A stretch of DNA of 64,000 nucleotides from a virus, in the IMG/VR virus record IMGVR_UViG_3300008954_000015, positions 62,001 to 126,000 of that record; one strand, given 5' to 3'. Made by a program: the position numbers and the translations under genes. The notes beneath the pieces are model-generated. The model saw only the letters and a list, made by a program, of their open reading frames with translations, was not told the origin of the DNA and did not search any database. This document shows positions 1 through 64,000 of the stretch, piece after piece; positions within the stretch are counted from its first letter, which is position 1; every line of letters begins with the position of its first letter.

Positions 1-342
1 TCTTTTGTCGACGACGATAATATAGCGACATATTATTTCTCTATAGGTAAAAACGCAACTATGATTGAAAGCATAGGAGTCATCCCGGATGGAGACCAGC
101 AAAACAAGGCAGCAAAGCAGGTTTTTAAGGGCCCCTTGGGGACAAGGTTTAAATTCAAGCTCTCGGCAGCGTTGAATATCAGAGAAAGCACGGCCCTTTT
201 TGATAAGTTGGGCCCGGGCACCACAACTTTTGAGGTAGGTACAGTAACTGGCCTCCAGTATTTGGACACAATTATCAGAGTTACCGGCGTGACGACTGGG
301 TATTCGGTAGATATCCCAATAAGAATAATAAGAAAAGCTTAG
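1..342 (+). CDS. Unknown phage protein, C-terminal part (5' truncated by window edge)
   Basis: The reading frame is open from base 1 and ends at a stop at 340-342, so this is the last 113 residues of a longer protein. An internal ATG at 61 has no clear Shine-Dalgarno (SD) sequence, so it is probably not the true start. The visible part is soluble, has no membrane segment or cysteine cluster, and ends in a beta-rich stretch (IPIRIIRKA). I do not recognise a family. It lies 9 bp upstream of two structural-like genes, so a virion protein is plausible, by position only. Confidence 0.6.
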   Translation, partial: SFVDDDNIATYYFSIGKNATMIESIGVIPDGDQQNKAAKQVFKGPLGTRFKFKLSAALNIRESTALFDKLGPGTTTFEVGTVTGLQYLDTIIRVTGVTTGYSVDIPIRIIRKA

Positions 343-351
343 GAGTAAACA

Positions 352-1566
352 ATGGCGCAATCTACAGTATTTAAAACTTTTTTAAACTCAGACGTAACAA
401 CCACGAAGACACTGCTTCACGAGGCAATACCAATAACGGGATCTCTGGTTTCGGGAACCTACGGGAAAGCTGACGGGTCAGATTATGGGGCAGAGCCTCA
501 TATAAAGAAGTATTCGCACGGAATGTTTCAAAGCGTGTATGACTATCCGCATCTTAGCTCCTCAGCAAATCACATTTTTGATATTTCTACGGGTGTGGCA
601 CCCTATGTACCATTTAGTGGATCAGGAGGCACATCAGATTACCAAGGTCTTTACACCTCGTCGGCCATGCTTCCTGGTGTCGTAAAGACACAGATGGATA
701 AGAAGAAGAATATCTACATACAAATGGCTCAAATTTTAGCTGGCTATGATATAAGCGGCTCTGTGAGGCTGTTTGATAGTGATGGGGACTATGGAACCAA
801 AGCAGATAAAATATTAGATCCGATTTTTCTTACCTTTTCTAGATTATTGGTAAAGGACGAAATAAAGAAAGGGTCGTTTTCTCTTAGGCTCGGCACAGAT
901 CAGTCCTTTGATACACCATTTACTAAGGTGGTAGTTGTGAAGGACACGGGCGCCGCGTCAAACTACAGAGTTAATTCACCCGCCGGAGAATATGCTTTAC
1001 TGTATGCTTCGGACGGCACAGATCCAGTAGCAATTGCTGCCAATGTCAATTTAGCTGTAGGATTGATATATTATCAAGCAGGGGTGGTTATTTTGGATGG
1101 CTCAAAGCTATTCCGCGTTGCCACCACCCCCGGTGCTGGTTCGAACCCCATACTGGATGCTGATGGTATTCTTGTGGGTTCCAACTCTCCTCACATGCAT
1201 CATGCTAATGTTGGAGGTGGTAAGACCCACACTCATATTTTTGCCAGTGGCACGATTGATCAAATGGCCGATGCTGTCAGAAGAAGGATTCAAGACGTTT
1301 CGTTTAATAACACTACAGAGTTGAATTCTGCAGTTTATTTTTGTAGAGCGCACCACAATGAATTCAATTATAGTTCGAATCCTACATATTTGAACGGAAG
1401 CCAGCTCAGAGTCAAGAAAAACATACAGGATCCGCCTAGAAGTTATGTAACTACCGTTGGGCTTTATTCTACTGATAACGAACTTTTAGCAGTGGCCAAA
1501 TTATCTGAACCAATCAGAAAAGACCCAACAAATGAAGTGACGCTGAGGGTCCGTCTGGATTACTAA
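352..1566 (+). CDS. Putative virion structural protein, paralogue A
   Basis: This 404-residue protein starts at ATG 352 with AGGAG 7 bases upstream. Its C-terminal third resembles that of the next gene: both have an SSNPTY/SNNPTY motif, then a YVTTVGLY / FISSVGIY strand, an A-K-L-x-x-P-[IV]-[RK]-K element and a hydrophobic end (VRLDY / LKLDF). The pair therefore looks like a tandem duplication that diverged at the N-terminus. A His-rich loop at about residues 280-297 (HMHH, THTH) could bind metal; it is absent from the paralogue. The family is not recognised. A baseplate or fibre-associated role is inferred from the beta-rich composition and the structural setting. Confidence 0.6.
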   Translation: MAQSTVFKTFLNSDVTTTKTLLHEAIPITGSLVSGTYGKADGSDYGAEPHIKKYSHGMFQSVYDYPHLSSSANHIFDISTGVAPYVPFSGSGGTSDYQGLYTSSAMLPGVVKTQMDKKKNIYIQMAQILAGYDISGSVRLFDSDGDYGTKADKILDPIFLTFSRLLVKDEIKKGSFSLRLGTDQSFDTPFTKVVVVKDTGAASNYRVNSPAGEYALLYASDGTDPVAIAANVNLAVGLIYYQAGVVILDGSKLFRVATTPGAGSNPILDADGILVGSNSPHMHHANVGGGKTHTHIFASGTIDQMADAVRRRIQDVSFNNTTELNSAVYFCRAHHNEFNYSSNPTYLNGSQLRVKKNIQDPPRSYVTTVGLYSTDNELLAVAKLSEPIRKDPTNEVTLRVRLDY

Positions 1567-1567
1567 G

Positions 1568-2788
1568 ATGTTGTTCAAAGAATTTGAATCAACAGATGTC
1601 ATTCATAACACGATTCTTACCCATCCAAAATATGATTTTTTTGTATATCAAAACAGGGTGTACAAGAATGAGGAGATATTAAATACAGGATCCTTTCAGA
1701 ATCTTGAGAAGCACGTGGATCAGGGCAAAGTTAGTCTATATGAAATAAACGTTAATAGACCTTCAACTCAGTTAATTTATCCTTTTATTACAAAAGAGGG
1801 GGCAAGGACATCGTTTAAAACGATTTCTGTTTCAAACTTTTCTGATTCATCTCAGTTTAACTACGGAGATAAAATTACAGGATCCTACCCTCTTTCTGCC
1901 GGCATTAATAGAATTTTAATAAAAGATGGGATAGATATAGGTTTGTTGAATTTTGAAACTAAAGATACTTACGTTTCTCCTTCCGGTAATAAGAAATATA
2001 TTCGCTCTTTAAAAACTGTCTTAAATGACAACGCTCGCTTTAGTCAGCATTATTCTTATTCTTCTTCGTATGGGGACAAGTCTTCCCAAAAGATTAATAT
2101 GATTTGTGTGCCATCTATTTTGTATGGTTCTAAAATCAAACCCGGCTCTTTAAAAATGAAGTATTATATTTCTGGTAGTCTAGTTGCGGAAGTAAATGAT
2201 AAAAATTTAAATGGAGAATTAATAGAAACCACCGGATCAAACAAGGGCTCTGTCGCAGGGGTTGTATTGTATAACCACGGTTTAATGTTGCTTACAGGGT
2301 CTTGGAAAGTACACGCAACACATACAGAAAAATATGAAGGAGCCACAGCCGGTAATCTCTCACCTAGATGGAACAACTTTGGTGCAGGTATGCCCATGGT
2401 TGGGGACACTTATGAGTTTACTGGAATACCTTCTTCTAGTTTTGGGCTTCAATTTGAAGGTGTAAGCAAGATACCCACATTAACTCTGTTCGCCCATTCA
2501 GAAAAAGGGGAACATAGTTTTTCAAATAACCCGACATACATTAAATCCGGAAGTGCCGCAGAACACAATTTGACCTTAAAAAAATACTTAGAGAAGCCCG
2601 CGACAATTAAAAATATTGTAGATTCCGTTTACTCAAAGCATGAAGAGTCCTATGAGCCAAGAACATTTATATCTTCGGTTGGAATTTATGATGAAAACTA
2701 TAATCTAATTGGTGTTGCAAAGCTAGCAAACCCTGTAAAAAAGAAGATGAATAGAGACTATACATTTAAATTAAAGCTTGACTTTTAA
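1568..2788 (+). CDS. Putative virion structural protein, paralogue B
   Basis: This 406-residue protein starts one base after the stop of paralogue A. No SD sequence is visible, so translational coupling is likely. The last roughly 120 residues align by eye with paralogue A (SNNPTYI, FISSVGIYDENYNLIGVAKL and a terminal LKLDF). The N-terminal 250 residues are less alike, which suggests a conserved C-terminal attachment domain and divergent outer parts. There are no transmembrane segments. The function is unknown. The 3' end overlaps the -35 box of the next promoter (2778-2783). Confidence 0.6.
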   Translation: MLFKEFESTDVIHNTILTHPKYDFFVYQNRVYKNEEILNTGSFQNLEKHVDQGKVSLYEINVNRPSTQLIYPFITKEGARTSFKTISVSNFSDSSQFNYGDKITGSYPLSAGINRILIKDGIDIGLLNFETKDTYVSPSGNKKYIRSLKTVLNDNARFSQHYSYSSSYGDKSSQKINMICVPSILYGSKIKPGSLKMKYYISGSLVAEVNDKNLNGELIETTGSNKGSVAGVVLYNHGLMLLTGSWKVHATHTEKYEGATAGNLSPRWNNFGAGMPMVGDTYEFTGIPSSSFGLQFEGVSKIPTLTLFAHSEKGEHSFSNNPTYIKSGSAAEHNLTLKKYLEKPATIKNIVDSVYSKHEESYEPRTFISSVGIYDENYNLIGVAKLANPVKKKMNRDYTFKLKLDF

Positions 2789-2807
2789 TATATTATTCTG
2801 ATATAAT
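2778..2807 (+). promoter_or_regulatory. Sigma70-like promoter for the RuvC-like gene
   Basis: TTGACT (2778-2783), an 18-bp spacer and a perfect TATAAT (2802-2807). The downstream ATG is at 2815, only 8 bases past the -10 box, so the transcript would have essentially no leader. Confidence 0.6.
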
Positions 2808-2814
2808 ATTTAAT

Positions 2815-3348
2815 ATGTTAGTACTTGGCTTGGACATTTCTACTAGTATCTCGGGCGCGACCGTACTTGATTCTGCTGGTGCAATGCTTTACAATGAGTC
2901 TTGGGATACAAGAAATAAGAAATATTTCCCATCGATCTACCACAAGGCGCGCCAGATCAGGGACAAGTTGCAAGATATTAAGCATCAATATTATATTGAA
3001 AACGTTCTCATAGAACAATCATTACATTCGTTTAGATCTGGTTTTTCTTCGGCTCAGACTCTTTCGACACTATCCAGATTTAATGGTATAGTTTCTTGGA
3101 TGTGTTGTGATATTTTTGGAATAGAACCTCACCTTATTGCTGCCACAACTGCAAGAAAGCAGTCTGGACTAACGATCAGGAGAGGGGAAAATTCAAAAGA
3201 AAAGGTTCTTAAGTTTGTTATTGACAACGAGCCTAGTTTTCTGATAGAATATACTAAACATGGAAATCCCCGCCCTGGGACATATGACAGGGCGGATAGT
3301 TATGTCATCGCGAAAGCAGGCTTAAATTGGAAAAACTCAACATCTTAG
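2815..3348 (+). CDS. RuvC-like Holliday junction resolvase
   Basis: This 177-residue RNase H-fold nuclease is predicted to cut branched recombination intermediates before DNA packaging. The RuvC-type acidic residues are all present in the expected order: D7 in the first strand (LGLDIST), E67 (VLIEQSL), and D158 with D161 in the C-terminal helix (TYDRADSYVIAKAG). Length matches bacterial RuvC (about 170). It replaces the unrelated T4 endonuclease VII in this role, by inference. The gene has its own sigma70-like promoter with the ATG almost at the start point and no SD sequence, and it overlaps the primase gene by 22 bp. Confidence 0.8.
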   Translation: MLVLGLDISTSISGATVLDSAGAMLYNESWDTRNKKYFPSIYHKARQIRDKLQDIKHQYYIENVLIEQSLHSFRSGFSSAQTLSTLSRFNGIVSWMCCDIFGIEPHLIAATTARKQSGLTIRRGENSKEKVLKFVIDNEPSFLIEYTKHGNPRPGTYDRADSYVIAKAGLNWKNSTS

Positions 3349-4247
3349 TTTCAAACTTAGGAAACTACTATCAAAATAATCAAGAATATTTGTTTCGTTG
3401 CCCAAAATGTGAACATCCCAAAAGGAAACTTTCTGTAAATTTAGAAAAAGGGCTCTTTAAGTGTTGGGTCTGCAGTTATTCAGGAAAATCAATAGGCAAG
3501 ATGCTAAAAGACTATTTTCCATATGCGGAATATTCAAAGTGGTCAGAGGTGTCATCAGAAATAGACTTGTCTAAATATGAAGAAATATTCCAAGAACATC
3601 AGAACGTAGATTCTAGAGAAGAGGTAACCCTCCCCAGACACTATAAATCTCTTTCTGCAAAATATAAAAAAGAGTTTATAAAACCTCTGACCTACCTTCA
3701 GAACAGAGGCCTTACCACAGCAGACATACTGCAGTGGAAGGTTGGATTTTGTGATTATGGAGAGTATGCTGGCCGTATTATTGTGCCCTCGTTCGACGCT
3801 CAAGGCGCACTGAGTTATTATATTGGGAGATCTTATTATGAAAACTCCTACAAGTATAAAAACCCGAAACACAGCAAGGATGTTATATTTAACGATATTT
3901 TATTAGATTGGAAATCTGACTTGGTTTTGGTGGAAGGGGTCTTTGACGCTATAAAGGCAAAGAATGCAGTACCACTACTTGGCTCTACTCTGAAAGAAGG
4001 ATCCAGACTTTTTAAGAAGATCGTGCTTCATCGCCCAGATGTTTATTTGGCTTTGGATCCCGACGCGGACGACAAGGCATATGAAATTTCAGCTCTTTTG
4101 GGCCAATATGGGATAAATACATTTAAAGTTGATATTTCGGGGTTTGCAGATGTTGGAGAAATGACAAAGAAAGAATTTTTAAATAGGAAATCAAATGCTT
4201 CTTTTATAGCTTCTGGTGACTATTTAATGTATAAATTAAATTTCTAA
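3327..4247 (+). CDS. DnaG-type DNA primase
   Basis: This 306-residue primase is predicted to make RNA primers for lagging-strand synthesis. An N-terminal zinc ribbon is visible: CPKC at 25-28 and CWVC at 46-49. A TOPRIM domain follows at about 198-270, with the glutamate motif LVEGVFDA (E203) and the DPD motif (D244, D246). It is shorter than bacterial DnaG (about 580) and lacks the helicase-binding C-terminal domain, as is common for phage primases. The start is TTG at 3327 inside the resolvase gene; no ATG lies nearby in frame. It should work with the DnaB-like helicase at 48139. Confidence 0.82.
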   Translation: MEKLNILVSNLGNYYQNNQEYLFRCPKCEHPKRKLSVNLEKGLFKCWVCSYSGKSIGKMLKDYFPYAEYSKWSEVSSEIDLSKYEEIFQEHQNVDSREEVTLPRHYKSLSAKYKKEFIKPLTYLQNRGLTTADILQWKVGFCDYGEYAGRIIVPSFDAQGALSYYIGRSYYENSYKYKNPKHSKDVIFNDILLDWKSDLVLVEGVFDAIKAKNAVPLLGSTLKEGSRLFKKIVLHRPDVYLALDPDADDKAYEISALLGQYGINTFKVDISGFADVGEMTKKEFLNRKSNASFIASGDYLMYKLNF

Positions 4248-4259
4248 AGGAGACTATTC

Positions 4260-4442
4260 ATGGAAATTACCAAAAAACAACTTAAGAATATTATTAAGGA
4301 AGAGATGGAAATATTGTCCCGAACAGGTGATATAGATTCTCTAACAGAGGTAGAAAGAAGGTTTTTTAAAGAACTCCTAGAGAGGCTTTCACCACAAAAT
4401 TTAGCTGAGTTTGGTATTAAAAAAACGCAACAGAGTTCTTGA
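4260..4442 (+). CDS. Small phage protein with N-terminal IIKEE motif
   Basis: This 60-residue hydrophilic protein starts at ATG 4260 behind AAAGGAG. The N-terminus (KKQLKNIIKEEMEIL) is an amphipathic helix of a type that recurs here: the 140-residue head-region protein at 15588 begins with a similar LKEMIKD...EVLFEE stretch. No enzymatic motif is seen. A packaging or targeting role for this helix is only a guess. The gene sits between primase and SbcCD, and its end overlaps the promoter of the latter. Confidence 0.6.
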   Translation: MEITKKQLKNIIKEEMEILSRTGDIDSLTEVERRFFKELLERLSPQNLAEFGIKKTQQSS

Positions 4443-4467
4443 TTTTTGGAAGCAGTTCTGCTATACT
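4439..4467 (+). promoter_or_regulatory. Sigma70-like promoter for the SbcD-SbcC fusion
   Basis: TTGATT (4439-4444), a 17-bp spacer and TATACT (4462-4467). It sits in the only gap before the ATG at 4489, leaving a leader of about 15 bases that carries GAGAGAAC as ribosome site. Confidence 0.6.
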
Positions 4468-4488
4468 TATTATTAGTATGGAGAGAAC

Positions 4489-7400
4489 ATGAAATTTGCA
4501 CACATAGCCGACACCCACATTCGAAATTTAAAGTATCACTTTGAATATCGCGAGGTCTTTAGGCAACTATATAAATCACTAAAAAACAACAAAGTAGACT
4601 ATATCATCCACTGTGGTGATATTGCACACACTAAGACACAAATTTCCCCAGAATTTGTGGATATGTGTAGAGAGTTTTTTGAAAACCTTTCAGCAATTGC
4701 CCCAACATATATTATTCTTGGTAACCATGATGGCAACCTTCGTAATGGCAGTCGACAAGACGCTATATCGCCAATAGTAAAAGCAATCAATTCTCCTAAT
4801 TTGATCCTGCTTAAACACGCCGGCGAAACCCCGTTATCATCGGGGTTTGTTCTCAATGTTTTATCGGTATTTGATGAAGATAACTGGGTTAAACCCTCCA
4901 ACAGAGAATCTATTAACATAGCCCTGTATCACGGCGCGATTAGTAAATCAAAAACCGACACCAATTGGACACTGGGGGGAGATCACGATATTGGCATTTT
5001 CGGGGAATTCGACTTTTCGTTCCTTGGGGATATACATAAGACTCAGCAATTAGATAAAGAGGGAAGAATCAGATACGCGGGATCGACAGTTCAGCAAAAT
5101 TTTGGGGAATCACTCGACAAAGGTTATTTGCTTTGGGATATTAAAGACAAAGAAGATTTCACCGTCGACCATATAACCTTTGAAAACCCAAAGCCTTTCA
5201 TTACATTAAATCTAACAAGAAAAGGAAACCTTCCGAGAAGTAAGCCCCCAGAAGGGGCAAGGTTGAGAATAGTTTCAGAGAACAATGTATCGCTAGATAA
5301 AGTGAGAAAGGCCGTCGACACGGCAAAATTTAAATATAATCCAGAATCAGTAACCTATCTTAATAGAGCTGCAGGCAAGCAGATTACAATCGACGTTCCA
5401 GACTCTTCGACAAAAAAGGACCTAAGAGACCTCAAGACTCAAGAACAGCTGATACAAGAATATCTGAAAGAATATGATGCATCAGAAGAGGTCTTAAAAA
5501 GAGTCTTCGAGCTTAACAAAAAATATAACTCCCACATCGAAGGAACAGAAGATACATTTAGAAATGTGCACTGGTCACTTCAGAAATTAGAGTGGGACAA
5601 TCTTTTTAATTATGGAGAAGGCAACATGGTTGATTTTTCAAAGTTAGAGGGCATTGTGGGTATTTTTGGCAAGAATTATTCTGGAAAATCTTCTATTGTG
5701 GACTCTTTGCTGTACACCATGTACAATTCGACTTCGAAGTCAATAAGAAAAAACCTCAACATTATCAATCAAAACCACTCAGAGTGTAATGGTACCGCGA
5801 CGATTAGGATAAACGAGACAGACTATATCATCGAGCGCGAATCAAAAAAATATACAAAAAGGCTACATGGTGTAGAAACCATAGAAGCTAAAACCGATTT
5901 AGATTTTTATGAAGATGATTTTTCAGGGGAAACCGTAGAGCTAAATGGAACATCCAGGCAAGATACTGATAAAAACATTCGTAAATATTTTGGTTCTTTG
6001 GATGATTTCTTGTTAACATCTATGGCTAGCCAATTAAATTCACTAACTTTTGTAAACGAAGGTTCAACAAAAAGAAAAGAAATTTTAGCTAAATTTTTAG
6101 ATCTTGAAATATTTGATAAAAAATTTAGAATGGCGAAAGAAGACTCTGCGTATACATCAGCAGCTCTAAAGAGACTATCAGGAATCGATTTCGAATCAGA
6201 AATAAACAACATTAAGTCTCAAATTTCAAAAAGCCAACTTCAAATAGAGACAAACAAGGCCTTGTGTTTGGAGCACAGGGAAGAAATTTCATTGACTTCA
6301 GAAAAATTGGAAGAAACACAGGGGAAAATCAACTCAGTTCCTGCAGAAATTATCGACCCGGTGATTGTCGGTCAAGAAATTGCAGACAAAAAGGCATTAA
6401 TATTAAAATCCTCCAGAGAAAGAAAAAATGCAATATCAGAACTCTCAGAGAGTAAAAGGAAATTTGAAAAAATTGAAGACTTCTTATCAGAGTTCGACAT
6501 TTCTTCATACGAAGAGAAGAAAAAAATAATAAATGGAAATGAGGAAAAACTAACAGAGATGATTGCCTCGTTGAAAGAGGAGTCTGAGTTCAAATCTTTA
6601 AACGAAAAAAAGAAAAATTTATTGTCAGAAGTTCCGTGCGGTAGTCAATACCCAACGTGCAAGTTTATTAAAGATGCGCACTCTGCAGTTCAATTGTTGG
6701 AGATAACCGACAGAAACATGGGAAATTTATCGCAAAAAATAAACAATTTGGGTGCAAAGATAGCAGAATTAGAACCAGAAAGAGTGAACAGTCATATCGA
6801 TAAATACAACTTGTTAATTGATAAAAGAAACTCTCTTGCAACTTCTGTTGCTTCTTCTAGGTTGCGAATAGAAAGAGCAGACGCTCTTTTATTTAGGGAG
6901 CAGGTAGAGTTAGAGAAATTAGAAGAAAAAAATACAGAATATCATGAAAATAGGGATGCAATTGAAAACCTAAAGGGCTTGATCTTGACGCGCAATTCTT
7001 TTAAGAAAGATTTGAAGGAACAAGAACAGCAGCTAGAATCTTGCGAGCTTGCAATTATAAAGCTCCACAAGCGCCTAGGCGCCCGCGAACAAGAGCTAAA
7101 GCAAATGAAGAAAACTTATAAAGAATATCAAACTTTGCAAGAAGACTTTGCCGCATACCATCTGCTTATGGTGTGTTGTCACCCAAACGGTATTGCTTAT
7201 GATATTATAAAAGACAGGTTGCCAATTATAAATCAAGAAATTGCAAAAATCTTGACAAACATTGTAGAATTTGAGATTTTTATTCAAAACGATGACAAGA
7301 AGCTTGATATCTTTATAAAGCACCCCAAGCACGAACCACGCCCCCTAGAAATGGGTTCCGGAGCAGAAAAAACAATAGCGTCTATGGCGATTCGTTTGGC

Positions 7401-7626
7401 GTTTTTAACTGTTTCAAGTTTGCCCAAGTCGGATCTATTTATTTTAGATGAACCTGGGACTGCTTTAGACGAAGATAATATGGAAGGTTTTGTTCGAATT
7501 TTAGATATGATACGAGGTTATTTTAAAACAGTCTTGTTGATATCTCATTTAGATAATTTAAAAGATTGCGTAGATATGCAAATTAACATTGAAAGAAAGG
7601 GCGGATACGCCCACGTAAATATATAG
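4489..7626 (+). CDS. Single-chain SbcD-SbcC (Mre11-Rad50, T4 gp47-gp46) recombination nuclease
   Basis: This 1045-residue fusion joins the nuclease and ATPase halves of the DNA-end-processing complex. Residues 1-250 are a calcineurin-like phosphoesterase: ADTHI (D8, H10), CGDIAH (D44), GNHD (79-81), YHG (H149) and GDIH (H183). The Rad50-type ATPase begins near 370 with Walker A GKNYSGKSS (about 393-401). A long coiled coil is interrupted by a hook-like PCGSQYPTC (about 716-724). The C-terminal lobe has the signature MGSGAEK (about 953) and Walker B LFILDEPG (about 982-990). In T4 and most bacteria these are two genes (47 and 46; sbcD and sbcC). I see no stop or frameshift at the junction. Confidence 0.88.
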   Translation: MKFAHIADTHIRNLKYHFEYREVFRQLYKSLKNNKVDYIIHCGDIAHTKTQISPEFVDMCREFFENLSAIAPTYIILGNHDGNLRNGSRQDAISPIVKAINSPNLILLKHAGETPLSSGFVLNVLSVFDEDNWVKPSNRESINIALYHGAISKSKTDTNWTLGGDHDIGIFGEFDFSFLGDIHKTQQLDKEGRIRYAGSTVQQNFGESLDKGYLLWDIKDKEDFTVDHITFENPKPFITLNLTRKGNLPRSKPPEGARLRIVSENNVSLDKVRKAVDTAKFKYNPESVTYLNRAAGKQITIDVPDSSTKKDLRDLKTQEQLIQEYLKEYDASEEVLKRVFELNKKYNSHIEGTEDTFRNVHWSLQKLEWDNLFNYGEGNMVDFSKLEGIVGIFGKNYSGKSSIVDSLLYTMYNSTSKSIRKNLNIINQNHSECNGTATIRINETDYIIERESKKYTKRLHGVETIEAKTDLDFYEDDFSGETVELNGTSRQDTDKNIRKYFGSLDDFLLTSMASQLNSLTFVNEGSTKRKEILAKFLDLEIFDKKFRMAKEDSAYTSAALKRLSGIDFESEINNIKSQISKSQLQIETNKALCLEHREEISLTSEKLEETQGKINSVPAEIIDPVIVGQEIADKKALILKSSRERKNAISELSESKRKFEKIEDFLSEFDISSYEEKKKIINGNEEKLTEMIASLKEESEFKSLNEKKKNLLSEVPCGSQYPTCKFIKDAHSAVQLLEITDRNMGNLSQKINNLGAKIAELEPERVNSHIDKYNLLIDKRNSLATSVASSRLRIERADALLFREQVELEKLEEKNTEYHENRDAIENLKGLILTRNSFKKDLKEQEQQLESCELAIIKLHKRLGAREQELKQMKKTYKEYQTLQEDFAAYHLLMVCCHPNGIAYDIIKDRLPIINQEIAKILTNIVEFEIFIQNDDKKLDIFIKHPKHEPRPLEMGSGAEKTIASMAIRLAFLTVSSLPKSDLFILDEPGTALDEDNMEGFVRILDMIRGYFKTVLLISHLDNLKDCVDMQINIERKGGYAHVNI

Positions 7627-7638
7627 GAGATTTTGAAT

Positions 7639-7857
7639 ATGGCACGCTTTAAAGCGTTTATGGACAGATATACAGAGAGGTTTATTTCTAGAAAATTTTT
7701 GGCTTGGATAACAGCTACGGTTTTGTGCTTATATGGGTCAGTAACAAGTGATAATTGGACAGCGATTACGCTAGCTTATATTGGCACTCAAGCACTGGTA
7801 GATATGGCAGTTCAGTGGAAACACGGCCCGAGATTATATTCGAGAGATATGGAATGA
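7639..7857 (+). CDS. Small two-helix membrane protein, holin-like
   Basis: This 72-residue protein starts at ATG 7639, 9 bases past AGGAGA; an upstream in-frame TTG at 7633 is too close to the SD. It has two hydrophobic helices, about residues 20-35 (LAWITATVLCLYGSV) and 41-59 (TAITLAYIGTQALVDMAV), after a basic N-terminus, and a charged tail. This size and layout are typical of phage holins that permeabilise the inner membrane at lysis. Function is inferred from topology and from the next two genes, which look like spanin-type proteins. Confidence 0.5.
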   Translation: MARFKAFMDRYTERFISRKFLAWITATVLCLYGSVTSDNWTAITLAYIGTQALVDMAVQWKHGPRLYSRDME

Positions 7858-8258
7858 GTTGGCTGATAGTTAAAAAGGTACTAAAAGAGTCTTGGATTTG
7901 GCTAAAAGAACATTGGCAACTGCCGTTCTTGTTTGTATGGACGATCGTGGTATATGTTTTAACCAGAAGAAACACAGACTCTTTAATAGAGGTGGTGGAA
8001 GCCAAAAAAGAGTCTTACAGGAGGCAAGTTGAAGCTTTACGAAAAAGTCACAATGATGAACTGTTAAGAAGAGATTCCCTGGAAGACAAGTATGAAAAGG
8101 TTTTAGAAGAAGTCGAAAGAAAATTCGAATCAGAAGAAAAAAGAATATCAGAAGAAAACAAAAATAAGATAAAAGAAGTAATAGTTAAATCAAAAGGAAA
8201 TTCAGATGAAATTAGAAAAAGAATTGAAGAGGAATTTGGGTTCAGGTTTGTGGAATAA
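7854..8258 (+). CDS. Membrane-anchored coiled-coil protein, i-spanin-like
   Basis: This 134-residue protein starts at ATG 7854, overlapping the stop of the holin-like gene (ATGA). An N-terminal membrane segment (about residues 23-41, LPFLFVWTIVVYVLTRR) is followed by a long charged coiled coil (about 45-120). That is the layout of inner-membrane spanins (Rz), which act across the periplasm in the last step of lysis. The last 53 bases encode the start of the next gene in another frame, recalling Rz/Rz1 overlaps. No sequence family was recognised, so the call rests on topology and context. Confidence 0.45.
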   Translation: MSWLIVKKVLKESWIWLKEHWQLPFLFVWTIVVYVLTRRNTDSLIEVVEAKKESYRRQVEALRKSHNDELLRRDSLEDKYEKVLEEVERKFESEEKRISEENKNKIKEVIVKSKGNSDEIRKRIEEEFGFRFVE

Positions 8259-8721
8259 GATTTTTGCGTTTGGTCTTATCGCGACGCTTTCTCTTCCTGT
8301 CTACGCGCAACCCAACACTAATGATATTCCTCTGCCGCCCGTTTCGTTTTCTCGAGTTACTGATGGGGAAATATTAAATAGTATCGGCCTTGACCCAATT
8401 GGTGGAGCATGGTGCTATGACGATGAGGCAAATGCCATTCTTATTACCGCCCCAGCAAGAGAGAGGTCCAAATGCGAACTCAAACTTATGTACGAACTAG
8501 AGAAGCAAAAAGTTAAATATCAGTTTGAGATTGATAAATTAAAACTAAGAGTCGACACGCTAACCAACCAACACAGGGAAATCAACCTTATAAAAGATAG
8601 AGAGATCGACCGCTTAACCGAAGCGGCAATAAAAAGGCCAAATGATTATACTGCTTGGTGGGCAACAGGGGGTTTCGTGACAGGAGTTTTGACAACCCTG
8701 GCAGTAGTTTTATCTCTATGA
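8206..8721 (+). CDS. Exported protein with signal peptide and C-terminal membrane segment
   Basis: This 171-residue protein starts at ATG 8206, inside the preceding gene. A Sec-type signal is visible (hydrophobic FAFGLIATLSLPVYAQ, likely cut after AQ near residue 35). A periplasmic region has two cysteines and a coiled coil (about 100-145), and the C-terminus is hydrophobic (GFVTGVLTTLAVVLSL). There is no lipobox cysteine, so it is not a classical o-spanin. With the two genes before it, it forms a plausible lysis cassette. A tail- or host-envelope-directed role is the alternative. Confidence 0.45.
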   Translation: MKLEKELKRNLGSGLWNKIFAFGLIATLSLPVYAQPNTNDIPLPPVSFSRVTDGEILNSIGLDPIGGAWCYDDEANAILITAPARERSKCELKLMYELEKQKVKYQFEIDKLKLRVDTLTNQHREINLIKDREIDRLTEAAIKRPNDYTAWWATGGFVTGVLTTLAVVLSL

Positions 8722-9053
8722 CAGACAAAAAAGATTACAATAAGATAGCTAAAATCGAAAAAGCGATCGCTGAAAAATATGGCAAGGAAGCAACAAAGAA
8801 CCCTAAGTCCGGATGGAACCAGCAGAAAGAAAAAGAGCACTTAAAGAGTCTTAAAAAGTTTTATAAAAGAAAAGAAAATAAACTTCGCACACCAAAGGAA
8901 GAAAAGGGATCCAGAACCTGTCCGGTTTGTGAAACCTATTCACTAGATTTGTCAGATGATATTTATATGAGTAAATATTGTTGTTGTTTTCGTTGTTTTA
9001 TACAGTATGTCGAAGACAGAGAAGAAAGGTGGCTTTCTGGGTGGCGCCCTTAA
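8718..9053 (+). CDS. Small basic protein with cysteine cluster (putative zinc-binding)
   Basis: This 111-residue protein starts at ATG 8718, overlapping the stop of the previous gene (ATGA). The N-terminal half is very lysine-rich and helical. The C-terminal half has CPVC (about 68-71) and CCCFRC (about 88-93), a likely four-cysteine zinc site. No known family is recognised. It lies at the end of the lysis-like cassette and just before the packaging module. Confidence 0.5.
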   Translation: MTDKKDYNKIAKIEKAIAEKYGKEATKNPKSGWNQQKEKEHLKSLKKFYKRKENKLRTPKEEKGSRTCPVCETYSLDLSDDIYMSKYCCCFRCFIQYVEDREERWLSGWRP

Positions 9054-9084
9054 TTAATTATTTATTGCTAAGTTCAAAATACGG

Positions 9085-9096
9085 AACTATTTATTA
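9085..9096 (+). promoter_or_regulatory. Candidate late-control element AACTATTTATTA
   Basis: One of eight copies of an ACTATTTA-like motif found in gaps before virion genes. It ends at the SD (AGGAGG 9096-9101) of the gene at 9112. If it acts as a -10 box, the transcript would begin just at or before that SD. Confidence 0.4.
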
Positions 9097-9111
9097 GGAG
9101 GAGTGCAAAAT

Positions 9112-9621
9112 ATGGCAACAACATTAGAAATTGTAAATGGAATCTCCCAAGTGATGGCCAACTCACACGACGGAGCAACAAATGATAAATTCGAACCTTT
9201 ATTGGTAGGACTAGAAAGAGAAGAGGGGAACCCTATTACTGATTCCAGGGTTGTAGATGGTTTCTCAGTAAGAATCCATGGTGGGAACAGGCTGTGCATA
9301 TACTACAACCTAGAGCCCCCGCTCAAAGAGGTTCACGGAAGTTCTTTCGAATCGGATATAGAATCGAGAATAGAGAAAATAAAGTCATTTATCCAAAAAG
9401 AATATAAATCTATTACTGGGCGCGCCCTATCACTATCAGATCCGGAGGAGGTCAAAGTTGTCGTAGAGTATCTTTCTAGAATAAGGACTTCGGTAAGGGC
9501 GCACAAAAGCTATAAGATAGGGGGAGTGACCTCAGAGCCAGTGGGCGAAGAGAGCGAAGATCGATTAGAAGATTCTTTTAAAAAGTGGCTTTCACAGGGT
9601 AAGAACGACAAGTTGTTCTAA
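9112..9621 (+). CDS. Conserved-looking protein upstream of terminase; possible small terminase
   Basis: This 169-residue protein uses ATG 9112 with AGGAGG 10 bases upstream; the in-frame GTG at 9103 overlaps the SD region too closely. The middle has a helical stretch (residues 80-130, IESRIEKIKSFIQKEY). The end is charged, and the stop overlaps the terminase start (TAATG). Size and position match T4 gp16, the small terminase (164 residues), which also overlaps gene 17. I see no clear helix-turn-helix, so the assignment is positional only. Confidence 0.4.
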   Translation: MATTLEIVNGISQVMANSHDGATNDKFEPLLVGLEREEGNPITDSRVVDGFSVRIHGGNRLCIYYNLEPPLKEVHGSSFESDIESRIEKIKSFIQKEYKSITGRALSLSDPEEVKVVVEYLSRIRTSVRAHKSYKIGGVTSEPVGEESEDRLEDSFKKWLSQGKNDKLF

Positions 9622-11207
9622 TGGTTTTTCGACTAACCAAAAAACAAATAATAAAAGAAATTCTGAAATGCGGCAAGCAGCCAGATTATTTTATAAACAA
9701 TTATTGTAAAATCACCCATCCTCAAAAAGGGCTAGTCCCCTTTCACTTATATGACTTTCAAAGAGATTTAGTAGAAAAATTTCAAGATCACAGGTTTAAT
9801 GTTATATTAAAGGCCCGCCAGTTGGGCATATCCACTATTACGGCGGCCTATGTGGTTTGGCTGATGCTTTTCCATAGAGAGAAGAATGTCCTGGTCATCG
9901 CGACCAAATTTCACACGGCAGCAAACTTGGTTAAAAAGGTGAAAACGATCATAAGAACGTTACCAGAGTGGCTGCAGATTTCAAAAGTCAGTATAGACAA
10001 CAGAACTTCATTCGAATTAACAAACGGCTCTCAAATAAAAGCCTCATCGACTTCTGCCGATGCGGGTCGCTCAGAGGCATTATCTCTTTTAGTGGTTGAC
10101 GAGGCTGCACATGTTGAAAACCTTTCTGAATTATGGGTTGGCTTGTATCCCACACTTTCTACTGGCGGCCGCTGCATAGCCCTCTCTACTCCAAATGGTG
10201 TAGGTAACTGGTTTCACAGGACGTATGTGGACTCTGAATCTGGTTCAAATGACTTTTTTCCAACAAAATTGCCATGGGATCTACATCCAGACAGAGATGA
10301 AGAATGGTTTGAAAAAGAAACAAAAAACATGTCTAGAAGAGAAATCGCCCAAGAGCTAGAGTGCAACTTCAATATGTCAGGCGAGGGGGTTTTTGATCCT
10401 ACGGATCTCGAACGCTTGCAAGCATCAATTTTAGATCCAAAATATAGAACTGGCGTAGACAGAAACTATTGGATATGGCAAGAGTATGATCCCTCCGCGA
10501 CCTACCTGTTAACAGCAGATGTGGCAAGAGGAGACGGACAAGATTTTTCGGTGTTTCATGTATTTAAACTTGAAACAATGGAATTGGTAGCAGAATACAG
10601 GGGAAAATTAACACCCGACTTGTTCTCTAGGGTGGTGCATGACGCTGGAAGAGAGTACGGAAATTGCTTGTTGGTTGTGGAAAACAATTCAGTTGGTTTT
10701 GCGGTTCTTGAGAAGCTAAAGGAGTACAATTATCCTAATTTATATTATTCAATAAAGTCTACTCATGAGTTCGTAGAACAATATCAGGCAGAAGTTATGA
10801 ACAATTCAGTCGCCGGGTTTACCATGACTTCCAAAACAAGACCCTTGGTTATAGCGAAGATGGAAGAATTTATTAGAAATGACCTAATTAAAATATACTC
10901 GCCAAGATTGCTGAGCGAGATGAAAACTTTTATTTGGCACAATGGAAAGCCAGAAGCTATGAGATCATATAACGACGATTTAGTAATTGCTTGCGCCATC
11001 GGGTGCTGGATAAGGGACACGGCTTTGGTTGTCAATCAAAGAGATGCCGAATACAAGAAAGCTATGTTATCTTCGATAACTAAATATAATAACAATTTAG
11101 ATACCGCAATTAACGGTATGATTAAGCAAAAAAATACCAAAATGTATGATAGGATAAAAGAGCACAGTAAGAACGTTGATAACTATTCGTGGCTGTATAA
11201 AGGATAA
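9621..11207 (+). CDS. Large terminase subunit (T4 gp17-like)
   Basis: This 528-residue DNA-packaging motor is an ATPase plus headful nuclease docked on the portal. The N-terminal ATPase has a Walker A variant LKARQLGIST (about 62-71), Walker B LLVVDEAAH (about 156-164) and a coupling motif with ALSTPNG (about 190). The C-terminal RNase H-like nuclease starts near LTADVARGDGQD (about 296-307), with a second acidic motif at VVENNSVG (about 352). Length is slightly under T4 gp17 (610). It is directly followed by the portal gene. Confidence 0.92.
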   Translation: MVFRLTKKQIIKEILKCGKQPDYFINNYCKITHPQKGLVPFHLYDFQRDLVEKFQDHRFNVILKARQLGISTITAAYVVWLMLFHREKNVLVIATKFHTAANLVKKVKTIIRTLPEWLQISKVSIDNRTSFELTNGSQIKASSTSADAGRSEALSLLVVDEAAHVENLSELWVGLYPTLSTGGRCIALSTPNGVGNWFHRTYVDSESGSNDFFPTKLPWDLHPDRDEEWFEKETKNMSRREIAQELECNFNMSGEGVFDPTDLERLQASILDPKYRTGVDRNYWIWQEYDPSATYLLTADVARGDGQDFSVFHVFKLETMELVAEYRGKLTPDLFSRVVHDAGREYGNCLLVVENNSVGFAVLEKLKEYNYPNLYYSIKSTHEFVEQYQAEVMNNSVAGFTMTSKTRPLVIAKMEEFIRNDLIKIYSPRLLSEMKTFIWHNGKPEAMRSYNDDLVIACAIGCWIRDTALVVNQRDAEYKKAMLSSITKYNNNLDTAINGMIKQKNTKMYDRIKEHSKNVDNYSWLYKG

Positions 11208-11215
11208 GAGGTTTA

Positions 11216-13219
11216 ATGGCTGAGAAAAAAACAAGTAGAAACCCGGACAGTTTACTCTTTAGGAGGCTTACTCGCCTTTTATCGGGCCCACTAACAAATT
11301 ATAGAACACAAACAAACCACAGACTAAGAAGAATTGATTTAGACAAGTATGCACAAAGGTTTGTTTCGGTCAGCGGCCGCCAATTTAAGAAAACGGCCTA
11401 TGATCCCTATGCCAACCTACAGGCAAATGTCTTAGCAGCACAGCAGCGTACAGAAAGGTACGTAGATTTTGATCAAATGGAATACACTCCTGAGATTGCA
11501 TCGGCTTTAGATATTTATGCAGACGAAATGACCACTCATAGCAAGATACAACCCTTGTTGAATATCGATTGCCATAACGAAGAAATAAAGTCAATTCTTG
11601 AATCGCTATATTATAACATTATCAACATAGAATATAATCTTTTTACCTGGTGTCGCTCGATGTGTAAGTATGGAGACTTCTTTTTATACATGGATATCGA
11701 TGAGATTAGAGGAATCCAGAGCGTGATAGGGTTACCTTCGCAAGAAGTGGAAAGAATGGAAGGAGAAGATAAATCAAATCCAAACTATGTGCAGTTTCAG
11801 TGGAACTCTGCAGGGATGACGTTTGAGAATTGGCAAGTAGCACACTTTAGAATATTGGGAAATGATAAGTATAACCCATACGGAACAAGCACTCTGGAGC
11901 CCGCCCGCCGTATTTGGAGACAACTAACATTATTAGAAGACGCGATGATGGCGTATCGAATTGTTAGATCTCCAGAGAGAAGAGCCTTCTATATTGATGT
12001 AGGCAATGTTCCCCCACAGGACGTTGAACAATTTATGCAAAAGGCTATGACCCAAATGAAGAGGAATCAAGTAGTTGACCCCACTACTGGCCGTGTGGAC
12101 TTAAGGTATAATCCGATGTCGATAGAGGAGGACTATTTTATACCTGTGCGAGGTCAAATGAGTGGAACCAAGATAGAATCTATTAAGGGAGGACAATACA
12201 CCGGAGACATTGATGATGTCAAATACCTGAGAGACAAGCTGTTCTCTGCCTTGAAGATACCTCCGTCTTATTTAGCTAGGTCGACAGAAGGAGGAGAAGA
12301 GGATAAAAGCACTTTAGCCCAAAAGGATATTCGCTTTGCAAGAACGGTACAAAGACTTCAAAGGTCGGTAACTACGGAACTTGAAAAGATAGGAATTGTT
12401 CACTTGTATGTTCTGGGATATAGGGAGGAGGATCTGGTTTCATTTAAGATCAACCTGAATAACCCTTCAAAAATTGCAGAACTTCAAGAACTAGAGCACT
12501 GGAAGACCAAGTTTGAAGTCGCGACAGGCGCCACCGAAGGATTTTTTAGCAAAAGATGGCTGGCTCAAAAGATGTTTGGTATGACTCAGGATGAGTTTGT
12601 GAGAAATAGAAGAGAGATGTACAATGATCGAAGGTTTGATGCTGCTCTCGAATCGGCCGGCGAGATGGAGCAAGCTGCCCAAACAGCAGGCGCCGACGCC
12701 GGCGCAATGGGAGCCGAGCCCGGAGGTATGGGCGGCGTCGGACCCGAGGCTGAGCTGGGTGGAGACATGGGTATGGGTGGCGAAGGTGGAATGGAGGCAC
12801 CCGGCGACGCCGGCGGAGAGGCTGCACCAGAACCAGAAGCAGAGGGCGCTTTATTGGCCGCACCCGGCAAGAGAGACGATGATACTTTTAAGTGGGTCAC
12901 TCCTGACGGCCGTACAACCACCTCACGATCAAAAGGCAAGAAATATACACCACGAGACAAGAAGGGAGGAGACAGAAGAAAAACATCCGGCCCTAGAAAG
13001 AAAACATATAAAGGATCTTATGCCTCTGAGAAGTCCAAATCCACCCCAAGGAACGTTTTTCCGGGGGCGCTGGATTTAATGAGTATAGGTAGGGGGATTT
13101 ATGAGAATAAAGAAACTACTTATAGTAGAGAAGAGAAAGAAATTTTAACTTTAAACTTAGAATTAAAACAGTTGCACGAATCATTAAAATCGAGGAAAAA
13201 AGATGAGACTAAAACATAA
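11216..13219 (+). CDS. Portal protein (T4 gp20-like) with long C-terminal extension
   Basis: This 667-residue protein forms the dodecameric ring at the capsid vertex through which DNA enters. The core (about 1-480) is recognisable as a T4-type portal, for example the EYTPEIASALDIYADE segment and the central wing/stem region with PPSYLARSTEGGEEDKS. T4 gp20 has 524 residues. The extra length comes from a low-complexity Gly/Met/Ala/Glu tract (about 485-545) and a basic region with TPDGRTTTSRSKGKKY (about 560-610). The GC content rises in the Gly/Ala tract. The end overlaps the next gene by 17 bp. Confidence 0.88.
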   Translation: MAEKKTSRNPDSLLFRRLTRLLSGPLTNYRTQTNHRLRRIDLDKYAQRFVSVSGRQFKKTAYDPYANLQANVLAAQQRTERYVDFDQMEYTPEIASALDIYADEMTTHSKIQPLLNIDCHNEEIKSILESLYYNIINIEYNLFTWCRSMCKYGDFFLYMDIDEIRGIQSVIGLPSQEVERMEGEDKSNPNYVQFQWNSAGMTFENWQVAHFRILGNDKYNPYGTSTLEPARRIWRQLTLLEDAMMAYRIVRSPERRAFYIDVGNVPPQDVEQFMQKAMTQMKRNQVVDPTTGRVDLRYNPMSIEEDYFIPVRGQMSGTKIESIKGGQYTGDIDDVKYLRDKLFSALKIPPSYLARSTEGGEEDKSTLAQKDIRFARTVQRLQRSVTTELEKIGIVHLYVLGYREEDLVSFKINLNNPSKIAELQELEHWKTKFEVATGATEGFFSKRWLAQKMFGMTQDEFVRNRREMYNDRRFDAALESAGEMEQAAQTAGADAGAMGAEPGGMGGVGPEAELGGDMGMGGEGGMEAPGDAGGEAAPEPEAEGALLAAPGKRDDDTFKWVTPDGRTTTSRSKGKKYTPRDKKGGDRRKTSGPRKKTYKGSYASEKSKSTPRNVFPGALDLMSIGRGIYENKETTYSREEKEILTLNLELKQLHESLKSRKKDETKT

Positions 13220-14027
13220 TAAGAAAAGAAATACTGCGTTTGTTTATGAGGCTTTAATCCGAGAATTGACAACTTCAATTATTAAGAAAAACAGAAACAA
13301 ACAAAACAAGATCGTTTCAATTATAAAGGAGCATTTTCATTCCGAAAGTTCTTTGAATGAAGAGTTGGGGCTTTATCGGTCTATTTACGAGACAACAGAG
13401 ATAGATAAGAACCTCGCAGAGAAAATAGTAAGTGAGGCAAAAGTCTGTTATTCTAAATTGGATAAAAAGAAAATTTTCAAGGAACAAAGTAATCTCATAA
13501 ACAAGATTAATCGAGTTTTATCTAATAAGATATTCACAAAATTTGTACCAAATTATAAGAGCTTGGCATCTGTATATTCTATTTTTAATGAAAAGCTTCC
13601 AGTTCACGACAGAGTTCTTTTAGAAGAAAGGATAGTGGGTCAGATGTCATCCTCAGTCGACCACCCGACAGAAGATATAAAGGAGCCAATAGACAACATT
13701 GTTTACAAAACATTCACAGAGCAGTTTAACAAAGAATACTCAGAAGGGTTGCTAGAGGAACAGAAAGAGCTGCTAACAAGATACATTTCATCCTTTTCAG
13801 ACAATTCTTTGTCTCTGAAGATTTTTTTGAACGAGGAGGTTGGAAGGTTAAGGGGGATTCTCGAAACTTCCAGGACAAAAGAGTTGGTGACTAGCAATCC
13901 TGATATCGACAAAAAGATTACAGAAGTGCTAGAGATACTTGAATCATACAAAAAAGTAGCAATAAACGAAGACATGATGGAAGAAGTGTTAAAGATTCAG
14001 AAGCTTGCAGCGGAGCTAGGTGAGTAA
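13203..14027 (+). CDS. Head-module protein of unknown function
   Basis: This 274-residue, charged, largely helical protein begins RLKHNKKRNTAFVYEALIR. It has no membrane segment, cysteine cluster or enzymatic motif that I can see. The gene sits between portal and prohead protease, where T4 has small core genes 67 and 68, and starts 17 bp inside the portal gene. A prohead-core or assembly role is therefore possible, but inferred only from position. Confidence 0.55.
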   Translation: MRLKHNKKRNTAFVYEALIRELTTSIIKKNRNKQNKIVSIIKEHFHSESSLNEELGLYRSIYETTEIDKNLAEKIVSEAKVCYSKLDKKKIFKEQSNLINKINRVLSNKIFTKFVPNYKSLASVYSIFNEKLPVHDRVLLEERIVGQMSSSVDHPTEDIKEPIDNIVYKTFTEQFNKEYSEGLLEEQKELLTRYISSFSDNSLSLKIFLNEEVGRLRGILETSRTKELVTSNPDIDKKITEVLEILESYKKVAINEDMMEEVLKIQKLAAELGE

Positions 14028-14030
14028 GCT

Positions 14031-14579
14031 ATGTCGATAGATGTAAAGATAAAAGGGATCCCAGTTCCGATTCATTTAAGTGCCCGCCGCACTTTGGATG
14101 GAAATATCTTAATTCTTGACCACGAAGATCTAGATATTGTTGTAATGAAAGAAAAAAAGAAGTGTATTTCTTTCCCAAAGAACGAGATGTCTGATAAGGT
14201 TTATTCTTCACAAGACAGGATGTACAAGTTTCTTGTAAAAAAGGGTGTGGTTGACCCCGGGTCGATTAGGGGAGGTAATGTATATGGCTCTCTTGAAGCC
14301 GATATTATAGAGTCCTCAATCCCGGGCGTAGATTCAATCCAAGCTACTTTATATAGCTTGTATGAATACGTTAAGGAGGAGCGTCCATATTTTGGTAATC
14401 TGAAGAAGATTGAAGATGATCATCTCGACCATGTGCTGCATCCTGATTCTGAACACTCTACTGAGTTGGGAGACGTACCGCACGCTGCAAAGAAGGGGTC
14501 TCACGATTCTCGTGTGCGTCCGTTTGGTATGATGTATAATTATTCTGTATTGCGAGAAAGCGAAGGCGAGGAAGATTGA
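14031..14579 (+). CDS. Head-module protein of unknown function
   Basis: This 182-residue protein begins VDVKIKGIPVPIHLSARRT-like (MSIDVKIKGIPVPIHLS). The N-terminal half is beta-rich. The C-terminal part has a histidine-rich stretch (DDHLDHVLHPDSEHS, about 128-142) that could bind metal, and an acidic end. No family is recognised. It overlaps the TTG start of the next gene. Position within the packaging/head cluster suggests a virion or assembly protein. Confidence 0.55.
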   Translation: MSIDVKIKGIPVPIHLSARRTLDGNILILDHEDLDIVVMKEKKKCISFPKNEMSDKVYSSQDRMYKFLVKKGVVDPGSIRGGNVYGSLEADIIESSIPGVDSIQATLYSLYEYVKEERPYFGNLKKIEDDHLDHVLHPDSEHSTELGDVPHAAKKGSHDSRVRPFGMMYNYSVLRESEGEED

Positions 14580-14932
14580 GTTTATTATATTTTGTATTAA
14601 TTGCTTTTGGGTTTACTCAGATTATAGTATATGGGAAGATTTTAGATAAAGTTCGCCCTACACGAGGGTGGTTTGCAGAGCTTTTATCCTGTCCTATGTG
14701 TGTGGGTTTTCATGTTGGTTGGATTTTGTGGTTGTTTAACGATTATACTGAACTATTTACTTATGATTATAGTTTGGCGACGGGATTCGGTTTGGCATGT
14801 TTGAGCTCAGGTACAAGTTATATATTAAACATGATCTTTGGAGATTGTGGCATAAAGATTGATTTAGGAGGTAAACATGAGACCATTGACAAAAATAAGA
14901 TGGATGATTCGACCGGTCGCCAATTGTTGTAA
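14576..14932 (+). CDS. Small membrane protein with CPMC motif, DUF1360-like
   Basis: This 118-residue protein starts at TTG 14576, overlapping the previous stop by four bases. It has two or three hydrophobic segments: residues 2-22, 45-56 after the CPMCVGFHVGW motif, and about 68-88. A helix followed by C-P-x-C-x-G-F-x-x-G is the hallmark of DUF1360-type small membrane proteins found in Bacillus and many phages. The cysteines could bind metal or form a disulfide. Its role in the phage is unknown. A strong SD and a micro-ORF lie inside its last 60 bases. Confidence 0.6.
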   Translation: MSLLYFVLIAFGFTQIIVYGKILDKVRPTRGWFAELLSCPMCVGFHVGWILWLFNDYTELFTYDYSLATGFGLACLSSGTSYILNMIFGDCGIKIDLGGKHETIDKNKMDDSTGRQLL

Positions 14933-14942
14933 AGGATCATAG
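14877..14942 (+). CDS. Candidate 21-residue peptide
   Basis: ATG 14877 lies 6 bases after a near-perfect SD (TTTAGGAGGT), stronger than most in the window, and overlaps the end of the CPMC membrane gene in another frame. It encodes a basic peptide (MRPLTKIRWMIRPVANCCKG..., 21 residues) with a Cys-Cys pair. It stops 5 bases before a hairpin-T-tract terminator. The strong SD with no other start nearby is the main support. Expression is unproven. Confidence 0.4.
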   Translation: MRPLTKIRWMIRPVANCCKGS

Positions 14943-14947
14943 TTGAT

Positions 14948-14966
14948 GCGGGTGGCCCCCGCTTTT
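14948..14966 (+). terminator. Rho-independent terminator
   Basis: A 5-bp GC stem (GCGGG / CCCGC) with loop TGGCC is followed by TTTT. It separates the packaging/portal genes from the prohead protease gene, which has its own candidate late element. Confidence 0.5.
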
Positions 14967-14972
14967 AGAGTT

Positions 14973-14986
14973 GGAGTATTTATAAG
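14973..14986 (+). promoter_or_regulatory. Candidate late-control element GGAGTATTTATAAG
   Basis: A variant of the ACTATTTA element, directly after a terminator and ending 3 bases before the protease ATG. On the opposite strand it reads CTTATAAATACTCC, close to the T4 late consensus TATAAATA. Confidence 0.35.
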
Positions 14987-14988
14987 AG

Positions 14989-15591
14989 ATGAAACTGTTA
15001 AGAGAATATTACGAATTATGTGAAGGTGGTATATGCCAGGATTTGCTAACTGAAGACGAAAAACGTCGAGTGGCAAATGGTGCTATTATCTTATCGGGTG
15101 TTATGCAGATGGCTGAAACTCAAAATGGCAATGGTCGCATATATCCCCGAAGTGTCCTGATGAGAGAGGTCAAAAATTATAAGAAAATGGTGGAAGAGAG
15201 GAGAGCCTTGGGAGAATTAGATCACCCAGATTCTTCTGTTATAAACTTGGCTAACTGTTCTCACTTGGTCACAGAGATTTGGTCGGATGGGGACAAGGTC
15301 ATGGGAAAGATAGAAGTTTTGAACACTCCTTCTGGAAATGTATTGAAGTCTTTGATAACAGCCGGCGTAAAGTTGGGAATTTCTTCAAGGGGAATGGGCT
15401 CAGTTAAAGAATCAAATGGTGCGACCATGGTCGAAGATGATTTCACTTTAATTTGTTTTGATATGGTTTCGGATCCTTCCACCCCAGGCGCTTTTATGAT
15501 GAAGGAGGCCCGCGAGAAGCCGAATATATTTACAAAAGCAGACAAAATTAGCAGATCTTTGAATGAGATATTATATAAGCGTGAAAAATGA
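14989..15591 (+). CDS. Prohead core protease (T4 gp21-like)
   Basis: This 200-residue serine protease is predicted to cleave scaffold and capsid proteins during head maturation. The catalytic motifs are visible: the histidine in GELDHPDSS (about 75-83) and the serine in GISSRGMGSV (about 129-138). The N-terminal strand containing MAETQNGNGRIYPRS is typical of this family. Length is close to T4 gp21 (212). It has only a weak SD (AAGAG). The gene precedes scaffold and capsid genes, as in T4. Confidence 0.85.
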   Translation: MKLLREYYELCEGGICQDLLTEDEKRRVANGAIILSGVMQMAETQNGNGRIYPRSVLMREVKNYKKMVEERRALGELDHPDSSVINLANCSHLVTEIWSDGDKVMGKIEVLNTPSGNVLKSLITAGVKLGISSRGMGSVKESNGATMVEDDFTLICFDMVSDPSTPGAFMMKEAREKPNIFTKADKISRSLNEILYKREK

Positions 15592-16010
15592 AGAAATCAG
15601 AACTTAAAGAAATGATAAAAGACTGTGTGAAGGAGGTTCTTTTTGAGGAGGGGACGCTTTCGACAATTATTGCAGAAGTTGCTTATGGGCTTACTTCCGC
15701 AAGGTCTTTGGTGGAAAAGCAAAACACTGTGGAGGTTGTGCAGCCTGCAAAAGACAATTCTCTTAATTTGTCGCAGCAGGCTCAGCGCAAAAAACTAGAA
15801 GAGACGAAAAAAAAGATGCTGGACGCTATAGGAAACTCTTCAATGAAGGGGATCTTTGAGGGGACAGAACCTTTGAGATCTGGTGGTGCTCCGAACTCAG
15901 AAACTTCACCTTCTTCGCCGCTTTCACATATTGCACCGGGCGACGCGGGTGTTGATATATCTGGAATCTTAAACATTGCAGGGTCTAGCTGGGAAAGGTT
16001 AAAAAAATAG
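15588..16010 (+). CDS. Head-module protein of unknown function
   Basis: This 140-residue protein starts at ATG 15588, overlapping the protease stop by 4 bases. An amphipathic N-terminal helix (KKSELKEMIKDCVKEVLFEEG) resembles that of the 60-residue protein at 4260, and LFE followed by E/G fits the T4 gp21 cleavage consensus (L/I-x-E). The middle is a lysine-rich helix and the C-terminal half is Ser/Pro/Gly-rich. It may be a core or internal head protein processed by the protease. That is inference. Confidence 0.5.
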   Translation: MKKSELKEMIKDCVKEVLFEEGTLSTIIAEVAYGLTSARSLVEKQNTVEVVQPAKDNSLNLSQQAQRKKLEETKKKMLDAIGNSSMKGIFEGTEPLRSGGAPNSETSPSSPLSHIAPGDAGVDISGILNIAGSSWERLKK

Positions 16011-16019
16011 GATTGTATA

Positions 16020-16244
16020 ATGGCAAAGCCAGTTCATGTTGAAGTATATATAAGAGACCAAGAGCAGTTTGCGAGAATGTTGAAGAAGTTTACGAGAAAG
16101 GTTAAGAAATCTGGCATTCTGGATGAAGTAAGAGAAAGAAGACACTACACCAAAAAGTCAGAAAAGAGAAGATTGAAGAGGGCAAACAAAAAAAGACGCT
16201 CTCAAGAGTCAACAAATAAGCACAAAGAAAAGTTTAAAGACTAG
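16020..16244 (+). CDS. rpsU: Ribosomal protein bS21 homologue
   Basis: This 74-residue basic protein follows the bS21 pattern: an initial strand (PVHVEVYIRDQEQF), a helix with FTRKVKKSGILDEVRERRHY, and a basic tail rich in Lys/Arg. Cellular bS21 is about 65-71 residues and sits by the 16S 3' end that pairs with Shine-Dalgarno sequences. Phage copies of bS21 are known and thought to bias initiation towards phage mRNAs. Here the gene lies between prohead protease and capsid genes, implying high late expression. The start is ATG 16020. Confidence 0.8.
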   Translation: MAKPVHVEVYIRDQEQFARMLKKFTRKVKKSGILDEVRERRHYTKKSEKRRLKRANKKRRSQESTNKHKEKFKD

Positions 16245-16269
16245 TTATACAATAGGAGAATAGTTTAAG

Positions 16270-16692
16270 ATGGCAGCAAGCACAAGCTCAGGATTTCATA
16301 CACACAGTAGTTGGGGTAGAACGAGAAGACCAAAAAATATCGCAGGTGCAGATAAGACAGCGGTTGTTCACGTAGCATCCATTGCCGCGGCAAAGGCAAT
16401 AACGGACGCCCAAATCGCGGCCGGCTCGACTAGTTTAGCTAAATCAGCAAGTGGCGTGTATTCAACACAAAATCAAAGGTTTTTGCACTTAATTTCTAGC
16501 ACCAATGGGACAGTTGTGAACGTTTGGGTTTTTCACTACGCCTCCGGTAAATGGTCTGAGTTGTTGATAGGCGCCGAAACTGTAACGCTTGCGGCAGCTA
16601 AAACAAAAATTATAGAAATCGCTGGGGCCGATTTAGTAGCATTCAACGTCACTAATGCTTCGGATGTTCATGCCGCCTGTTCTACCTTCTAA
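16270..16692 (+). CDS. Putative capsid decoration or head protein
   Basis: This 140-residue Ala/Ser/Thr-rich, low-charge protein starts at ATG 16270 behind AGGAG. The composition, short beta-type repeats and lack of enzymatic motifs resemble small surface proteins of phage heads. It lies between bS21 and the scaffold gene in the head operon. I do not recognise a family. The gene is followed by a weak hairpin. Confidence 0.45.
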   Translation: MAASTSSGFHTHSSWGRTRRPKNIAGADKTAVVHVASIAAAKAITDAQIAAGSTSLAKSASGVYSTQNQRFLHLISSTNGTVVNVWVFHYASGKWSELLIGAETVTLAAAKTKIIEIAGADLVAFNVTNASDVHAACSTF

Positions 16693-16728
16693 ATTTTACT
16701 TCTTTTTATAAAACTAGTTACTAATTAT

Positions 16729-16746
16729 AAGAGAATACTCTTTTTT
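16729..16746 (+). terminator. Weak hairpin-T-tract terminator
   Basis: An AT-rich 5-bp stem (AAGAG / CTCTT, loop AATA) runs into six T's. It could give partial termination before the scaffold gene. The flanks carry near-identical 14-bp direct repeats (AGTTACTAATTATA at 16715 and AGTTAGTAATTATA at 16771), the second overlapping the scaffold ribosome site. Confidence 0.35.
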
Positions 16747-16782
16747 GTATACGTATATTGAATTTCAGGAGTTAGTAATTAT

Positions 16783-17949
16783 ATGTCTTCGTTACTAGAA
16801 AAGGCTATTGTTGATGCAAAAGCTTTAAAAGAGGCTGCATTGAAAAATGCTGAGAATATTGTTATAGAGAAATATTCTCAAGAAGTCAAAAGTGCCATGA
16901 ACACCCTTCTCGAGCAAGAAGCCGACCCAATGGCCGACCCAATGGCCGACCCAATGGCCGATCCAATGGGTGATCCCGAAGCGACCGAAGATGACGACAC
17001 CGGAGCAGATTATATTGAAGACATTCCAGACGGTTTTCGGGCCGACCCCGAAGATGATAGACTTATACGAATTAACTTAGACCAGCTTGAGGCAGATTTT
17101 GATGATCTGGCCGACGAAAAAGAGTTGGCAGACTTAGAAAAGTATGTACATCCAGACGGCGATGATCAGATGGAGATAGGTCTTGAAGATTTGGAAGATC
17201 TTTCTGCAGAAGAAGACTTTGGCATGGGTGACGATATGGGGTTCGATACGGAAGTTGCGCCAGATGCAGCCGCCACTGATGTTGCTCCCGCTCCCGAAGC
17301 AGGCGGCCTTCCCCCGCTGCAAGAAGAGGTGGACGTCGACTTGAACATGCTTTATGAAGAATTAAACACCGCAAGCATTCCGAAAGAAACTGATACGGGC
17401 TGGGCAGGAAGCGCAGATCCCGATGCAGAAGACAGGCTCAAAGCCCGGGATGCAGGCGCTAATGGTGACGCGTGCAAGAAGTGCTCCGGAGAAGATGATG
17501 ACGCTCCGTGTACCTGTCCCAAAGAAGACTCAAAAGAAATACAAAAAGAAAATATTATTTTAGGCAAAGCAGCTTTGAAATTTCGTAAAGAAAACAAGAA
17601 ACTCAAATCTGTTTTGAAGACTTTGCAAGAAAAGTTGGAACAAGTGAATGTCTCCAACGCGAAGCTATTATATATCAATCAGACTTTAGAAAACCCCTCC
17701 TTGAATGAGCGACAAAAACAAAAAGTTGTCGAAGCGATTTCCAAAACTGATTCGGTACAAGAAGCGAAAACTATTTTTGAAACACTTAAACATGCAGTGG
17801 GAACAACAACAAAACAAACTGTTCCAGATTCGCTGAATGAAGTTGCAAGTAGGAAATCGTCGCTATTAATTGCTGCTAGACAGCAAACAAAAGAGGACGC
17901 TGGAAATCCTTTCTTCGATAGAATGAGAAAACTAGCAGGTATAACATAA
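16783..17949 (+). CDS. Prohead core scaffold-like protein (T4 gp22-like)
   Basis: This 388-residue, highly acidic protein sits between protease and capsid genes, the T4 gene 22 position. Residues 1-45 form a helix and 46-62 are a 4x ADPM tandem repeat. A long Asp/Glu-rich region follows, then a coiled coil (about 255-300), and it ends FFDRMRKLAG. It would fill the prohead and be degraded by the gp21-like protease. Several L-x-E sites are present (TLLEQEAD at 41-48). An odd feature is a cysteine cluster at about 230-245 (CKKC...CTC), unusual for a scaffold. Confidence 0.7.
   Translation: MSSLLEKAIVDAKALKEAALKNAENIVIEKYSQEVKSAMNTLLEQEADPMADPMADPMADPMGDPEATEDDDTGADYIEDIPDGFRADPEDDRLIRINLDQLEADFDDLADEKELADLEKYVHPDGDDQMEIGLEDLEDLSAEEDFGMGDDMGFDTEVAPDAAATDVAPAPEAGGLPPLQEEVDVDLNMLYEELNTASIPKETDTGWAGSADPDAEDRLKARDAGANGDACKKCSGEDDDAPCTCPKEDSKEIQKENIILGKAALKFRKENKKLKSVLKTLQEKLEQVNVSNAKLLYINQTLENPSLNERQKQKVVEAISKTDSVQEAKTIFETLKHAVGTTTKQTVPDSLNEVASRKSSLLIAARQQTKEDAGNPFFDRMRKLAGIT
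16921..16968 (+). repeat. 4 x 12-bp tandem repeat in scaffold gene
   Basis: Four units of GCCGACCCAATG (the last GCCGATCCAATG) encode Ala-Asp-Pro-Met four times. The near-identity of the units suggests recent slippage expansion. Confidence 0.9.
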
Positions 17950-17981
17950 AAAAATAAAGAATTTAAGGAGGTTACTATACC

Positions 17982-19922
17982 ATGTCTGTTTTACAGAAAT
18001 TAACTGAAGGTATTGTTTCTCGTGACGTTGGTCGCGAGGGTGAAGCACTACTTTCTAAGTGGCAAAAGACTGGTCTTTTAGAAGGACTAGACACTGGCCG
18101 CAATAAGCAATCCATGGCCGTTCTCCTGGAGAACCAGGCCAAAGAGCTTCTTCGTGAGGCTTCTTCAATGTCTGCAGGTGATGTCGAAGGCTTCGCCGCA
18201 GTTGCATTCCCAATCGTTCGTCGTGTATTCGGTGGATTGATTGCAAACGACCTTGTGTCAGTTCAGCCAATGAGCTTGCCATCTGGTCTTATCTTTTTCC
18301 TTGACTTTGTCCACAGCCCGGATACTCGTGCGAATGTCCGTGCCGACCGCGGTGACTCTGTTTATGGCGGCAACGTCGTAGCTCGAGCCGTGACTGGTGG
18401 AGTCGATTTGGAACTAAGCACCACGACGGCCGAGCAATCCGGACCCGGTGGGTTTTACGATCTCAATACTGGTCGTACGCATACCACAGGCGCTATCAAC
18501 GCCGCGGACTCGGAGGGCTTTCAGTTCCTTAATACTCCCGCCATCGGCACCCTCGCGGCCGGCGGCGCCTTGATCTCTGCACTAACCGAAGCAGAAAAGA
18601 AGATCATTGATTATGATCCAGACATTTTGGACCTTGGGGCAAAAGACTCCACAGCTAGAATTTTGGTTCTTGATGGAGCAGATGACGTAGACGGCGGAAC
18701 CATGGGCCGACACCTCGTGGGTCTAAATAAAGACGCTTTAACAGCCATAGATCTTCAGCGTGACGACAACGGCCACATTGTGGTTTATGATGCCTCCACG
18801 AATGACACCCATCGTCTTATGGGCGCTGCAGCCACTGAGCCAGTTCAGCTTGTTCGGCGATTAACTAAATTGCAAAAAGTTGGCGGTAAGGACTACGTGA
18901 GGTTCGTCTTGGTTTGCGGCTCAACGATCATGGTCGATGCCTCAGCCGGCCAGAACGGCGCCGGCGACGCGCCGCTCGTGTTGCATGTCGACCGCGCTGA
19001 CACCCGTGATGCAGCCCTCGATGATGCTGACAACTTTGGTATTCGATTTCCAATTTCAGATCAGTTTGTTTCGGGTGGTGATCCATCCGGCTTGGGTGCA
19101 GTTGCTGGTTCTTCTTCAGCTCAGGGCTGGGAACTCGAAGGAAGCGAAGATATGGCTGAGATCGATATCAAGGTCGACTCTATCGCCGTAACTGCTCAGA
19201 CTAAGAAACTCAAGGCTAAGTGGACTCCTGAGTTGGGTCAAGATCTCAACGCATACCACAACCTTGACGCAGAAGTAGAGCTAACGGGCATCCTTTCAGA
19301 GCAGATTGCTTTGGAAATTGACCGTGAAATTCTTGGAGATCTAGTCCAGGGAGCTACAGCCGGCACTCGCTACTGGAGCCGCGCCCCGGGCCTCTTTGTT
19401 GACGCACAGGGCCAGGAACTTGGCGCAACCTCTGCAGCACCTGACTTTACTGGTACTGTTAGTGAGTGGTATGAGACGCTCATTGAAACTATCAACGATG
19501 TTAGTGCTCAGATTCATAGAAAGACGCTCCGCGGAGGCGCAAACTTTGTTGTTTGTTCCCCTGAGGTTGCAAACATTCTTGAGTTCACGAGCGGCTTTCG
19601 CGCAAGTGTTGTTGCAGACCAGGATAAGGGCACTATTGGCGCCCTAAAGACTGGTTCGCTCAGTAAGAAGTTTGATGTTTTTGTTGACCCTTACTTCCTG
19701 CGAAATGTGATCCTTGTGGGTCGCAAGGGAAGCTCCTTCCTTGAGAGTGGCTATGTGTACGCCCCGTATGTACCGCTGCAGGTCACTCCTACCATCTTCG
19801 GTGTCGAAGACTTCGTGCCTCGCAAGGGTGTGATGACTCGATACGCTAAGCAGATGGTTCGTCCCGACTTGTATGGCATCGTCATCGTACGAGGCTTGCT
19901 TGGTGAGGCCGGCGCTAGTTAA
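17982..19922 (+). CDS. Major capsid protein (T4 gp23-like)
   Basis: This 646-residue shell subunit follows AAGGAGG. The conserved N-domain is clear (FPIVRRVFGGLIANDLVSVQPM, about 73-94), as is the C-terminal part (NFVVCSPEVANILE, then VYAPYVPLQVTPTIF). LRE|A at residues 57-60 fits the gp21 (L/I-x-E) cleavage rule and resembles the position of T4 gp23 maturation (E65). The protein is longer than T4 gp23 (521), owing to extra sequence at about 145-370. Codons look more GC-rich and biased than in neighbours, fitting very high expression. A strong terminator follows. Confidence 0.92.
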   Translation: MSVLQKLTEGIVSRDVGREGEALLSKWQKTGLLEGLDTGRNKQSMAVLLENQAKELLREASSMSAGDVEGFAAVAFPIVRRVFGGLIANDLVSVQPMSLPSGLIFFLDFVHSPDTRANVRADRGDSVYGGNVVARAVTGGVDLELSTTTAEQSGPGGFYDLNTGRTHTTGAINAADSEGFQFLNTPAIGTLAAGGALISALTEAEKKIIDYDPDILDLGAKDSTARILVLDGADDVDGGTMGRHLVGLNKDALTAIDLQRDDNGHIVVYDASTNDTHRLMGAAATEPVQLVRRLTKLQKVGGKDYVRFVLVCGSTIMVDASAGQNGAGDAPLVLHVDRADTRDAALDDADNFGIRFPISDQFVSGGDPSGLGAVAGSSSAQGWELEGSEDMAEIDIKVDSIAVTAQTKKLKAKWTPELGQDLNAYHNLDAEVELTGILSEQIALEIDREILGDLVQGATAGTRYWSRAPGLFVDAQGQELGATSAAPDFTGTVSEWYETLIETINDVSAQIHRKTLRGGANFVVCSPEVANILEFTSGFRASVVADQDKGTIGALKTGSLSKKFDVFVDPYFLRNVILVGRKGSSFLESGYVYAPYVPLQVTPTIFGVEDFVPRKGVMTRYAKQMVRPDLYGIVIVRGLLGEAGAS

Positions 19923-19944
19923 TATTTGACTAGCTAGCAAATTT

Positions 19945-19976
19945 AAAGCCCCTTCATTAATTTGAAGGGGCTTTTT
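19945..19976 (+). terminator. Strong rho-independent terminator after capsid gene
   Basis: A perfect 12-bp stem (AAAGCCCCTTCA with its complement, loop TTAATT) is followed by a T-tract. Confidence 0.92.
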
Positions 19977-19985
19977 GTTTTTAGG

Positions 19986-19997
19986 AAACTATTTACA
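19986..19997 (+). promoter_or_regulatory. Candidate late-control element AAACTATTTACA
   Basis: Lies directly after the capsid terminator, 65 bases before the next ATG. Same ACTATTTA core as seven other sites. Confidence 0.45.
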
Positions 19998-20061
19998 GTA
20001 TAGATAAGGATAAGGCGATTTATGCCTTGAAAATTTAAAGCATAAAAAGGAGATCATTTAA

Positions 20062-20475
20062 ATGAGTAAATTAGGAAGATATAGTGCGGATAGAAAGAAG
20101 ATTGAGGCACTCTCAGCAGCAAAGAATGTTGAAGTTGCAGATTGCGGAACTATCTTCATGGCGGGTAACTTTACAGGCGCGATCGTTTTACCAGCAGCAT
20201 CAGCAGCAGGAAAAGGCTGGTGGTGTAAGATTGTTATGTCGGCAAATCTCACTGCAGGTAACATTACTGTAGATTTGACAGGCTCTGATACAATTGAGCT
20301 TGTGGCTTCTGCCGCAGTCGACGGTGCAACGGTTGTTCTCACCGGTGGCACTGCTCAGGTTAACATCATCGACGATGTAGCACTAAAAGGTGATCAGTTG
20401 GAGATTTTTACAGACGGTACCTCTTGGTACGCTCTTGGGTGCGTTGCTGTAGCAACTGCTCTCACAACCTCTTAA
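20062..20475 (+). CDS. Putative head decoration or structural protein
   Basis: This 137-residue protein starts at ATG 20062 behind AAAAAGGAG. It is beta-rich with many Ala/Thr/Val/Gly residues and reads like a small beta-sandwich: ITVDLTGSDTIELV, then VVLTGGTAQVNII, then LEIFTDGTSWYALG. It is a monocistronic unit between two strong terminators, directly after the capsid gene and with a candidate late element. That fits an abundant decoration protein, but no family was recognised. Confidence 0.5.
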   Translation: MSKLGRYSADRKKIEALSAAKNVEVADCGTIFMAGNFTGAIVLPAASAAGKGWWCKIVMSANLTAGNITVDLTGSDTIELVASAAVDGATVVLTGGTAQVNIIDDVALKGDQLEIFTDGTSWYALGCVAVATALTTS

Positions 20476-20508
20476 TAAATAATAACTTCGCCTTATCAAT
20501 AGAATCAG

Positions 20509-20534
20509 CCCCAAGTCTTATGGCTTGGGGTTTT
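20509..20534 (+). terminator. Rho-independent terminator
   Basis: A 7-bp stem (CCCCAAG / CTTGGGG) with an 8-base loop is followed by TTTT. Confidence 0.85.
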
Positions 20535-20543
20535 CTATTTTAT

Positions 20544-20557
20544 GAAACTACTTATTA
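20544..20557 (+). promoter_or_regulatory. Candidate late-control element GAAACTACTTATTA
   Basis: A one-base variant (ACTACTTA) of the recurrent element, directly after a terminator and 26 bases before the next ATG. Confidence 0.4.
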
Positions 20558-20582
20558 TATAGCCTAGACAAAGGAGTTTATA

Positions 20583-21017
20583 ATGGGCAAGAGAAACAAG
20601 AGACTTACAAGAGCAAAATATGCGAAGAAATATGCAGCGATTCGCGAAACGATCGCAAGATTAACAGGATCCACAGTCGAGGTCGTCGACGCGATAGTGG
20701 AGGATTCCCCTGAAATCATCGAGCCGGCACTCGAAACCGTCGAAGAAGCACTAGCTAGCATTCCGAATGCTTTAGTACAGATAAAGGAAACAACCACGAC
20801 AGATAACACGAACAATGAATCGGCCACAACAGAAACGAACAACGAAACGGCTGAAACAGAGACGGTGACAAGGCCAACGACGACTACGAAGAAAGCAACG
20901 ACCACAAAGAGAGTTGCGACACCAAAGAAGACTAGTACAAAAAAGCGCACAAACACTAACAAGACAAACACAACTCGTCGCACAACGAGAAAAACTAAAG
21001 CAGCTGCGAAAGCTTGA
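20583..21017 (+). CDS. Thr/Lys-rich basic-tailed protein (histone-like composition)
   Basis: This 144-residue protein starts at ATG 20583 behind AAAGGAG. The N-terminal 75 residues are helical (RAKYAKKYAAIRETIARL, then an acidic helix). Residues 76-100 are Thr/Asn/Glu-rich, and 100-144 are a Thr/Lys/Arg tail (TKKATTTKRVATPKKTSTKK-like) reminiscent of H1-type DNA-binding tails. It may be an internal head protein contacting DNA, which is inference from composition and position after the capsid. A weak hairpin (AAAGC/GCTTT) overlaps its stop codon. Confidence 0.5.
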   Translation: MGKRNKRLTRAKYAKKYAAIRETIARLTGSTVEVVDAIVEDSPEIIEPALETVEEALASIPNALVQIKETTTTDNTNNESATTETNNETAETETVTRPTTTTKKATTTKRVATPKKTSTKKRTNTNKTNTTRRTTRKTKAAAKA

Positions 21018-21034
21018 GGCTTTTATTGAGTCCG

Positions 21035-21048
21035 TTAACTATTTAGTT
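21035..21048 (+). promoter_or_regulatory. Candidate late-control element TTAACTATTTAGTT
   Basis: Same AACTATTTA core as other sites; 38 bases before the neck-like gene start. Confidence 0.42.
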
Positions 21049-21085
21049 TGATAACATTCTTTATAAACAAGCGAGGACTCAATGA

Positions 21086-22720
21086 ATGTCGGTACCTGTT
21101 CTTACTCCATCAAGCGCAATTAGTGCAGTAACACTTCCTGCAACAGGAAGCTTTGCAAACGTCGATGCACATGTTCCATATAGAATATATTCAGATGAAT
21201 CGGCACCCCTTTATTCATCGATGTTTGTTTCTGGTGCAACAGAGCAAGTATCCTATGTTTATAAGAAATTGGGTGGCGATGTACTTGATATAGAGTTGAC
21301 TGAGGGGAGCGTCTATTCCGCTTACGAAGAGGCAGTACTAGAATACTCTTATATATTAAACTTACACCAAGCAAATAACGTCATTTCTGATGTTTTGGGC
21401 AACTCTACTGGATCCTTTGATCATAAGGGGAATCTGATGTCGGGCTCTGATCTGTATGCATCTCTTGATGGTCAACATGTTGCGCTTAAGTATCCTCTTT
21501 TTGATTATGCCATGGCTCGACGCGTCAGTGAGGGCATCTCCGCAGAAATAGGACTTAAAGGCAGCAACAATCATTATTCTGCATCCTTTGCAGTGACTGA
21601 TGGAATTCAGGACTACAATTTGCAGACGATTTTGGACAACGAGGACGGCACTGCTGCCACCGCTACAATAACCGTTACATCAGATGCCGATGCAGCGGGG
21701 CTCAATGGGGACTCTTTTAAGCTAGTCGACTCTCAAGGTCGAGTAGCAAAATTTACTTTTGATTCTACGACAGCAGAAACGGTAAATGGCAGAATAGGGT
21801 TGAACGGGGTGGCAGACGTTGGCCCCATTTCTATAGCCATAATGAATGCAATAAATGACTCGAGTGTTAATCTAAAGGTTACAGCAACCAATCCCAGCCC
21901 GGGCACACTTACACTTACGCAAGATATAGCAGGCACGGTAGGGAACAAATCAGTTGATTTTTCAGGGGTTACAGATATTTCTTCAACAGACTTCACTTCA
22001 GGCGCCGGGTCTGAATATGTCGGAAGAATTAATGGCCGAAAAATACTAATAACCAAGGTTTATTATAAGACTCCGGCCGCAATGTGGAGGTTCTTTGGCT
22101 ATTATGGGGGGTTAAACGTAGTTGGAAACCTCCATAACTATGGGCAATTTTCAGATGATTCCTCCTTTCAACTTGTGCCAACGTGGCAAAACAAGCAACA
22201 ATCTTTAGCATTTGAGGATGCGATTTACACTAGGATGTCTCATTATTCGTATGAGATAAGGAATAATTCTACAATAAGATTATATCCTATACCATCGGCA
22301 CACACGCCCGATCACATGTGGATAGAGTTTACTGTACCATCTGACGTTTGGGAATCGGAGGATACACAGACCGGCGGCGTAAACAATTTGAACACAATTC
22401 CTTTGGGTAATTTGCCATTTGAAAATATAAACTCGATAGGAAAGCAATGGATTCGAAGATTTGCCCTAGCATTGTGTAAAGAGACTTTGGGGCAAGTTAG
22501 GAGTAAGTTTAATTCTATCCCTGTACCTGGGGACAGCATAACGCTGAATGGTACGGCTTTATTATCAGAGGGCAAAGAAGAGCAAGAGAAACTTAGAACC
22601 GAACTCAAGGAGACTTTGGCAGAAATGACATATAGTAAGCTTGCAGGTGATGATGCTACGTTAATAGAAAATTCACAGAAAGTTATGACCCAGGTACCAA
22701 ACTATATATTTGTAGGATAA
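21086..22720 (+). CDS. Neck protein (T4 gp13-like) with inserted beta domain
   Basis: This 544-residue protein has an N-terminal region (SEQVSYVYKKLGGDVLDIEL-type; GSVYSAYEEAVLEYSYI) and C-terminal region (WIRRFALALCKETLGQVRSKF) that resemble T4-type gp13 head-completion proteins. T4 gp13 has 309 residues. The excess is mostly a beta-rich insert at about residues 175-315, with FKLVDSQGRVAKFTFDS and TLTLTQDIAGTVGNK. A similar insert occurs in the sheath protein of this phage. The role is sealing the filled head for tail joining, known for gp13 and inferred here from order after the capsid gene. Confidence 0.6.
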   Translation: MSVPVLTPSSAISAVTLPATGSFANVDAHVPYRIYSDESAPLYSSMFVSGATEQVSYVYKKLGGDVLDIELTEGSVYSAYEEAVLEYSYILNLHQANNVISDVLGNSTGSFDHKGNLMSGSDLYASLDGQHVALKYPLFDYAMARRVSEGISAEIGLKGSNNHYSASFAVTDGIQDYNLQTILDNEDGTAATATITVTSDADAAGLNGDSFKLVDSQGRVAKFTFDSTTAETVNGRIGLNGVADVGPISIAIMNAINDSSVNLKVTATNPSPGTLTLTQDIAGTVGNKSVDFSGVTDISSTDFTSGAGSEYVGRINGRKILITKVYYKTPAAMWRFFGYYGGLNVVGNLHNYGQFSDDSSFQLVPTWQNKQQSLAFEDAIYTRMSHYSYEIRNNSTIRLYPIPSAHTPDHMWIEFTVPSDVWESEDTQTGGVNNLNTIPLGNLPFENINSIGKQWIRRFALALCKETLGQVRSKFNSIPVPGDSITLNGTALLSEGKEEQEKLRTELKETLAEMTYSKLAGDDATLIENSQKVMTQVPNYIFVG

Positions 22721-22735
22721 TGAGGTTCTAATAGC

Positions 22736-23224
22736 ATGTCTGATAATAAATGGGAACAACCGGCTAAGCCACCTCCTCCGATGTTTGTCGGAAAGAAGGA
22801 AAAAGACTTTGTAAAGCAGGTTAACGATGAGGTTATTGAGCGCGTCGTAGGTCAGACGATTCTTTATCATCCTATCAGTATAGAACACACGAACTTTCAC
22901 ACTCTCTATGGAGAGGCGATTGAAAAGAATTTTTTAAACCCAATTAGGGTCCACGCGCTGGTTAAATATACGTCTCAAGAAACTACAACAACAAGCTTGG
23001 GTGTCGACAGGATAGAAAAGATAGATGTGTTTTTTCACAAAAGAAGGTTGACAGAGGATCAAGACCTTTTTGTTAGGGAAGGCGACTTTATACTGTTCGG
23101 GGAACAATATTATGAAATATTGACTCTCGAGGAGCCGAAATGGCTGTTCGGACAAGTAGAATCCAAATTCGAAATTGCAGCATCCTGCGTAAGAGCAAGA
23201 GAGGGACTTTTTGATGCAAGCTGA
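22736..23224 (+). CDS. Neck/head-completion protein (possibly gp14-like)
   Basis: This 162-residue protein directly follows the gp13-like gene, the place of gene 14 in T4. Conserved-looking segments are YHPISIEHTNFHTLYGEA and the LFGEQYYEILTLEEPKWLFGQ region near the end. It is shorter than T4 gp14 (256). No catalytic motif is visible. It ends inside the start of the next gene. The call depends on gene order. Confidence 0.45.
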   Translation: MSDNKWEQPAKPPPPMFVGKKEKDFVKQVNDEVIERVVGQTILYHPISIEHTNFHTLYGEAIEKNFLNPIRVHALVKYTSQETTTTSLGVDRIEKIDVFFHKRRLTEDQDLFVREGDFILFGEQYYEILTLEEPKWLFGQVESKFEIAASCVRAREGLFDAS

Positions 23225-24440
23225 GTATGATAAAGATCACAGCCTTTTAAAGCTTTACTTCAACCCTTCGACAATTGAAACGATAGACAGGGCAATGATG
23301 AACTATGTGGAAAAGCTAAAGCTATTTTCAGAAACAAACAAGGGTTGGAAGAAAGTACCTGTTATATGGGCTTCTGCAGAAAGGGCATTTCAGAGTAAGA
23401 AGGATTCTGAAATTCGAGACGCTAGCGGTATGCTTAAGTTGCCACTTATAACTGTAGCTAGAACAGAGATGACTAAAGATCCTGCTAAGCGCGCCGCATT
23501 TCACGGAAATGTTCCAGAGATTAACGATGAACAGGGCGGCGCCATTGCCACACATCGAGTGATATATCAAGATAAGTCACGAAACTTTGCCCATGCAGAC
23601 AATAATCGAATGTTTAATCAGTCTGGCTTCCCTCGCGAGAATAAGAAAAAAGTATACAAAACAATTTCTGTGCCAATGCCAGTTAATATTTCTGTAAAAT
23701 ATGATATACTTATAAGAACAGAGTATCAACAGCAGCTAAATGATTTGATGCTGCCCTTTATAACAAAACCCGGGACCATAAATTTCGTGTCGATATCAGA
23801 AGAAGAGCATAAGTACGAAGCGTTTATAGATCAGGGATTTACGCAGACCACCAACCTAGATAATTACACTTCGGAGGAAAGAAGATTCGAAACCAAGATT
23901 TCTGTCTCTGTTATCGGGTATTTGGTGGGAGAAGGAAAGAACAGAGAGCGTCCTCATTTTGCAGTGAGGGAAAATTTCGTAGAGATTAAGACACCAAGAG
24001 AGAGAATTTCTTTAAGAGAAATTCCAGATCATGAGTATGGCGCATATTATGGTCTGGCCGGCGTTACAATGCAGGAACTGGTTAGAGAATTTGGACCTTC
24101 GTTTGTGGGTCAAAACTTTTCTAATATTCCTGCTATTGGGGCAGGTTTTATGGGCGGTTTTCAAAATAGTGGAAATGTTGTGACTACCAATAATTTTTCG
24201 ACAGTGCTTAATGAGTTTTTCGCCTTTCGAGAACTGATAAAGGACACCGGCGAAGCTGCCGGCAGAAATTTTACAACCTCAAAGGACGTGAAATCAGACA
24301 GTGAGACGATTTTCGTCGACGGTCAGTTGCAATTTCCTGGAGCGAACAGAGACTATACGATACTAAATCGAAATATTACTTTTAATTACAACATAGATGA
24401 GGATTCTACTGTTTTTTGCACCTATATAATAGACAGGTAA
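23214..24440 (+). CDS. Virion structural protein of unknown function
   Basis: This 408-residue protein starts at ATG 23214 (an in-frame TTG precedes it) and overlaps the neck gene by 11 bases. The sequence mixes alpha and beta, with a conserved-looking core (SVPMPVNISVKYDILIRTEYQQQLNDL). The C-terminal part with FNYNIDEDSTVFCTYII reads as beta-strands. It lies among neck and connector genes, so it may belong to the head-tail junction or tail terminator. I do not recognise a family. Confidence 0.5.
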   Translation: MQAEYDKDHSLLKLYFNPSTIETIDRAMMNYVEKLKLFSETNKGWKKVPVIWASAERAFQSKKDSEIRDASGMLKLPLITVARTEMTKDPAKRAAFHGNVPEINDEQGGAIATHRVIYQDKSRNFAHADNNRMFNQSGFPRENKKKVYKTISVPMPVNISVKYDILIRTEYQQQLNDLMLPFITKPGTINFVSISEEEHKYEAFIDQGFTQTTNLDNYTSEERRFETKISVSVIGYLVGEGKNRERPHFAVRENFVEIKTPRERISLREIPDHEYGAYYGLAGVTMQELVREFGPSFVGQNFSNIPAIGAGFMGGFQNSGNVVTTNNFSTVLNEFFAFRELIKDTGEAAGRNFTTSKDVKSDSETIFVDGQLQFPGANRDYTILNRNITFNYNIDEDSTVFCTYIIDR

Positions 24441-24456
24441 AGGAGGATATAAGGCA

Positions 24457-24915
24457 ATGAGTCTCAAAGACAGACTAAATAAAGTTTTGGATCGGATAGA
24501 CGATCTATCTAGCAAATTAGAACTATCAGAAAAGGAGAAAAAGGAAATGATCGAAGACCCAATTGCATCTCAGATTGAGGAGCTTTTAGAAGAAGAGGGG
24601 GGACAGGAGGCCGACCAAGCTGGCCAGCCGGCTAGTCCCCCACCGCGCCTGGAGATTGAGTGGGAGGCTGTGGCTCCAATCGTCCAGTTACGTAACGCCT
24701 CTAACAGCTTGAGAAGTTCGCTCTCGGAGCTTTGTATTGAATACGAGATAAGAAAGAGAAAAATTATGAACTCTTTGGAAGCAATTGAAACTAATCTTGC
24801 CGAGAGAGTACAAGAGTTGAGAGATTCAAGTGGCCTTCCAGAAGAAGCGATGTATAACTTACGACTTCCTGACGAACCAAACGATTCAGGTGAGTTTATC
24901 TTGAGAGAAGAATAA
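24457..24915 (+). CDS. Small coiled-coil protein, unknown
   Basis: This 152-residue protein starts at ATG 24457 behind AAAGGAGG. An N-terminal acidic coiled coil (1-50), a Gln/Ala/Pro linker (PASPPPRLE), a second helix pair (about 80-125) and an acidic tail are visible. There are no enzymatic motifs. It sits in the connector region. An assembly-factor role is possible, but only by position. Confidence 0.5.
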   Translation: MSLKDRLNKVLDRIDDLSSKLELSEKEKKEMIEDPIASQIEELLEEEGGQEADQAGQPASPPPRLEIEWEAVAPIVQLRNASNSLRSSLSELCIEYEIRKRKIMNSLEAIETNLAERVQELRDSSGLPEEAMYNLRLPDEPNDSGEFILREE

Positions 24916-24972
24916 GAAAAGACCGTCAGGCATATCTTTTATTCTTTTTGTTAAAGAAAACAAACTCAGGGA

Positions 24973-24984
24973 GACTATTTATAA
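24973..24984 (+). promoter_or_regulatory. Candidate late-control element GACTATTTATAA
   Basis: Lies between an AGGGAG and the ATG at 24986. If it is a -10 box for this gene the mRNA would be leaderless. The complement strand reads TTATAAATAGTC, close to T4 late TATAAATA. Confidence 0.35.
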
Positions 24985-24985
24985 C

Positions 24986-25216
24986 ATGAGCAATGATAAG
25001 AAAACTTATGTAACAAGCGATATCGGAATCGCCGCGTACCTACAACTTCATAATTTTAAACTACTTAGTTGCAAAAGATTGGACAGTGGAAAATTCTATT
25101 TCGAATTTGATGACGCCTCGGATGAGTGCCAAATGAGATCTTTAGAATTTTTACAGTCCGACTTTTGCAAGTTTGATAACATAATAAGAAACTTAAAAAA
25201 AGTATTGTTCTCTTAA
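24986..25216 (+). CDS. DUF5659-like small protein
   Basis: This 76-residue protein matches the short DUF5659 layout: YVTSDIGIAAYLQLHNFKLLSCKR, then a strand YFEFDD, then a helix around an acidic/Cys segment (DECQMRSLEFLQSDFCKFDN). The family is common in phages and archaeal or bacterial mobile DNA, and its function is unknown. It is isolated between the connector genes and the fibre. The 143-bp gap that follows is AT-rich and holds a weak promoter-like ATTACTATATACATT (25225-25239). Confidence 0.6.
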   Translation: MSNDKKTYVTSDIGIAAYLQLHNFKLLSCKRLDSGKFYFEFDDASDECQMRSLEFLQSDFCKFDNIIRNLKKVLFS

Positions 25217-25332
25217 AGAACTGAATTACTATATACATTAGAGTGTTTGTCTAGTAACTTCAGTTAATCTTTCCTTTAGTTTTCCCCCTTTTTATTTAAT
25301 AATTTTTAAATTCAGTTTTGTCGCAAAATGGT

Positions 25333-25347
25333 CCTATCTTTTATAGG
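25333..25347 (+). promoter_or_regulatory. Hairpin overlapping the fibre gene ribosome site
   Basis: CCTAT / ATAGG with a 5-base loop (CTTTT). Its 3' arm includes the first bases of the SD AGGAGG (25345-25350), so folding would partly hide the ribosome site of the fibre gene. Confidence 0.35.
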
Positions 25348-25359
25348 AGGAAAAAATAG

Positions 25360-28300
25360 ATGGCAAAAGCAACAGGCTCCATTACAATTAATGGAAATCC
25401 GGATACAGATGGAAGTACCGTTGTCGTCGACGATGGTCAAGGTACGATCCACAGTGAAGTCACGTTTAATACCAGAGACGGCCCCACAGACCACAATGTA
25501 ACGTCGAAGAACGCAAACTTGTTTACGACTTCAACGAATAGCACCTCTTCAAGTCGCCCTCAAATGTACTTGAGGATTGGTGGAGGTAACTGGTCGTACA
25601 ATAGTTTCGACGATGATTGGGGTATGGATGGAACCTACCCTGCAAAGCTGTGGATATCTGATACAGTAGGTAATAAAATATCTATTAGATTTTCCACTGC
25701 GACGTCAGGAACTTCCGGTTCAGCCGTCGATGATGCTTACAACAGTCAATCTCGTAAGATCTCGACTGGCGTATACGAAGTAACAGCCAATAACGGCGTT
25801 ACTGGTATTGTTGGTGGTATAATCTATGGTATCAAGGTTTGTATACAGGATGCTATTGATAATGATAGTTTCGACTTAACAGTTTTAGTTAAGAATGGCT
25901 CAAATGCAACACAGACGAGTACCACTCCCAGTACAAGTATGACTCAGTTATATTTGTACTCCCCGGAGAGTACAGACAGAGGTCCAGAACATGCCGGTAT
26001 ATCGGTTGGTCTGGATAGGCACAGCGGATCTTGGACAACCACATCTTCCGCTTCTGAGTATTTTGGTATTGCTGCTTATGCATCACATTCAGGGAGTAAT
26101 TATGCTATTACGAATTTGAATGCATATGATACAGTTGGCTATTGTTGGAAGGGTACTCCATATGAGGTTTCACATGGAGACTTAACAGCAGCAGAGATTG
26201 CTGATCAACTTAAAAAACTGATCAACGCATTGCCGATAGCGATTACAGCAACAGTTAGTTCGAATGTAGTTAGTTTAACGAACGATGCCCACGGAACGGG
26301 GGCTAATGTAACCATAACAACAAACGACTCTACTAATTTTGGTGTCTCTGGCATGTCCGGTGGCAGCGCACAAGGTGGAGGAGGAGGATCAACACAAATG
26401 GCAAGAACAATGCTAAACAACAACCGGCTAGCAATAACAACTGCTCTGTTACCGCAAGATATAAACGAGCAGAATACTCAAGCTGACCTAGGTAGCACCT
26501 CAATGGAGTGGGGCGACCTTTATATGGCTGATGGCAAGGCTATCAAACTTGGTCATGACCAAGAAGTTACGTTAACTCACGTTGCAGATACTGGTATTCT
26601 TTTGAATTCCAGCATGCAGCTCCAATTTGGTGATTCTGCAACTCATATTAAGCAGGTCTCTGACACCAACCTGGAGATTGAAGCAGATGGATCAGTTATT
26701 CTCGATGCGCCTGTTCTTGATCTTCAAGATGACGGAGTTATCGTTAAGTTTGGCGATGATTCGGATGTCACCTTGACACATATCGCAGATACAGGACTTC
26801 GTTTGAACTCAACAATGGCACTTCAGTTCAACGACGCATCACAATATATTTATGCTCCGTCAGCAACTGTGCTTGATATTCACGCTACTGATGAGGTAGA
26901 GATTACTGCAACTCTCTGTGATATTAATGCAAACCTGGATGTTTCAGGGACATATACCGGCGGCGGCCTGATGACCGTCGGCGGCAGTATTGTGATTCCA
27001 GACGCTGGCACAATTGGTTCCGCTTCGGACACTAACGCAATCGCTATTTCTAGTGGTGGTGTTGTTTCTGTTTCGGCCACCACTGACGCGTCCAGCTCAA
27101 CAAGCGGTGTCCTCACTGTTGCTGGTGGTATGGGTGTTGCTAAAAAGCTATACGTTGGTACAGACTTGGACGTTGACGGCACAGCCAATCTTGACATTGT
27201 TGATATTGATGGCGCTGTAGACATGGCAAGTACACTAACCATCGGCGGCGTTACCAAAGTCGGCTCTGCGGCTGGTAGTGGTGTAGATGCTTATCTTTAC
27301 ACTGCAGGCACAGCTGCTCATGTTGGTATTCAATGGGATGCTGATGGTGCGACAGAAGGTATGTTGATCGGTGGTGCAGATGATCACGGTGTGGACTTTA
27401 AGTTCTTCGGTGAATCAGCTGGTAAATTTGTTCACTGGGACATGTCTGGAGACGAGCTTGTTCTTGGTTCCTCTGCAAAGTTATCATTTAACGACGCTGC
27501 CGGCGACGAAACCATCCTTGCCTCAGCCGACGGTCACTTGGAGGTTAATGCAGGTACTACTCTCGATATGACTGCTCCGACTGTTGATATTAATGCGGCG
27601 ACAGCTGTCACTATCGATACCCCTGGTATTACGGTCACAGATTCAACCACAAGTAGTGCCACAGAGGGTGGATACATACGATTGGCATCAGACGACGGTG
27701 CCGCCTTGGCCGACGATCATCGACTAGGTGTAATTGAGTTCGCTGCCGCAGAGGACGGTTCGAGTACCATGACAGTAGGTGCAAGAATTGAAGCTATCGC
27801 TGATGCCACCTGGTCGGACACCGAGAACGGTGCAGCATTAGTTATGTATACAACAGACGGCAATGCTGCACAATCTGAAGTATTGAGGCTGGATAGTGAT
27901 AAGTTGGCAACTTTTGCCGGCGCCGTTACCGTAACAGGTGACCTTACGATCAACGGTACTACATCGACTGTCAACAGTACAGTTGTTACAATTGATGATC
28001 CAATCTTTACGTTGGGTGGTGATACAGCACCTAGTTCAGATGACAATAAAGACCGTGGTATTGAATTCCGTTATTACGATTCCGCTGCTAGAATTGGTTT
28101 TATGGGTTGGGATGATAGTGCAAGTGGTTTTACACTGCTTAGCGCTGCATCAAACAGCTCAGAAGTATTTTCTGGTACTGCTGCTCCATTAGTTATGGGC
28201 GGTTTGACAGCTACGACTATTGGTGCTACTGGCGCCTGTACTCTAGCCAGCTCTTCCGGTGTGACTACCATTGGTGCAACAACAGGTGCTACTGTTTCGG

Positions 28301-29913
28301 CAGCTGGTATTATAAATGTTAATAATGCGACTGATGCAACTTCTACTACTGACGGCTCACTTCAAACTGATGGTGGGTTAAGTGTCGCCAAAGCAATCTA
28401 TAACGGAACTTCCGTTGTTCTTGCTGCAGATTCTGGTACTGTAACAATGGGTGCAACAACAGGCGCGGTAGTAACAGCGGCTGGCATCCTAAATATTAAT
28501 AACCAAACTGATGCATCTTCGAAGACCGACGGTTCATTACAGACCGACGGTGGTTTGAGTGTTGCTAAAAAGGCTTATGTCGGTACTGGACTTACAGTTG
28601 AGGCTGGTGGTATTGAAGTTGATGCTGGTGATGTTAACATCGACAGCACTACTGCTGCTTCTAGTAAAACTACTGGTGCTCTCAAAGTTGCCGGTGGTAT
28701 CAGTGCTCAGCTGAAGGGTCACTTCGGTACTGGACTTACAACCGATTCTGGTGGTCTTACTGTGACTGCTGGTGGCGTTGAAGTTTCTGCTGGCCGTGTT
28801 CTCATTGATGATACAACTGATGCTACGACCACATCCGATGGCGCCCTCGTGGTCGCCGGCGGCATAAGTTGTGGTGAGGATGTCGTCATTGGTAATGATT
28901 TGGACCTGCTCTCTGACGGCGCGATCATGAACTTTGGCGCAGACCAAGATGTTAATCTAACCCATGTTCATGACACAGGTCTTCTGTTGAATAGCAGCCG
29001 CCAGCTCCAGTTTGGTGATTCTGCAACGCATATTAAGCAGGTTGCAGACGGCCAATTAGAAATGGAAGCTGATGTTGCTATTCAGCTTGATGCTCCGATT
29101 ATCGACTTTGAAGATGACGGTGTTGTTTTGCAGTTTGGTGATGGTGATGATGTCACCTTGACACATGTTCATGATGCAGGGCTTCGCGTGAACTCAACAA
29201 TGGCACTTCAGTTCCAAGATGCTGGCACCAAGATTTGGTCATCAGAAGATGGCCAGCTTGATCTCCAGTCTGACGGAACCATGGTAGACTCCATTCTTTT
29301 GAATGGTTCTGCTGGTGGCGTGAAGATAAATTCAGCACTAGATGGTAACGCCGCGGCGATTCACCTTGATTCGGCGTCAGGTCTTACTTTTGCAGGCGGT
29401 GATCAAGATGATTCAGTTTATTTTGAGAACAGTCCCATTCAGATGGAGCAAATTTCTGCACCTTCGACTACGACTGATAAGTTATATAACGTTTCTGGCG
29501 TTCTTTATTGGGCAGGCGCCCGTATTGGCGCACAAGCAGGGCACGGTATTAAGGATACCTCTGGTACCTTTTCCATAGTTTCAGTAGAGCATTCATTTAT
29601 GTCTGCATCTACTTCAGACTTTGTTACCGGCAATGTTGCGGTCGCTGGCGGCGCAGTGGCAAATACCTGTTCATTCACAGGCGCTGCTGGTCAAGCGCTC
29701 TCCGGTTCGATACAAGTCTACTTGAACGGTATGCTTCTTACACGCTCCGGATCAATCTCTGATAAGGGTATGTCAGCAGCGATGCAGGCAACCGCTTCGA
29801 GCTACTATGACTACCGTTTTGATAGTTTGTCTACCCCAACTAAGGTCTATCTGGAAGACTCATTGGACAGCGATGATGTTCTTACTGTTAGATTTATTGC
29901 AAGGTCGGACTAA
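25360..29913 (+). CDS. Long tail fibre / structural fibre protein
   Basis: This 1517-residue protein is rich in Thr, Ser, Gly, Asp and Ala, with repeating short beta-strands typical of fibrous receptor-binding proteins. Two repeat families are visible. One is a block of about 110 residues at about 404-515 and again at about 1199-1310 (LTHVADTG / LTHVHDTG, LQFGDSATHIKQV). The other comprises units around TDGSLQTDGGLSVAK and similar between about 985 and 1190. A beta-rich segment at about 247-345 resembles the inserts in the neck and sheath proteins. The C-terminal about 100 residues (VYLNGMLLTRSGSI...) are a likely tip or trimerisation domain. Receptor recognition is inferred. Confidence 0.75.
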   Translation: MAKATGSITINGNPDTDGSTVVVDDGQGTIHSEVTFNTRDGPTDHNVTSKNANLFTTSTNSTSSSRPQMYLRIGGGNWSYNSFDDDWGMDGTYPAKLWISDTVGNKISIRFSTATSGTSGSAVDDAYNSQSRKISTGVYEVTANNGVTGIVGGIIYGIKVCIQDAIDNDSFDLTVLVKNGSNATQTSTTPSTSMTQLYLYSPESTDRGPEHAGISVGLDRHSGSWTTTSSASEYFGIAAYASHSGSNYAITNLNAYDTVGYCWKGTPYEVSHGDLTAAEIADQLKKLINALPIAITATVSSNVVSLTNDAHGTGANVTITTNDSTNFGVSGMSGGSAQGGGGGSTQMARTMLNNNRLAITTALLPQDINEQNTQADLGSTSMEWGDLYMADGKAIKLGHDQEVTLTHVADTGILLNSSMQLQFGDSATHIKQVSDTNLEIEADGSVILDAPVLDLQDDGVIVKFGDDSDVTLTHIADTGLRLNSTMALQFNDASQYIYAPSATVLDIHATDEVEITATLCDINANLDVSGTYTGGGLMTVGGSIVIPDAGTIGSASDTNAIAISSGGVVSVSATTDASSSTSGVLTVAGGMGVAKKLYVGTDLDVDGTANLDIVDIDGAVDMASTLTIGGVTKVGSAAGSGVDAYLYTAGTAAHVGIQWDADGATEGMLIGGADDHGVDFKFFGESAGKFVHWDMSGDELVLGSSAKLSFNDAAGDETILASADGHLEVNAGTTLDMTAPTVDINAATAVTIDTPGITVTDSTTSSATEGGYIRLASDDGAALADDHRLGVIEFAAAEDGSSTMTVGARIEAIADATWSDTENGAALVMYTTDGNAAQSEVLRLDSDKLATFAGAVTVTGDLTINGTTSTVNSTVVTIDDPIFTLGGDTAPSSDDNKDRGIEFRYYDSAARIGFMGWDDSASGFTLLSAASNSSEVFSGTAAPLVMGGLTATTIGATGACTLASSSGVTTIGATTGATVSAAGIINVNNATDATSTTDGSLQTDGGLSVAKAIYNGTSVVLAADSGTVTMGATTGAVVTAAGILNINNQTDASSKTDGSLQTDGGLSVAKKAYVGTGLTVEAGGIEVDAGDVNIDSTTAASSKTTGALKVAGGISAQLKGHFGTGLTTDSGGLTVTAGGVEVSAGRVLIDDTTDATTTSDGALVVAGGISCGEDVVIGNDLDLLSDGAIMNFGADQDVNLTHVHDTGLLLNSSRQLQFGDSATHIKQVADGQLEMEADVAIQLDAPIIDFEDDGVVLQFGDGDDVTLTHVHDAGLRVNSTMALQFQDAGTKIWSSEDGQLDLQSDGTMVDSILLNGSAGGVKINSALDGNAAAIHLDSASGLTFAGGDQDDSVYFENSPIQMEQISAPSTTTDKLYNVSGVLYWAGARIGAQAGHGIKDTSGTFSIVSVEHSFMSASTSDFVTGNVAVAGGAVANTCSFTGAAGQALSGSIQVYLNGMLLTRSGSISDKGMSAAMQATASSYYDYRFDSLSTPTKVYLEDSLDSDDVLTVRFIARSD

Positions 29914-29934
29914 TAATCTGCCTTGTTAAGATCG

Positions 29935-29960
29935 AGGGGGGCTCCGGCCCCCCTTTTTTT
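29935..29960 (+). terminator. Strong rho-independent terminator after fibre gene
   Basis: A 7-bp stem GGGGGGC / GCCCCCC with a TCCG loop is followed by seven T's. Confidence 0.9.
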
Positions 29961-29981
29961 AATTTCTTTTTAGATAAGACC

Positions 29982-29996
29982 AAACTATTTATATTA
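29982..29996 (+). promoter_or_regulatory. Candidate late-control element AAACTATTTATATTA
   Basis: Directly downstream of the fibre terminator and 53 bases before the sheath gene. Best match to the shared element. Confidence 0.45.
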
Positions 29997-30048
29997 CGTA
30001 AGGTTATTTTAATTTTAGTTATCCCATTTAATCGAGGAGATAAATTAT

Positions 30049-33000
30049 ATGTCAGCTAGAAAATTTAAGTTTGTATCGCCAGGAATCTTTCTAAAAGAGA
30101 TAGATCAGTCACAGATCCCTGCAGATGCCCCCGCCATTGGCCCGGTAATAATAGGTCGCACAGAGCATGGCCCAGCGATGCGGCCATATAGGGTTAGATC
30201 TTTTGATGAATTTGTGAGAGTATTTGGCGGCCCTACGCCTGGCTGTCAGGGTGAAGATATCTGGCGAAACGGCGGAGCTAGTTTAGCACCGACCTATGCT
30301 GCATATGCTGCGCAAGCATATTTAACGGCAGACATAGATGTCCCGGTTAATATTGTTAGACTTTTAGGGATCAAGCATCCAGAGGCAACTGACGCCGGCG
30401 AAGCCGGGTGGGAATCCAGCCAGGCATGGGGTATGTTTACATATAGATCTTCATCCCTCGGTACTGATCTGACTGCACCCGATATGCGCCTAGCTGCTGT
30501 ATTCTATGGAGACTCAGCCTTGACAGCAAGCCTTGTGGGTATCCAAGCCCACAAGGCGGGCACGAACGCTGAACTAACTGCAAGCCAGATAGGTATTAAG
30601 GCAGGTGCCAATGATAAATTTAAGATTAGATTTTCAAACGGGACAACAACTACTTCTCCTTATACGATCTCGTTTAACCCTAGTAATACAGATTTCGTTA
30701 GAAGCGTCTTGAACACCAATCCTGTTTTGAATAATTCTACAATTTCTTCTCCAAGGTCTGGATCATTGGAGCAGGCCTACTGGCTAGCGCATTCGTTTGA
30801 AGATACGGCACTTGTTCATTCTTCAAGTGCTGATACGAATCACTTGTGTGGAATCACAATACCTCTTCAGACCACCACCGCAGCAGGTTCTAAGACTCAC
30901 ATGGGTGATTTCAATGAAGAGGCCCGTGCCGCTCGCTCAGGGTGGATTTTCTCTCAAGATATGGGAGTCTCTGGTTCGTTTAATCCGATGTCCACAACAA
31001 ATGCCCCACAAAAATTATTTAGATTTGTTTCGCTTCATGAAGGGGAGGACATATCTCGAAGATACAAAGTTTCAATCGAAGACATAAGGCTTCCAGATGC
31101 CAATGCTGTTAATCCTTACGGTTCTTTCACGGTTAGTATCAGAAGGACGCAGGATAGAGATGATAACAAGCATGGAGTAGTAGAAACTTTCACTGGATGC
31201 AGCTTAAATCCAAATTCATCAGATTATATTGCAAGAAGGATAGGAGATACTTACCATTCGTGGGACAACTTCGAGCAAAGGTATAAACATTATGGAAATT
31301 ATAAAAACATTTCAGAGGTCGTTCGCATCGAGATGAATAATGATGTAGACTCTGGTATGGCTGAACCCTCTTTGGTGCCTTTCGGGTTCTTGGGTCCAAT
31401 AAAGCCAATTGATTTTTCTCAATCTGTTGGCTCGGCTGTGAACACAAAATGGATTAATTTCAATCCTCCCGCAAGAGCATCCGCTACGATTATGGTTGAT
31501 ACTGCCAGCGGCTGGTCAACGACGCCCCTCACATTAATATTAACAAACTCTGACGGTACATCTGTTACTTTTACAGTTCAAGGTGGCGTCAATGATTACT
31601 CCGCGGCCAACAGAACAGGCAACATTAGACTCACGGGAATAAATGGCAACAAGGCGACGCTCGCTGATAACTTTAAATCAGCGCTTGACCTGGCCGTTTT
31701 GGTCGGCCACCTAGACATGACAGTTTCCGCGCCAGCCAGCGACGGGGCCGCGGCCACAGTTATCACACTAACTCAACTCACATCAGGTGCCCCAGGCAAT
31801 AAGCCGATTGGAGGCACAGCCGTCAGCGGCGATAAAGTGAAAGTCAACCAGACATCTGCCGGCGGAGCCCAAGGCGAAAAGACTTTTGTATCAGGGGTGG
31901 GCGCGCGCCAAACATACCATGTCGCACCCGCTTTGGACATGCATAATAGTACTCCTAAATTTGTGTGGCCTAAGATGCAAACTGTTGCGACTGGAAATGT
32001 CGAACAATTAGAGACAACTTATTTTGGCTTTACTCCTCACGACCTAACAGTTGCTGGTGAGATAGTCGGCGCCCGGACTTTTAATGATGCTTATAAAGAT
32101 TATATTCGTATGCTGCCAAAAGATCTTTTGGATGCAGACGGCATCTTAAGCAGTTCAGACGTTGAGAAAGAGTATTCTTGGGCGTTTAGCTTGGATGACG
32201 TGATCCTTACTTCGTCTATTAACGGCCTCCCTTCTCTTGGTGGGGTTACACCCACATCGGTCTACTATGCTTCTGGCTCCCGCGCGACATATCACCCTGA
32301 CGACTCTTCTTATACTGCTCGAGCTTCGGCAAGAGATCTGTTGAGAATGGGGGTAAACCAGTTCACTCTCCCGTTGGTGGGTGGTTTTGATGGCACAAAC
32401 ATAAAAGAGGCTGATCCATTTAACAACACAGCGTTGGGAGACTCTACTTCCACGTCGAAAAATAATTACGCTTGGGCATCCGTCGAACGCGCTATTCTGT
32501 CAGTCAGGGATCCAGAGGTGGTTGAATGCAATGTCATGGCGGCCCCTGGTATCACAAATGAGGCTCTTGCGAATAAGCTTGTTTCCGTTGCAGAATCAAG
32601 GGCTGACACTTTGGCAATAATTGACTTACCTAACGTGTTTATCCCTCCTCACGAGGCGAAAAAGGATAGCTTTAAGAATCGCCTAGGAACCACTGCAAAG
32701 CAGGCAGCCAGAGATTTGAAGGAGAGAGGGCTAAGTTCTAGTTACGGCTGCGCTTATTATCCTTGGGTTAAGGTGGCGGATACGCTGTCAGATGCTCAAG
32801 TTTGGCTGCCCCCTTCTGTAATAGCTTTGGGTGTCTTCGGGTATACAGAGGAGAGGGATGAGATCTGGTTTGCCCCCGCAGGCTTCAACCGCGGCGGCTT
32901 AAACCAGGGTAATGCGGGCCTTCCGGTCTTAAATGTGTCAGAACACTTGAGCTCGAAAGAGCGCGACGTTCTATATGATGCCCAAGTTAATCCAATAGCC

Positions 33001-33384
33001 AAGTTCCCATCGGAAGGTCTGGTGGTCTTTGGCCAAAAGACCCTGCAACAAACAAGCTCTGCACTTGATAGGATAAATGTTAGAAGGCTTTTGATCTACG
33101 TGAAGAAGGAAGTTTCAAAAATCGCCTCGACACTACTTTTCGATCAAAATGTTCAGGCAACCTGGAACAGGTTCTTGGGCAAGGTAAATCCATTCTTAAG
33201 CAGTGTCAAGAGTAGGCTTGGGTTGTCGGACTTTAAAGTTATATTGGACGACTCTACGACAACTCCGGACCTAATAGATAGAAACATAATGTATGCTAAA
33301 ATATTCCTAAAACCTGCTCGCGCCATTGAGTTTATTGCTATTGATTTTATTATCACCAGTACAGGAGCTTCTTTTGAGGATTAA
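30049..33384 (+). CDS. Tail sheath protein (T4 gp18-like), enlarged
   Basis: This 1111-residue contractile sheath subunit starts at ATG 30049 behind GAGGAG. The N-terminus (FVSPGIFLKEIDQSQIP, then APAIGPVIIGRTEHGPAM) and the C-terminus (VRRLLIYVKKEVSK, NRFLGKVNPFL, FIAIDFIIT) are typical of T4-type sheaths and form the conserved inner domain. T4 gp18 has 659 residues; here the outward part is expanded. One insert at about 477-600 has LTLILTNSDGTSVTFTV and VITLTQLTSGAPGNK, matching the neck insert. The tail tube gene follows at once, as in T4. Confidence 0.9.
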   Translation: MSARKFKFVSPGIFLKEIDQSQIPADAPAIGPVIIGRTEHGPAMRPYRVRSFDEFVRVFGGPTPGCQGEDIWRNGGASLAPTYAAYAAQAYLTADIDVPVNIVRLLGIKHPEATDAGEAGWESSQAWGMFTYRSSSLGTDLTAPDMRLAAVFYGDSALTASLVGIQAHKAGTNAELTASQIGIKAGANDKFKIRFSNGTTTTSPYTISFNPSNTDFVRSVLNTNPVLNNSTISSPRSGSLEQAYWLAHSFEDTALVHSSSADTNHLCGITIPLQTTTAAGSKTHMGDFNEEARAARSGWIFSQDMGVSGSFNPMSTTNAPQKLFRFVSLHEGEDISRRYKVSIEDIRLPDANAVNPYGSFTVSIRRTQDRDDNKHGVVETFTGCSLNPNSSDYIARRIGDTYHSWDNFEQRYKHYGNYKNISEVVRIEMNNDVDSGMAEPSLVPFGFLGPIKPIDFSQSVGSAVNTKWINFNPPARASATIMVDTASGWSTTPLTLILTNSDGTSVTFTVQGGVNDYSAANRTGNIRLTGINGNKATLADNFKSALDLAVLVGHLDMTVSAPASDGAAATVITLTQLTSGAPGNKPIGGTAVSGDKVKVNQTSAGGAQGEKTFVSGVGARQTYHVAPALDMHNSTPKFVWPKMQTVATGNVEQLETTYFGFTPHDLTVAGEIVGARTFNDAYKDYIRMLPKDLLDADGILSSSDVEKEYSWAFSLDDVILTSSINGLPSLGGVTPTSVYYASGSRATYHPDDSSYTARASARDLLRMGVNQFTLPLVGGFDGTNIKEADPFNNTALGDSTSTSKNNYAWASVERAILSVRDPEVVECNVMAAPGITNEALANKLVSVAESRADTLAIIDLPNVFIPPHEAKKDSFKNRLGTTAKQAARDLKERGLSSSYGCAYYPWVKVADTLSDAQVWLPPSVIALGVFGYTEERDEIWFAPAGFNRGGLNQGNAGLPVLNVSEHLSSKERDVLYDAQVNPIAKFPSEGLVVFGQKTLQQTSSALDRINVRRLLIYVKKEVSKIASTLLFDQNVQATWNRFLGKVNPFLSSVKSRLGLSDFKVILDDSTTTPDLIDRNIMYAKIFLKPARAIEFIAIDFIITSTGASFED

Positions 33385-33411
33385 AAAAATATTTTAAACT
33401 AATTAATAAGT

Positions 33412-33429
33412 GAGTTATAATTATAACTC
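33412..33429 (+). repeat. Perfect 18-bp palindrome before tube gene
   Basis: GAGTTATAATTATAACTC is exactly self-complementary and ends 4 bases before the AGGAGA of the tube gene. It could be an operator-type site or an mRNA hairpin. Confidence 0.7.
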
Positions 33430-33448
33430 TAATAGGAGATCTAATAAT

Positions 33449-34084
33449 ATGCCATTTTGGAGCGAAATCAGCATAGAGCCAAAAAGAAAATTTAGATGGT
33501 TACTCTATTTTTCTGGCCTACCACAGTTTGTAGTTAAGTCGGTATCTAAGCCAAAGTTCAACATTGGATCTCAGACTCATGATTTTTTAAACTATAAGTT
33601 TAATTACCCTGGAAAGGTGGAGTGGCAGTCGCTAAGCATGACGTTGGTCGACCCAGTCCAGCCGGATGCAGTCAAAAGTTTTATGCAGATTTTGGAGAAT
33701 TCGGGATATCAGATGCCAGATGACTTTGTAACAGCAGCCACAGGACAGTCCGCATTGGGGGGAATCAAGTCTATAACAAAACAATCTATGGTTACATCAT
33801 TGGGCGGAGAGATACAAATAGTTCAGCTTGCTTCCCGCGCAAGGCCAGAAACTGACGGCCCCGCAGGGATAATGCGACCAGTAGAAAAGTGGACAGTCCA
33901 CAATCCAATAATTACATCAGTTGATTTTGATGATCTGGATTATGGTAACGAAGAAATAATGAATATTAAAATCGAAATGAAGTATGATTGGGCAAACCTT
34001 GATCGCTCACCAGCCGGAGGCGGTTGGAATACTTTTAATTTAGAGTCGCCCAACTCTAATATAAATGATTTTACGGGCGAGTAA
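33449..34084 (+). CDS. Tail tube protein (T4 gp19-like)
   Basis: This 211-residue protein starts at ATG 33449, 9 bases after AGGAGA; a GTG at 33410 lies before the SD and inside the palindrome, so is unlikely. Typical tube features are the opening region (KRKFRWLLYFSGLPQFVVKSV) and a strand with VEWQSLSMTLVDP. The C-terminal half has VDFDDLDYGNEEIMNIKIEM, the conserved end of T4-like tubes. Size is near T4 gp19 (163) with a modest extension. It sits directly after the sheath. Confidence 0.87.
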   Translation: MPFWSEISIEPKRKFRWLLYFSGLPQFVVKSVSKPKFNIGSQTHDFLNYKFNYPGKVEWQSLSMTLVDPVQPDAVKSFMQILENSGYQMPDDFVTAATGQSALGGIKSITKQSMVTSLGGEIQIVQLASRARPETDGPAGIMRPVEKWTVHNPIITSVDFDDLDYGNEEIMNIKIEMKYDWANLDRSPAGGGWNTFNLESPNSNINDFTGE

Positions 34085-34107
34085 TATTAGACAAAGCAGA
34101 GGAGTGA

Positions 34108-34971
34108 ATGTCTAGAAATAATTCGAAGAGGCTACAAGCTTCTTCTGTAAACGAAGTGCCAGTTGAGGCAATGTCACCTCACCCGCCGCACACAACCGCG
34201 AATCTAATTGGAGATATCTCTTTAGTTGTGCCTACTCAAACTGTAGAACTCCCATCAAGAGGAATGTTCTACAAGGAAGGCACCAGTCTATTCGGGAAAG
34301 AATCAATAGAAATAAAAGCCCTCACAGCAAAAGAGGAAGATATATTATCGTCTGCAGAATACCTAAAAGCAGGGACAGTTTTTGATAAACTGTTGGACAG
34401 CATAATAATAGATAAGACGATAGACCATACAGAGCTTTTATCGGGAGACAAGAATGCTCTCCTTATCGCAGCTAGAGTTTCGGGTTATGGTCCGGAGTAT
34501 CTTGTTACAAAGGAGTGCCCTCACTGTAACAAAGAGTGTGAATTTACCTATGATCTTACGATCGCAAAACCAGAAGAAGAGACTCTAGATGAAGTGGAGT
34601 TTAGGGAGGGTCTGTTTTGGACACATTTACCTAAATCGAATATTTCAATTGGTTTTAGGTTGATGACCGGCAAAGATCGGAAGTTCTTGGATAGTCAGGC
34701 AGAGAAAAAAGGAAAATTAAACTTAGAAACCACACAGTTGTTAGATTTTTTGAGATATGTTATTGTTGAAGCTGGTGGCTCCCGAGATCCACAGCTGTTG
34801 AATCAGTTTGTTGAGATAATGCCTGCTCTAGATTCTAGAAAATTAAGAAAAACGTATAATGAAGTCATGCCAGACTTGGATACTAAACAAAGTTTAGTGT
34901 GTAGCTCTTGTTCCCGGGAACATGAAAGCGAGGTATGGTTTGGCTTAAACTTTTTTTGGCCTGACGTCTAA
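34108..34971 (+). CDS. T4 gp26-like protein, probable tail assembly chaperone
   Basis: This 287-residue protein lies between tube and tape-measure genes, where tail assembly chaperones are encoded. The conserved-looking N-part has VELPSRGMFY and IKALTAKEEDIL, seen in T4-type gp26/hub-assembly proteins. Two Cys pairs suggest a zinc site: CPHCNKEC (137-144) and CSSC (265-268). A run of seven T's (34951-34957) near the 3' end and an open +1 frame downstream suggest programmed frameshifting into the next ORF. It may therefore make a second, longer product. Confidence 0.65.
   Translation: MSRNNSKRLQASSVNEVPVEAMSPHPPHTTANLIGDISLVVPTQTVELPSRGMFYKEGTSLFGKESIEIKALTAKEEDILSSAEYLKAGTVFDKLLDSIIIDKTIDHTELLSGDKNALLIAARVSGYGPEYLVTKECPHCNKECEFTYDLTIAKPEEETLDEVEFREGLFWTHLPKSNISIGFRLMTGKDRKFLDSQAEKKGKLNLETTQLLDFLRYVIVEAGGSRDPQLLNQFVEIMPALDSRKLRKTYNEVMPDLDTKQSLVCSSCSREHESEVWFGLNFFWPDV
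34951..34957 (+). other. Candidate programmed frameshift site (T7)
   Basis: TTT TTT T in the zero frame, six codons before the stop. A +1 (or -2) shift continues through GGC CTG ACG TCT AAA TAT into the 48-codon ORF at 34976. The -1 frame stops within two codons. Paired chaperone products made by frameshift are well known just upstream of tape-measure genes. Confidence 0.4.
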
Positions 34972-34975
34972 ATAT

Positions 34976-35122
34976 ATGGAGTCTGTTTATGAGCAGATCT
35001 TTTACCTTAAAACTGTTGGAAATTGGCAATTCCTAGAAGCATACACTCTACCAATACCTCTCCGCGATTGGTTTTTTAAGAAACTAGTAGAATTTAAAAC
35101 CCCCCCTGAACAAAAAACTTAA
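34976..35122 (+). CDS. Short ORF, probable frameshifted C-terminus of tail chaperone
   Basis: This 48-residue frame (MESVYEQIFYLKTVG, ..., LEAYTLPIPLRDWFF) starts 5 bases after the preceding stop, with no SD sequence. The pattern of a helix YEQIFYL, a middle LPI-LRDWF segment and a charged end is like the short second chaperone domain found in many T4-type marine phages. It could be read as a separate gene, by reinitiation at ATG 34976, or as a fusion extension. The lack of an SD favours frameshift or coupling. Confidence 0.55.
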   Translation: MESVYEQIFYLKTVGNWQFLEAYTLPIPLRDWFFKKLVEFKTPPEQKT

Positions 35123-35141
35123 GCTTGCTGATAATTAGTGT

Positions 35142-36863
35142 ATGACTGATAAATTAAAAGATGCCATCAAGGGTATACAAGACGCGGCCGGCGCCCTCGA
35201 CGACGCAGCGAAGGATCTTGAGGCCCATCGCCGCGGCACCGGAGGGGGAGGCAGACCACCACCAAGAAGAAGGAGTCCACAACCCGGCCGGGGGTCCTCC
35301 GGCCGCGGGGGATCTAGCGGACCAGGGTACCGCGAAAGAGCAACAGAATATACTAAAGATTCTTTTAGAGATTCCAGGTACAAGACAAGACTTGGTGTAG
35401 ATTCTTACTCTCAAGATATTGACGCGCTTATAGCTATTGATGCGCGCTATGCTCAGATGACAGGGAAGCACATGAACGATGTTGAGGGGTCGTGGGGAAG
35501 TGCAATTTCGACCATGTCTGGCGAGATGCGGAAATTTGTCATGGATGCCCCTCAAATGTTAGATAGAATTTTGGATTTACCAATTACCATGAGAGCGGCA
35601 ACTGTTGATATGGCCAAGGATAAGAACTTGGCAAATCAGTTAGCTAAAACTGTTGGCTTTTTTGACGAACTAGGAATATCCGCGGAAGAGACGATGGGCG
35701 TTTTAGATATGACTACAATTGGTTTCGAGGCTTCGTCTCAGGAGGCAATGGCCCTTGCAGTATCGGTAAGAGATATGGCAAAAGAGTTGGGCAAAACCCC
35801 AGAAGAGTTGATGCAGGATTATTCACAACTGCAAAAGACTTTATCGTATTCTCTAGATAAAATAAATTCAGAGTTCCGCAAGCTTGAAATTCAATCTCGA
35901 GCCACCGGCATTCCAGTAGGAGATTTGGCGGATACTTTTGGTAGTCAACTTGACACGTTTGAAGGGTCTGCTGAAGCAGCCGGAAAACTGAATGCGGTCT
36001 TGGGAGGCTCCTACTTGAATTCTTTGGAGCTTTTGAATGCTACCGAATCGGAAAGAGTGGACATGGTCAAAAAGGCAATGAAGGCCGCTGGTACAAATTT
36101 ACAAGACCTACAAAAGGGAAAGGGTTTTGGCTTGAAGGCTATTGCCAGCTCTTTGAATCTTCCAATTGATCAGACTCGAAGACTCTTGTCTGGTCGAAGC
36201 GAAGAGGTCATGAAAGATCTGCAGAAGAAAGGAATAAAGGGCCCTAGTATGGACACTGCTGAATTAGAGGGCTCTCTAGACGATTTGGGTTCTGAAGTGC
36301 AGAGACTACACGGCCCAATGAATGAGATGATTTTGCAAATAAGAGGGATGAAAGATAAGGCTCAACTCGAACCGACCGGAATGGCGGATCAGGAAAAGGC
36401 CGGCGGTTTGCTTAACTTTTATTTAAGAATGGTGGAACACTCCCTAAAAAGAGACGACGCCCGCAAACCCGGCGACCCTCTGAGAGACAAATCCGGCATG
36501 TTTACTGGCCTTAGCGCACTTAAGGATGTTTTAGATGATAAGAACATTTTACCTAAAGAGAAAATTATAAGACTCAATCTGTATGTCAAGCAATTAGAGG
36601 CCGCTTCTTCTGCGCTTGAGAGATTAAAAGTGCCCATTCCGACAGTGATCGCTGAGCCGATGGCAGCAAAAGCGGCCTCTAAGAAGAACCCCTTGCAAAG
36701 AGTCCGACCGCCAGCCCCCGGGGCACGCCACACCGCCGGAGCCGGTCCGCCTGCCGGCCCCGGTGCAGGTACCGGTGCAGGTACCAGTACTGTCATAAAT
36801 GTCAAACTTCCTAATGGCAAGGTAGTTAGGAATATTGCAGTTGAGTTCTTAAGGAATTTATAG
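35142..36863 (+). CDS. Probable tape-measure protein (T4 gp29-like)
   Basis: This 573-residue protein has a size close to T4 gp29 (590) and a position right after the chaperone pair. The N-terminal 30 residues are helical and 31-65 are a disordered Gly/Arg/Pro tract (GRGSSGRGGSSG), encoded by a locally GC-rich stretch. The rest is a long helical, coiled-coil-rich body (about 90-470), then a Pro/Ala/Gly linker and a short beta end (TVINVKLPNGKVV). It should set tail length and enter the tube lumen. There is no membrane segment or obvious hydrolase. No SD sequence precedes ATG 35142. Confidence 0.55.
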   Translation: MTDKLKDAIKGIQDAAGALDDAAKDLEAHRRGTGGGGRPPPRRRSPQPGRGSSGRGGSSGPGYRERATEYTKDSFRDSRYKTRLGVDSYSQDIDALIAIDARYAQMTGKHMNDVEGSWGSAISTMSGEMRKFVMDAPQMLDRILDLPITMRAATVDMAKDKNLANQLAKTVGFFDELGISAEETMGVLDMTTIGFEASSQEAMALAVSVRDMAKELGKTPEELMQDYSQLQKTLSYSLDKINSEFRKLEIQSRATGIPVGDLADTFGSQLDTFEGSAEAAGKLNAVLGGSYLNSLELLNATESERVDMVKKAMKAAGTNLQDLQKGKGFGLKAIASSLNLPIDQTRRLLSGRSEEVMKDLQKKGIKGPSMDTAELEGSLDDLGSEVQRLHGPMNEMILQIRGMKDKAQLEPTGMADQEKAGGLLNFYLRMVEHSLKRDDARKPGDPLRDKSGMFTGLSALKDVLDDKNILPKEKIIRLNLYVKQLEAASSALERLKVPIPTVIAEPMAAKAASKKNPLQRVRPPAPGARHTAGAGPPAGPGAGTGAGTSTVINVKLPNGKVVRNIAVEFLRNL

Positions 36864-36908
36864 TTTGGTGTTTTTGTGTCAAAATTAAAACAGAAGGAGG
36901 GGTAAGGT

Positions 36909-37598
36909 TTGATACCTTTTCATGAAATAGTAAACAATACAGGTTATTCAATAAGCATTAAGCACGTTGCAACAGGGAGAGCCATTAGTTTTCCTTGCTT
37001 TATGACGCAGTTTTCAGACGACTATTCTGTAGACTGGTCACCCGAAACTGTGTATGGTCGTATGGATCCTATCCAGACGTACAAAGGCACTACAAGAAAA
37101 ATTCAAATTGACTTCGACGTCTTGGCTGAAAACGAACAGAGAGCAGAAGAGAACATGATTGCAGTGAGAGAGTTTATTCGCTTTATGTATCCCAAGTATA
37201 CCAGAATAGATGACACTGGATTGGTCCGGACCTTGTCAGCTCCTCCTCTCCTGAAGATTAAGTTTGCAAACTTAATTGAAAGCTCGACAACAGGAGAGGG
37301 TATACTCGGAGCTATTTCTGGCTTTCAATACAAGCCTGTGCACGAGTCAGGGTATGTGATGCCCCGCGCAGGTGTTATTTTTTCTAGAGCTTTTTCAATT
37401 TCTCTATCGTTCGACGTTTTGCACGATCACGATGTTGGGTGGAGCGAAGAAAACACTTGGCTTGGAGGCCCAGACTATCCCTATGGTTTGGAGTCAAAAG
37501 AACTTGTACCAAATTCGAAGAGGTTGTCGCCTAGCAGTATTAATGCGGACCCTAGTGACCCGGTCAACGCTGCGCGTCGCCGAGAGATGTTAAAGTGA
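36909..37598 (+). CDS. Baseplate tube-initiator protein (T4 gp48/gp54-like)
   Basis: This 229-residue protein starts at TTG 36909, 8 bases after AAGGAGG; no ATG is available in frame nearby. The sequence reads as beta-rich tube-like folds: FDDYSVDWSPETVYGRMDP-type, IQIDFDVLAENEQRAEENM and KIKFANLIE. The segment W-S-P-E-x-V-Y-G-R-x-D-P is typical of baseplate proteins that nucleate the tube. It lies between tape measure and the gp53-like gene, as expected for the gp48/gp54 class. Confidence 0.6.
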   Translation: MIPFHEIVNNTGYSISIKHVATGRAISFPCFMTQFSDDYSVDWSPETVYGRMDPIQTYKGTTRKIQIDFDVLAENEQRAEENMIAVREFIRFMYPKYTRIDDTGLVRTLSAPPLLKIKFANLIESSTTGEGILGAISGFQYKPVHESGYVMPRAGVIFSRAFSISLSFDVLHDHDVGWSEENTWLGGPDYPYGLESKELVPNSKRLSPSSINADPSDPVNAARRREMLK

Positions 37599-37608
37599 GG
37601 GTCTTAAC

Positions 37609-37947
37609 ATGACAGACAGGAACGAAAAGAGAGAAATATTAATAAACAAGAGCCGGCTTTACAAGAGAAAAGCAAAGTCTAAAAATCTTAATTTTTTTCG
37701 TCAGTATAACTCGATGAAACTGAATACGCTGACTCCTGATGATGTTGCAGAATTGACGGTCATTGATCATTTGTGGAAATCTGGGGACAGATATTATAAA
37801 TTGGCCTATAAATATTATGGTAGTACTGATTTATGGTTTCTTTTGGCATGGTTTAATAAGAGGCCAACAGACCATCATGTTACCTTAGGTACCCCAGTGC
37901 GTATTCCTTTGCCACTTGAAAAAGTTCTGTACTTATACAACAAATAG
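37609..37947 (+). CDS. Baseplate wedge protein (T4 gp53-like)
   Basis: This 112-residue protein has a C-terminal LysM-like half: GDRYYKLAYKYYGSTDLWFLLAWFNKRP then GTPVRIPLP. That signature is seen in T4-type gp53 wedge subunits and P2 gpX-like proteins. T4 gp53 has 196 residues, so this is a short form. It would clamp wedge arms in the baseplate. The N-terminal 40 residues are basic. Confidence 0.65.
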   Translation: MTDRNEKREILINKSRLYKRKAKSKNLNFFRQYNSMKLNTLTPDDVAELTVIDHLWKSGDRYYKLAYKYYGSTDLWFLLAWFNKRPTDHHVTLGTPVRIPLPLEKVLYLYNK

Positions 37948-37962
37948 GGCTATAATACTAAG

Positions 37963-40497
37963 ATGGAATTCAACGAACAGAAGTATTTAATTTGGAGCAA
38001 ATTCATAAAGGAAGAACTGAATACACAATCTAGCTTTTCAAAAAAAAGAGAAACGGCCGTTCCATTAAATACAGTTACAAGTCTTACTGAAGACCCATCA
38101 TCGACGTTGAGCAAGATCTTGTCTGCCAACCTCATTAAATCTGGCAAATCAAAGAGGGCTTTTGTGGACATGCCCACTCACAAACTATCCATGCTTGTGC
38201 CGTTTATACAATTATACAAAGTTGTCGGCGACGCATACCAGCCATTTTATTTTCCTAGACACCACCAGGAGATGGAAATAGAGTCGATAATGTCTGAAGG
38301 TGGGCGCTTGTCGGGATCGGGAATTAAGAGTTTTGATATAGTGTTTGAAGGGAAGGACACTTTTACAGCTGACAAGCTATTGAGATGCAATTTAAATTTC
38401 TATATCCAGGATATGAAGTCTCTTTTTAATTCTCCGGGTGGAAACTTTGCACCTTTGGCAGAACTGATCACAGCGCGCGCTCCGAATCAATTTATCATTG
38501 ACTCTAAAAACAAGGCACACGCAGAACAGGTAAACAAATCTAGGTCTATCGAGATAAAGGTAGACCTAGGTTGGTCAGTATACCCGGAGATGTCAGAAGA
38601 ATTCACTTCAGATGAGATTGAGGCAGTAAGAAACAACACGGTCTCCTTAAGGCTAACCTTGGTGGACCATAATATTAATTTTGCACAAGAGGGGGTTCTG
38701 ACAATATCGGCCAGCTATATTGGAAGACTGGAATCCATGTTAGATAATAAAACTTCAGATATCCTGGTTTCTTCTGAAGATTTAAATTATTTTGCTAATA
38801 TAAACAAGCAAATAGACTCTTTGAAAAAGGAATACAAAGAGAATGATTCGGTGGTAGATAAGAAAGAAGAGGCAGTGATAGAAGAGGAGTCGAGAACAGC
38901 CCTGATTCAGAATTTTAGCACGATACTGGATCGTCTTGATCCTAAACAGAAGAGCTCTTTTTTTACAGAAGATATAACTCTCGCAAAGGAGGAAGAGTTT
39001 TTCGAATCTATTCAGACAAGTAAAAAGAAAAACAACGAAGTTGATAGCTCTAGGAAGAAAGCCGTCCGCGCCGCATCCGGCACTCCACCGCTAAACAAGC
39101 CTCAAAATAAAAAGAAATCAAAGAGAAAAAAGCCAAATCTAGCAGAAAGGACCATAAATTATATATATTTAGCAGACTTGATGGAGCAGGTCATGATAAT
39201 TCTTAACGAAAACTATATGGCAATCAATGATGCAAAGATAAAAAAACAGCTAGAGTCTTTTAGGATAATCTTGGCAGACTTTCGCCTTTCTATCGTGGAA
39301 AAAAAGGGAGAAGCCTCCATTGCCACTATGCCATTTTCATTAGGGGAATTTCCCATATCCATAAGGGCGTTTTCAGAGTGGTTCAGAGACAACATAATAA
39401 AACCAGCTAAAGTTAAGTTTGGTTTTATGACATTCCTAGAGACGATGATCAATGACTTGGTTTATGGTTCTCTGAGTAAGATGAATTACCGCGACGCTCC
39501 AATAATTAATGAAAATGTTAAATTTGGCATTGCTTCTGTGGTTTCATTGAGTGGTCATGGCAAGCTAAAGGGAAAAACTAAGATAAAAGCGGACGACATG
39601 CCCAGTTTTTCCGCAACTATGAGCACCAAACAGTTTGACAATGATGTGGATTATATGATATTCTATTCTTATGTATCTGCGCAACCTTCGCAAAAAAATA
39701 AATCTGGTGATATAAACAAGGATGAGAAGGATGGAGTGTTTCACCTATATCTTGGTCAAAACAGGGGAATAATTAAGGAAATAAACTTCAACAAGGTCGA
39801 CCTTCAATATAGGAAGGAGTTTTTGATAGCAAATAGTTACTCTTTGTTTGACGAATTGAGACTGCCGTACAATGCGAGCATTTCTATGTTTGGAAACACC
39901 ATTTTCCGCCCGGGCAGCCAACTTTATATAAACCCCTCAAGTATAGGACTGGGAGACCCCAGAAACAAAAACTCTCCCGCAGTTCGTTTGGGCCTAGGCG
40001 GGTACTACACGGTGACTAAGGTGACTATGGACTTGAATGAGACCACCTTTAACACAAACTTGGACGCGGTCTTTACTGGCTGGCCAGAAGCTAAGGGTGT
40101 TGCGGGGAAGCTTGCAAAACAGACCGCCATTCAGGTCGCAGCCGCCTCACAGATCGATGCCACCGCGACCACAGGGGGTTCTTCTCCAGATCCAAACCCA
40201 ACACCCTTTAATAGGGTCTCTAACCCGGTGAATCCTCATTCGAATGTCACGCCGTCTTCTGTTAAATCTGGACGCCAGATAAGGAATGATCATTTGGCCG
40301 CAGCACAGTGGGCTTATAATAATCCTGGCCAGGTCCATTCTGAGTATGATATTAGCAGACAGACAGGTACTGTCACCGGAGGGCAGGCTGCAACCATGAT
40401 AATGGTGCGAAAGAAGAACCATTTTCGTCATTTTGACTTTTTGTTTGACTCATCTGGAAACGTTATCCCAACTAGTGGTTGGAATCAAGGCCCGTAG
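37963..40497 (+). CDS. Large baseplate-region structural protein, unknown
   Basis: This 844-residue protein starts at ATG 37963, 6 bases after a TATAAT (37951-37956) that lacks a good -35 box and has no SD sequence behind it. Residues about 55-270 look beta-rich (HKLSMLVPFIQLYKVV, ISDGNI-type strands). A lysine-rich disordered linker occupies about 340-390, followed by a helical and beta C-terminal half ending in a region with HFRHFDFLFDSSGNV. No family is recognised. It lies after gp53-like and before another large unknown, so a baseplate wedge or hub part is plausible. Confidence 0.55.
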   Translation: MEFNEQKYLIWSKFIKEELNTQSSFSKKRETAVPLNTVTSLTEDPSSTLSKILSANLIKSGKSKRAFVDMPTHKLSMLVPFIQLYKVVGDAYQPFYFPRHHQEMEIESIMSEGGRLSGSGIKSFDIVFEGKDTFTADKLLRCNLNFYIQDMKSLFNSPGGNFAPLAELITARAPNQFIIDSKNKAHAEQVNKSRSIEIKVDLGWSVYPEMSEEFTSDEIEAVRNNTVSLRLTLVDHNINFAQEGVLTISASYIGRLESMLDNKTSDILVSSEDLNYFANINKQIDSLKKEYKENDSVVDKKEEAVIEEESRTALIQNFSTILDRLDPKQKSSFFTEDITLAKEEEFFESIQTSKKKNNEVDSSRKKAVRAASGTPPLNKPQNKKKSKRKKPNLAERTINYIYLADLMEQVMIILNENYMAINDAKIKKQLESFRIILADFRLSIVEKKGEASIATMPFSLGEFPISIRAFSEWFRDNIIKPAKVKFGFMTFLETMINDLVYGSLSKMNYRDAPIINENVKFGIASVVSLSGHGKLKGKTKIKADDMPSFSATMSTKQFDNDVDYMIFYSYVSAQPSQKNKSGDINKDEKDGVFHLYLGQNRGIIKEINFNKVDLQYRKEFLIANSYSLFDELRLPYNASISMFGNTIFRPGSQLYINPSSIGLGDPRNKNSPAVRLGLGGYYTVTKVTMDLNETTFNTNLDAVFTGWPEAKGVAGKLAKQTAIQVAAASQIDATATTGGSSPDPNPTPFNRVSNPVNPHSNVTPSSVKSGRQIRNDHLAAAQWAYNNPGQVHSEYDISRQTGTVTGGQAATMIMVRKKNHFRHFDFLFDSSGNVIPTSGWNQGP

Positions 40498-40508
40498 GAG
40501 AAAAAGAG

Positions 40509-41687
40509 ATGGTAAAATTAACTGGAGAAAATAGCCTAGGAATTACTGACCTGTATGACGCGCGTAAATTTTATAAAGAAGATTTCTATCCTGTTGAAGC
40601 CTTGTCGGAAATGCCCATAGATTTTTTATATGAAAATCCAAATTATGGGCTGATAAATGAACAAGATGAGACAGTATATGTGTTGACAGACGAAGAGAGA
40701 GTAAATTTAAAAAAATTTGATACGGCTAGGGTATATGGTCTTAATTTTGTCGTCGATGCGTTTCACTCATTTAGAGAAGAGTTTTTACATGATGTGAGGG
40801 AGAATAGAATACCTTCGCTGCCAATAATAGGTGAACTCCTCCCGGCTGAATCGCATATTGACTTCGAAGAGCTTTATTTTAACTACTTAAGGAGCATGGA
40901 AGACTTTCTGATAAATGAATATATTGTTGACCATCATATTATCAATTTTGAGGATCTTTTGGGCGCCATAAGAGAGTTTGTTTTGACGATGGCAAAAGAT
41001 CATCCGATAACTAGAAGCGGCTTTATAGATTCTCGAAATTGCCCCCTGACTGCCTCCGGCCTGATTGTTGATGTTGGAAAACAGGACTGTTCTTCGGACC
41101 CTTTCAAGGGTGACCTCATCCAAAGCCGCGGCTTTGCTTGTTTCGTTCAGTATGCTGCTAGGCATGGTTTTTTAGTAGATAAAAACGCGCCCTGGCGTCT
41201 TGTCTGTGATACGCATTCAGAAAAAATGAGGAAGTATATGCTTCCCTATGCTAGCAGTGCTTTATCTAACGAGCAGATTTTAAACACTCGATATAGGGTG
41301 AAGTCTCACTACGATGATATATATGACCTACAAGATTACATATTTAGAATGTATAAGTCGTTGATAAGGGTGAGCCCTTATTATATTCGCAGAGAGGGTA
41401 AAAAAAGATCTTTCATTTCTAGAGAAAATATGGTATGGTATAATCAGAAGAAGTTTGATAAAATGTTTTGGCTTAAGTTGCTTTTCGACACGCGGATTGC
41501 AGAAATAGGTCATCCATCATCGTACCCGGAGTACGATTTAGAATTAAAAGAGATACAAGATACGTTTCGAATTTTGGGTATGAGGTCCGCGCTAGGTAAA
41601 TTGGGCGCAACAGTATCAAAAAGAAAAAAAAGAAACACTAGTATCAATAGCTATGAACCAACAAAAGTGAAAGATTATATAAGATGA
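40509..41687 (+). CDS. Virion-module protein of unknown function
   Basis: This 392-residue protein starts at ATG 40509, 8 bases after AGGAG; an upstream in-frame TTG (40479) precedes the SD and lies in the previous gene. It is mainly helical and tyrosine/aspartate-rich, with a possible conserved core (DHPITRSGFIDSRNCPLTASGL) and a Lys-rich end. It is the last gene before the replication module and overlaps the polymerase gene by 4 bases. The function is unknown; baseplate association is inferred from context. Confidence 0.5.
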   Translation: MVKLTGENSLGITDLYDARKFYKEDFYPVEALSEMPIDFLYENPNYGLINEQDETVYVLTDEERVNLKKFDTARVYGLNFVVDAFHSFREEFLHDVRENRIPSLPIIGELLPAESHIDFEELYFNYLRSMEDFLINEYIVDHHIINFEDLLGAIREFVLTMAKDHPITRSGFIDSRNCPLTASGLIVDVGKQDCSSDPFKGDLIQSRGFACFVQYAARHGFLVDKNAPWRLVCDTHSEKMRKYMLPYASSALSNEQILNTRYRVKSHYDDIYDLQDYIFRMYKSLIRVSPYYIRREGKKRSFISRENMVWYNQKKFDKMFWLKLLFDTRIAEIGHPSSYPEYDLELKEIQDTFRILGMRSALGKLGATVSKRKKRNTSINSYEPTKVKDYIR

Positions 41688-42748
41688 CGGCAGCGTTAAT
41701 TGAGCTGACAACAGAAGAAGAAAAATACCTTTGGAAATATGAGCCCACCCTCGCGACTCAAGAAAGCACTTATTTATACTTGTACACTCTAGGCGCAAAG
41801 CTGGACGATATTCTTCCGCTTGAAATTGCATCTGAACTGAGTAGATATAGAGAAAAGGTGAAAGCAATTTTACTTACTTATAAAACTGCGAAAATAGAAG
41901 CTTCAAATTACAATTACAGAGAACTGATTCCAGAACATGTGTATGAAAGATATGAGATGTATCATTCTCTTGCTCAAGGGTGGGTTGCAAAGAATGTTCC
42001 AAAACCCCGCCATTATAATATTTTAAGCAAGGCTCACGAAGTTGTGGAAGACATAGGCAGCCGCCGCCTTGGAAACTTAGAACAAAAGGTAAAATATAAT
42101 ATCTTCGGAACAAAAACAGGAAGACTCACCACTCAACCTGGATCATTTCCTATTTTAACTTTACCAAAAAAGGAAAGGTCCCAAATAACTCCACAAAATG
42201 ACCTTCTTGTCGAGATAGATTTTAATGGCGCTGAAGTGAGGACTCTTTTGGCTCTGTCTGGAACTTCACTACCCGCAGATGATATACATTCGTGGAATAT
42301 GAAGATGTTACCACCATGGTTAACCAGAGAGGAGGCGAAAGAAAAGTTCTTCGCTTGGCTGTATAATCCTGCCTCCAAAGAAGAATGCTTTTCAGGAGCC
42401 TATGACAAGAGTATCTATAAGAGACACTGGAAATCTGGAAACCTTAACACCCCATATGGGAGAGAGATAGAGGTAGAGGAAAGTAAAGCTTTAAATTATC
42501 TCCTTCAATCAACCACAAGCGACATTGTGGTGGAGAACACGCACAAAATAATGCTACAGCTAAAAGAAAGGGAAAGCTTTCTGTCATTCATGATGCACGA
42601 CTCGGTTGTTTTAGATTTTTCTTCGAAGGACCTGGCTATTTTAAATAATATTTTAGAAGAGTTTAAAATAACCAGACTAGGAAAGTATCAAACTTCTGTT
42701 AGAATAGGAAAAGATTATTACAATATGAGGGAGATCTCAAATGCTTAA
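41684..42748 (+). CDS. Truncated family A DNA polymerase (palm-fingers only)
   Basis: This 354-residue PolA-type polymerase lacks the 3'-5' and 5'-3' exonuclease domains. Motif A is VEIDFNGAEVRTLLALSG (D179, E183). The O-helix reads KRHWKSGNLNTPYG: K250 is at the E. coli K758 position, L254 at F762 and Y258 at Y766. Motif C is MMHDSVV (H305, D306), with Ser where Glu is usual. FGTKTGRLTTQ (141-151) is the family A thumb-palm signature. A separate 5' nuclease is at 47120. It is shorter than any full Pol I (about 600 for Klenow), so whether it replicates or repairs is unclear, since a DnaE-type enzyme is also encoded. Confidence 0.85.
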   Translation: MTAALIELTTEEEKYLWKYEPTLATQESTYLYLYTLGAKLDDILPLEIASELSRYREKVKAILLTYKTAKIEASNYNYRELIPEHVYERYEMYHSLAQGWVAKNVPKPRHYNILSKAHEVVEDIGSRRLGNLEQKVKYNIFGTKTGRLTTQPGSFPILTLPKKERSQITPQNDLLVEIDFNGAEVRTLLALSGTSLPADDIHSWNMKMLPPWLTREEAKEKFFAWLYNPASKEECFSGAYDKSIYKRHWKSGNLNTPYGREIEVEESKALNYLLQSTTSDIVVENTHKIMLQLKERESFLSFMMHDSVVLDFSSKDLAILNNILEEFKITRLGKYQTSVRIGKDYYNMREISNA

Positions 42749-43592
42749 AATCGTTTCAATCGGCACACCGGCCAAAAATTTGGCGGCAAAATTTTCCAGA
42801 TTTGAAAATTATGATTTTTTTGCTTTCGATGATGTTCCAGCTGAAGAAATTAAAAAACAATTTCTGTTACCCAAGCTGGAGTCTCCAGAAGAATATGAGT
42901 CTGTACGCCTTCCCGGTTTAGATAAGTTTTTGAAAAAAGTTTCTGGCGAAGTATTGTTATTAGTTTGTGGCGCTTCCATTTGCTCGGGCGTCACTTTAAG
43001 GTTGATGGAAAAGGTTTACAAAAATTGTACAAAAAAAATAAAAATTCTTTATATTTTGCCAGAGGTGGGATTGCTGAGTAGAACGAAATCACTACAAGAA
43101 CGAACAGTTAGGAATGTCTTGCAGGAATATACCAGATCTGGACTATTTGACAAAATGACTATTGTGTCCAATGCCGAAGTGGAAAAATCGATGGGGAATT
43201 GTACCATATTGGAATATTATGACAAACTTAATGAAACGATAGCCTATACCTACCACATGATTGAGGTTTTTAAGAACTCTAAACCTATTTCAAGTACGGT
43301 TTCGAAAATTGATGAATGCTCTAGGATTTCCACAATTGGTGTTTCCTCTTTGGAAAAATCTGAATCTGATTTGTTTTTTTCTATTGACGATGTGCGTGAA
43401 ATCGTATATTATTATGGAATAAGTGAAAAAAAACTAAATAGTGAAAAAAACTTATTTCGAAAAATTGTAGAATCTATAAAAAGCAAAACAACAGAATACA
43501 CTAGAGCATCATTTAGCATATATCAGACAAAATATGAAGACGACTATGTTTACATTGAACATTATTCCCCTCGAGTACAAAAAAACACTTGA
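42741..43592 (+). CDS. Divergent FtsZ/tubulin-like protein
   Basis: This 283-residue protein overlaps the polymerase gene by 8 bases. The N-terminus (KIVSIGTPAKNLAAKF...YDFFAFDD) has the layout of FtsZ strand 1, glycine turn and Asn-containing helix. VLLLVCGASICSGVTLRLMEKV (71-92, written in part) aligns by eye with the FtsZ tubulin-signature strand-loop-helix, but GGGTGTG is replaced by GASICSGVT. The segment FDKMTIVSNAEVEK (136-149) followed by YYDKLNETIAYT fits FtsZ T7/H7 elements. If correct, this would be a phage cytoskeletal GTPase relative, perhaps with weak or altered nucleotide binding. A non-tubulin Rossmann protein is the alternative. Confidence 0.5.
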   Translation: MLKIVSIGTPAKNLAAKFSRFENYDFFAFDDVPAEEIKKQFLLPKLESPEEYESVRLPGLDKFLKKVSGEVLLLVCGASICSGVTLRLMEKVYKNCTKKIKILYILPEVGLLSRTKSLQERTVRNVLQEYTRSGLFDKMTIVSNAEVEKSMGNCTILEYYDKLNETIAYTYHMIEVFKNSKPISSTVSKIDECSRISTIGVSSLEKSESDLFFSIDDVREIVYYYGISEKKLNSEKNLFRKIVESIKSKTTEYTRASFSIYQTKYEDDYVYIEHYSPRVQKNT

Positions 43593-43617
43593 CAGAAAGA
43601 TAAAAATTTAGTATAGT
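43589..43617 (+). promoter_or_regulatory. Consensus sigma70-like promoter for SSB gene
   Basis: TTGACA (43589-43594), a 17-bp spacer and TATAGT (43612-43617). It is the best promoter in the window. The predicted start near 43623 leaves a leader of about 63 bases containing a hairpin. Confidence 0.82.
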
Positions 43618-43627
43618 ATATACAGTT

Positions 43628-43647
43628 GGTCGGGAAATTTGCCGACC
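43628..43647 (+). promoter_or_regulatory. Hairpin in SSB leader
   Basis: GGTCGG / CCGACC, a perfect 6-bp stem with an 8-base loop, lies at the start of the SSB 5' leader and has no T-tract, so is not a terminator. T4 gene 32 is autoregulated through a structured leader; a similar role here is inference. Confidence 0.5.
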
Positions 43648-43685
43648 TGCTTTAGCCACAGAGTAAAAAAACAAGGAGAAAAACT

Positions 43686-44444
43686 ATGGCATTAAACTTA
43701 GACGCAATGCGCGCAAAATTAGACAAATTAAACGGAAAAGGTGACGGCACTAGAACTCAGTTCTGGCGCCCAGATGATGGTGAAAACAATATTCGAGTAG
43801 TCTCGACGCCAGATGGCGATCCCTTTAAAGAAAGGCATTTCCACTATAATGTAGGTACGTCAGGCTTTTTGTGCCCGAAGAGAAACTTTGGAGACAACTG
43901 CCCTGTTTGTGATTTCGCAAACAAGCTGTGGAACGAAGGCACCGAAGAATCGAAAAAGCAAGCAAAAGATCTTTTTGCGAAGCAAAGGTTTTTTTCCCCT
44001 GTTCTGGTTAGAGGCCAGGAAGACCAAGGCATCCGCGTCTGGGGTTTCGGAAAGATGGCTTATGAAAAGCTGTTGACAATTGTGCTAGATCCGGATTATG
44101 GTGATATCACAGACCCAGAAACAGGAAACGATCTGAAGATTATGTACGGAAAGCTGCCTGGCGCATCATTTCCGCGGACAGATATTCGTCCACGCCCGCG
44201 AAAGTCGCCTCTTTGCGATGACGCCGTCGGAGGAGATGACCGCTGCGCCGAACTTCTGGAAACAATTCCAGAATTCGAAACTTTATTCGAAAGAAAATCT
44301 TCAGAAGAAGTGGCAGCAATTTTGGACCAGTTCTTGTCAGCTGACGGCGGAAATGACGAGATCCAAAAATTTGGTGAACAAAATGTCGCGACCAAGCCAG
44401 TGAGCAATGTTGAGGCTGCTTTTAACGACCTCCTAAATCAATAA
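43686..44444 (+). CDS. Single-stranded DNA-binding protein (T4 gp32-like)
   Basis: This 252-residue ssDNA-binding protein follows AAGGAG. The core has FWRPDDGENNIRVVSTP (about 27-43), a beta-barrel, and a zinc-type motif with CPKRNFGDNCPVC (about 63-75; gp32 has one zinc in its core). The acidic/hydrophobic C-terminal tail (from about 195) is typical for recruiting replication partners. T4 gp32 has 301 residues. It should work with the RecA/UvsX-like recombinase and the helicase encoded next. Expression from a consensus promoter fits its stoichiometric role. Confidence 0.85.
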   Translation: MALNLDAMRAKLDKLNGKGDGTRTQFWRPDDGENNIRVVSTPDGDPFKERHFHYNVGTSGFLCPKRNFGDNCPVCDFANKLWNEGTEESKKQAKDLFAKQRFFSPVLVRGQEDQGIRVWGFGKMAYEKLLTIVLDPDYGDITDPETGNDLKIMYGKLPGASFPRTDIRPRPRKSPLCDDAVGGDDRCAELLETIPEFETLFERKSSEEVAAILDQFLSADGGNDEIQKFGEQNVATKPVSNVEAAFNDLLNQ

Positions 44445-44458
44445 ATATTAGCGCAGGA

Positions 44459-44479
44459 GGGCCCGGCTTATAGGGGCCC
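44459..44479 (+). repeat. GGGCCC inverted repeat downstream of SSB gene
   Basis: GGGCCC (44459-44464) and GGGGCCC (44473-44479) can form a 6-bp stem with a 9-base loop, followed by ATTGTATAAT rather than a T-run. A third GGGGCCC is at 44545. The 133-bp gap to the next gene holds this, a TATAAT at 44484-44489 without a matching -35 box, and nothing else I recognise. Confidence 0.5.
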
Positions 44480-44577
44480 ATTGTATAATAATGAGGGTGT
44501 TGCAAAGTCAACCATAGACCACTGATTTCTAATGATGAATGATTGGGGCCCAAGATAACAAGAAAAGGAGAAACATT

Positions 44578-45951
44578 ATGAATACAAAAACAATCATGCT
44601 CAAATTGAGCAAAAATTCATCAGTGGCTAGAGTGCCACTAAACAGCAAAGGGGTTATGCAGTATATTTTTTGCATCAATGCCCTTGACCCGGGAGACATC
44701 GCGATGATTCCCAAAAGTAAGTCTCAGCCAAGAGATTTGGATACGAACTCTCCAAAGATCGCGGCGATTAGAAAGTCAATGCGCGAAAAGCAAGGTCTTT
44801 CTGTAAAGAATGGAGGACTGGAGATAACAATAGACCCAGATTCATTTCAGTATAGTGAAGAAGACGGTTGGGTCAAATTCACATGCTCTACTAAGTTTTG
44901 CGGATCATGGGACGGCCAACATACCACCGCAGCAATTTTGCAAGAAATTGCAGATATTTTACAGGGTAGATCCGAGGTCGGATTTGAGTTTCAAACTTGT
45001 AGAATAGTGCTGACGGAGGATTCTTATTTTGACTCCTTAGAAGAGAGGAGAGAGGTTGCTTGTGCAATCAATCATCGCACTCCTCAGGAGCCTCGCTCAG
45101 AGCATAATGTCAGAGGCGACTTTGATACACTAAAGAACAACTTGACAAAGTCATTTGGAAATATTGGTTTCAAGCAGAATCAAAAATATCCTCAGACCCT
45201 TGAGATTATACCAAAAGATTCCAGTGTAACAGAAGTTACAGCACTTTTGGCTCAGTATATGGGTCTTAGTGCTTATGATGGGCAGGACATCGAATATGCC
45301 AATAAAGCAAGAAGAAAAGGAGCTAGAATCGTAAAGGACTTCTGGCCCAAAACAGCAAGTTACTCTGAGTTTTCAAGCCAGGTAGTTACTATGGCGGATA
45401 CAACATTGGAAATCTGTGATTATATTCAGGACTCTTGGAGTACCATCAATGGTTATGAGAACTACCGAGTTTTGAGAAAGCACTCGAAAACTAAATTTAA
45501 CAAACCCGTGAACCTTAAGGAATCTGAAAGATACATTTATCACAGATTTACCAAACCTTCAGTGGCTGTTGCAAACCCTAGTATTACAACTTCTTTGGAA
45601 GTGAAAAGTGCAATTTTGGAAGATTTCCTGCCAGTTGTTTTAAGAGCAGTCCTAAATTGCGTGGTAAAGGTTGATAACAAATATAAAGGAAATGGAGGTC
45701 CTCTGTTTTCTTTGAATATTCCACTTTCTGAGATTAAGGATTTTTGGGATTTTGCAAAAGAAGAAGTTTTAAAAGAATTTGAAGAAATTTTTTGCAAGAA
45801 CTTTCAAACTGCAAATTATAGAACTTTTATTATTGTGGAGAATCATTTGATTTGGAACAAGGTGAGTCAAAAGGTCAATGGCCTCTATACAGACTATCAG
45901 CTTTCATCTGTAAAAACGGCAATGAAAGCAATAGAGGTGGCAAATGGCTAA
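44578..45951 (+). CDS. DGQHR/AIPR-like protein
   Basis: This 457-residue protein starts at ATG 44578 behind AAGGAG (an earlier in-frame ATG at 44539 has no SD). The motif SWDGQHTTAAI (110-120) matches the DGQHR signature, and ACAINHRTPQEPR (161-173) fits the conserved Asn-containing loop of the DGQHR/AIPR/DndB group. Members of this group occur in DNA phosphorothioation (DndB) and abortive-infection contexts. The biochemical role in phages is not established. The gene sits between SSB and RecA and overlaps RecA by 8 bases, suggesting a link to DNA transactions. Confidence 0.6.
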   Translation: MNTKTIMLKLSKNSSVARVPLNSKGVMQYIFCINALDPGDIAMIPKSKSQPRDLDTNSPKIAAIRKSMREKQGLSVKNGGLEITIDPDSFQYSEEDGWVKFTCSTKFCGSWDGQHTTAAILQEIADILQGRSEVGFEFQTCRIVLTEDSYFDSLEERREVACAINHRTPQEPRSEHNVRGDFDTLKNNLTKSFGNIGFKQNQKYPQTLEIIPKDSSVTEVTALLAQYMGLSAYDGQDIEYANKARRKGARIVKDFWPKTASYSEFSSQVVTMADTTLEICDYIQDSWSTINGYENYRVLRKHSKTKFNKPVNLKESERYIYHRFTKPSVAVANPSITTSLEVKSAILEDFLPVVLRAVLNCVVKVDNKYKGNGGPLFSLNIPLSEIKDFWDFAKEEVLKEFEEIFCKNFQTANYRTFIIVENHLIWNKVSQKVNGLYTDYQLSSVKTAMKAIEVANG

Positions 45952-47065
45952 GGCTTCCAAACTCAAAAAGGGTGCTTTAGATATTGCTTCTATCAGAGGC
46001 ATTATCAACAAGAAGGCTGGTAGAGAGGTTGCTCACTCACTTCAGGATAATAATCCAACTGAAGTGAGTGAATGGATCTCTACCGGATCAAGGTGGTTGG
46101 ATTCAATTATCTGCAAGGGGAAGCTTGCTGGCATACCAGTCGGTAAGATTTCGGAGATTGCCGGCTTGGAAGCAACCGGCAAATCATTCATGGCTGCACA
46201 AGTGGCTGGTAATGCTCAGAAGATGGGCATTGACGTGGTTTACTTCGATTCCGAGTCAGCCCTTGACCCAAGTTTTCTAGAAAGAGCAGGTTGCGACCTA
46301 GAGCGCCTTATGTATGTTCAGGCTGAATCAGTTGAATTTGTCCTGGAGACTATTGAAGAGTTGCTAGGGACAGGGAACAAGTGGCTGTTTATATGGGATT
46401 CCCTGGCTCTAACACCTTCTATGTCAGATGTTGAGGGGGATTTCAACCCTCAGTCATCGATGGCTGTAAAGCCAAGGATTTTATCTAAGGGTATGTCAAA
46501 ATTGACAGTACCAATCGCTAACAGTAAAGCAACGTTTCTTGTACTCAATCAGTTAAAAACAAATATTACACGGTCACCATCTGAGGCTATGACAACTCCT
46601 TATGTAACCCCAGGGGGCAAAGCGATGCATTATGCTTATTCTTTGCGAATTTGGCTTACTGGGCGAAAAGCTAAAGCCTCTTTTGTGCAAGATGATAATG
46701 GTTTCAGGATAGGTTCAGAAGTCAAAGCAAAGCTTGAAAAATCTCGTTTCGGTACAGCCGGCCGACATTGCAATTTTAAGATCCTATGGGGGGACGAGAG
46801 TATCGGAGTCCAAGATGAGGAGAGTTGGTTTGATGCGATTCAGGTCTCTGATAGGCTTCTCCAATCAGGGGCTTGGTTTACTTTGGTTCAGAATGATGGT
46901 ACTGAAGTAAAGTTCCAGCGCAAGAACTGGGTAAGCAAGTTGGCCGATGAAAAATTCAAACAAAGTGTCTTGACAATTATGGACGAAGATGTTATTATGA
47001 AGTTCAAGAATAGAGAAGGCAAAGCTGACGATTTCTATGACACGGAAGATCCTCCGGTCGAGTAA
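45944..47065 (+). CDS. RecA/UvsX-like recombinase
   Basis: This 373-residue strand-exchange ATPase has Walker A GLEATGKS (about 74-81), VVYFDSESAL (about 98-107, with the catalytic Glu), Walker B WLFIWDSLAL (about 146-155) and an L2-type segment with NQLKTNITRSP. The C-terminal region is acidic, as in RecA. It lies after SSB and before the 5' nuclease and helicase, and is followed by a strong terminator. It would drive recombination-dependent replication with gp32-like SSB and the SbcCD fusion. Confidence 0.9.
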   Translation: MAKASKLKKGALDIASIRGIINKKAGREVAHSLQDNNPTEVSEWISTGSRWLDSIICKGKLAGIPVGKISEIAGLEATGKSFMAAQVAGNAQKMGIDVVYFDSESALDPSFLERAGCDLERLMYVQAESVEFVLETIEELLGTGNKWLFIWDSLALTPSMSDVEGDFNPQSSMAVKPRILSKGMSKLTVPIANSKATFLVLNQLKTNITRSPSEAMTTPYVTPGGKAMHYAYSLRIWLTGRKAKASFVQDDNGFRIGSEVKAKLEKSRFGTAGRHCNFKILWGDESIGVQDEESWFDAIQVSDRLLQSGAWFTLVQNDGTEVKFQRKNWVSKLADEKFKQSVLTIMDEDVIMKFKNREGKADDFYDTEDPPVE

Positions 47066-47081
47066 CGATTAGCTCAACAAC

Positions 47082-47109
47082 GCCCAGCTCTTTGCTGGGC
47101 TTTTTTTTT
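47082..47109 (+). terminator. Strong rho-independent terminator after RecA gene
   Basis: A 7-bp stem GCCCAGC / GCTGGGC with a 5-base loop is followed by nine T's. The T-run abuts the SD of the next gene, which has no obvious promoter of its own, so some readthrough is likely. Confidence 0.92.
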
Positions 47110-47119
47110 GGAGAATGCA

Positions 47120-48079
47120 ATGAAGAGAGTAATGATTGTAGACGCGTTTAACCAATTTATTCGTGGCTATATTGTGGACCCTAGTAAAAACCCCAATGGT
47201 AATCCAATTGGTGGAATGAGGACTTTTGTAAATATTTTAAATAAAATCACAAGAGAAATTAAGCCAGACATGATTGTTGTTGTTTGGGATGGTCAAGGTG
47301 GTTCTCAAGCCCGCCGCGCCATGAACAAAGATTACAAAGCGGGTCGTAAGCCCCTGAGGGTTAACTGGTCTACGGAAGAAATGACCCCACAAGATACAGA
47401 CAATAATAAGCTCTGGCAACAGATAAGAGTAGTGGAATACTTAAATCAAACACCCATAGTTCAATTTATGGAACCTGCAGTAGAGGCAGACGACGTAATC
47501 TCTTATGTTAAAGCTTCAAGCATGTTTCTGGAATGGCAAAAAGTAATTGTTTCAGCAGATAAAGATTTTATACAACTTTTGGACGACAAGACTGTTCTGT
47601 TCCGACCTATACAGAAAGAGGTTTTAAATAAAAACTCTGTCATAGAGAAATATAAAATTCATCCTAACAATTTTGCACTCGCTCGAGCCCTATCTGGGGA
47701 CCCTAGCGACAACCTGCCGGGCTGCCCTCGTGTTGGATTGGGAACAGTGGCCAAAAGGTTTCCGTTTATGATAGAGGAGGAAGAGGCGTATATATCAGAC
47801 ATACTAGAAGAGTGCAGAAAGGATGAGAGCGGGCTAAAAGTTTATTCTAATGTCTTGGAGTCTGAGCAACTCATTAAAGATAACTATGCGATTATGCAAC
47901 TTTCTTCACCCTCTTTGTCAACACAGTGTCGTACCCGAATAGATGAAACTTTTGAAGAATACTCTCCCCATTACAACCAAACCGAACTAAGAAAGTTGAT
48001 GATCAAAGATGGTGTTTTAACAGTAAACATCGAGTCTTTAGAGCAGAAGTTTAACGATATTATTACTTCCTTTTCTTAA
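47120..48079 (+). CDS. FEN/PolI-type 5'-3' exonuclease (T4 RNase H-like)
   Basis: This 319-residue nuclease removes RNA primers and flaps. The start is ATG 47120 after GGAG; an in-frame TTG at 47108 lies in the T-run. Metal-binding acidic motifs are present: VDAFNQFIRG near the start, MIVVVWDGQGGSQARR with KDYKAGRK (about 52-80), EADDVISYV (about 121-129) and VSADKDFIQLL (about 142-152). Then comes the helix-hairpin-helix region with LSGDPSDNLPGCPRVG (about 193-208). It complements the family A polymerase at 41684, which lacks this domain. Confidence 0.87.
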   Translation: MKRVMIVDAFNQFIRGYIVDPSKNPNGNPIGGMRTFVNILNKITREIKPDMIVVVWDGQGGSQARRAMNKDYKAGRKPLRVNWSTEEMTPQDTDNNKLWQQIRVVEYLNQTPIVQFMEPAVEADDVISYVKASSMFLEWQKVIVSADKDFIQLLDDKTVLFRPIQKEVLNKNSVIEKYKIHPNNFALARALSGDPSDNLPGCPRVGLGTVAKRFPFMIEEEEAYISDILEECRKDESGLKVYSNVLESEQLIKDNYAIMQLSSPSLSTQCRTRIDETFEEYSPHYNQTELRKLMIKDGVLTVNIESLEQKFNDIITSFS

Positions 48080-48097
48080 GAAAATGCGGTATAATTA

Positions 48098-48130
48098 ATA
48101 AAACAACGATAAAACAACGATAAAACAAGG
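48098..48130 (+). repeat. 3 x 11-bp direct repeat upstream of helicase gene
   Basis: ATAAAACAACG occurs twice in tandem and a third copy is ATAAAACAAGG. The array lies between a TATAAT (48090-48095, no good -35) and the helicase ATG and includes its SD. One turn of the helix per unit suggests a protein-binding array or a leader element. Confidence 0.7.
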
Positions 48131-48138
48131 AAACTGCG

Positions 48139-49536
48139 ATGGAAGCAGAAACTAACTTTTCAAGATTTGGAAAGTCTTTCCAAGAAGACTTGTGCCACCT
48201 TATTCTTAATGATCGCCCCTTCGCAGATCAGATGTTCGAAGTTTTAGATCTTAATTTTCTAGAATTAAAGCATCTTAGGGTATTTATAGGCAAAATAAAG
48301 CAATATAGAGCGAAATACGAAGTACACCCTACTTCAAAAATCATGGCAACAATAATTAGATCAGGTCTTGAAGATCAGCCAGATTCTGTAAAGATTAGAA
48401 TTAGAGAGTATTATGCAAAAGTACTATCCTCGGGAATTCTGCCAGATTCGGCAGATTACACCAAGGATATCGCTTTAGATTTTTGCAGGAAACAAAAACT
48501 AAAAGAGGCTCTCATGAGGTCGGTCGATTTAATAAAATCGTCTTCCTTTGATGAGGTGTCAAAAGTGATAGACAACGCCTTAAAGCTTGGATCGGACAAT
48601 GACCTGGGATATGATTATTTAACAGACTTCGAAGCCCGATTTGCGTTGAAGTCTAGAGACCCAATAACAACGGGTTGGCAGCATATAGATGAGGTAGCGA
48701 AGGGCGGCCTTGGCAAGGGCGAGCTAGGGGTGGTTGTGGCACCTACTGGTGCAGGCAAATCGATGGTCCTGGTCCATCTAGGCGCCCATGCTTTAAAAGC
48801 CGGGAAGAACGTTCTACACTACACTCTTGAGCTGGCAGACACCGTTGTGGCCAGCAGATATGATTCAGCTATAACTGGGGTTAATCTCAATAATCTGACG
48901 GTCTTTAAAGAGAAGATATATGAAGAAATAAAAGATATAGAAGGACAGTTAATAGTCAAAGAATATCCAACGAGATCAGCGTCAATTCAGACTATTAAGA
49001 ATCATTTAGATAAGTTACGTCGAAGAGGCTTTAATCCAGATTTGATAATTGTGGATTATGGCGATTTGATAAAACCAGAATTTTCAAAAAAAGACGAAAA
49101 AAGGCACCAACTCGAGACTATTTACGAAGAGTTGAGGGGCCTAGCACAGCAGCACGAGTGTCCAATTTGGACCGCTTCACAAACAAACCGCTCAGGATTA
49201 AATGCAGAGGTGATCACCATGGAGTCCATTTCGGAAGCTTTCAACAAATGTTTTGTTGCGGATTTTATCTTTACTGTTTCAAGGACCATAGAAGACAAAA
49301 ATACAAATACGGGAAGATTCTTTATAGCCAAAAATCGTAACGGCCCCGATGGGCTAATCTATCCTATTTTTATGGACACTGCAAATGTGAGCATAAAGGT
49401 CCTAAACCAAACGAACGAGAGTATTAATGAGATTATAGATAAGTCTTCAAAGGAGAGACTAGAGAATTTAAAGCAAAAATACGCAGAATTTAAAAGCAAA
49501 AACAAGGAGGGTGAGTTTAGTGGAGTTATCAAATAA
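48139..49536 (+). CDS. DnaB-type replicative helicase (T4 gp41-like)
   Basis: This 465-residue helicase has an N-terminal helical domain (about 1-150) and a RecA-like C-terminal domain with Walker A VVAPTGAGKSM (about 199-209), HYTLELAD (about 233-240), Walker B LIIVDYGDLI (about 302-311) and WTASQTNRSG (about 342-351). The length matches DnaB and T4 gp41. It unwinds the fork ahead of the polymerase and partners with the primase at 3327. The gene is preceded by an unusual direct-repeat array and overlaps the RNR gene. Confidence 0.88.
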   Translation: MEAETNFSRFGKSFQEDLCHLILNDRPFADQMFEVLDLNFLELKHLRVFIGKIKQYRAKYEVHPTSKIMATIIRSGLEDQPDSVKIRIREYYAKVLSSGILPDSADYTKDIALDFCRKQKLKEALMRSVDLIKSSSFDEVSKVIDNALKLGSDNDLGYDYLTDFEARFALKSRDPITTGWQHIDEVAKGGLGKGELGVVVAPTGAGKSMVLVHLGAHALKAGKNVLHYTLELADTVVASRYDSAITGVNLNNLTVFKEKIYEEIKDIEGQLIVKEYPTRSASIQTIKNHLDKLRRRGFNPDLIIVDYGDLIKPEFSKKDEKRHQLETIYEELRGLAQQHECPIWTASQTNRSGLNAEVITMESISEAFNKCFVADFIFTVSRTIEDKNTNTGRFFIAKNRNGPDGLIYPIFMDTANVSIKVLNQTNESINEIIDKSSKERLENLKQKYAEFKSKNKEGEFSGVIK

Positions 49537-51382
49537 AATTTTGTCAGATATTACGGTGCACATGAAATACGCAAGGTACATCCCTGAAAAGAAGAGAAGA
49601 GAAACGTGGGAAGAATTAGTAATTCGAAACATGAATATGCACTTAAGAAAGTTTCCAGAATTAGAACTACAGATTCACAAGGCATACAAGCTTGTGCACG
49701 AAAAGAAGGTGCTCCCCTCTATGAGGTCTATGCAGTTTGGTGGCAAGCCCATCGAAGTTGCTCCAAATCGAATTTTTAATTGTGCCTTTATGCCAATTAA
49801 TGATTGGAGATCTTTTAGTGAGGCCATGTTTTTGTTGTTGGGCGGTACTGGCGTGGGATACAGTGTTCAACGCCATCACGTGGAGTGTCTCCCGGAGATA
49901 AGAAAACCAAACCCTAAACGTTCTCGTCGATTTTTGATCAATGATTCCATTGAGGGGTGGGCCGACGCTGTGAAAGCCCTCGTGAGGTCTTATTTTTTTG
50001 GAGGTTCTCGTATACGCTTCGACTACTCAGATATCCGACCAAAGGGTGCGAATTTAGTTACTTCTGGCGGTAAAGCCCCCGGGCCACAGCCGCTGCGAGA
50101 GTGCTTGGTAAAACTCGAGGGTATGTTTTCTGAAAAAGAAGAAGGCGACAAGCTTGAGCCAATCGAGGTCCATGACATGGTTTGTCACATTGCGGACGCG
50201 GTCTTGGCAGGAGGCATCCGCCGCGCCGCCTTAATTTCATTGTTTTCTGCAGATGATCGAGAGATGATTGCTGCAAAGGCCGGGTCCTGGTGGGAACAGA
50301 ATCCTCAGAGAGGGCGCGCCAATAATTCTGTGGTGTTGTTGAGACACAAAATTGATAAAGATTATTTTATGAATTTGTGGCATCGCGTACGCGCATCAGG
50401 CGCCGGCGAACCCGGGTTTTATTTTTCCAACGATAAGGATTGGGGCACCAACCCTTGTTGCGAAATCGGTCTCCGACCGAACCAATTTTGCAATCTGACA
50501 GAGGTCAACGTTTCCAATGTTGAAGATCAGGAAGACCTAGAGGACCGAGTTAGAGCCGCCGCATTTATAGGAACCCTGCAAGCAAGTTATACGGATTTCC
50601 ATTATCTTAGAGATGTTTGGAGGAAAAACACGGAAAAGGACGCACTGATAGGCGTGTCCATGACCGGTATCGCATCCGGCAAGATATTAGATCTTGATAT
50701 GAAAGCTGCAGCCCTGGAGGTCAAGAAAGAAAACCGCCGCGTAGCTATGCAGATTGGAATCAAGTTCGCCGCGCGCACTACCTGCGTCAAGCCCGCAGGC
50801 ACCACCAGTTTAGTTTTGGGCACTTCTTCTGGAATCCATGCTTGGCATGCAGAGTTTTACTTAAGAAGATTAAGGGTTGGAAAGTCGGAATCTATTTATA
50901 CATTTTTGCAAGAAAATCACCCGGAACTTTTGGAGGATGAATATTTCAGCCCTCACACAACTGCTGTAATTTCTGTTCCACAATCAGCACCAGGAAGTGC
51001 AATTTTAAGATCAGAGTCAGCGTTGCAACTCTTAAAGAGGGTGAAATCAGTGACAGATGGGTGGGTTAAGCCAGGCTTTCAAAAGGGCCAAAACACACAC
51101 AATGTTTCTGCAACAATATCAATCAAAGATGCGGAATGGGCAGATGTTGGAGAGTGGATGTGGGAAAACAGGAATAGTTACAACGGGTTATCGGTTTTGC
51201 CATATGACGGAGGGACATATGTCCAGGCACCTTTCGAAGAATGCTCAAAAGAAACATATGAAGCTATGTTATCTTCTTTAAGAGATTTGGATCTTTCTAA
51301 AATAGTTGAAATTGAAGATGAGACCAACCTCACTAGTGAGTTGGCCTGCGCAGGCGGCGCATGCGAAATTAATTTTATATAA
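49520..51382 (+). CDS. nrdJ: Adenosylcobalamin-dependent class II ribonucleotide reductase, monomeric type
   Basis: This 620-residue enzyme makes dNTPs from rNTPs using B12 and no oxygen. The start is GTG 49520, 9 bases after AAGGAGG (GTG 49511 touches the SD). Features are MRSMQFGG and APNRIFNCAF near the start, TNPCCEIGL with the active-site Cys and Glu (about 310-318), and CVKPAGTTSLVLGTSSG (about 407-423). The C-terminal redox pair is in ACAGGACEI. Monomeric class II RNRs are usually about 700-740 residues, so this is a compact form. It overlaps the helicase gene by 17 bases. Confidence 0.87.
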   Translation: MELSNKILSDITVHMKYARYIPEKKRRETWEELVIRNMNMHLRKFPELELQIHKAYKLVHEKKVLPSMRSMQFGGKPIEVAPNRIFNCAFMPINDWRSFSEAMFLLLGGTGVGYSVQRHHVECLPEIRKPNPKRSRRFLINDSIEGWADAVKALVRSYFFGGSRIRFDYSDIRPKGANLVTSGGKAPGPQPLRECLVKLEGMFSEKEEGDKLEPIEVHDMVCHIADAVLAGGIRRAALISLFSADDREMIAAKAGSWWEQNPQRGRANNSVVLLRHKIDKDYFMNLWHRVRASGAGEPGFYFSNDKDWGTNPCCEIGLRPNQFCNLTEVNVSNVEDQEDLEDRVRAAAFIGTLQASYTDFHYLRDVWRKNTEKDALIGVSMTGIASGKILDLDMKAAALEVKKENRRVAMQIGIKFAARTTCVKPAGTTSLVLGTSSGIHAWHAEFYLRRLRVGKSESIYTFLQENHPELLEDEYFSPHTTAVISVPQSAPGSAILRSESALQLLKRVKSVTDGWVKPGFQKGQNTHNVSATISIKDAEWADVGEWMWENRNSYNGLSVLPYDGGTYVQAPFEECSKETYEAMLSSLRDLDLSKIVEIEDETNLTSELACAGGACEINFI

Positions 51383-51385
51383 GTG

Positions 51386-51414
51386 TTGATTTAAATGTAA
51401 AAAATTGGTATAAT
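51386..51414 (+). promoter_or_regulatory. Sigma70-like promoter for GroES-like gene
   Basis: TTGATT (51386-51391), a 17-bp spacer and a perfect TATAAT (51409-51414). The leader of about 38 bases ends in AAAAGGAG before ATG 51458. Confidence 0.7.
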
Positions 51415-51457
51415 TTATATTAACATATATAGGTACAGCAAAATAAAAGGAGCTACA

Positions 51458-51787
51458 ATGTCTAGAATTCTTGAGAGAATGAGGCCGGTTAACCGCCACC
51501 TTTTAATTATTCCGCACACAAAAAAGAAAGAACAAACACGTGGGGGGGTTCTGCTTCCGGATGGGTTTGATGACACTCCCGGGCGTTACTCTGTGGTAAC
51601 TGTTGTGGATGCCGCCTCAGATTGTTCAAAAGATTTTAAAAGATTTTCGCTAGAAAGGTACACTGAGACTATAGATAGAAAGGCCGTGGTGGAAACTTCA
51701 ATGATAGAGGAGATTGAAGTTAATGATAAAAAGCATCACTTAATACTAGAAAATTATGTAGTGGGGATCATAGAGTCGCCATCATGA
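51458..51787 (+). CDS. GroES-like co-chaperonin (T4 gp31-like function)
   Basis: This 109-residue protein follows the GroES pattern: RPVNRHLLIIPHTKKKEQTRGGVLLPDG resembles the GroES start and mobile loop (GGI-LP; shown in part, residues 9-36), then strands YSVVTVVDAA and a C-terminal HLILENYVVGII like the GroES end. The lid hairpin region is not obvious. T4 gp31 (111 residues) replaces GroES when folding its capsid protein. A similar task for the long capsid protein here is inference. It has its own promoter and overlaps the next gene by 4 bases. Confidence 0.72.
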   Translation: MSRILERMRPVNRHLLIIPHTKKKEQTRGGVLLPDGFDDTPGRYSVVTVVDAASDCSKDFKRFSLERYTETIDRKAVVETSMIEEIEVNDKKHHLILENYVVGIIESPS

Positions 51788-53817
51788 TGTGGAAGTCTAC
51801 GTTTGTTATTTTACTTGTTTGCTTGTTTTCTTGTCAAGAAAATGTGAGATCTGAATACTCCTCAGATTCAGCTTTAGACTCTGCAGTTCGCATTGCTGTT
51901 CCTGACGCCCGCCCTGATCGCCCACCTGTTCCTGATATTAGAATTATTTATCCTCGGTATGATTTAGGTCCGGATGCCATTGTCGACGCAGCCCCTCCGC
52001 CCCCTGTGTGTGAAAGACTGGGTCTCAGAGAGCCGTGTGAAATAGAGGGTCTGCATGGGCCTTGTGCTACCGGAACAAAGGTCTGCAATATAACTCACTG
52101 GTCGGCCTGTACCCCGATAAGTTTTCCAAGAATAGAGATTTGTGACGGCTTGGACAATGACTGCGACGGCCGCCTGAACGAGGCACCCAACAGTTTGCAT
52201 GAAGAACAAGAAGACCCTCAAAATCTTTTGTTATCTCGCGCTTGCTACACTGGTTCCCCCGGTACACAAAAAAACGGCCCATGCCACCCGGGTGTATCCG
52301 TTTGCAGAGAGCGCACGCGTAATACTGATGCTGGTGTGGAAAACTATTATGATTATGGAGAGTGTGAACAACAGACTGTGCCCTCAGAAGAGGAATGCGA
52401 TACCATTGACAATGACTGCGATGGCAACACGGACGAGGGCGTGTTAAATATCTGTAATCAGTGCGGACCGGACCCTATTGAAGTGTGTGACGGCTTAGAT
52501 AACGATTGTGACGACGACACTGACGAGGGGGTTCTGAATGATTGCGGCGAGTGCGGCGAATTACCCCGAGAGTTGTGCGACTTTGTTGATAATGACTGCG
52601 ATGGAAGTATAGACGAAGACTTTGCAGACGAAGTCTGTGCATGCGACCACCCCGATTATGTACCTCAGCCAGAAACTTGCAACGGTGCTGATGATGATTG
52701 CGACGGTTTTGTTGATGAAGGTCCCGCTGGCGGACCTTTGTCAATGCTTTGTTCGACGGATTTGATTACGAACGAGGTCATAACGTACGAAAGAAGAGAA
52801 GATGGTCCCGAATATGTTGCAGGAGATTGTCGCTTAGGGGCGGCTTTCTGTGAATCAGTTCGCAACGCACAAGGAGAATTAGAACATGGATACTTTGATT
52901 GTCAGCAGGAGATCCGCCCAGGAATCGAAAGGTGCAATGATGCAGACGATGATTGCGATGGCTTGGCAGATGAGGACTTTGAACAAGGATCGGTTGCTGT
53001 TATGATGGTGGTCGACGTTTCAGGTTCCATGGATGAGGGAGAATTAACCGCTGCGTTTACAGCGACAAGAGATTCAGTTCGCCGATTGTTTAATGATGGC
53101 ATAGTAGATGTTTGTTATATGTTGGCTATAGTGGGGAATGATGATATGCCAGACCCTTATTTATTTTACCCTGCAGACACGTGTGTTCCTGGGGTTGAAG
53201 ATCCACCGGTTGTCCCAATTGAAGACATGGCAAACGCGGTCAATACTTTGCGCCTCAACTTGCGAGCTGGCAATATTAATCAAGGTGGTGGCACAGAAAA
53301 TACTTTAGATGCTATGGGGCGCTTTTTTACAGATGACAGGATAGACTGGGACCGGGATGGAGCTAACGATAACATTCTTTGGAGTACAAGCCGCCCCGCT
53401 GCACGTATTCAAGGAGTTGAAGATGCTTGGGATGTAGATCTTAGTCAATATACCCACAGGATTGTAATTGTGATAGGTGACGAGCCGGCCCAAGGTGCAG
53501 AATGGAACAACCATGCAGTTGCTACGGCCATGGCGCACGCAAACGGCATGGCTTTCATTATTGGGAACAGGCAAAACGCTCACAGTTATCAGCCATTAAT
53601 AGATTTTGGAGCAGTTCACAGCCCTGGCTTGCAGGGATTCGGAAATCAAAATCAACAACAGATTATTGACACTGTGGTAGAGGCCATTGAAGAGGCAGCA
53701 TGTATCAATAACAGGGAAGAAGAGGAAGAAGAAGGGGCAGCTCTTACGAAAAGCACCAGATACTATTACGCTTCTGCATTAACGAGAATGAATTACAGGC
53801 TAAGGATGTGTTTGTAG
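51784..53817 (+). CDS. Lipoprotein with six MopE-type metal-binding repeats and a VWA domain
   Basis: This 677-residue protein has a lipoprotein signal (FVILLVCLFSC, likely lipidated Cys 17). A disordered Pro/Asp region precedes six copies of the motif E-x-C-[DN]-x-x-D-[ND]-D-C-D-x-x-x-[DN]-E at about 118, 204, 233, 263, 297 and 382. That is the calcium/metal-binding repeat of MopE-like extracellular proteins in myxobacteria and relatives. A VWA domain follows with MIDAS DVSGSMDEG (D411, S413, S415), ending in an acidic segment and a short hydrophobic/basic tail. It should be exported and surface-exposed. I know of no such architecture as a normal phage gene; transfer from a host is likely. 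Confidence 0.85.
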   Translation: MMWKSTFVILLVCLFSCQENVRSEYSSDSALDSAVRIAVPDARPDRPPVPDIRIIYPRYDLGPDAIVDAAPPPPVCERLGLREPCEIEGLHGPCATGTKVCNITHWSACTPISFPRIEICDGLDNDCDGRLNEAPNSLHEEQEDPQNLLLSRACYTGSPGTQKNGPCHPGVSVCRERTRNTDAGVENYYDYGECEQQTVPSEEECDTIDNDCDGNTDEGVLNICNQCGPDPIEVCDGLDNDCDDDTDEGVLNDCGECGELPRELCDFVDNDCDGSIDEDFADEVCACDHPDYVPQPETCNGADDDCDGFVDEGPAGGPLSMLCSTDLITNEVITYERREDGPEYVAGDCRLGAAFCESVRNAQGELEHGYFDCQQEIRPGIERCNDADDDCDGLADEDFEQGSVAVMMVVDVSGSMDEGELTAAFTATRDSVRRLFNDGIVDVCYMLAIVGNDDMPDPYLFYPADTCVPGVEDPPVVPIEDMANAVNTLRLNLRAGNINQGGGTENTLDAMGRFFTDDRIDWDRDGANDNILWSTSRPAARIQGVEDAWDVDLSQYTHRIVIVIGDEPAQGAEWNNHAVATAMAHANGMAFIIGNRQNAHSYQPLIDFGAVHSPGLQGFGNQNQQQIIDTVVEAIEEAACINNREEEEEEGAALTKSTRYYYASALTRMNYRLRMCL

Positions 53818-54554
53818 ACGGGTTGGTAATAGGAGGAAGCTTGCAGGCTTATTTGTATGCGATTTCCAAGGGCCTGTACATAATAGACAACACAAACAGT
53901 GCACCAAAGGCGCTTCCTCATGATCAGGTTTTTCAAAGTCGCCTACTGCCACAGCTGGAATTTTTCCAGTCAATGTTGGGCAAGTCGTTGCTCGCCGGGA
54001 GGCCTGACTCTTTAAAAGTTTACGCAGATCGTTGCAAAATAGTAAAAGGAAGAAGTACCAAAGAGGTAGCCTTTAGTCAGTGCTACATCTTCGACACGAC
54101 AGCAGTTAAGTGTTACGACAATGACCTTGCCCCTCAAAACGGAAAAGTCAAAGTTACCGATTATTTTAAATTTAAAAATATGAAAAAAAATATTAATTTT
54201 AATACGTTAAGTACCTTAGATTCTTTTGTTTCAGAAGTGCAGTTTGTAAAATCTTCTAGCTCTAGTGTGGATTCGCCACATATCGGAGGTTGTCTAGCAA
54301 TATCGCACCTTATGGAGAGTGATCTAGAAAAGTTTGACTTTTCAGATACCATGGTCAGATTTAAGTTGCTGGACCTGTTAAGAAAGAAGGGGTTCAAAGG
54401 AAAGAGGTCAGGCGTGTATAAGGATGGTTCAACTAAGTACGCCAGCATGAAGCTTTTTCATATAGATCGTTCAGTGGAACAGTACTCTTGTTTATATAAG
54501 GATAGTGATACTGTTAAGTTTCTTGGTTTATCGACTGAGAAAGCTTTAGATTGA
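53808..54554 (+). CDS. Possible Rossmann-type protein, unknown
   Basis: This 248-residue protein starts at GTG 53808, 10 bases inside the VWA gene. The N-terminus VDGLVIGGSLQAYLYAISKGLYIIDN has the strand-glycine-helix-strand layout of a dinucleotide-binding fold (V-I-G-G-S; shown in part, residues 3-26). The rest is mixed alpha/beta with no motif I can name. It overlaps the next gene by 4 bases, forming a tight cassette with the VWA lipoprotein and the nucleotidyltransferase-like protein. Function unknown. Confidence 0.45.
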   Translation: MFVDGLVIGGSLQAYLYAISKGLYIIDNTNSAPKALPHDQVFQSRLLPQLEFFQSMLGKSLLAGRPDSLKVYADRCKIVKGRSTKEVAFSQCYIFDTTAVKCYDNDLAPQNGKVKVTDYFKFKNMKKNINFNTLSTLDSFVSEVQFVKSSSSSVDSPHIGGCLAISHLMESDLEKFDFSDTMVRFKLLDLLRKKGFKGKRSGVYKDGSTKYASMKLFHIDRSVEQYSCLYKDSDTVKFLGLSTEKALD

Positions 54555-55411
54555 AAACTCCTAGAGAAAAGAAAAAGACAAACACCGTAGGTGTTATACC
54601 TGTTTCGGGCTGGTCGGATCGCTTAGGGTTTATCTGGCCTGATTGTTGCTCTCCTGTTGGTTTGTCTTATATGGCTATAGAGAGGAGCATCTTGGAGTGT
54701 GCGTATGCTGGATGTAGTTCGATATGGGTTGTTTGCAACGACGCGTCGGCCCCTTTGATAAAAGAGAAGATAGGTGATTATATTATCGCCCCTCATTGTT
54801 ATGAGTCAAGACCGTACGTTAAATACTTTAAAGAACACATAAAGCATGTTCCTGTTTTTTATGTTCCGGTTCACCCTAAGGATCGTGACCGTAGAGATAG
54901 TTTAGGTTGGTCTGTTCTACACGGGTGCTTGAGTGCCTTCCTGGTTTCATCTCAAATAAGCTCTTGGATTGCACCAAGAAAATATTATGTTAGTTTTCCT
55001 TATGGCTTGTATGACCCTCTTATAGTGAGGGACCACGTTAAAGAAATAAACTCTGAAAAGAACTTTTTCTTATCTTTTGGCGATCTCACGGTCCGGGATA
55101 ATTTATATCTTGGGTTTACGATTTCTCCAGATGAGTGGAAACAATTGCGTTATGATCTAAAAATTTCTTGCACTGGTGGAGATAAAAGCATCCCGTATTA
55201 TAAAAGATGGTCATCACGATATTTTACCCTTGACAAAATATTTAAAAATGATAATATAGTAGTAGACAAGAAAAGAGAAATTAAAAAATATCACGACTTA
55301 TCTAGCTGGGACTCGTTAGAAAAGTTTTATAAATCTTCCCTATCGCTCGAAAAGCCGGCCGATAGAATAATTGGTCCGTTTTATTATAAAGGAATATACG
55401 AAATTGAATAA
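54551..55411 (+). CDS. Sugar-phosphate nucleotidyltransferase-like protein
   Basis: This 286-residue protein starts at TTG 54551 and overlaps the previous stop. The N-terminal part (VGVIPVSGWSDRLGFIWPDC...SPVG) resembles the G-x-G-T-R-L nucleotide loop and Pro-containing loop of GT-A nucleotidyltransferases, but the loop is altered (SGWSDRLG). AIERSILECAYAGCSSIWVVCND (62-85, shown in part) is the typical helix-strand that follows. It may activate or move sugar groups, perhaps for surface or DNA modification. Activity is uncertain because the loop is unusual. Confidence 0.5.
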   Translation: MKTPREKKKTNTVGVIPVSGWSDRLGFIWPDCCSPVGLSYMAIERSILECAYAGCSSIWVVCNDASAPLIKEKIGDYIIAPHCYESRPYVKYFKEHIKHVPVFYVPVHPKDRDRRDSLGWSVLHGCLSAFLVSSQISSWIAPRKYYVSFPYGLYDPLIVRDHVKEINSEKNFFLSFGDLTVRDNLYLGFTISPDEWKQLRYDLKISCTGGDKSIPYYKRWSSRYFTLDKIFKNDNIVVDKKREIKKYHDLSSWDSLEKFYKSSLSLEKPADRIIGPFYYKGIYEIE

Positions 55412-58400
55412 CAGACAATCGCCTAGCATACCTTTCGTTGGTCTGCACGCCCACTCAGTAGCGGGCTCTCCGTTTGATGCTCTTGGTTATCCACAAGAAC
55501 ATATGGAATATGCTTATGAGAACGGTATGGATGCCCTAGCGCTCACCGACCACGGCAACGCTAATGGGTTGGCATACCAAGTCTTGCATGCCAAAGAGAT
55601 GAAGAAGCAAGGGAAAGATTTTAAGCCAATTTTTGGAGTGGAGGCTTATTTTATACCATCTGTCTCTAATTGGAAAAAAGATTATGAGAGAATTAAATCA
55701 GAAGCCAAGAGAAAATCAGAATATGAGGTAGACTCATCCGGGACTACGGTTGAAGACGAAGAATCAAAGAAAAAGATGAAGTCCACCCTCAACAAGAGAA
55801 GGCATTTAATCCTGCTGGCCCAGAATCAAACAGGCTTGCAAAATATATTTAAAATGATCTCACATTCATACATCGGAGACAGTTTTTATCGCTACCCTCG
55901 CGTAGATTATGCACTGCTAAAGAAGCATAACGAAGGCGTAATAGCTGCTTCGGCTTGTTTGGGGGGTGTCTATGCAGGTGATTATTGGGAGAACAGAGAT
56001 TTTGGAGCCGATGCAGTCCTCACTGCAATGAGGTCGACCACCCAAAAAATGGTAGATATTTTCGGTCCAAGATGGTATGGGGAATTACAGTGGAACAATA
56101 TTCCAGAACAACATGAACTTAATCAGTATATTATTCAGATGCACTATGAACACGGTATAGATCTCATATCTACAGCCGACAGCCATTACTATTCACCCAA
56201 TGCCTGGAAAGACAGAGAACTCTATAAAAGACTCGGCTGGCTCGGCCGCGGCCGCCCAGACTACTTATCAGAAGAGTTGCCCACTTCTGTGGAAGAGATC
56301 GGCTACGAACTATACCCCAAAAATGGAGATCAGATGTGGGAATCATATCTTGAGTATTCTAAGTTGGCAGGTATCAAATATGATGACGACTTGGTGATGA
56401 ATTCTATCACCAAGACACACAAGATTGCACACTCGATGATAGAGGACTTTATCCCAGACAATACAGTGCGATTACCAGACTTTGTAGTCCCGGAGGGCTC
56501 CACCCCTGCTCAGGCTCTTGCTGCATTGTGTGTTGAGGGCTCTCGCACTCTGGGTTTTTCTGGTAATCAATTTTATACTGATCGATTAAAGACAGAACTT
56601 GAGGTTATAGAGTCTAGAGGTTTTTCAAAATACTTTTTAACTATGAAGGCCATTTCCTCCCGAGCAGAACAAAGCCAACTAGTTGGTCCTGGCCGCGGCT
56701 CAGCCGCAGGTTCGCTGGTTTCATACGCCCTGGGAATAACCCAGGTGGACCCGATAAAATACGGCCTTCAGTTTGAAAGGTTTCTAACAAAGGGAGGCTC
56801 AGGATATCCTGATATAGATTATGATGTTTCAGACCCAATGTCGTTAAAGGAAAGTTTGATAGAAGAGTGGGGGGACGACACTGTGGTTCCGATCACCAAT
56901 TGGAACACACTTCAGTTGAGGTCCTTGATCAAAGATATATCTAAATTTTATGGTATCGAGTTCACCGAGGTCAACAATGTGACGAGCAAAATGGTTTATG
57001 AGGCTACGCCGCTGGCTAAAAAGGAGCATGGCATAACTGCGGGAGTCTATGTTCCGACGTTTGAAGAATTGATGAAATATTCTTCCACCTTGCAGGAATT
57101 CTTAAACAAGTACCCACAAGTCAAGACGCACGTTAGCGCGCTTTATGGTCAAACCCGATCCGCATCCCGTCATGCTGGCGGCGTAGTGGTCGGCGAAAAT
57201 CTCAATACGTGGATGCCGCTCATAAATAGCGGCGGCGTCCGCCAAACTCCGTGGTCGGAAGGGCAACATGTAAGGCACCTCGAACCTATGGGTTTTATTA
57301 AGTTTGATATCTTAGGTCTTGCGTCGCTTAGAATGATGGAGGGTGCTATAGAAAGGATCCTGCAGCGACACCAAAACATAGAGAGTCCCACCTTCGATGA
57401 TATAAAGGGTTTTTATGATTCGAATCTTCATCCGGATAGCATAGATTTATCAGACGAAGGCGTGTGGAGGAACATCTTTCACAAAGGAAAATGGGCAGGA
57501 ATATTTCAGTTTACTGAATCTGGAGCGCAGTCTTTCTGCAAAAACGCAAAACCAAACAACATAACAGATTTAGCAGCAATAACAAGTATTTACCGCCCGG
57601 GCCCATTGTCTGCGGGGGTTGATAGGATGTATGTGGGGGCGAAGCACGCACCAGAAGAGGTGGAATACATTAATGATACTTTTAAAAAAGTCACAGAGGA
57701 AACTTATGGTTTTTTGATTTTTCAGGAGCAAATTGCCATGTTGGCGCACAAGCTTGGAAAAAACCTTTCTCTTGACGAGGGAAATAAACTTAGGAAGCTT
57801 TTAACAAAGAAGGGGGCCGGCGAAGTTCAAGAACAGAAAGATAAAATTTGGCTTAAGTTTCGAGAAGGTTGTGTAGAAAAGGGTATGCCAAAGTGGCAAG
57901 CTAAGGAAATATGGGACAAGTTTGAATATTTTTCAGGATATGGTTTTAACAAATCACATGCAGTATCATATTGTATTTTATCTTTTCAGTGTGCTTGGCT
58001 GCTGAATTATTACCCTGTTGAGTGGCTTGCTGCATATTTGGATAAAGAGCCAGAAAAGAAAAAAGAGCGTGCTATTGCAACTGCAAAATCGTATGGGTTT
58101 AATATAGAGCCGCTAAATATAAACACTTCGGGGTCACAGTGGGACATCGCAGAAGACGACAAAACACTTATACAGCCCCTTTCATCTATTAAGGGATTGG
58201 GGTCTGCAGCAATTGAACAAATTATAAACAATAGACCCTTCAACACTATTGAAGAGTTTTTGTTTCATGATGACATTAAATATTCGAAGCTAAATAAGAA
58301 AGCTTTGGACGCTTTGGTCAGAAGCCAGACACTAAATATACTCATGGATGAGCGGTTCACTGGTCTTAAGCATTTTTGGTCTGCAATCGCCGTCGATCGA

Positions 58401-58835
58401 CCTAGAAAGCAGAAAAATTTAGAAGAAAACGTAACAACGTATGCTCCAGAGGGAGACTTTACCGAGGAAGAAAAGTTAGAATATCAAGTATCTTTAACTG
58501 GTGTTTTTCCAATTAATGCGGTTGTCACGGATGCTGTCCGTAGAAAATTAGACGAGCTATATATTCCCCCCATTTCTGAGTATGATCCAGATTTGGGCGT
58601 AACTTGGTTTATACCTAGAGAGTGCATTCTGAAGAAGTCTAAGAATAATAAAAACTTTTATGTAGTAAAAGTAATAGATGATAACAACGAGACAAATGTG
58701 ATAAGATGCTGGGGTGTCGACCCAGAAAAGGACCTTATTCATATTAATAGGCCGTACATGGCTCGTCTTAAATATGATCCTAATTGGGGCTTCTCTACGT
58801 TTAGTGTGAGAAAGATGTTTAAACTGTTGGCATAG
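55404..58835 (+). CDS. dnaE: DNA polymerase III alpha subunit-like replicative polymerase
   Basis: This 1143-residue family C polymerase has a PHP domain first (LHAHSVAGSPFD, ALTDHGN; about 13-55). The catalytic core follows with GPGRGSAAGSLVSYALGI (about 432-449) and PDIDYD (Asp pair, about 471-476). AITSIYRPGPLSAG and the FLIFQEQIA finger motif come next, then GYGFNKSHAVSYCIL (about 850) and a C-terminal OB-like region. The size matches E. coli DnaE (1160). The start is set at TTG 55404, 10 bases after AAAGGA; TTG 55371 is an alternative. A family C enzyme beside a PolA-type one is unusual in T4-like phages. Confidence 0.88.
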   Translation: MNNRQSPSIPFVGLHAHSVAGSPFDALGYPQEHMEYAYENGMDALALTDHGNANGLAYQVLHAKEMKKQGKDFKPIFGVEAYFIPSVSNWKKDYERIKSEAKRKSEYEVDSSGTTVEDEESKKKMKSTLNKRRHLILLAQNQTGLQNIFKMISHSYIGDSFYRYPRVDYALLKKHNEGVIAASACLGGVYAGDYWENRDFGADAVLTAMRSTTQKMVDIFGPRWYGELQWNNIPEQHELNQYIIQMHYEHGIDLISTADSHYYSPNAWKDRELYKRLGWLGRGRPDYLSEELPTSVEEIGYELYPKNGDQMWESYLEYSKLAGIKYDDDLVMNSITKTHKIAHSMIEDFIPDNTVRLPDFVVPEGSTPAQALAALCVEGSRTLGFSGNQFYTDRLKTELEVIESRGFSKYFLTMKAISSRAEQSQLVGPGRGSAAGSLVSYALGITQVDPIKYGLQFERFLTKGGSGYPDIDYDVSDPMSLKESLIEEWGDDTVVPITNWNTLQLRSLIKDISKFYGIEFTEVNNVTSKMVYEATPLAKKEHGITAGVYVPTFEELMKYSSTLQEFLNKYPQVKTHVSALYGQTRSASRHAGGVVVGENLNTWMPLINSGGVRQTPWSEGQHVRHLEPMGFIKFDILGLASLRMMEGAIERILQRHQNIESPTFDDIKGFYDSNLHPDSIDLSDEGVWRNIFHKGKWAGIFQFTESGAQSFCKNAKPNNITDLAAITSIYRPGPLSAGVDRMYVGAKHAPEEVEYINDTFKKVTEETYGFLIFQEQIAMLAHKLGKNLSLDEGNKLRKLLTKKGAGEVQEQKDKIWLKFREGCVEKGMPKWQAKEIWDKFEYFSGYGFNKSHAVSYCILSFQCAWLLNYYPVEWLAAYLDKEPEKKKERAIATAKSYGFNIEPLNINTSGSQWDIAEDDKTLIQPLSSIKGLGSAAIEQIINNRPFNTIEEFLFHDDIKYSKLNKKALDALVRSQTLNILMDERFTGLKHFWSAIAVDRPRKQKNLEENVTTYAPEGDFTEEEKLEYQVSLTGVFPINAVVTDAVRRKLDELYIPPISEYDPDLGVTWFIPRECILKKSKNNKNFYVVKVIDDNNETNVIRCWGVDPEKDLIHINRPYMARLKYDPNWGFSTFSVRKMFKLLA

Positions 58836-58847
58836 GGAGAAAAAAAG

Positions 58848-59510
58848 ATGGCAAAATTAACAGGTCTCTGCGCAAGGGTGATAGCAGAACAATACAAGAG
58901 GGTATTTCAAAACAAGGGGTATGCTTTTTTTGAAAATGGAGATTTTAACTTAAACATTGTGGGCGTCCGAAACGATTCGGGCGACGCTTCAAAATTTGAC
59001 GATGCGATAGTTTTGCTGTATAAAGAAGCTGGCTCTTGGGTTTGTGATATATACACCGTTACAACTGAGCCCGGCACAACTATACTAAAGAGACCGCTAA
59101 AATCGGTTCGACACAAAGGGACTGCAATTTTAGTTCCAGATCAATATCGAGCAGCGTACAAAATCGGCACCCACAAGGGTTCAAGTACCAGAGGCTACAC
59201 AGCTTTGATACAACGGGGCAAACGCGTTAGGGTTTGGAGAGATAATAATCGGGACGCCAAACCTGATTATCACGGCCCGGAGGAGTCGGGGTGGTTCGGC
59301 ATCAACATTCACAAACACAGAGGCTCGGATGCCAAAGTTAATACGGGTGGCGTGTCAGCAGGCTGCCAGGTGTTTCAAAGCAGCAAGGATTTTCATGAAT
59401 TTATGGAAACCTGTGAGGAATCTGCAACCCGGTGGGGCAACTCATTTACTTACACCTTGTTGGAGCAGAAAGATATAACAAATTTAGGATTGGAGTATGA
59501 TATTGTCTAA
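58848..59510 (+). CDS. L,D-transpeptidase/YkuD-like wall enzyme, candidate endolysin
   Basis: This 220-residue protein starts at ATG 58848 behind GGGAG. The C-terminal half has FGINIHKHRG (150-159; H155) and VSAGCQVF (169-176; S170, C173). That is the H...S-x-G-C layout of YkuD-type L,D-transpeptidases, whose Cys attacks peptidoglycan peptides. There is no signal peptide. It could be a lysis enzyme, as no other endolysin is evident in the window, or a wall-modifying protein. The gene is located between DnaE and dUTPase and overlaps the latter. Confidence 0.55.
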   Translation: MAKLTGLCARVIAEQYKRVFQNKGYAFFENGDFNLNIVGVRNDSGDASKFDDAIVLLYKEAGSWVCDIYTVTTEPGTTILKRPLKSVRHKGTAILVPDQYRAAYKIGTHKGSSTRGYTALIQRGKRVRVWRDNNRDAKPDYHGPEESGWFGINIHKHRGSDAKVNTGGVSAGCQVFQSSKDFHEFMETCEESATRWGNSFTYTLLEQKDITNLGLEYDIV

Positions 59511-59964
59511 AGAAAGATTAAAAGTTTTTAAAGTGAGGGAAGGCGCAAAATTGCCAGTGAGGGCCCACCCGTCGGATGCGGGCATGGATCTGTTTTTTTG
59601 TCCGGATGTGGAAGGTTTGCATTCAGTCTTAAGGCCGAACCAAACCGCCTTACTGGAGACGGGGTTAAAGATTGGTGTACCCCAAGGGTATATGTTGCAG
59701 ATAATGAATAAGTCTGGAATAGCGTCAAAGAGACGCCTCGTAACTGGGGCATGCGTCGTCGACGCTGGTTACGATGGTGAGATTTATGTTAATTTGCACA
59801 ATATTGGGGATAAGATCCAGGTCATTGAGCCAGGGCAAAAAATAGCACAGGCTGTGCTCATTCCGATCTCCCTTCCGGAGATAGAAGAAACCCTAAAAGA
59901 TAGGGTATATGATTCCGACACTGCTCGCGGCGACGGCGCGTTTGGTTCAACAGGAGACAAGTAA
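59497..59964 (+). CDS. dut: dUTP diphosphatase
   Basis: This 155-residue trimeric-type dUTPase shows all five conserved motifs in order: SDAGMDLFF, MNKSGIASKR, GACVVDAGYDGEI, GQKIAQAVL and the C-terminal GDGAFGSTG. It removes dUTP and supplies dUMP. Length matches E. coli Dut (151). ATG 59497 lies within the previous gene, with GGAG upstream. Together with RNR and IMPDH it forms a nucleotide-pool module. Confidence 0.92.
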   Translation: MILSKERLKVFKVREGAKLPVRAHPSDAGMDLFFCPDVEGLHSVLRPNQTALLETGLKIGVPQGYMLQIMNKSGIASKRRLVTGACVVDAGYDGEIYVNLHNIGDKIQVIEPGQKIAQAVLIPISLPEIEETLKDRVYDSDTARGDGAFGSTGDK

Positions 59965-60182
59965 TGGGCTTAAAACGAAAACTAGAGAGAAAGCAGATGA
60001 CTAGCTTTTTTAAACAGTTTAAAAAAAGAATGAAACAATTCAAGAGTATGGTGCGGTGCACAGTCTGCGAACGCCCACCGGCACCCGGCGAGAATATTGA
60101 TTCTTGGCGTATAAAACAGCAGAGTGAAAATATTGATCTGGTTTGTGTTGATTGTCACGAATCAGAAAAGGAGAAAACATGA
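59964..60182 (+). CDS. Small zinc-ribbon-like protein
   Basis: This 72-residue basic protein starts at ATG 59964, overlapping the dUTPase stop by one base. It has CTVCERPPAPGENIDSW (about 32-48) and VCVDC (about 60-64), two Cys pairs likely to bind one zinc. The family and function are unknown. It overlaps the IMPDH start. Confidence 0.5.
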   Translation: MGLKRKLERKQMTSFFKQFKKRMKQFKSMVRCTVCERPPAPGENIDSWRIKQQSENIDLVCVDCHESEKEKT

Positions 60183-61213
60183 TAGAAGGGATGCTGCAAA
60201 AGTGCCTATCGTTTGATGATGTCTTGCTGGTTCCAAAAAAGAGTGACATTGAAAGTAGAGATCAAATTTCTATAGGCTCATTTTTGGGAGGTTTTTCTTA
60301 CTCGATACCTATTATTTCAAGCCCAATGGATACTGTTACAGAAGGGGTTATGGCTTCTGCCATGGCTAACGCAGGAGCCCTAGGGGTTGTCCACAGATAC
60401 AACACTATTGCTGAACAGTGTCAGATTATTCAATCAGCCCGGAATGGCTGCAAGTCTGAAAAAGCAACACTTGCCGCCGCAATCGGTGCCAGTGGGGATT
60501 TTCTCTCCAGGGCCACCAGCTTGGTTAACGTAGGAACAAATATTTTATGCATCGATGTCGCCCATGGGCATCACGCCATGGTCGAACGGGCCCTTAAAAG
60601 CTTGAAAGATTCTTTCGGCGAAGATATTACACTCATAGCAGGCAACGTGGCCACGGCAGAGGGGTTCTCTGATCTAGAAGATTGGGGCGCTGATGCAGTT
60701 CGTGTAGGGATAGGGGGAGGTTCAATATGCAGTACCCGACTACAGACTGGCCATGGCGTTTCTACTTTTCAATCAGTTGTGGCATGCCGTTTTGTCCGAA
60801 AACATGCAAAAATCATTGCAGATGGTGGTATCAAGAAGGCGGGAGACATTGTTAAATCGATTGCTGCCGGCGCCGATTTTGTTATGCTGGGGTCTTTATT
60901 GGCGGGAACAGACCAGGCCCCCGGCCAGTGTATTCAGACTGCTGATGGCGAACGTCACAAGGTCTATAGAGGCATGGCATCACGAGAAGCCCAGCTAGAT
61001 TGGAGAGGTGAAGTGCGGTCATTCGAGGGGATTTCCTCCTCGGTTCCATATAGGGGAGACGTGGCTGACATCTTATCCAGCCTGAGTAAAAACATAAGGA
61101 GCGGATTTTCCTATTCAGGCGCGATCAGCCAAGAAGAACTAAGAGAAAGAGCAACATTCATTCAGCAGACATCTGCCTCTCAGGTAGAAAGTCACACGCA
61201 TGTGTTGTTATGA
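60179..61213 (+). CDS. IMP dehydrogenase / GMP reductase family enzyme, no CBS domains
   Basis: This 344-residue TIM-barrel enzyme starts at ATG 60179, 7 bases after AAAGGAG. The N-terminus ([15 protein letters not shown], then [13 protein letters not shown]) and [11 protein letters not shown] (about 179-189, with the catalytic Cys) are diagnostic. [13 protein letters not shown] and a KVYRGMAS flap follow, with SGFSYSGA and ESHTHVL near the end, closer to IMPDH than to GMP reductase. Bacterial IMPDH has about 490 residues including two CBS domains, which are missing here. It would direct purines to GMP. Confidence 0.82.
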
Positions 61214-61530
61214 TATCCAGGTTAAAGAAGATTGTTTTTGAAGATACGGAAGTGAATCACGCCTCCCTTAAAGTAAGGCTACGTCATGACGGCATCCGGC
61301 AGGGCGAATTCTTTCGTTTTATGTTGCAGAAATATATTGAATGTGCAGACCCGATGGTCTTTCTTGTTCAGGAACTCCGCGAGGAGAAAGGCAAATATGG
61401 GCGCACCCGTAATCGAAAAATTTCAAGAGATATACAATCCGGTCAAGATCTTTTAAAAAAGTTTAAATTATCAGACTCTCAGAAAGAAGACATATATGAC
61501 CTTCTGGAAAAAGAACATGGAGATCTATGA
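61210..61530 (+). CDS. Small protein of unknown function
   Basis: This 106-residue protein starts at ATG 61210, overlapping IMPDH by 4 bases. An initial beta segment (KKIVFEDTEVNHASLKVRLRHDG) precedes a helix with QGEFFRFMLQKYIE, a strand-helix order loosely like ribbon-helix-helix proteins. The C-terminal half is basic, then helical. No confident family. It overlaps the sigma-like gene. Confidence 0.45.
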   Translation: MISRLKKIVFEDTEVNHASLKVRLRHDGIRQGEFFRFMLQKYIECADPMVFLVQELREEKGKYGRTRNRKISRDIQSGQDLLKKFKLSDSQKEDIYDLLEKEHGDL

Positions 61531-61790
61531 AAGAGAAGAAATCAGATGTATTGTTAAGAGTTCTGCCTTCTTGTGCTAAAGATTGTATTAATTCAGGTGA
61601 ATCGTGTGATGAAAAACAATGCAGATATTGGATAGAATATGAGAGTGAAAAAAATTGTACTTTGATTTCTATAGAGGAGAACGGCAACATGACATTAGAA
61701 GAAACTGCCAAAAGATTAAACTTGAGTGTGGTAAGGGTTTTTCAAATACAAAAAAAAGCTTTAGCTAAAATAAAAAAACAGTTAAGATAA
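61527..61790 (+). CDS. Sigma-factor region 4-like protein with cysteine cluster
   Basis: This 87-residue protein has a C-terminal half GNMTLEETAKRLNLSVVRVFQIQKKALAKI (53-82, shown with its key helices) that matches the helix-turn-helix of sigma70 region 4 (TLEEIA..LG.S..RV.QIE..AL.KL). The N-terminal half has five Cys (16, 20, 27, 32, 44) that may hold zinc. It lacks region 2, so cannot open promoters alone. It could bind the RNA polymerase flap like T4 gp33 or guide late transcription. That is inference. Confidence 0.65.
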   Translation: MKEKKSDVLLRVLPSCAKDCINSGESCDEKQCRYWIEYESEKNCTLISIEENGNMTLEETAKRLNLSVVRVFQIQKKALAKIKKQLR

Positions 61791-61811
61791 ATTCGGTTTT
61801 TTTAAAAATCA

Positions 61812-61825
61812 AACACTATTTACTG
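61812..61825 (+). promoter_or_regulatory. Candidate late-control element AACACTATTTACTG
   Basis: ACTATTTA core in the 81-bp gap before the acidic protein gene. The only copy found outside the 9-30 kb virion region. Confidence 0.42.
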
Positions 61826-61871
61826 TGTACCTGTACTATATTATTGTACTGTCACATAAAGGAGAAAAACA

Positions 61872-62528
61872 ATGAGCAACAAAAAATTACTTTCTGAAGG
61901 TACTGTCAGAAGGTTCATGAAGCTGGCGTCAATCAACCCTGGCTTGACTAGCACTTTTATTTCCAAAGAGGCTGAGCCCGAGATAGAAGTAGACTACAAC
62001 CTCTTTCTTGAGGCCATGGACGAGGATCCTGCGGCTGAAGAAGAAGCTGCGGACATGAGCCTGGAAGGAGAAGAAGCACTCTCAGATGAGGGCGGCATGT
62101 CAGAAGAGGGCGACCTTGATCTAGAAGACGAGGAGGACGACCTTGATCTAGAAGACGAAGAAGGCGACCTTGACCTGGAGGCCGGCGAAGAAGGTGAAGA
62201 CGGCGATGTCACAATGACGGACGAAGAAGTCGAAGCGTTTATTTCTTTTGGAAAGAAGCTTGAAGCAGCGCGCGACCAAGGCGCCGAGCTTGGCGATGAC
62301 ATGGGCGAAGAAGATGATCTTGATATGGAAGATGATCTTGATATGGAAGAAGGGCCCGCCCCGGAGGAAGAAGAAGCGGGCATGAGCCTTGAGGGCGACG
62401 AAGCAGCTTCTGTCGAAGGTGGAATGTCAGAAGAGGATCCAGAAGAAGAGGCAGCCCTTCAGGAGAGGATGGTTAACGAAATACTGAAAAGAGTCACTAA
62501 AAGAATTCTCAAGGAAAATTTAAAATAA
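61872..62528 (+). CDS. Highly acidic low-complexity protein, scaffold-like
   Basis: This 218-residue protein starts at ATG 61872 behind AAAGGAG. Asp and Glu dominate residues 35-195, including three 9-residue repeats (GDLDLEDEE-type) and two DDLDME units. The ends are helical and basic: LLSEGTVRRFMKLASI (6-21) and EILKRVTKRILKENL (203-217). LSE|G fits the gp21 cleavage rule. The composition resembles the prohead scaffold at 16783, so a head-core protein or a DNA mimic are both possible. It is a single-gene unit with its own late-type element and terminator. Confidence 0.55.
   Translation: MSNKKLLSEGTVRRFMKLASINPGLTSTFISKEAEPEIEVDYNLFLEAMDEDPAAEEEAADMSLEGEEALSDEGGMSEEGDLDLEDEEDDLDLEDEEGDLDLEAGEEGEDGDVTMTDEEVEAFISFGKKLEAARDQGAELGDDMGEEDDLDMEDDLDMEEGPAPEEEEAGMSLEGDEAASVEGGMSEEDPEEEAALQERMVNEILKRVTKRILKENLK
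62109..62189 (+). repeat. 3 x 27-bp imperfect repeat in acidic gene
   Basis: Encodes the 9-residue unit GDLDLEDEE three times with small changes. A further 2 x 18-bp exact repeat (GATGATCTTGATATGGAA) is at 62313-62348. Confidence 0.85.
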
Positions 62529-62557
62529 ATAAAACTAATTTTTAGCTCATGTTTTCA

Positions 62558-62583
62558 GCCCCCGTTACTGGGGGCTTTTTTTT
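62558..62583 (+). terminator. Strong rho-independent terminator
   Basis: A 6-bp stem GCCCCC / GGGGGC with a 6-base loop is followed by eight T's. Confidence 0.92.
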
Positions 62584-62584
62584 A

Positions 62585-62613
62585 TTGACGAACTCTTCAC
62601 AATCTGTTACTAT
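62585..62613 (+). promoter_or_regulatory. Possible sigma70-like promoter for the clpP operon
   Basis: TTGACG (62585-62590), a 17-bp spacer and TACTAT (62608-62613), just after a terminator. A moderate match. Confidence 0.4.
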
Positions 62614-62657
62614 ATAAGATGTAGGTGCAATTATAAGCAAAGCGGGGTTCTTGTGCG

Positions 62658-62927
62658 TTGAAAGGTATAGAAAGCGTGTACTGGGTAGATCAAAGGCCGC
62701 CAAACCAGGCCGATATTTACGTGGTGCAAATTAGCTTACCGGATGCACACAGCAGAGCAAGTTTGTTAAGAAGGGAGTTGGAAGAAGAGGGATGGCAAGT
62801 CCAAGCAACAGGTCACGACACAAAGAACAAAAAAGTAATATTAGTCTTGAGAAGGCAATTCAACACTCCACAAGAATGGGAATCATATCAGGAAAAGAGG
62901 ATGGAATGGACAAAGCTTCTGAAATAG
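62658..62927 (+). CDS. Small protein of unknown function upstream of clpP
   Basis: This 89-residue protein starts at TTG 62658 with GGGG 9 bases upstream. It reads as a compact alpha/beta fold (DIYVVQISLPD, a helix ASLLRRELEEEG, a strand VILVLRR). No family is recognised. Its last 22 bases overlap the ClpP-like gene, so the two are probably co-translated. Confidence 0.45.
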   Translation: MKGIESVYWVDQRPPNQADIYVVQISLPDAHSRASLLRRELEEEGWQVQATGHDTKNKKVILVLRRQFNTPQEWESYQEKRMEWTKLLK

Positions 62928-63547
62928 AAGAAAATCAAATCGTAATTATAAACAACATACAATCTCCACAAGAGAAAGAGGACCCCATCAGAACTCTCAC
63001 CATGTATGGGGACGTTACAGAGCAGAAAGCGGCAGACGTAGTGGCGGCACTCTTGTACATGCAGGGGACATCAGAGCGTTCGTATCTTAAAAACCCAGAA
63101 AACCCGGACTCTAAAGTAGTGACAGAATTTCAGCCGATAAAGCTTTATATATCGACTCACGGAGGTTCAGCTTCAGAGATGTTTTCTGTTTACGATGTAA
63201 TGAGGATGATACAAAAGGAAACGTGCGAAATCTCGACCTATGGGATCGGAAAAGTGATGTCCGCCGGCGTCCCAATTTTGTCGTGCGGGACAAAGGGCAA
63301 AAGATTTATCGGCAAGAATTGTCGAGTCATGCTTCACAATGTGATGGGTGGTTACCAAGGGAATATTTTTAGTCTCGAAAACGAACTAGACGAGATAAAA
63401 TGGATTCAAGAAAGATATATCGAATGCTTGGTGAAAAACACCAATTTAACTAAAAGAAATCTAAAGAAGATTTTAAAATCCCAAACAGATGTTTACATTT
63501 CAGCTAATCAAGCAATTAAATATGGAATTGCTGATAAAATTATCTAA
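62906..63547 (+). CDS. ClpP-like serine protease
   Basis: This 213-residue protein uses ATG 62906, 5 bases after AAGAGG; an earlier ATG at 62792 would add a non-ClpP leader overlapping the upstream gene. The catalytic Ser is in GKVMSAGVPI (S119) and His in VMLHNVMGGYQG (H144). The likely Asp is D195 in QTDVYISANQA. ISTHGGSASEM gives the oxyanion glycines. Length fits ClpP (about 207). A 15-residue insert (GTSERSYLKNPENPD) precedes the core. Phage ClpP-like proteases are often tied to prohead processing. Here a separate gp21-like protease exists, so it may act on host or other phage proteins. Confidence 0.82.
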   Translation: MDKASEIEENQIVIINNIQSPQEKEDPIRTLTMYGDVTEQKAADVVAALLYMQGTSERSYLKNPENPDSKVVTEFQPIKLYISTHGGSASEMFSVYDVMRMIQKETCEISTYGIGKVMSAGVPILSCGTKGKRFIGKNCRVMLHNVMGGYQGNIFSLENELDEIKWIQERYIECLVKNTNLTKRNLKKILKSQTDVYISANQAIKYGIADKII

Positions 63548-63564
63548 TTACTAGGAGGTGAGTG

Positions 63565-64000
63565 ATGAATTGGTATGAATATTACAGCAAAGAAAAAGTA
63601 AAAAACTTTGATGCAGTCGACTTAGTCGAAATTTTTGATGAAGTTTTGGAGGAAAGCCTAAGCCCTTCCCAGCGCGCCCTGTTAACAGACGATTTTTTCA
63701 ATAACACTCTGAAGGAAATGTTTTCGGGCATAGACTATTCAAAAATAACACGAAAACCAATAAACGAGCAAAAGAGTTTGTCGACACTTTTGGAACAAGA
63801 AGAAGAATATTCATCTGAACAGATCCGCCTAGGCCTCCCCAAGCTGAGAATTTCAGAAGATTGGGGAAAACCAGAATCACAAGATAGACAAATTATACAA
63901 AGATTTACAGCTTCTATTCCCGGTGACACACTAAAGCAAAAGCTAGAGAATGTTAACAATATTGCCACGGGACAAGTGCAGATGGCTTCGTTGGGTCAGA
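63565..64000 (+). CDS. Unknown protein, N-terminal part (cut by right edge)
   Basis: The frame is open from ATG 63565 (AGGAGG 6 bases upstream) to the window end, giving 145 residues. It begins MNWYEYYSKEKVKNFD, with helices rich in acidic and Leu residues (DLVEIFDEVLEESL), then a Ser/Glu segment and a basic helix. No motif is recognised. It follows clpP by 17 bp, so it is probably in the same operon. Confidence 0.7.
   Translation, partial: MNWYEYYSKEKVKNFDAVDLVEIFDEVLEESLSPSQRALLTDDFFNNTLKEMFSGIDYSKITRKPINEQKSLSTLLEQEEEYSSEQIRLGLPKLRISEDWGKPESQDRQIIQRFTASIPGDTLKQKLENVNNIATGQVQMASLGQ

What the first reader, a model, noticed from the sequence alone, without database searches (positions are those of the whole stretch)
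51784..53817. Phage-encoded lipoprotein with MopE metal-binding repeats and a VWA domain
The sequence shows a lipobox, six Cys/Asp-rich repeats (E-x-C-x3-D-x-D-C-D) and a VWA MIDAS motif. This layout is known from surface proteins of myxobacteria-like bacteria, not from phage replication neighbourhoods. It is intact, overlaps its neighbours by 4 and 10 bases and shares their strand, so it is part of a phage operon. A receptor-mimic, exclusion or adhesion role would be new.
Basis: partly seen in the sequence, partly recalled or inferred. Interest (0 to 1): 0.85.

Follow-up and report, generated by a model that had tools for sequence, protein, structure and literature searches.

The report
Phage-encoded surface lipoprotein with integrin-like head
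A group of uncultivated T4-like phages carries, at a fixed place among their DNA-copying genes, a large membrane-anchored protein built from a cysteine-rich metal-binding stalk and an integrin-like binding head; it is a core phage gene and not an assembly error, and it most likely changes the surface of the infected bacterium, though that role is untested.

Summary
ORF 51784-53817 (677 aa) has a lipobox, six MopE-type motifs and a VWA domain with an intact MIDAS. It overlaps its neighbours by 4 and 10 bases. The record is a 127-kb virus contig. A chimera is excluded: an independent contig carries the same gene and neighbours, and a scan seeded on the ribonucleotide reductase (RNR) gene found a MopE-VWA lipoprotein in the same slot in 13 of 13 distinct complete close relatives. 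Contigs found through the lipoprotein itself add more (about 48 distinct proteins). None is in 50,697 GenBank phages.

The family is modular. Two VWA types (A in the window, B elsewhere) occupy the same slot. Stalk and head are under strong purifying selection, while linker and tail vary. The core holds an even number of cysteines in nearly all members, and the tail usually adds one more, typically penultimate, which predicts a covalent partner or multimer. A secreted SLT transglycosylase often sits next to type B.

Best reading: a core-operon, outer-membrane lipoprotein that binds an envelope or phage ligand through its VWA head and remodels or blocks the infected cell surface (superinfection exclusion, Llp-like in logic only). 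Architecture is well supported; function is inferred (about 0.4). Host unknown.

The parts
51386..51414 (+). candidate promoter TTGATT-17-TATAAT with TG before the -10, in the 75-bp gap between RNR and GroES
   Evidence: consensus scan; many such sites are expected by chance in the region, so weak
51458..51787 (+). GroES/Cpn10-like co-chaperonin, upstream operon neighbour
   Evidence: Cpn10 8.6e-4 (sub-threshold), phrog_3188 co-chaperonin GroES 4.9e-5
51784..53817 (+). MopE-VWA lipoprotein (type A), 677 aa
51784..51834 (+). signal peptide and lipobox LFSC, lipidated Cys17
   Evidence: sequence; lipobox recurs in the family, Asp/Glu at +3 in 44 of 44 matched members, no Asp at +2 (the pattern used demanded D/E/N at +3)
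51835..52008 (+). variable Asp/Pro/Ala-rich linker (residues 18-75)
   Evidence: 26-35% identity between close relatives versus 72-75% in the stalk
52009..52983 (+). Cys-rich stalk, residues 76-400, with six MopE-type metal-binding motifs at 52141, 52396, 52486, 52576, 52678, 52933
   Evidence: regex and shuffles, PF11617
52984..53715 (+). VWA domain with MIDAS (D411, S413, S415, T504, D566), type A
   Evidence: alignment, AF2, Foldseek
53716..53814 (+). acidic linker and Tyr-rich tail ending MCL, one odd Cys (C676)
53808..54554 (+). downstream neighbour, 248 aa, N-terminal Rossmann-like VIGGS motif, no family match; fast-evolving
   Evidence: about 21-33% identity to orthologues; no Pfam, PHROG or NCBIfam hit
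54551..55411 (+). conserved 286-aa neighbour, nucleotidyltransferase-like by eye, no family match
   Evidence: conserved synteny
49511..51382 (+). class II-like ribonucleotide reductase, upstream anchor of the slot
   Evidence: phrog_367 6.9e-128, PF02867 8.8e-10
55371..58835 (+). DnaE-like DNA polymerase III alpha, downstream anchor
   Evidence: tblastn to phage DnaE-like genes

Best explanation
The gene encodes an exported lipoprotein of the infected cell, not a virion structural part. Shown: lipobox, Cys-rich stalk with six metal-binding-type loops, VWA head with intact MIDAS, acidic linker, short Tyr-rich tail with an odd cysteine; a fixed place in the nucleotide/replication operon; clade-wide retention; purifying selection on stalk and head. 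Inferred: it is made with the replication genes, exported, lipidated and sorted to the outer membrane (no Asp at +2). The disulfide-bonded, metal-stabilised stalk holds the VWA head away from the membrane. The head binds a conserved envelope or phage ligand through its MIDAS metal. The unpaired tail cysteine links it covalently to itself or a partner. The most likely outcome is a remodelled or blocked cell surface that stops further phage adsorption or entry (superinfection exclusion), with a co-encoded exported transglycosylase assisting in many type B relatives.
For: Gene anatomy. MIDAS residues D411, S413, S415 and D566 invariant in 13 members, T504 T or S; VWA fold by Foldseek. Fixed slot RNR-GroES-[ThyX]-[SLT]-X-g53808-g54551-DnaE in 13 of 13 distinct complete slots from an RNR-seeded scan with RNR at least 79% identical. 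Stalk and VWA dN about 0.1-0.2 with saturated dS, linker and tail about 30-50% identical. VWA types A and B, and an apparent A-stalk/B-head chimera (L109), occupy the same slot. Core cysteine count even in nearly all scored members, with 1 tail Cys in most. Of 1557 viral ORFs the 30 ending in [ILMVQA]C[LFYWIMR] are all this family. Exported SLT (PF01464 4e-17) is adjacent to type B in about 12 distinct loci, including two where the pair sits elsewhere in the genome. Precedent: T5 Llp, a phage outer-membrane lipoprotein that blocks FhuA (PMC9586334).
Against: No expression, localisation or binding data. Exclusion lipoproteins such as Llp and Cor are small and lack VWA. Exclusion genes are usually accessory and variable, whereas this one is kept throughout its clade with a conserved head. 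The terminal Cys codon coincides with the next gene's NTG start in many members (10-base overlap), so part of its conservation may be forced by the overlap, although several members without that overlap keep it. Host unidentified.
Confidence: 0.4

Rival explanations
1. Envelope-breakdown or lysis-timing factor: with the exported SLT transglycosylase it weakens or senses the envelope, the lipoprotein acting at the outer membrane.
For: SLT directly upstream of type B in about 12 distinct loci, and the two genes travel together (L190, L207); in the sister clade the SLT occupies the slot without the lipoprotein (L132, L133, L136); an endolysin-like gene (phrog_33083) lies nearby at 58848-59510.
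Against: Type A phages, including the window, have no SLT at the slot; the operon holds replication and nucleotide genes; a 650-aa stalked VWA protein resembles no known spanin.
Confidence: 0.2
2. Cell-surface adhesin or decoy of the infected cell: the head binds neighbouring cells, matrix or predators, aiding spread or protection, possibly copied from host surface proteins.
For: MopE-type repeats are common in Myxococcota-like bacteria and MopE itself is surface-associated (PMC3423442); VWA/integrin-like fold.
Against: Head under purifying rather than diversifying selection; no close bacterial VWA relative found; no known benefit to a lytic phage.
Confidence: 0.15
3. Virion-associated or assembly protein (VWA co-chaperone or tail component) encoded next to a GroES-like gene.
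For: vWA co-chaperones with MoxR are proposed or reported to act in virion assembly in other viruses (PMC7824862); GroES-like neighbour.
Against: Lipobox and 34 or more cysteines in the mature core point outside the cytoplasm; no MoxR gene recognised next to it.
Confidence: 0.1
4. Metal acquisition or binding protein (copper or calcium), as the MopE name suggests.
For: PF11617 motif hits.
Against: The MopE copper site uses two histidines and a kynurenine made from Trp130 (PMC3423442); the loops here are Asp-rich as in calcium sites (own knowledge); the conserved VWA head is unexplained.
Confidence: 0.08
5. Assembly chimera with a bacterial fragment.
For: None found.
Against: An independent contig (L006) carries the same gene and following genes at 100% identity, and divergent contigs keep the synteny.
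Confidence: 0.01

Closest known systems
T5 Llp / T1-phi80 Cor superinfection-exclusion lipoproteins
   Same: Phage-encoded lipoprotein; Llp is made early in infection and acts at the outer membrane (PMC9586334)
   Different: Llp is a small protein that binds the FhuA plug from the periplasm; no stalk, MopE repeats or VWA; no sequence relation found here
MopE of Methylococcus capsulatus and bacterial PF11617 proteins
   Same: PF11617 motif repeats in a secreted or surface protein
   Different: MopE's function rests on a His/His/kynurenine copper site (PMC3423442); the phage proteins add a VWA head and a lipobox
Phage vWA co-chaperones (MoxR-vWA of jumbo phages, ATV ORF892) and TerF vWA
   Same: VWA domain in a virus; structural similarity in BFVD
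   Different: Described as co-chaperone or sub-membrane proteins (PMC7824862); no lipobox or MopE stalk mentioned
Integrin beta-I / VWF A domains
   Same: VWA fold with MIDAS
   Different: No sequence homology detected; ligand unknown
IgM secretory tailpiece (analogy only)
   Same: Short tail with penultimate Cys before the last residue; in IgM it makes inter-monomer disulfides (PMC7709107)
   Different: Unrelated protein; polymerisation of the phage protein untested

Membership tests
PF11617 (MopE putative metal-binding motif) repeat proteins | Match to PF11617 above its gathering score | tested here: met
   74.7 bits versus cut-off 27, five stretches
PF11617 (MopE putative metal-binding motif) repeat proteins | MopE copper site (two His plus Trp-derived kynurenine) | not tested
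   Not searched for; the matched repeats are Cys/Asp-rich and do not contain it
VWA domain | MIDAS DxSxS...T/S...D | tested here: met
   D411, S413, S415, D566 invariant in 13 members, T504 T or S
VWA domain | VWA/Rossmann fold | tested here: met
   Foldseek probability 1.0 to integrin and VWF A domains, on a moderate model (pLDDT 64, pTM 0.72)
VWA domain | Pfam VWA model above threshold | tested here: not met
   No Pfam VWA hit for type A; type B sub-threshold 5.3e-4
Bacterial lipoprotein | Signal peptide with lipobox Cys | tested here: met
   LFSC at Cys17; comparable lipobox across 44 members by pattern; no dedicated predictor run
Superinfection-exclusion lipoprotein (Llp/Cor) | Sequence match to known exclusion or defence families | tested here: not met
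   No PHROG or PADLOC hit, no match in INPHARED
Superinfection-exclusion lipoprotein (Llp/Cor) | Blocks phage adsorption or entry when expressed | not testable with these tools
   Needs an experiment and an identified host

The most novel reading that the evidence does not exclude
A phage clade builds a covalently linked, integrin-like lipoprotein layer on infected cells: MIDAS heads on metal-stabilised stalks, joined through tail cysteines and installed with a phage transglycosylase. This would be a phage-made surface coat and a new kind of exclusion or adhesion device.
Probability: 0.15. Interest if true: 0.9.

Novelty: new variant of a known kind. Interest (0 to 1): 0.62.

Why it matters
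Phage lipoproteins known to act on the host envelope are few and small. A large, modular, clade-wide one placed inside the replication operon suggests that surface remodelling during infection is a core step for these phages. It gives concrete tests: MIDAS mutants, tail-cysteine mutants, and ligand pulldown.

Tried and rejected
Chimera: rejected by synteny. Host identification: capsid protein searched in genomes of the Myxococcota-centred group, the phylum of a Flavobacteriales genome and the phylum of Desulfosarcina. The first two gave none; two genomes of the last carried distant relatives (about 38-42% identity) without the slot genes in the stretches read; inconclusive. No tRNA in the window; two in L016 only, of seven sources scanned. 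Shine-Dalgarno motifs precede 36 of 58 window genes against 16% background, which argues against a typical Bacteroidota host, by own knowledge. Bacterial source of the VWA: none by BLAST or profile in 189-237 genomes; these searches had no positive control. Terminal-Cys conservation as a pure protein signal: weakened by the overlap with the next start codon. SLT/lipoprotein Cys co-variation: looked for, no clear pattern. Bacteroidota lipoprotein export signal: the Asp at +3 resembles the B. fragilis form (PMC5080379), but the family lacks the acidic run; left open. Full-length AF2 model too poor to interpret beyond the VWA. Two tool calls failed on wrong coordinates, two on a wrong handle.

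Full report
Observation. The ORF at 51784-53817 (+) encodes 677 residues and overlaps its neighbours by 4 and 10 bases. It has a lipobox (LFSC, Cys17), six Cys/Asp-rich motifs at residues 120-397 (none in 20,000 shuffles; PF11617 6.7e-21) and a VWA MIDAS (DVSGS 411-415, T504, D566). Pfam misses the VWA domain, but the AF2 model of the domain (pLDDT 64, pTM 0.72) matches integrin beta-I and VWF A domains with probability 1.0. The full-length model is too weak to use for the stalk.

Not a chimera. The window is part of a 126,975-base virus record with a T4-type capsid gene (Gp23, 8.9e-73). A sequence and a profile search of viral contigs gave 17 loci with type A, one of them an independent contig identical over the gene and the genes that follow it (L006). 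Divergent contigs keep the order RecA, exonuclease-like, helicase-like, RNR, GroES, lipoprotein, g53808, g54551, DnaE. No homologue is in 50,697 GenBank phages.

Slot occupancy. To avoid ascertainment by the lipoprotein itself I searched with the RNR. In that set, every distinct locus with RNR at least 79% identical and a complete slot has a MopE-VWA lipoprotein (13 of 13, my count). In the sister group with RNR about 73-77% identical the plus-strand slot lacks it in the loci listed, except L192, whose RNR is a fragment and which was found through the lipoprotein. L135, L142 and L177 carry a 424/419-aa MopE-VWA lipoprotein on the other strand in the same interval. Lipoprotein-positive phages with RNR 71-73% (L010, L018, L019, L020, L022) were found through the lipoprotein, so I draw no frequency from them.

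Two head types. Type A (window) and type B (ILFIVDWSGSM) share the slot; L019 and L020 have A plus a reduced B; L109 joins a type-A-like N-terminal stalk to a type B head. In four cases the gene lies in another genomic context (L016, L188, L189/L190, L207), so it can move.

Selection. Between relatives at least 68% identical, stalk and VWA mostly have dN near 0.1-0.2 with saturated dS, whereas linker and tail fall to about 30-50% identity. In type A the VWA is the most conserved part (80-86% identity to the window for its closest relatives). This suits binding of a conserved partner better than an arms-race recognition tip.

Cysteines. After the lipid Cys the core (stalk plus VWA) holds 34, 38, 46 or 52 cysteines, an even number in nearly every scored member; one subgroup (L117, and L209/L210 by total count) has 53. 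The tail adds one in most members, usually penultimate. Of 1557 viral ORFs, the 30 ending in [ILMVQA]C[LFYWIMR] are all this family. Caveat: in many members the Cys codon supplies the TG of the next gene's start codon. Members without that overlap (L010, L017, L018, L019, L016 first copy) keep it, and L189/L207, which lack the terminal Cys, have another single tail Cys. I infer, without proof, an intermolecular disulfide; the IgM tailpiece (PMC7709107) is an analogy, not a relative.

Partners. In many relatives ThyX (PF02511 1e-50) and a small exported SLT transglycosylase (PF01464 4e-17) lie between GroES and the lipoprotein. SLT is next to type B in about 12 distinct loci and never next to type A. 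SLT and lipoprotein stay together in two relocated cases (L190, L207). This ties type B to the envelope and keeps a lysis-related rival alive.

Mechanism. I favour an outer-membrane lipoprotein, made with the replication genes, whose MIDAS head engages an envelope ligand and changes or blocks the surface of the infected cell (superinfection exclusion; 0.4). T5 Llp (PMC9586334) shows that phage lipoproteins can do this, but no membership in the Llp/Cor family is claimed: no sequence match and very different size and domains. Rivals are lysis, adhesion, assembly and metal binding. Operon timing, localisation, ligand and host are all untested.

Novelty. Phage lipoproteins, VWA domains in viruses (PMC7824862) and MopE repeats in bacteria are each known. 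Their combination as a clade-wide phage gene was not found in the libraries or papers searched, a limited search of open-access papers.

Noticed in passing
L103:13634-14107, L190:5482-5994, L207:2685-3191: Small exported SLT transglycosylase encoded directly upstream of the lipoprotein, moving with it to other genomic contexts; in the slot without the lipoprotein in the sister clade (L132, L133, L136).
   Followed up: partly
L135:12394-13668 (-), L142:12406-13680 (-), L177:12416-13675 (-): Third MopE-VWA lipoprotein type on the opposite strand of the same interval, beside two small exported or membrane proteins.
   Followed up: partly
L177:15823-16641: Phage-encoded M50 (RseP-like) membrane protease (PF02163 6.7e-54) near a lipoprotein-like ORF.
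   Followed up: no
window 60152-61213: Phage IMP dehydrogenase/GMP reductase gene (PF00478 3.7e-99).
   Followed up: no
window 53808-54554: Rossmann-like VIGGS protein of unknown function, syntenic but only about 21-33% identical between phages that share about 80% identical RNR.
   Followed up: no
window 62792-63547: ClpP-family protease gene (PF00574 2.3e-33).
   Followed up: no
window 8206-8721: 171-aa ORF with signal peptide and C-terminal TM segment just before the terminase/portal genes; possible lysis or envelope gene, no family match.
   Followed up: no
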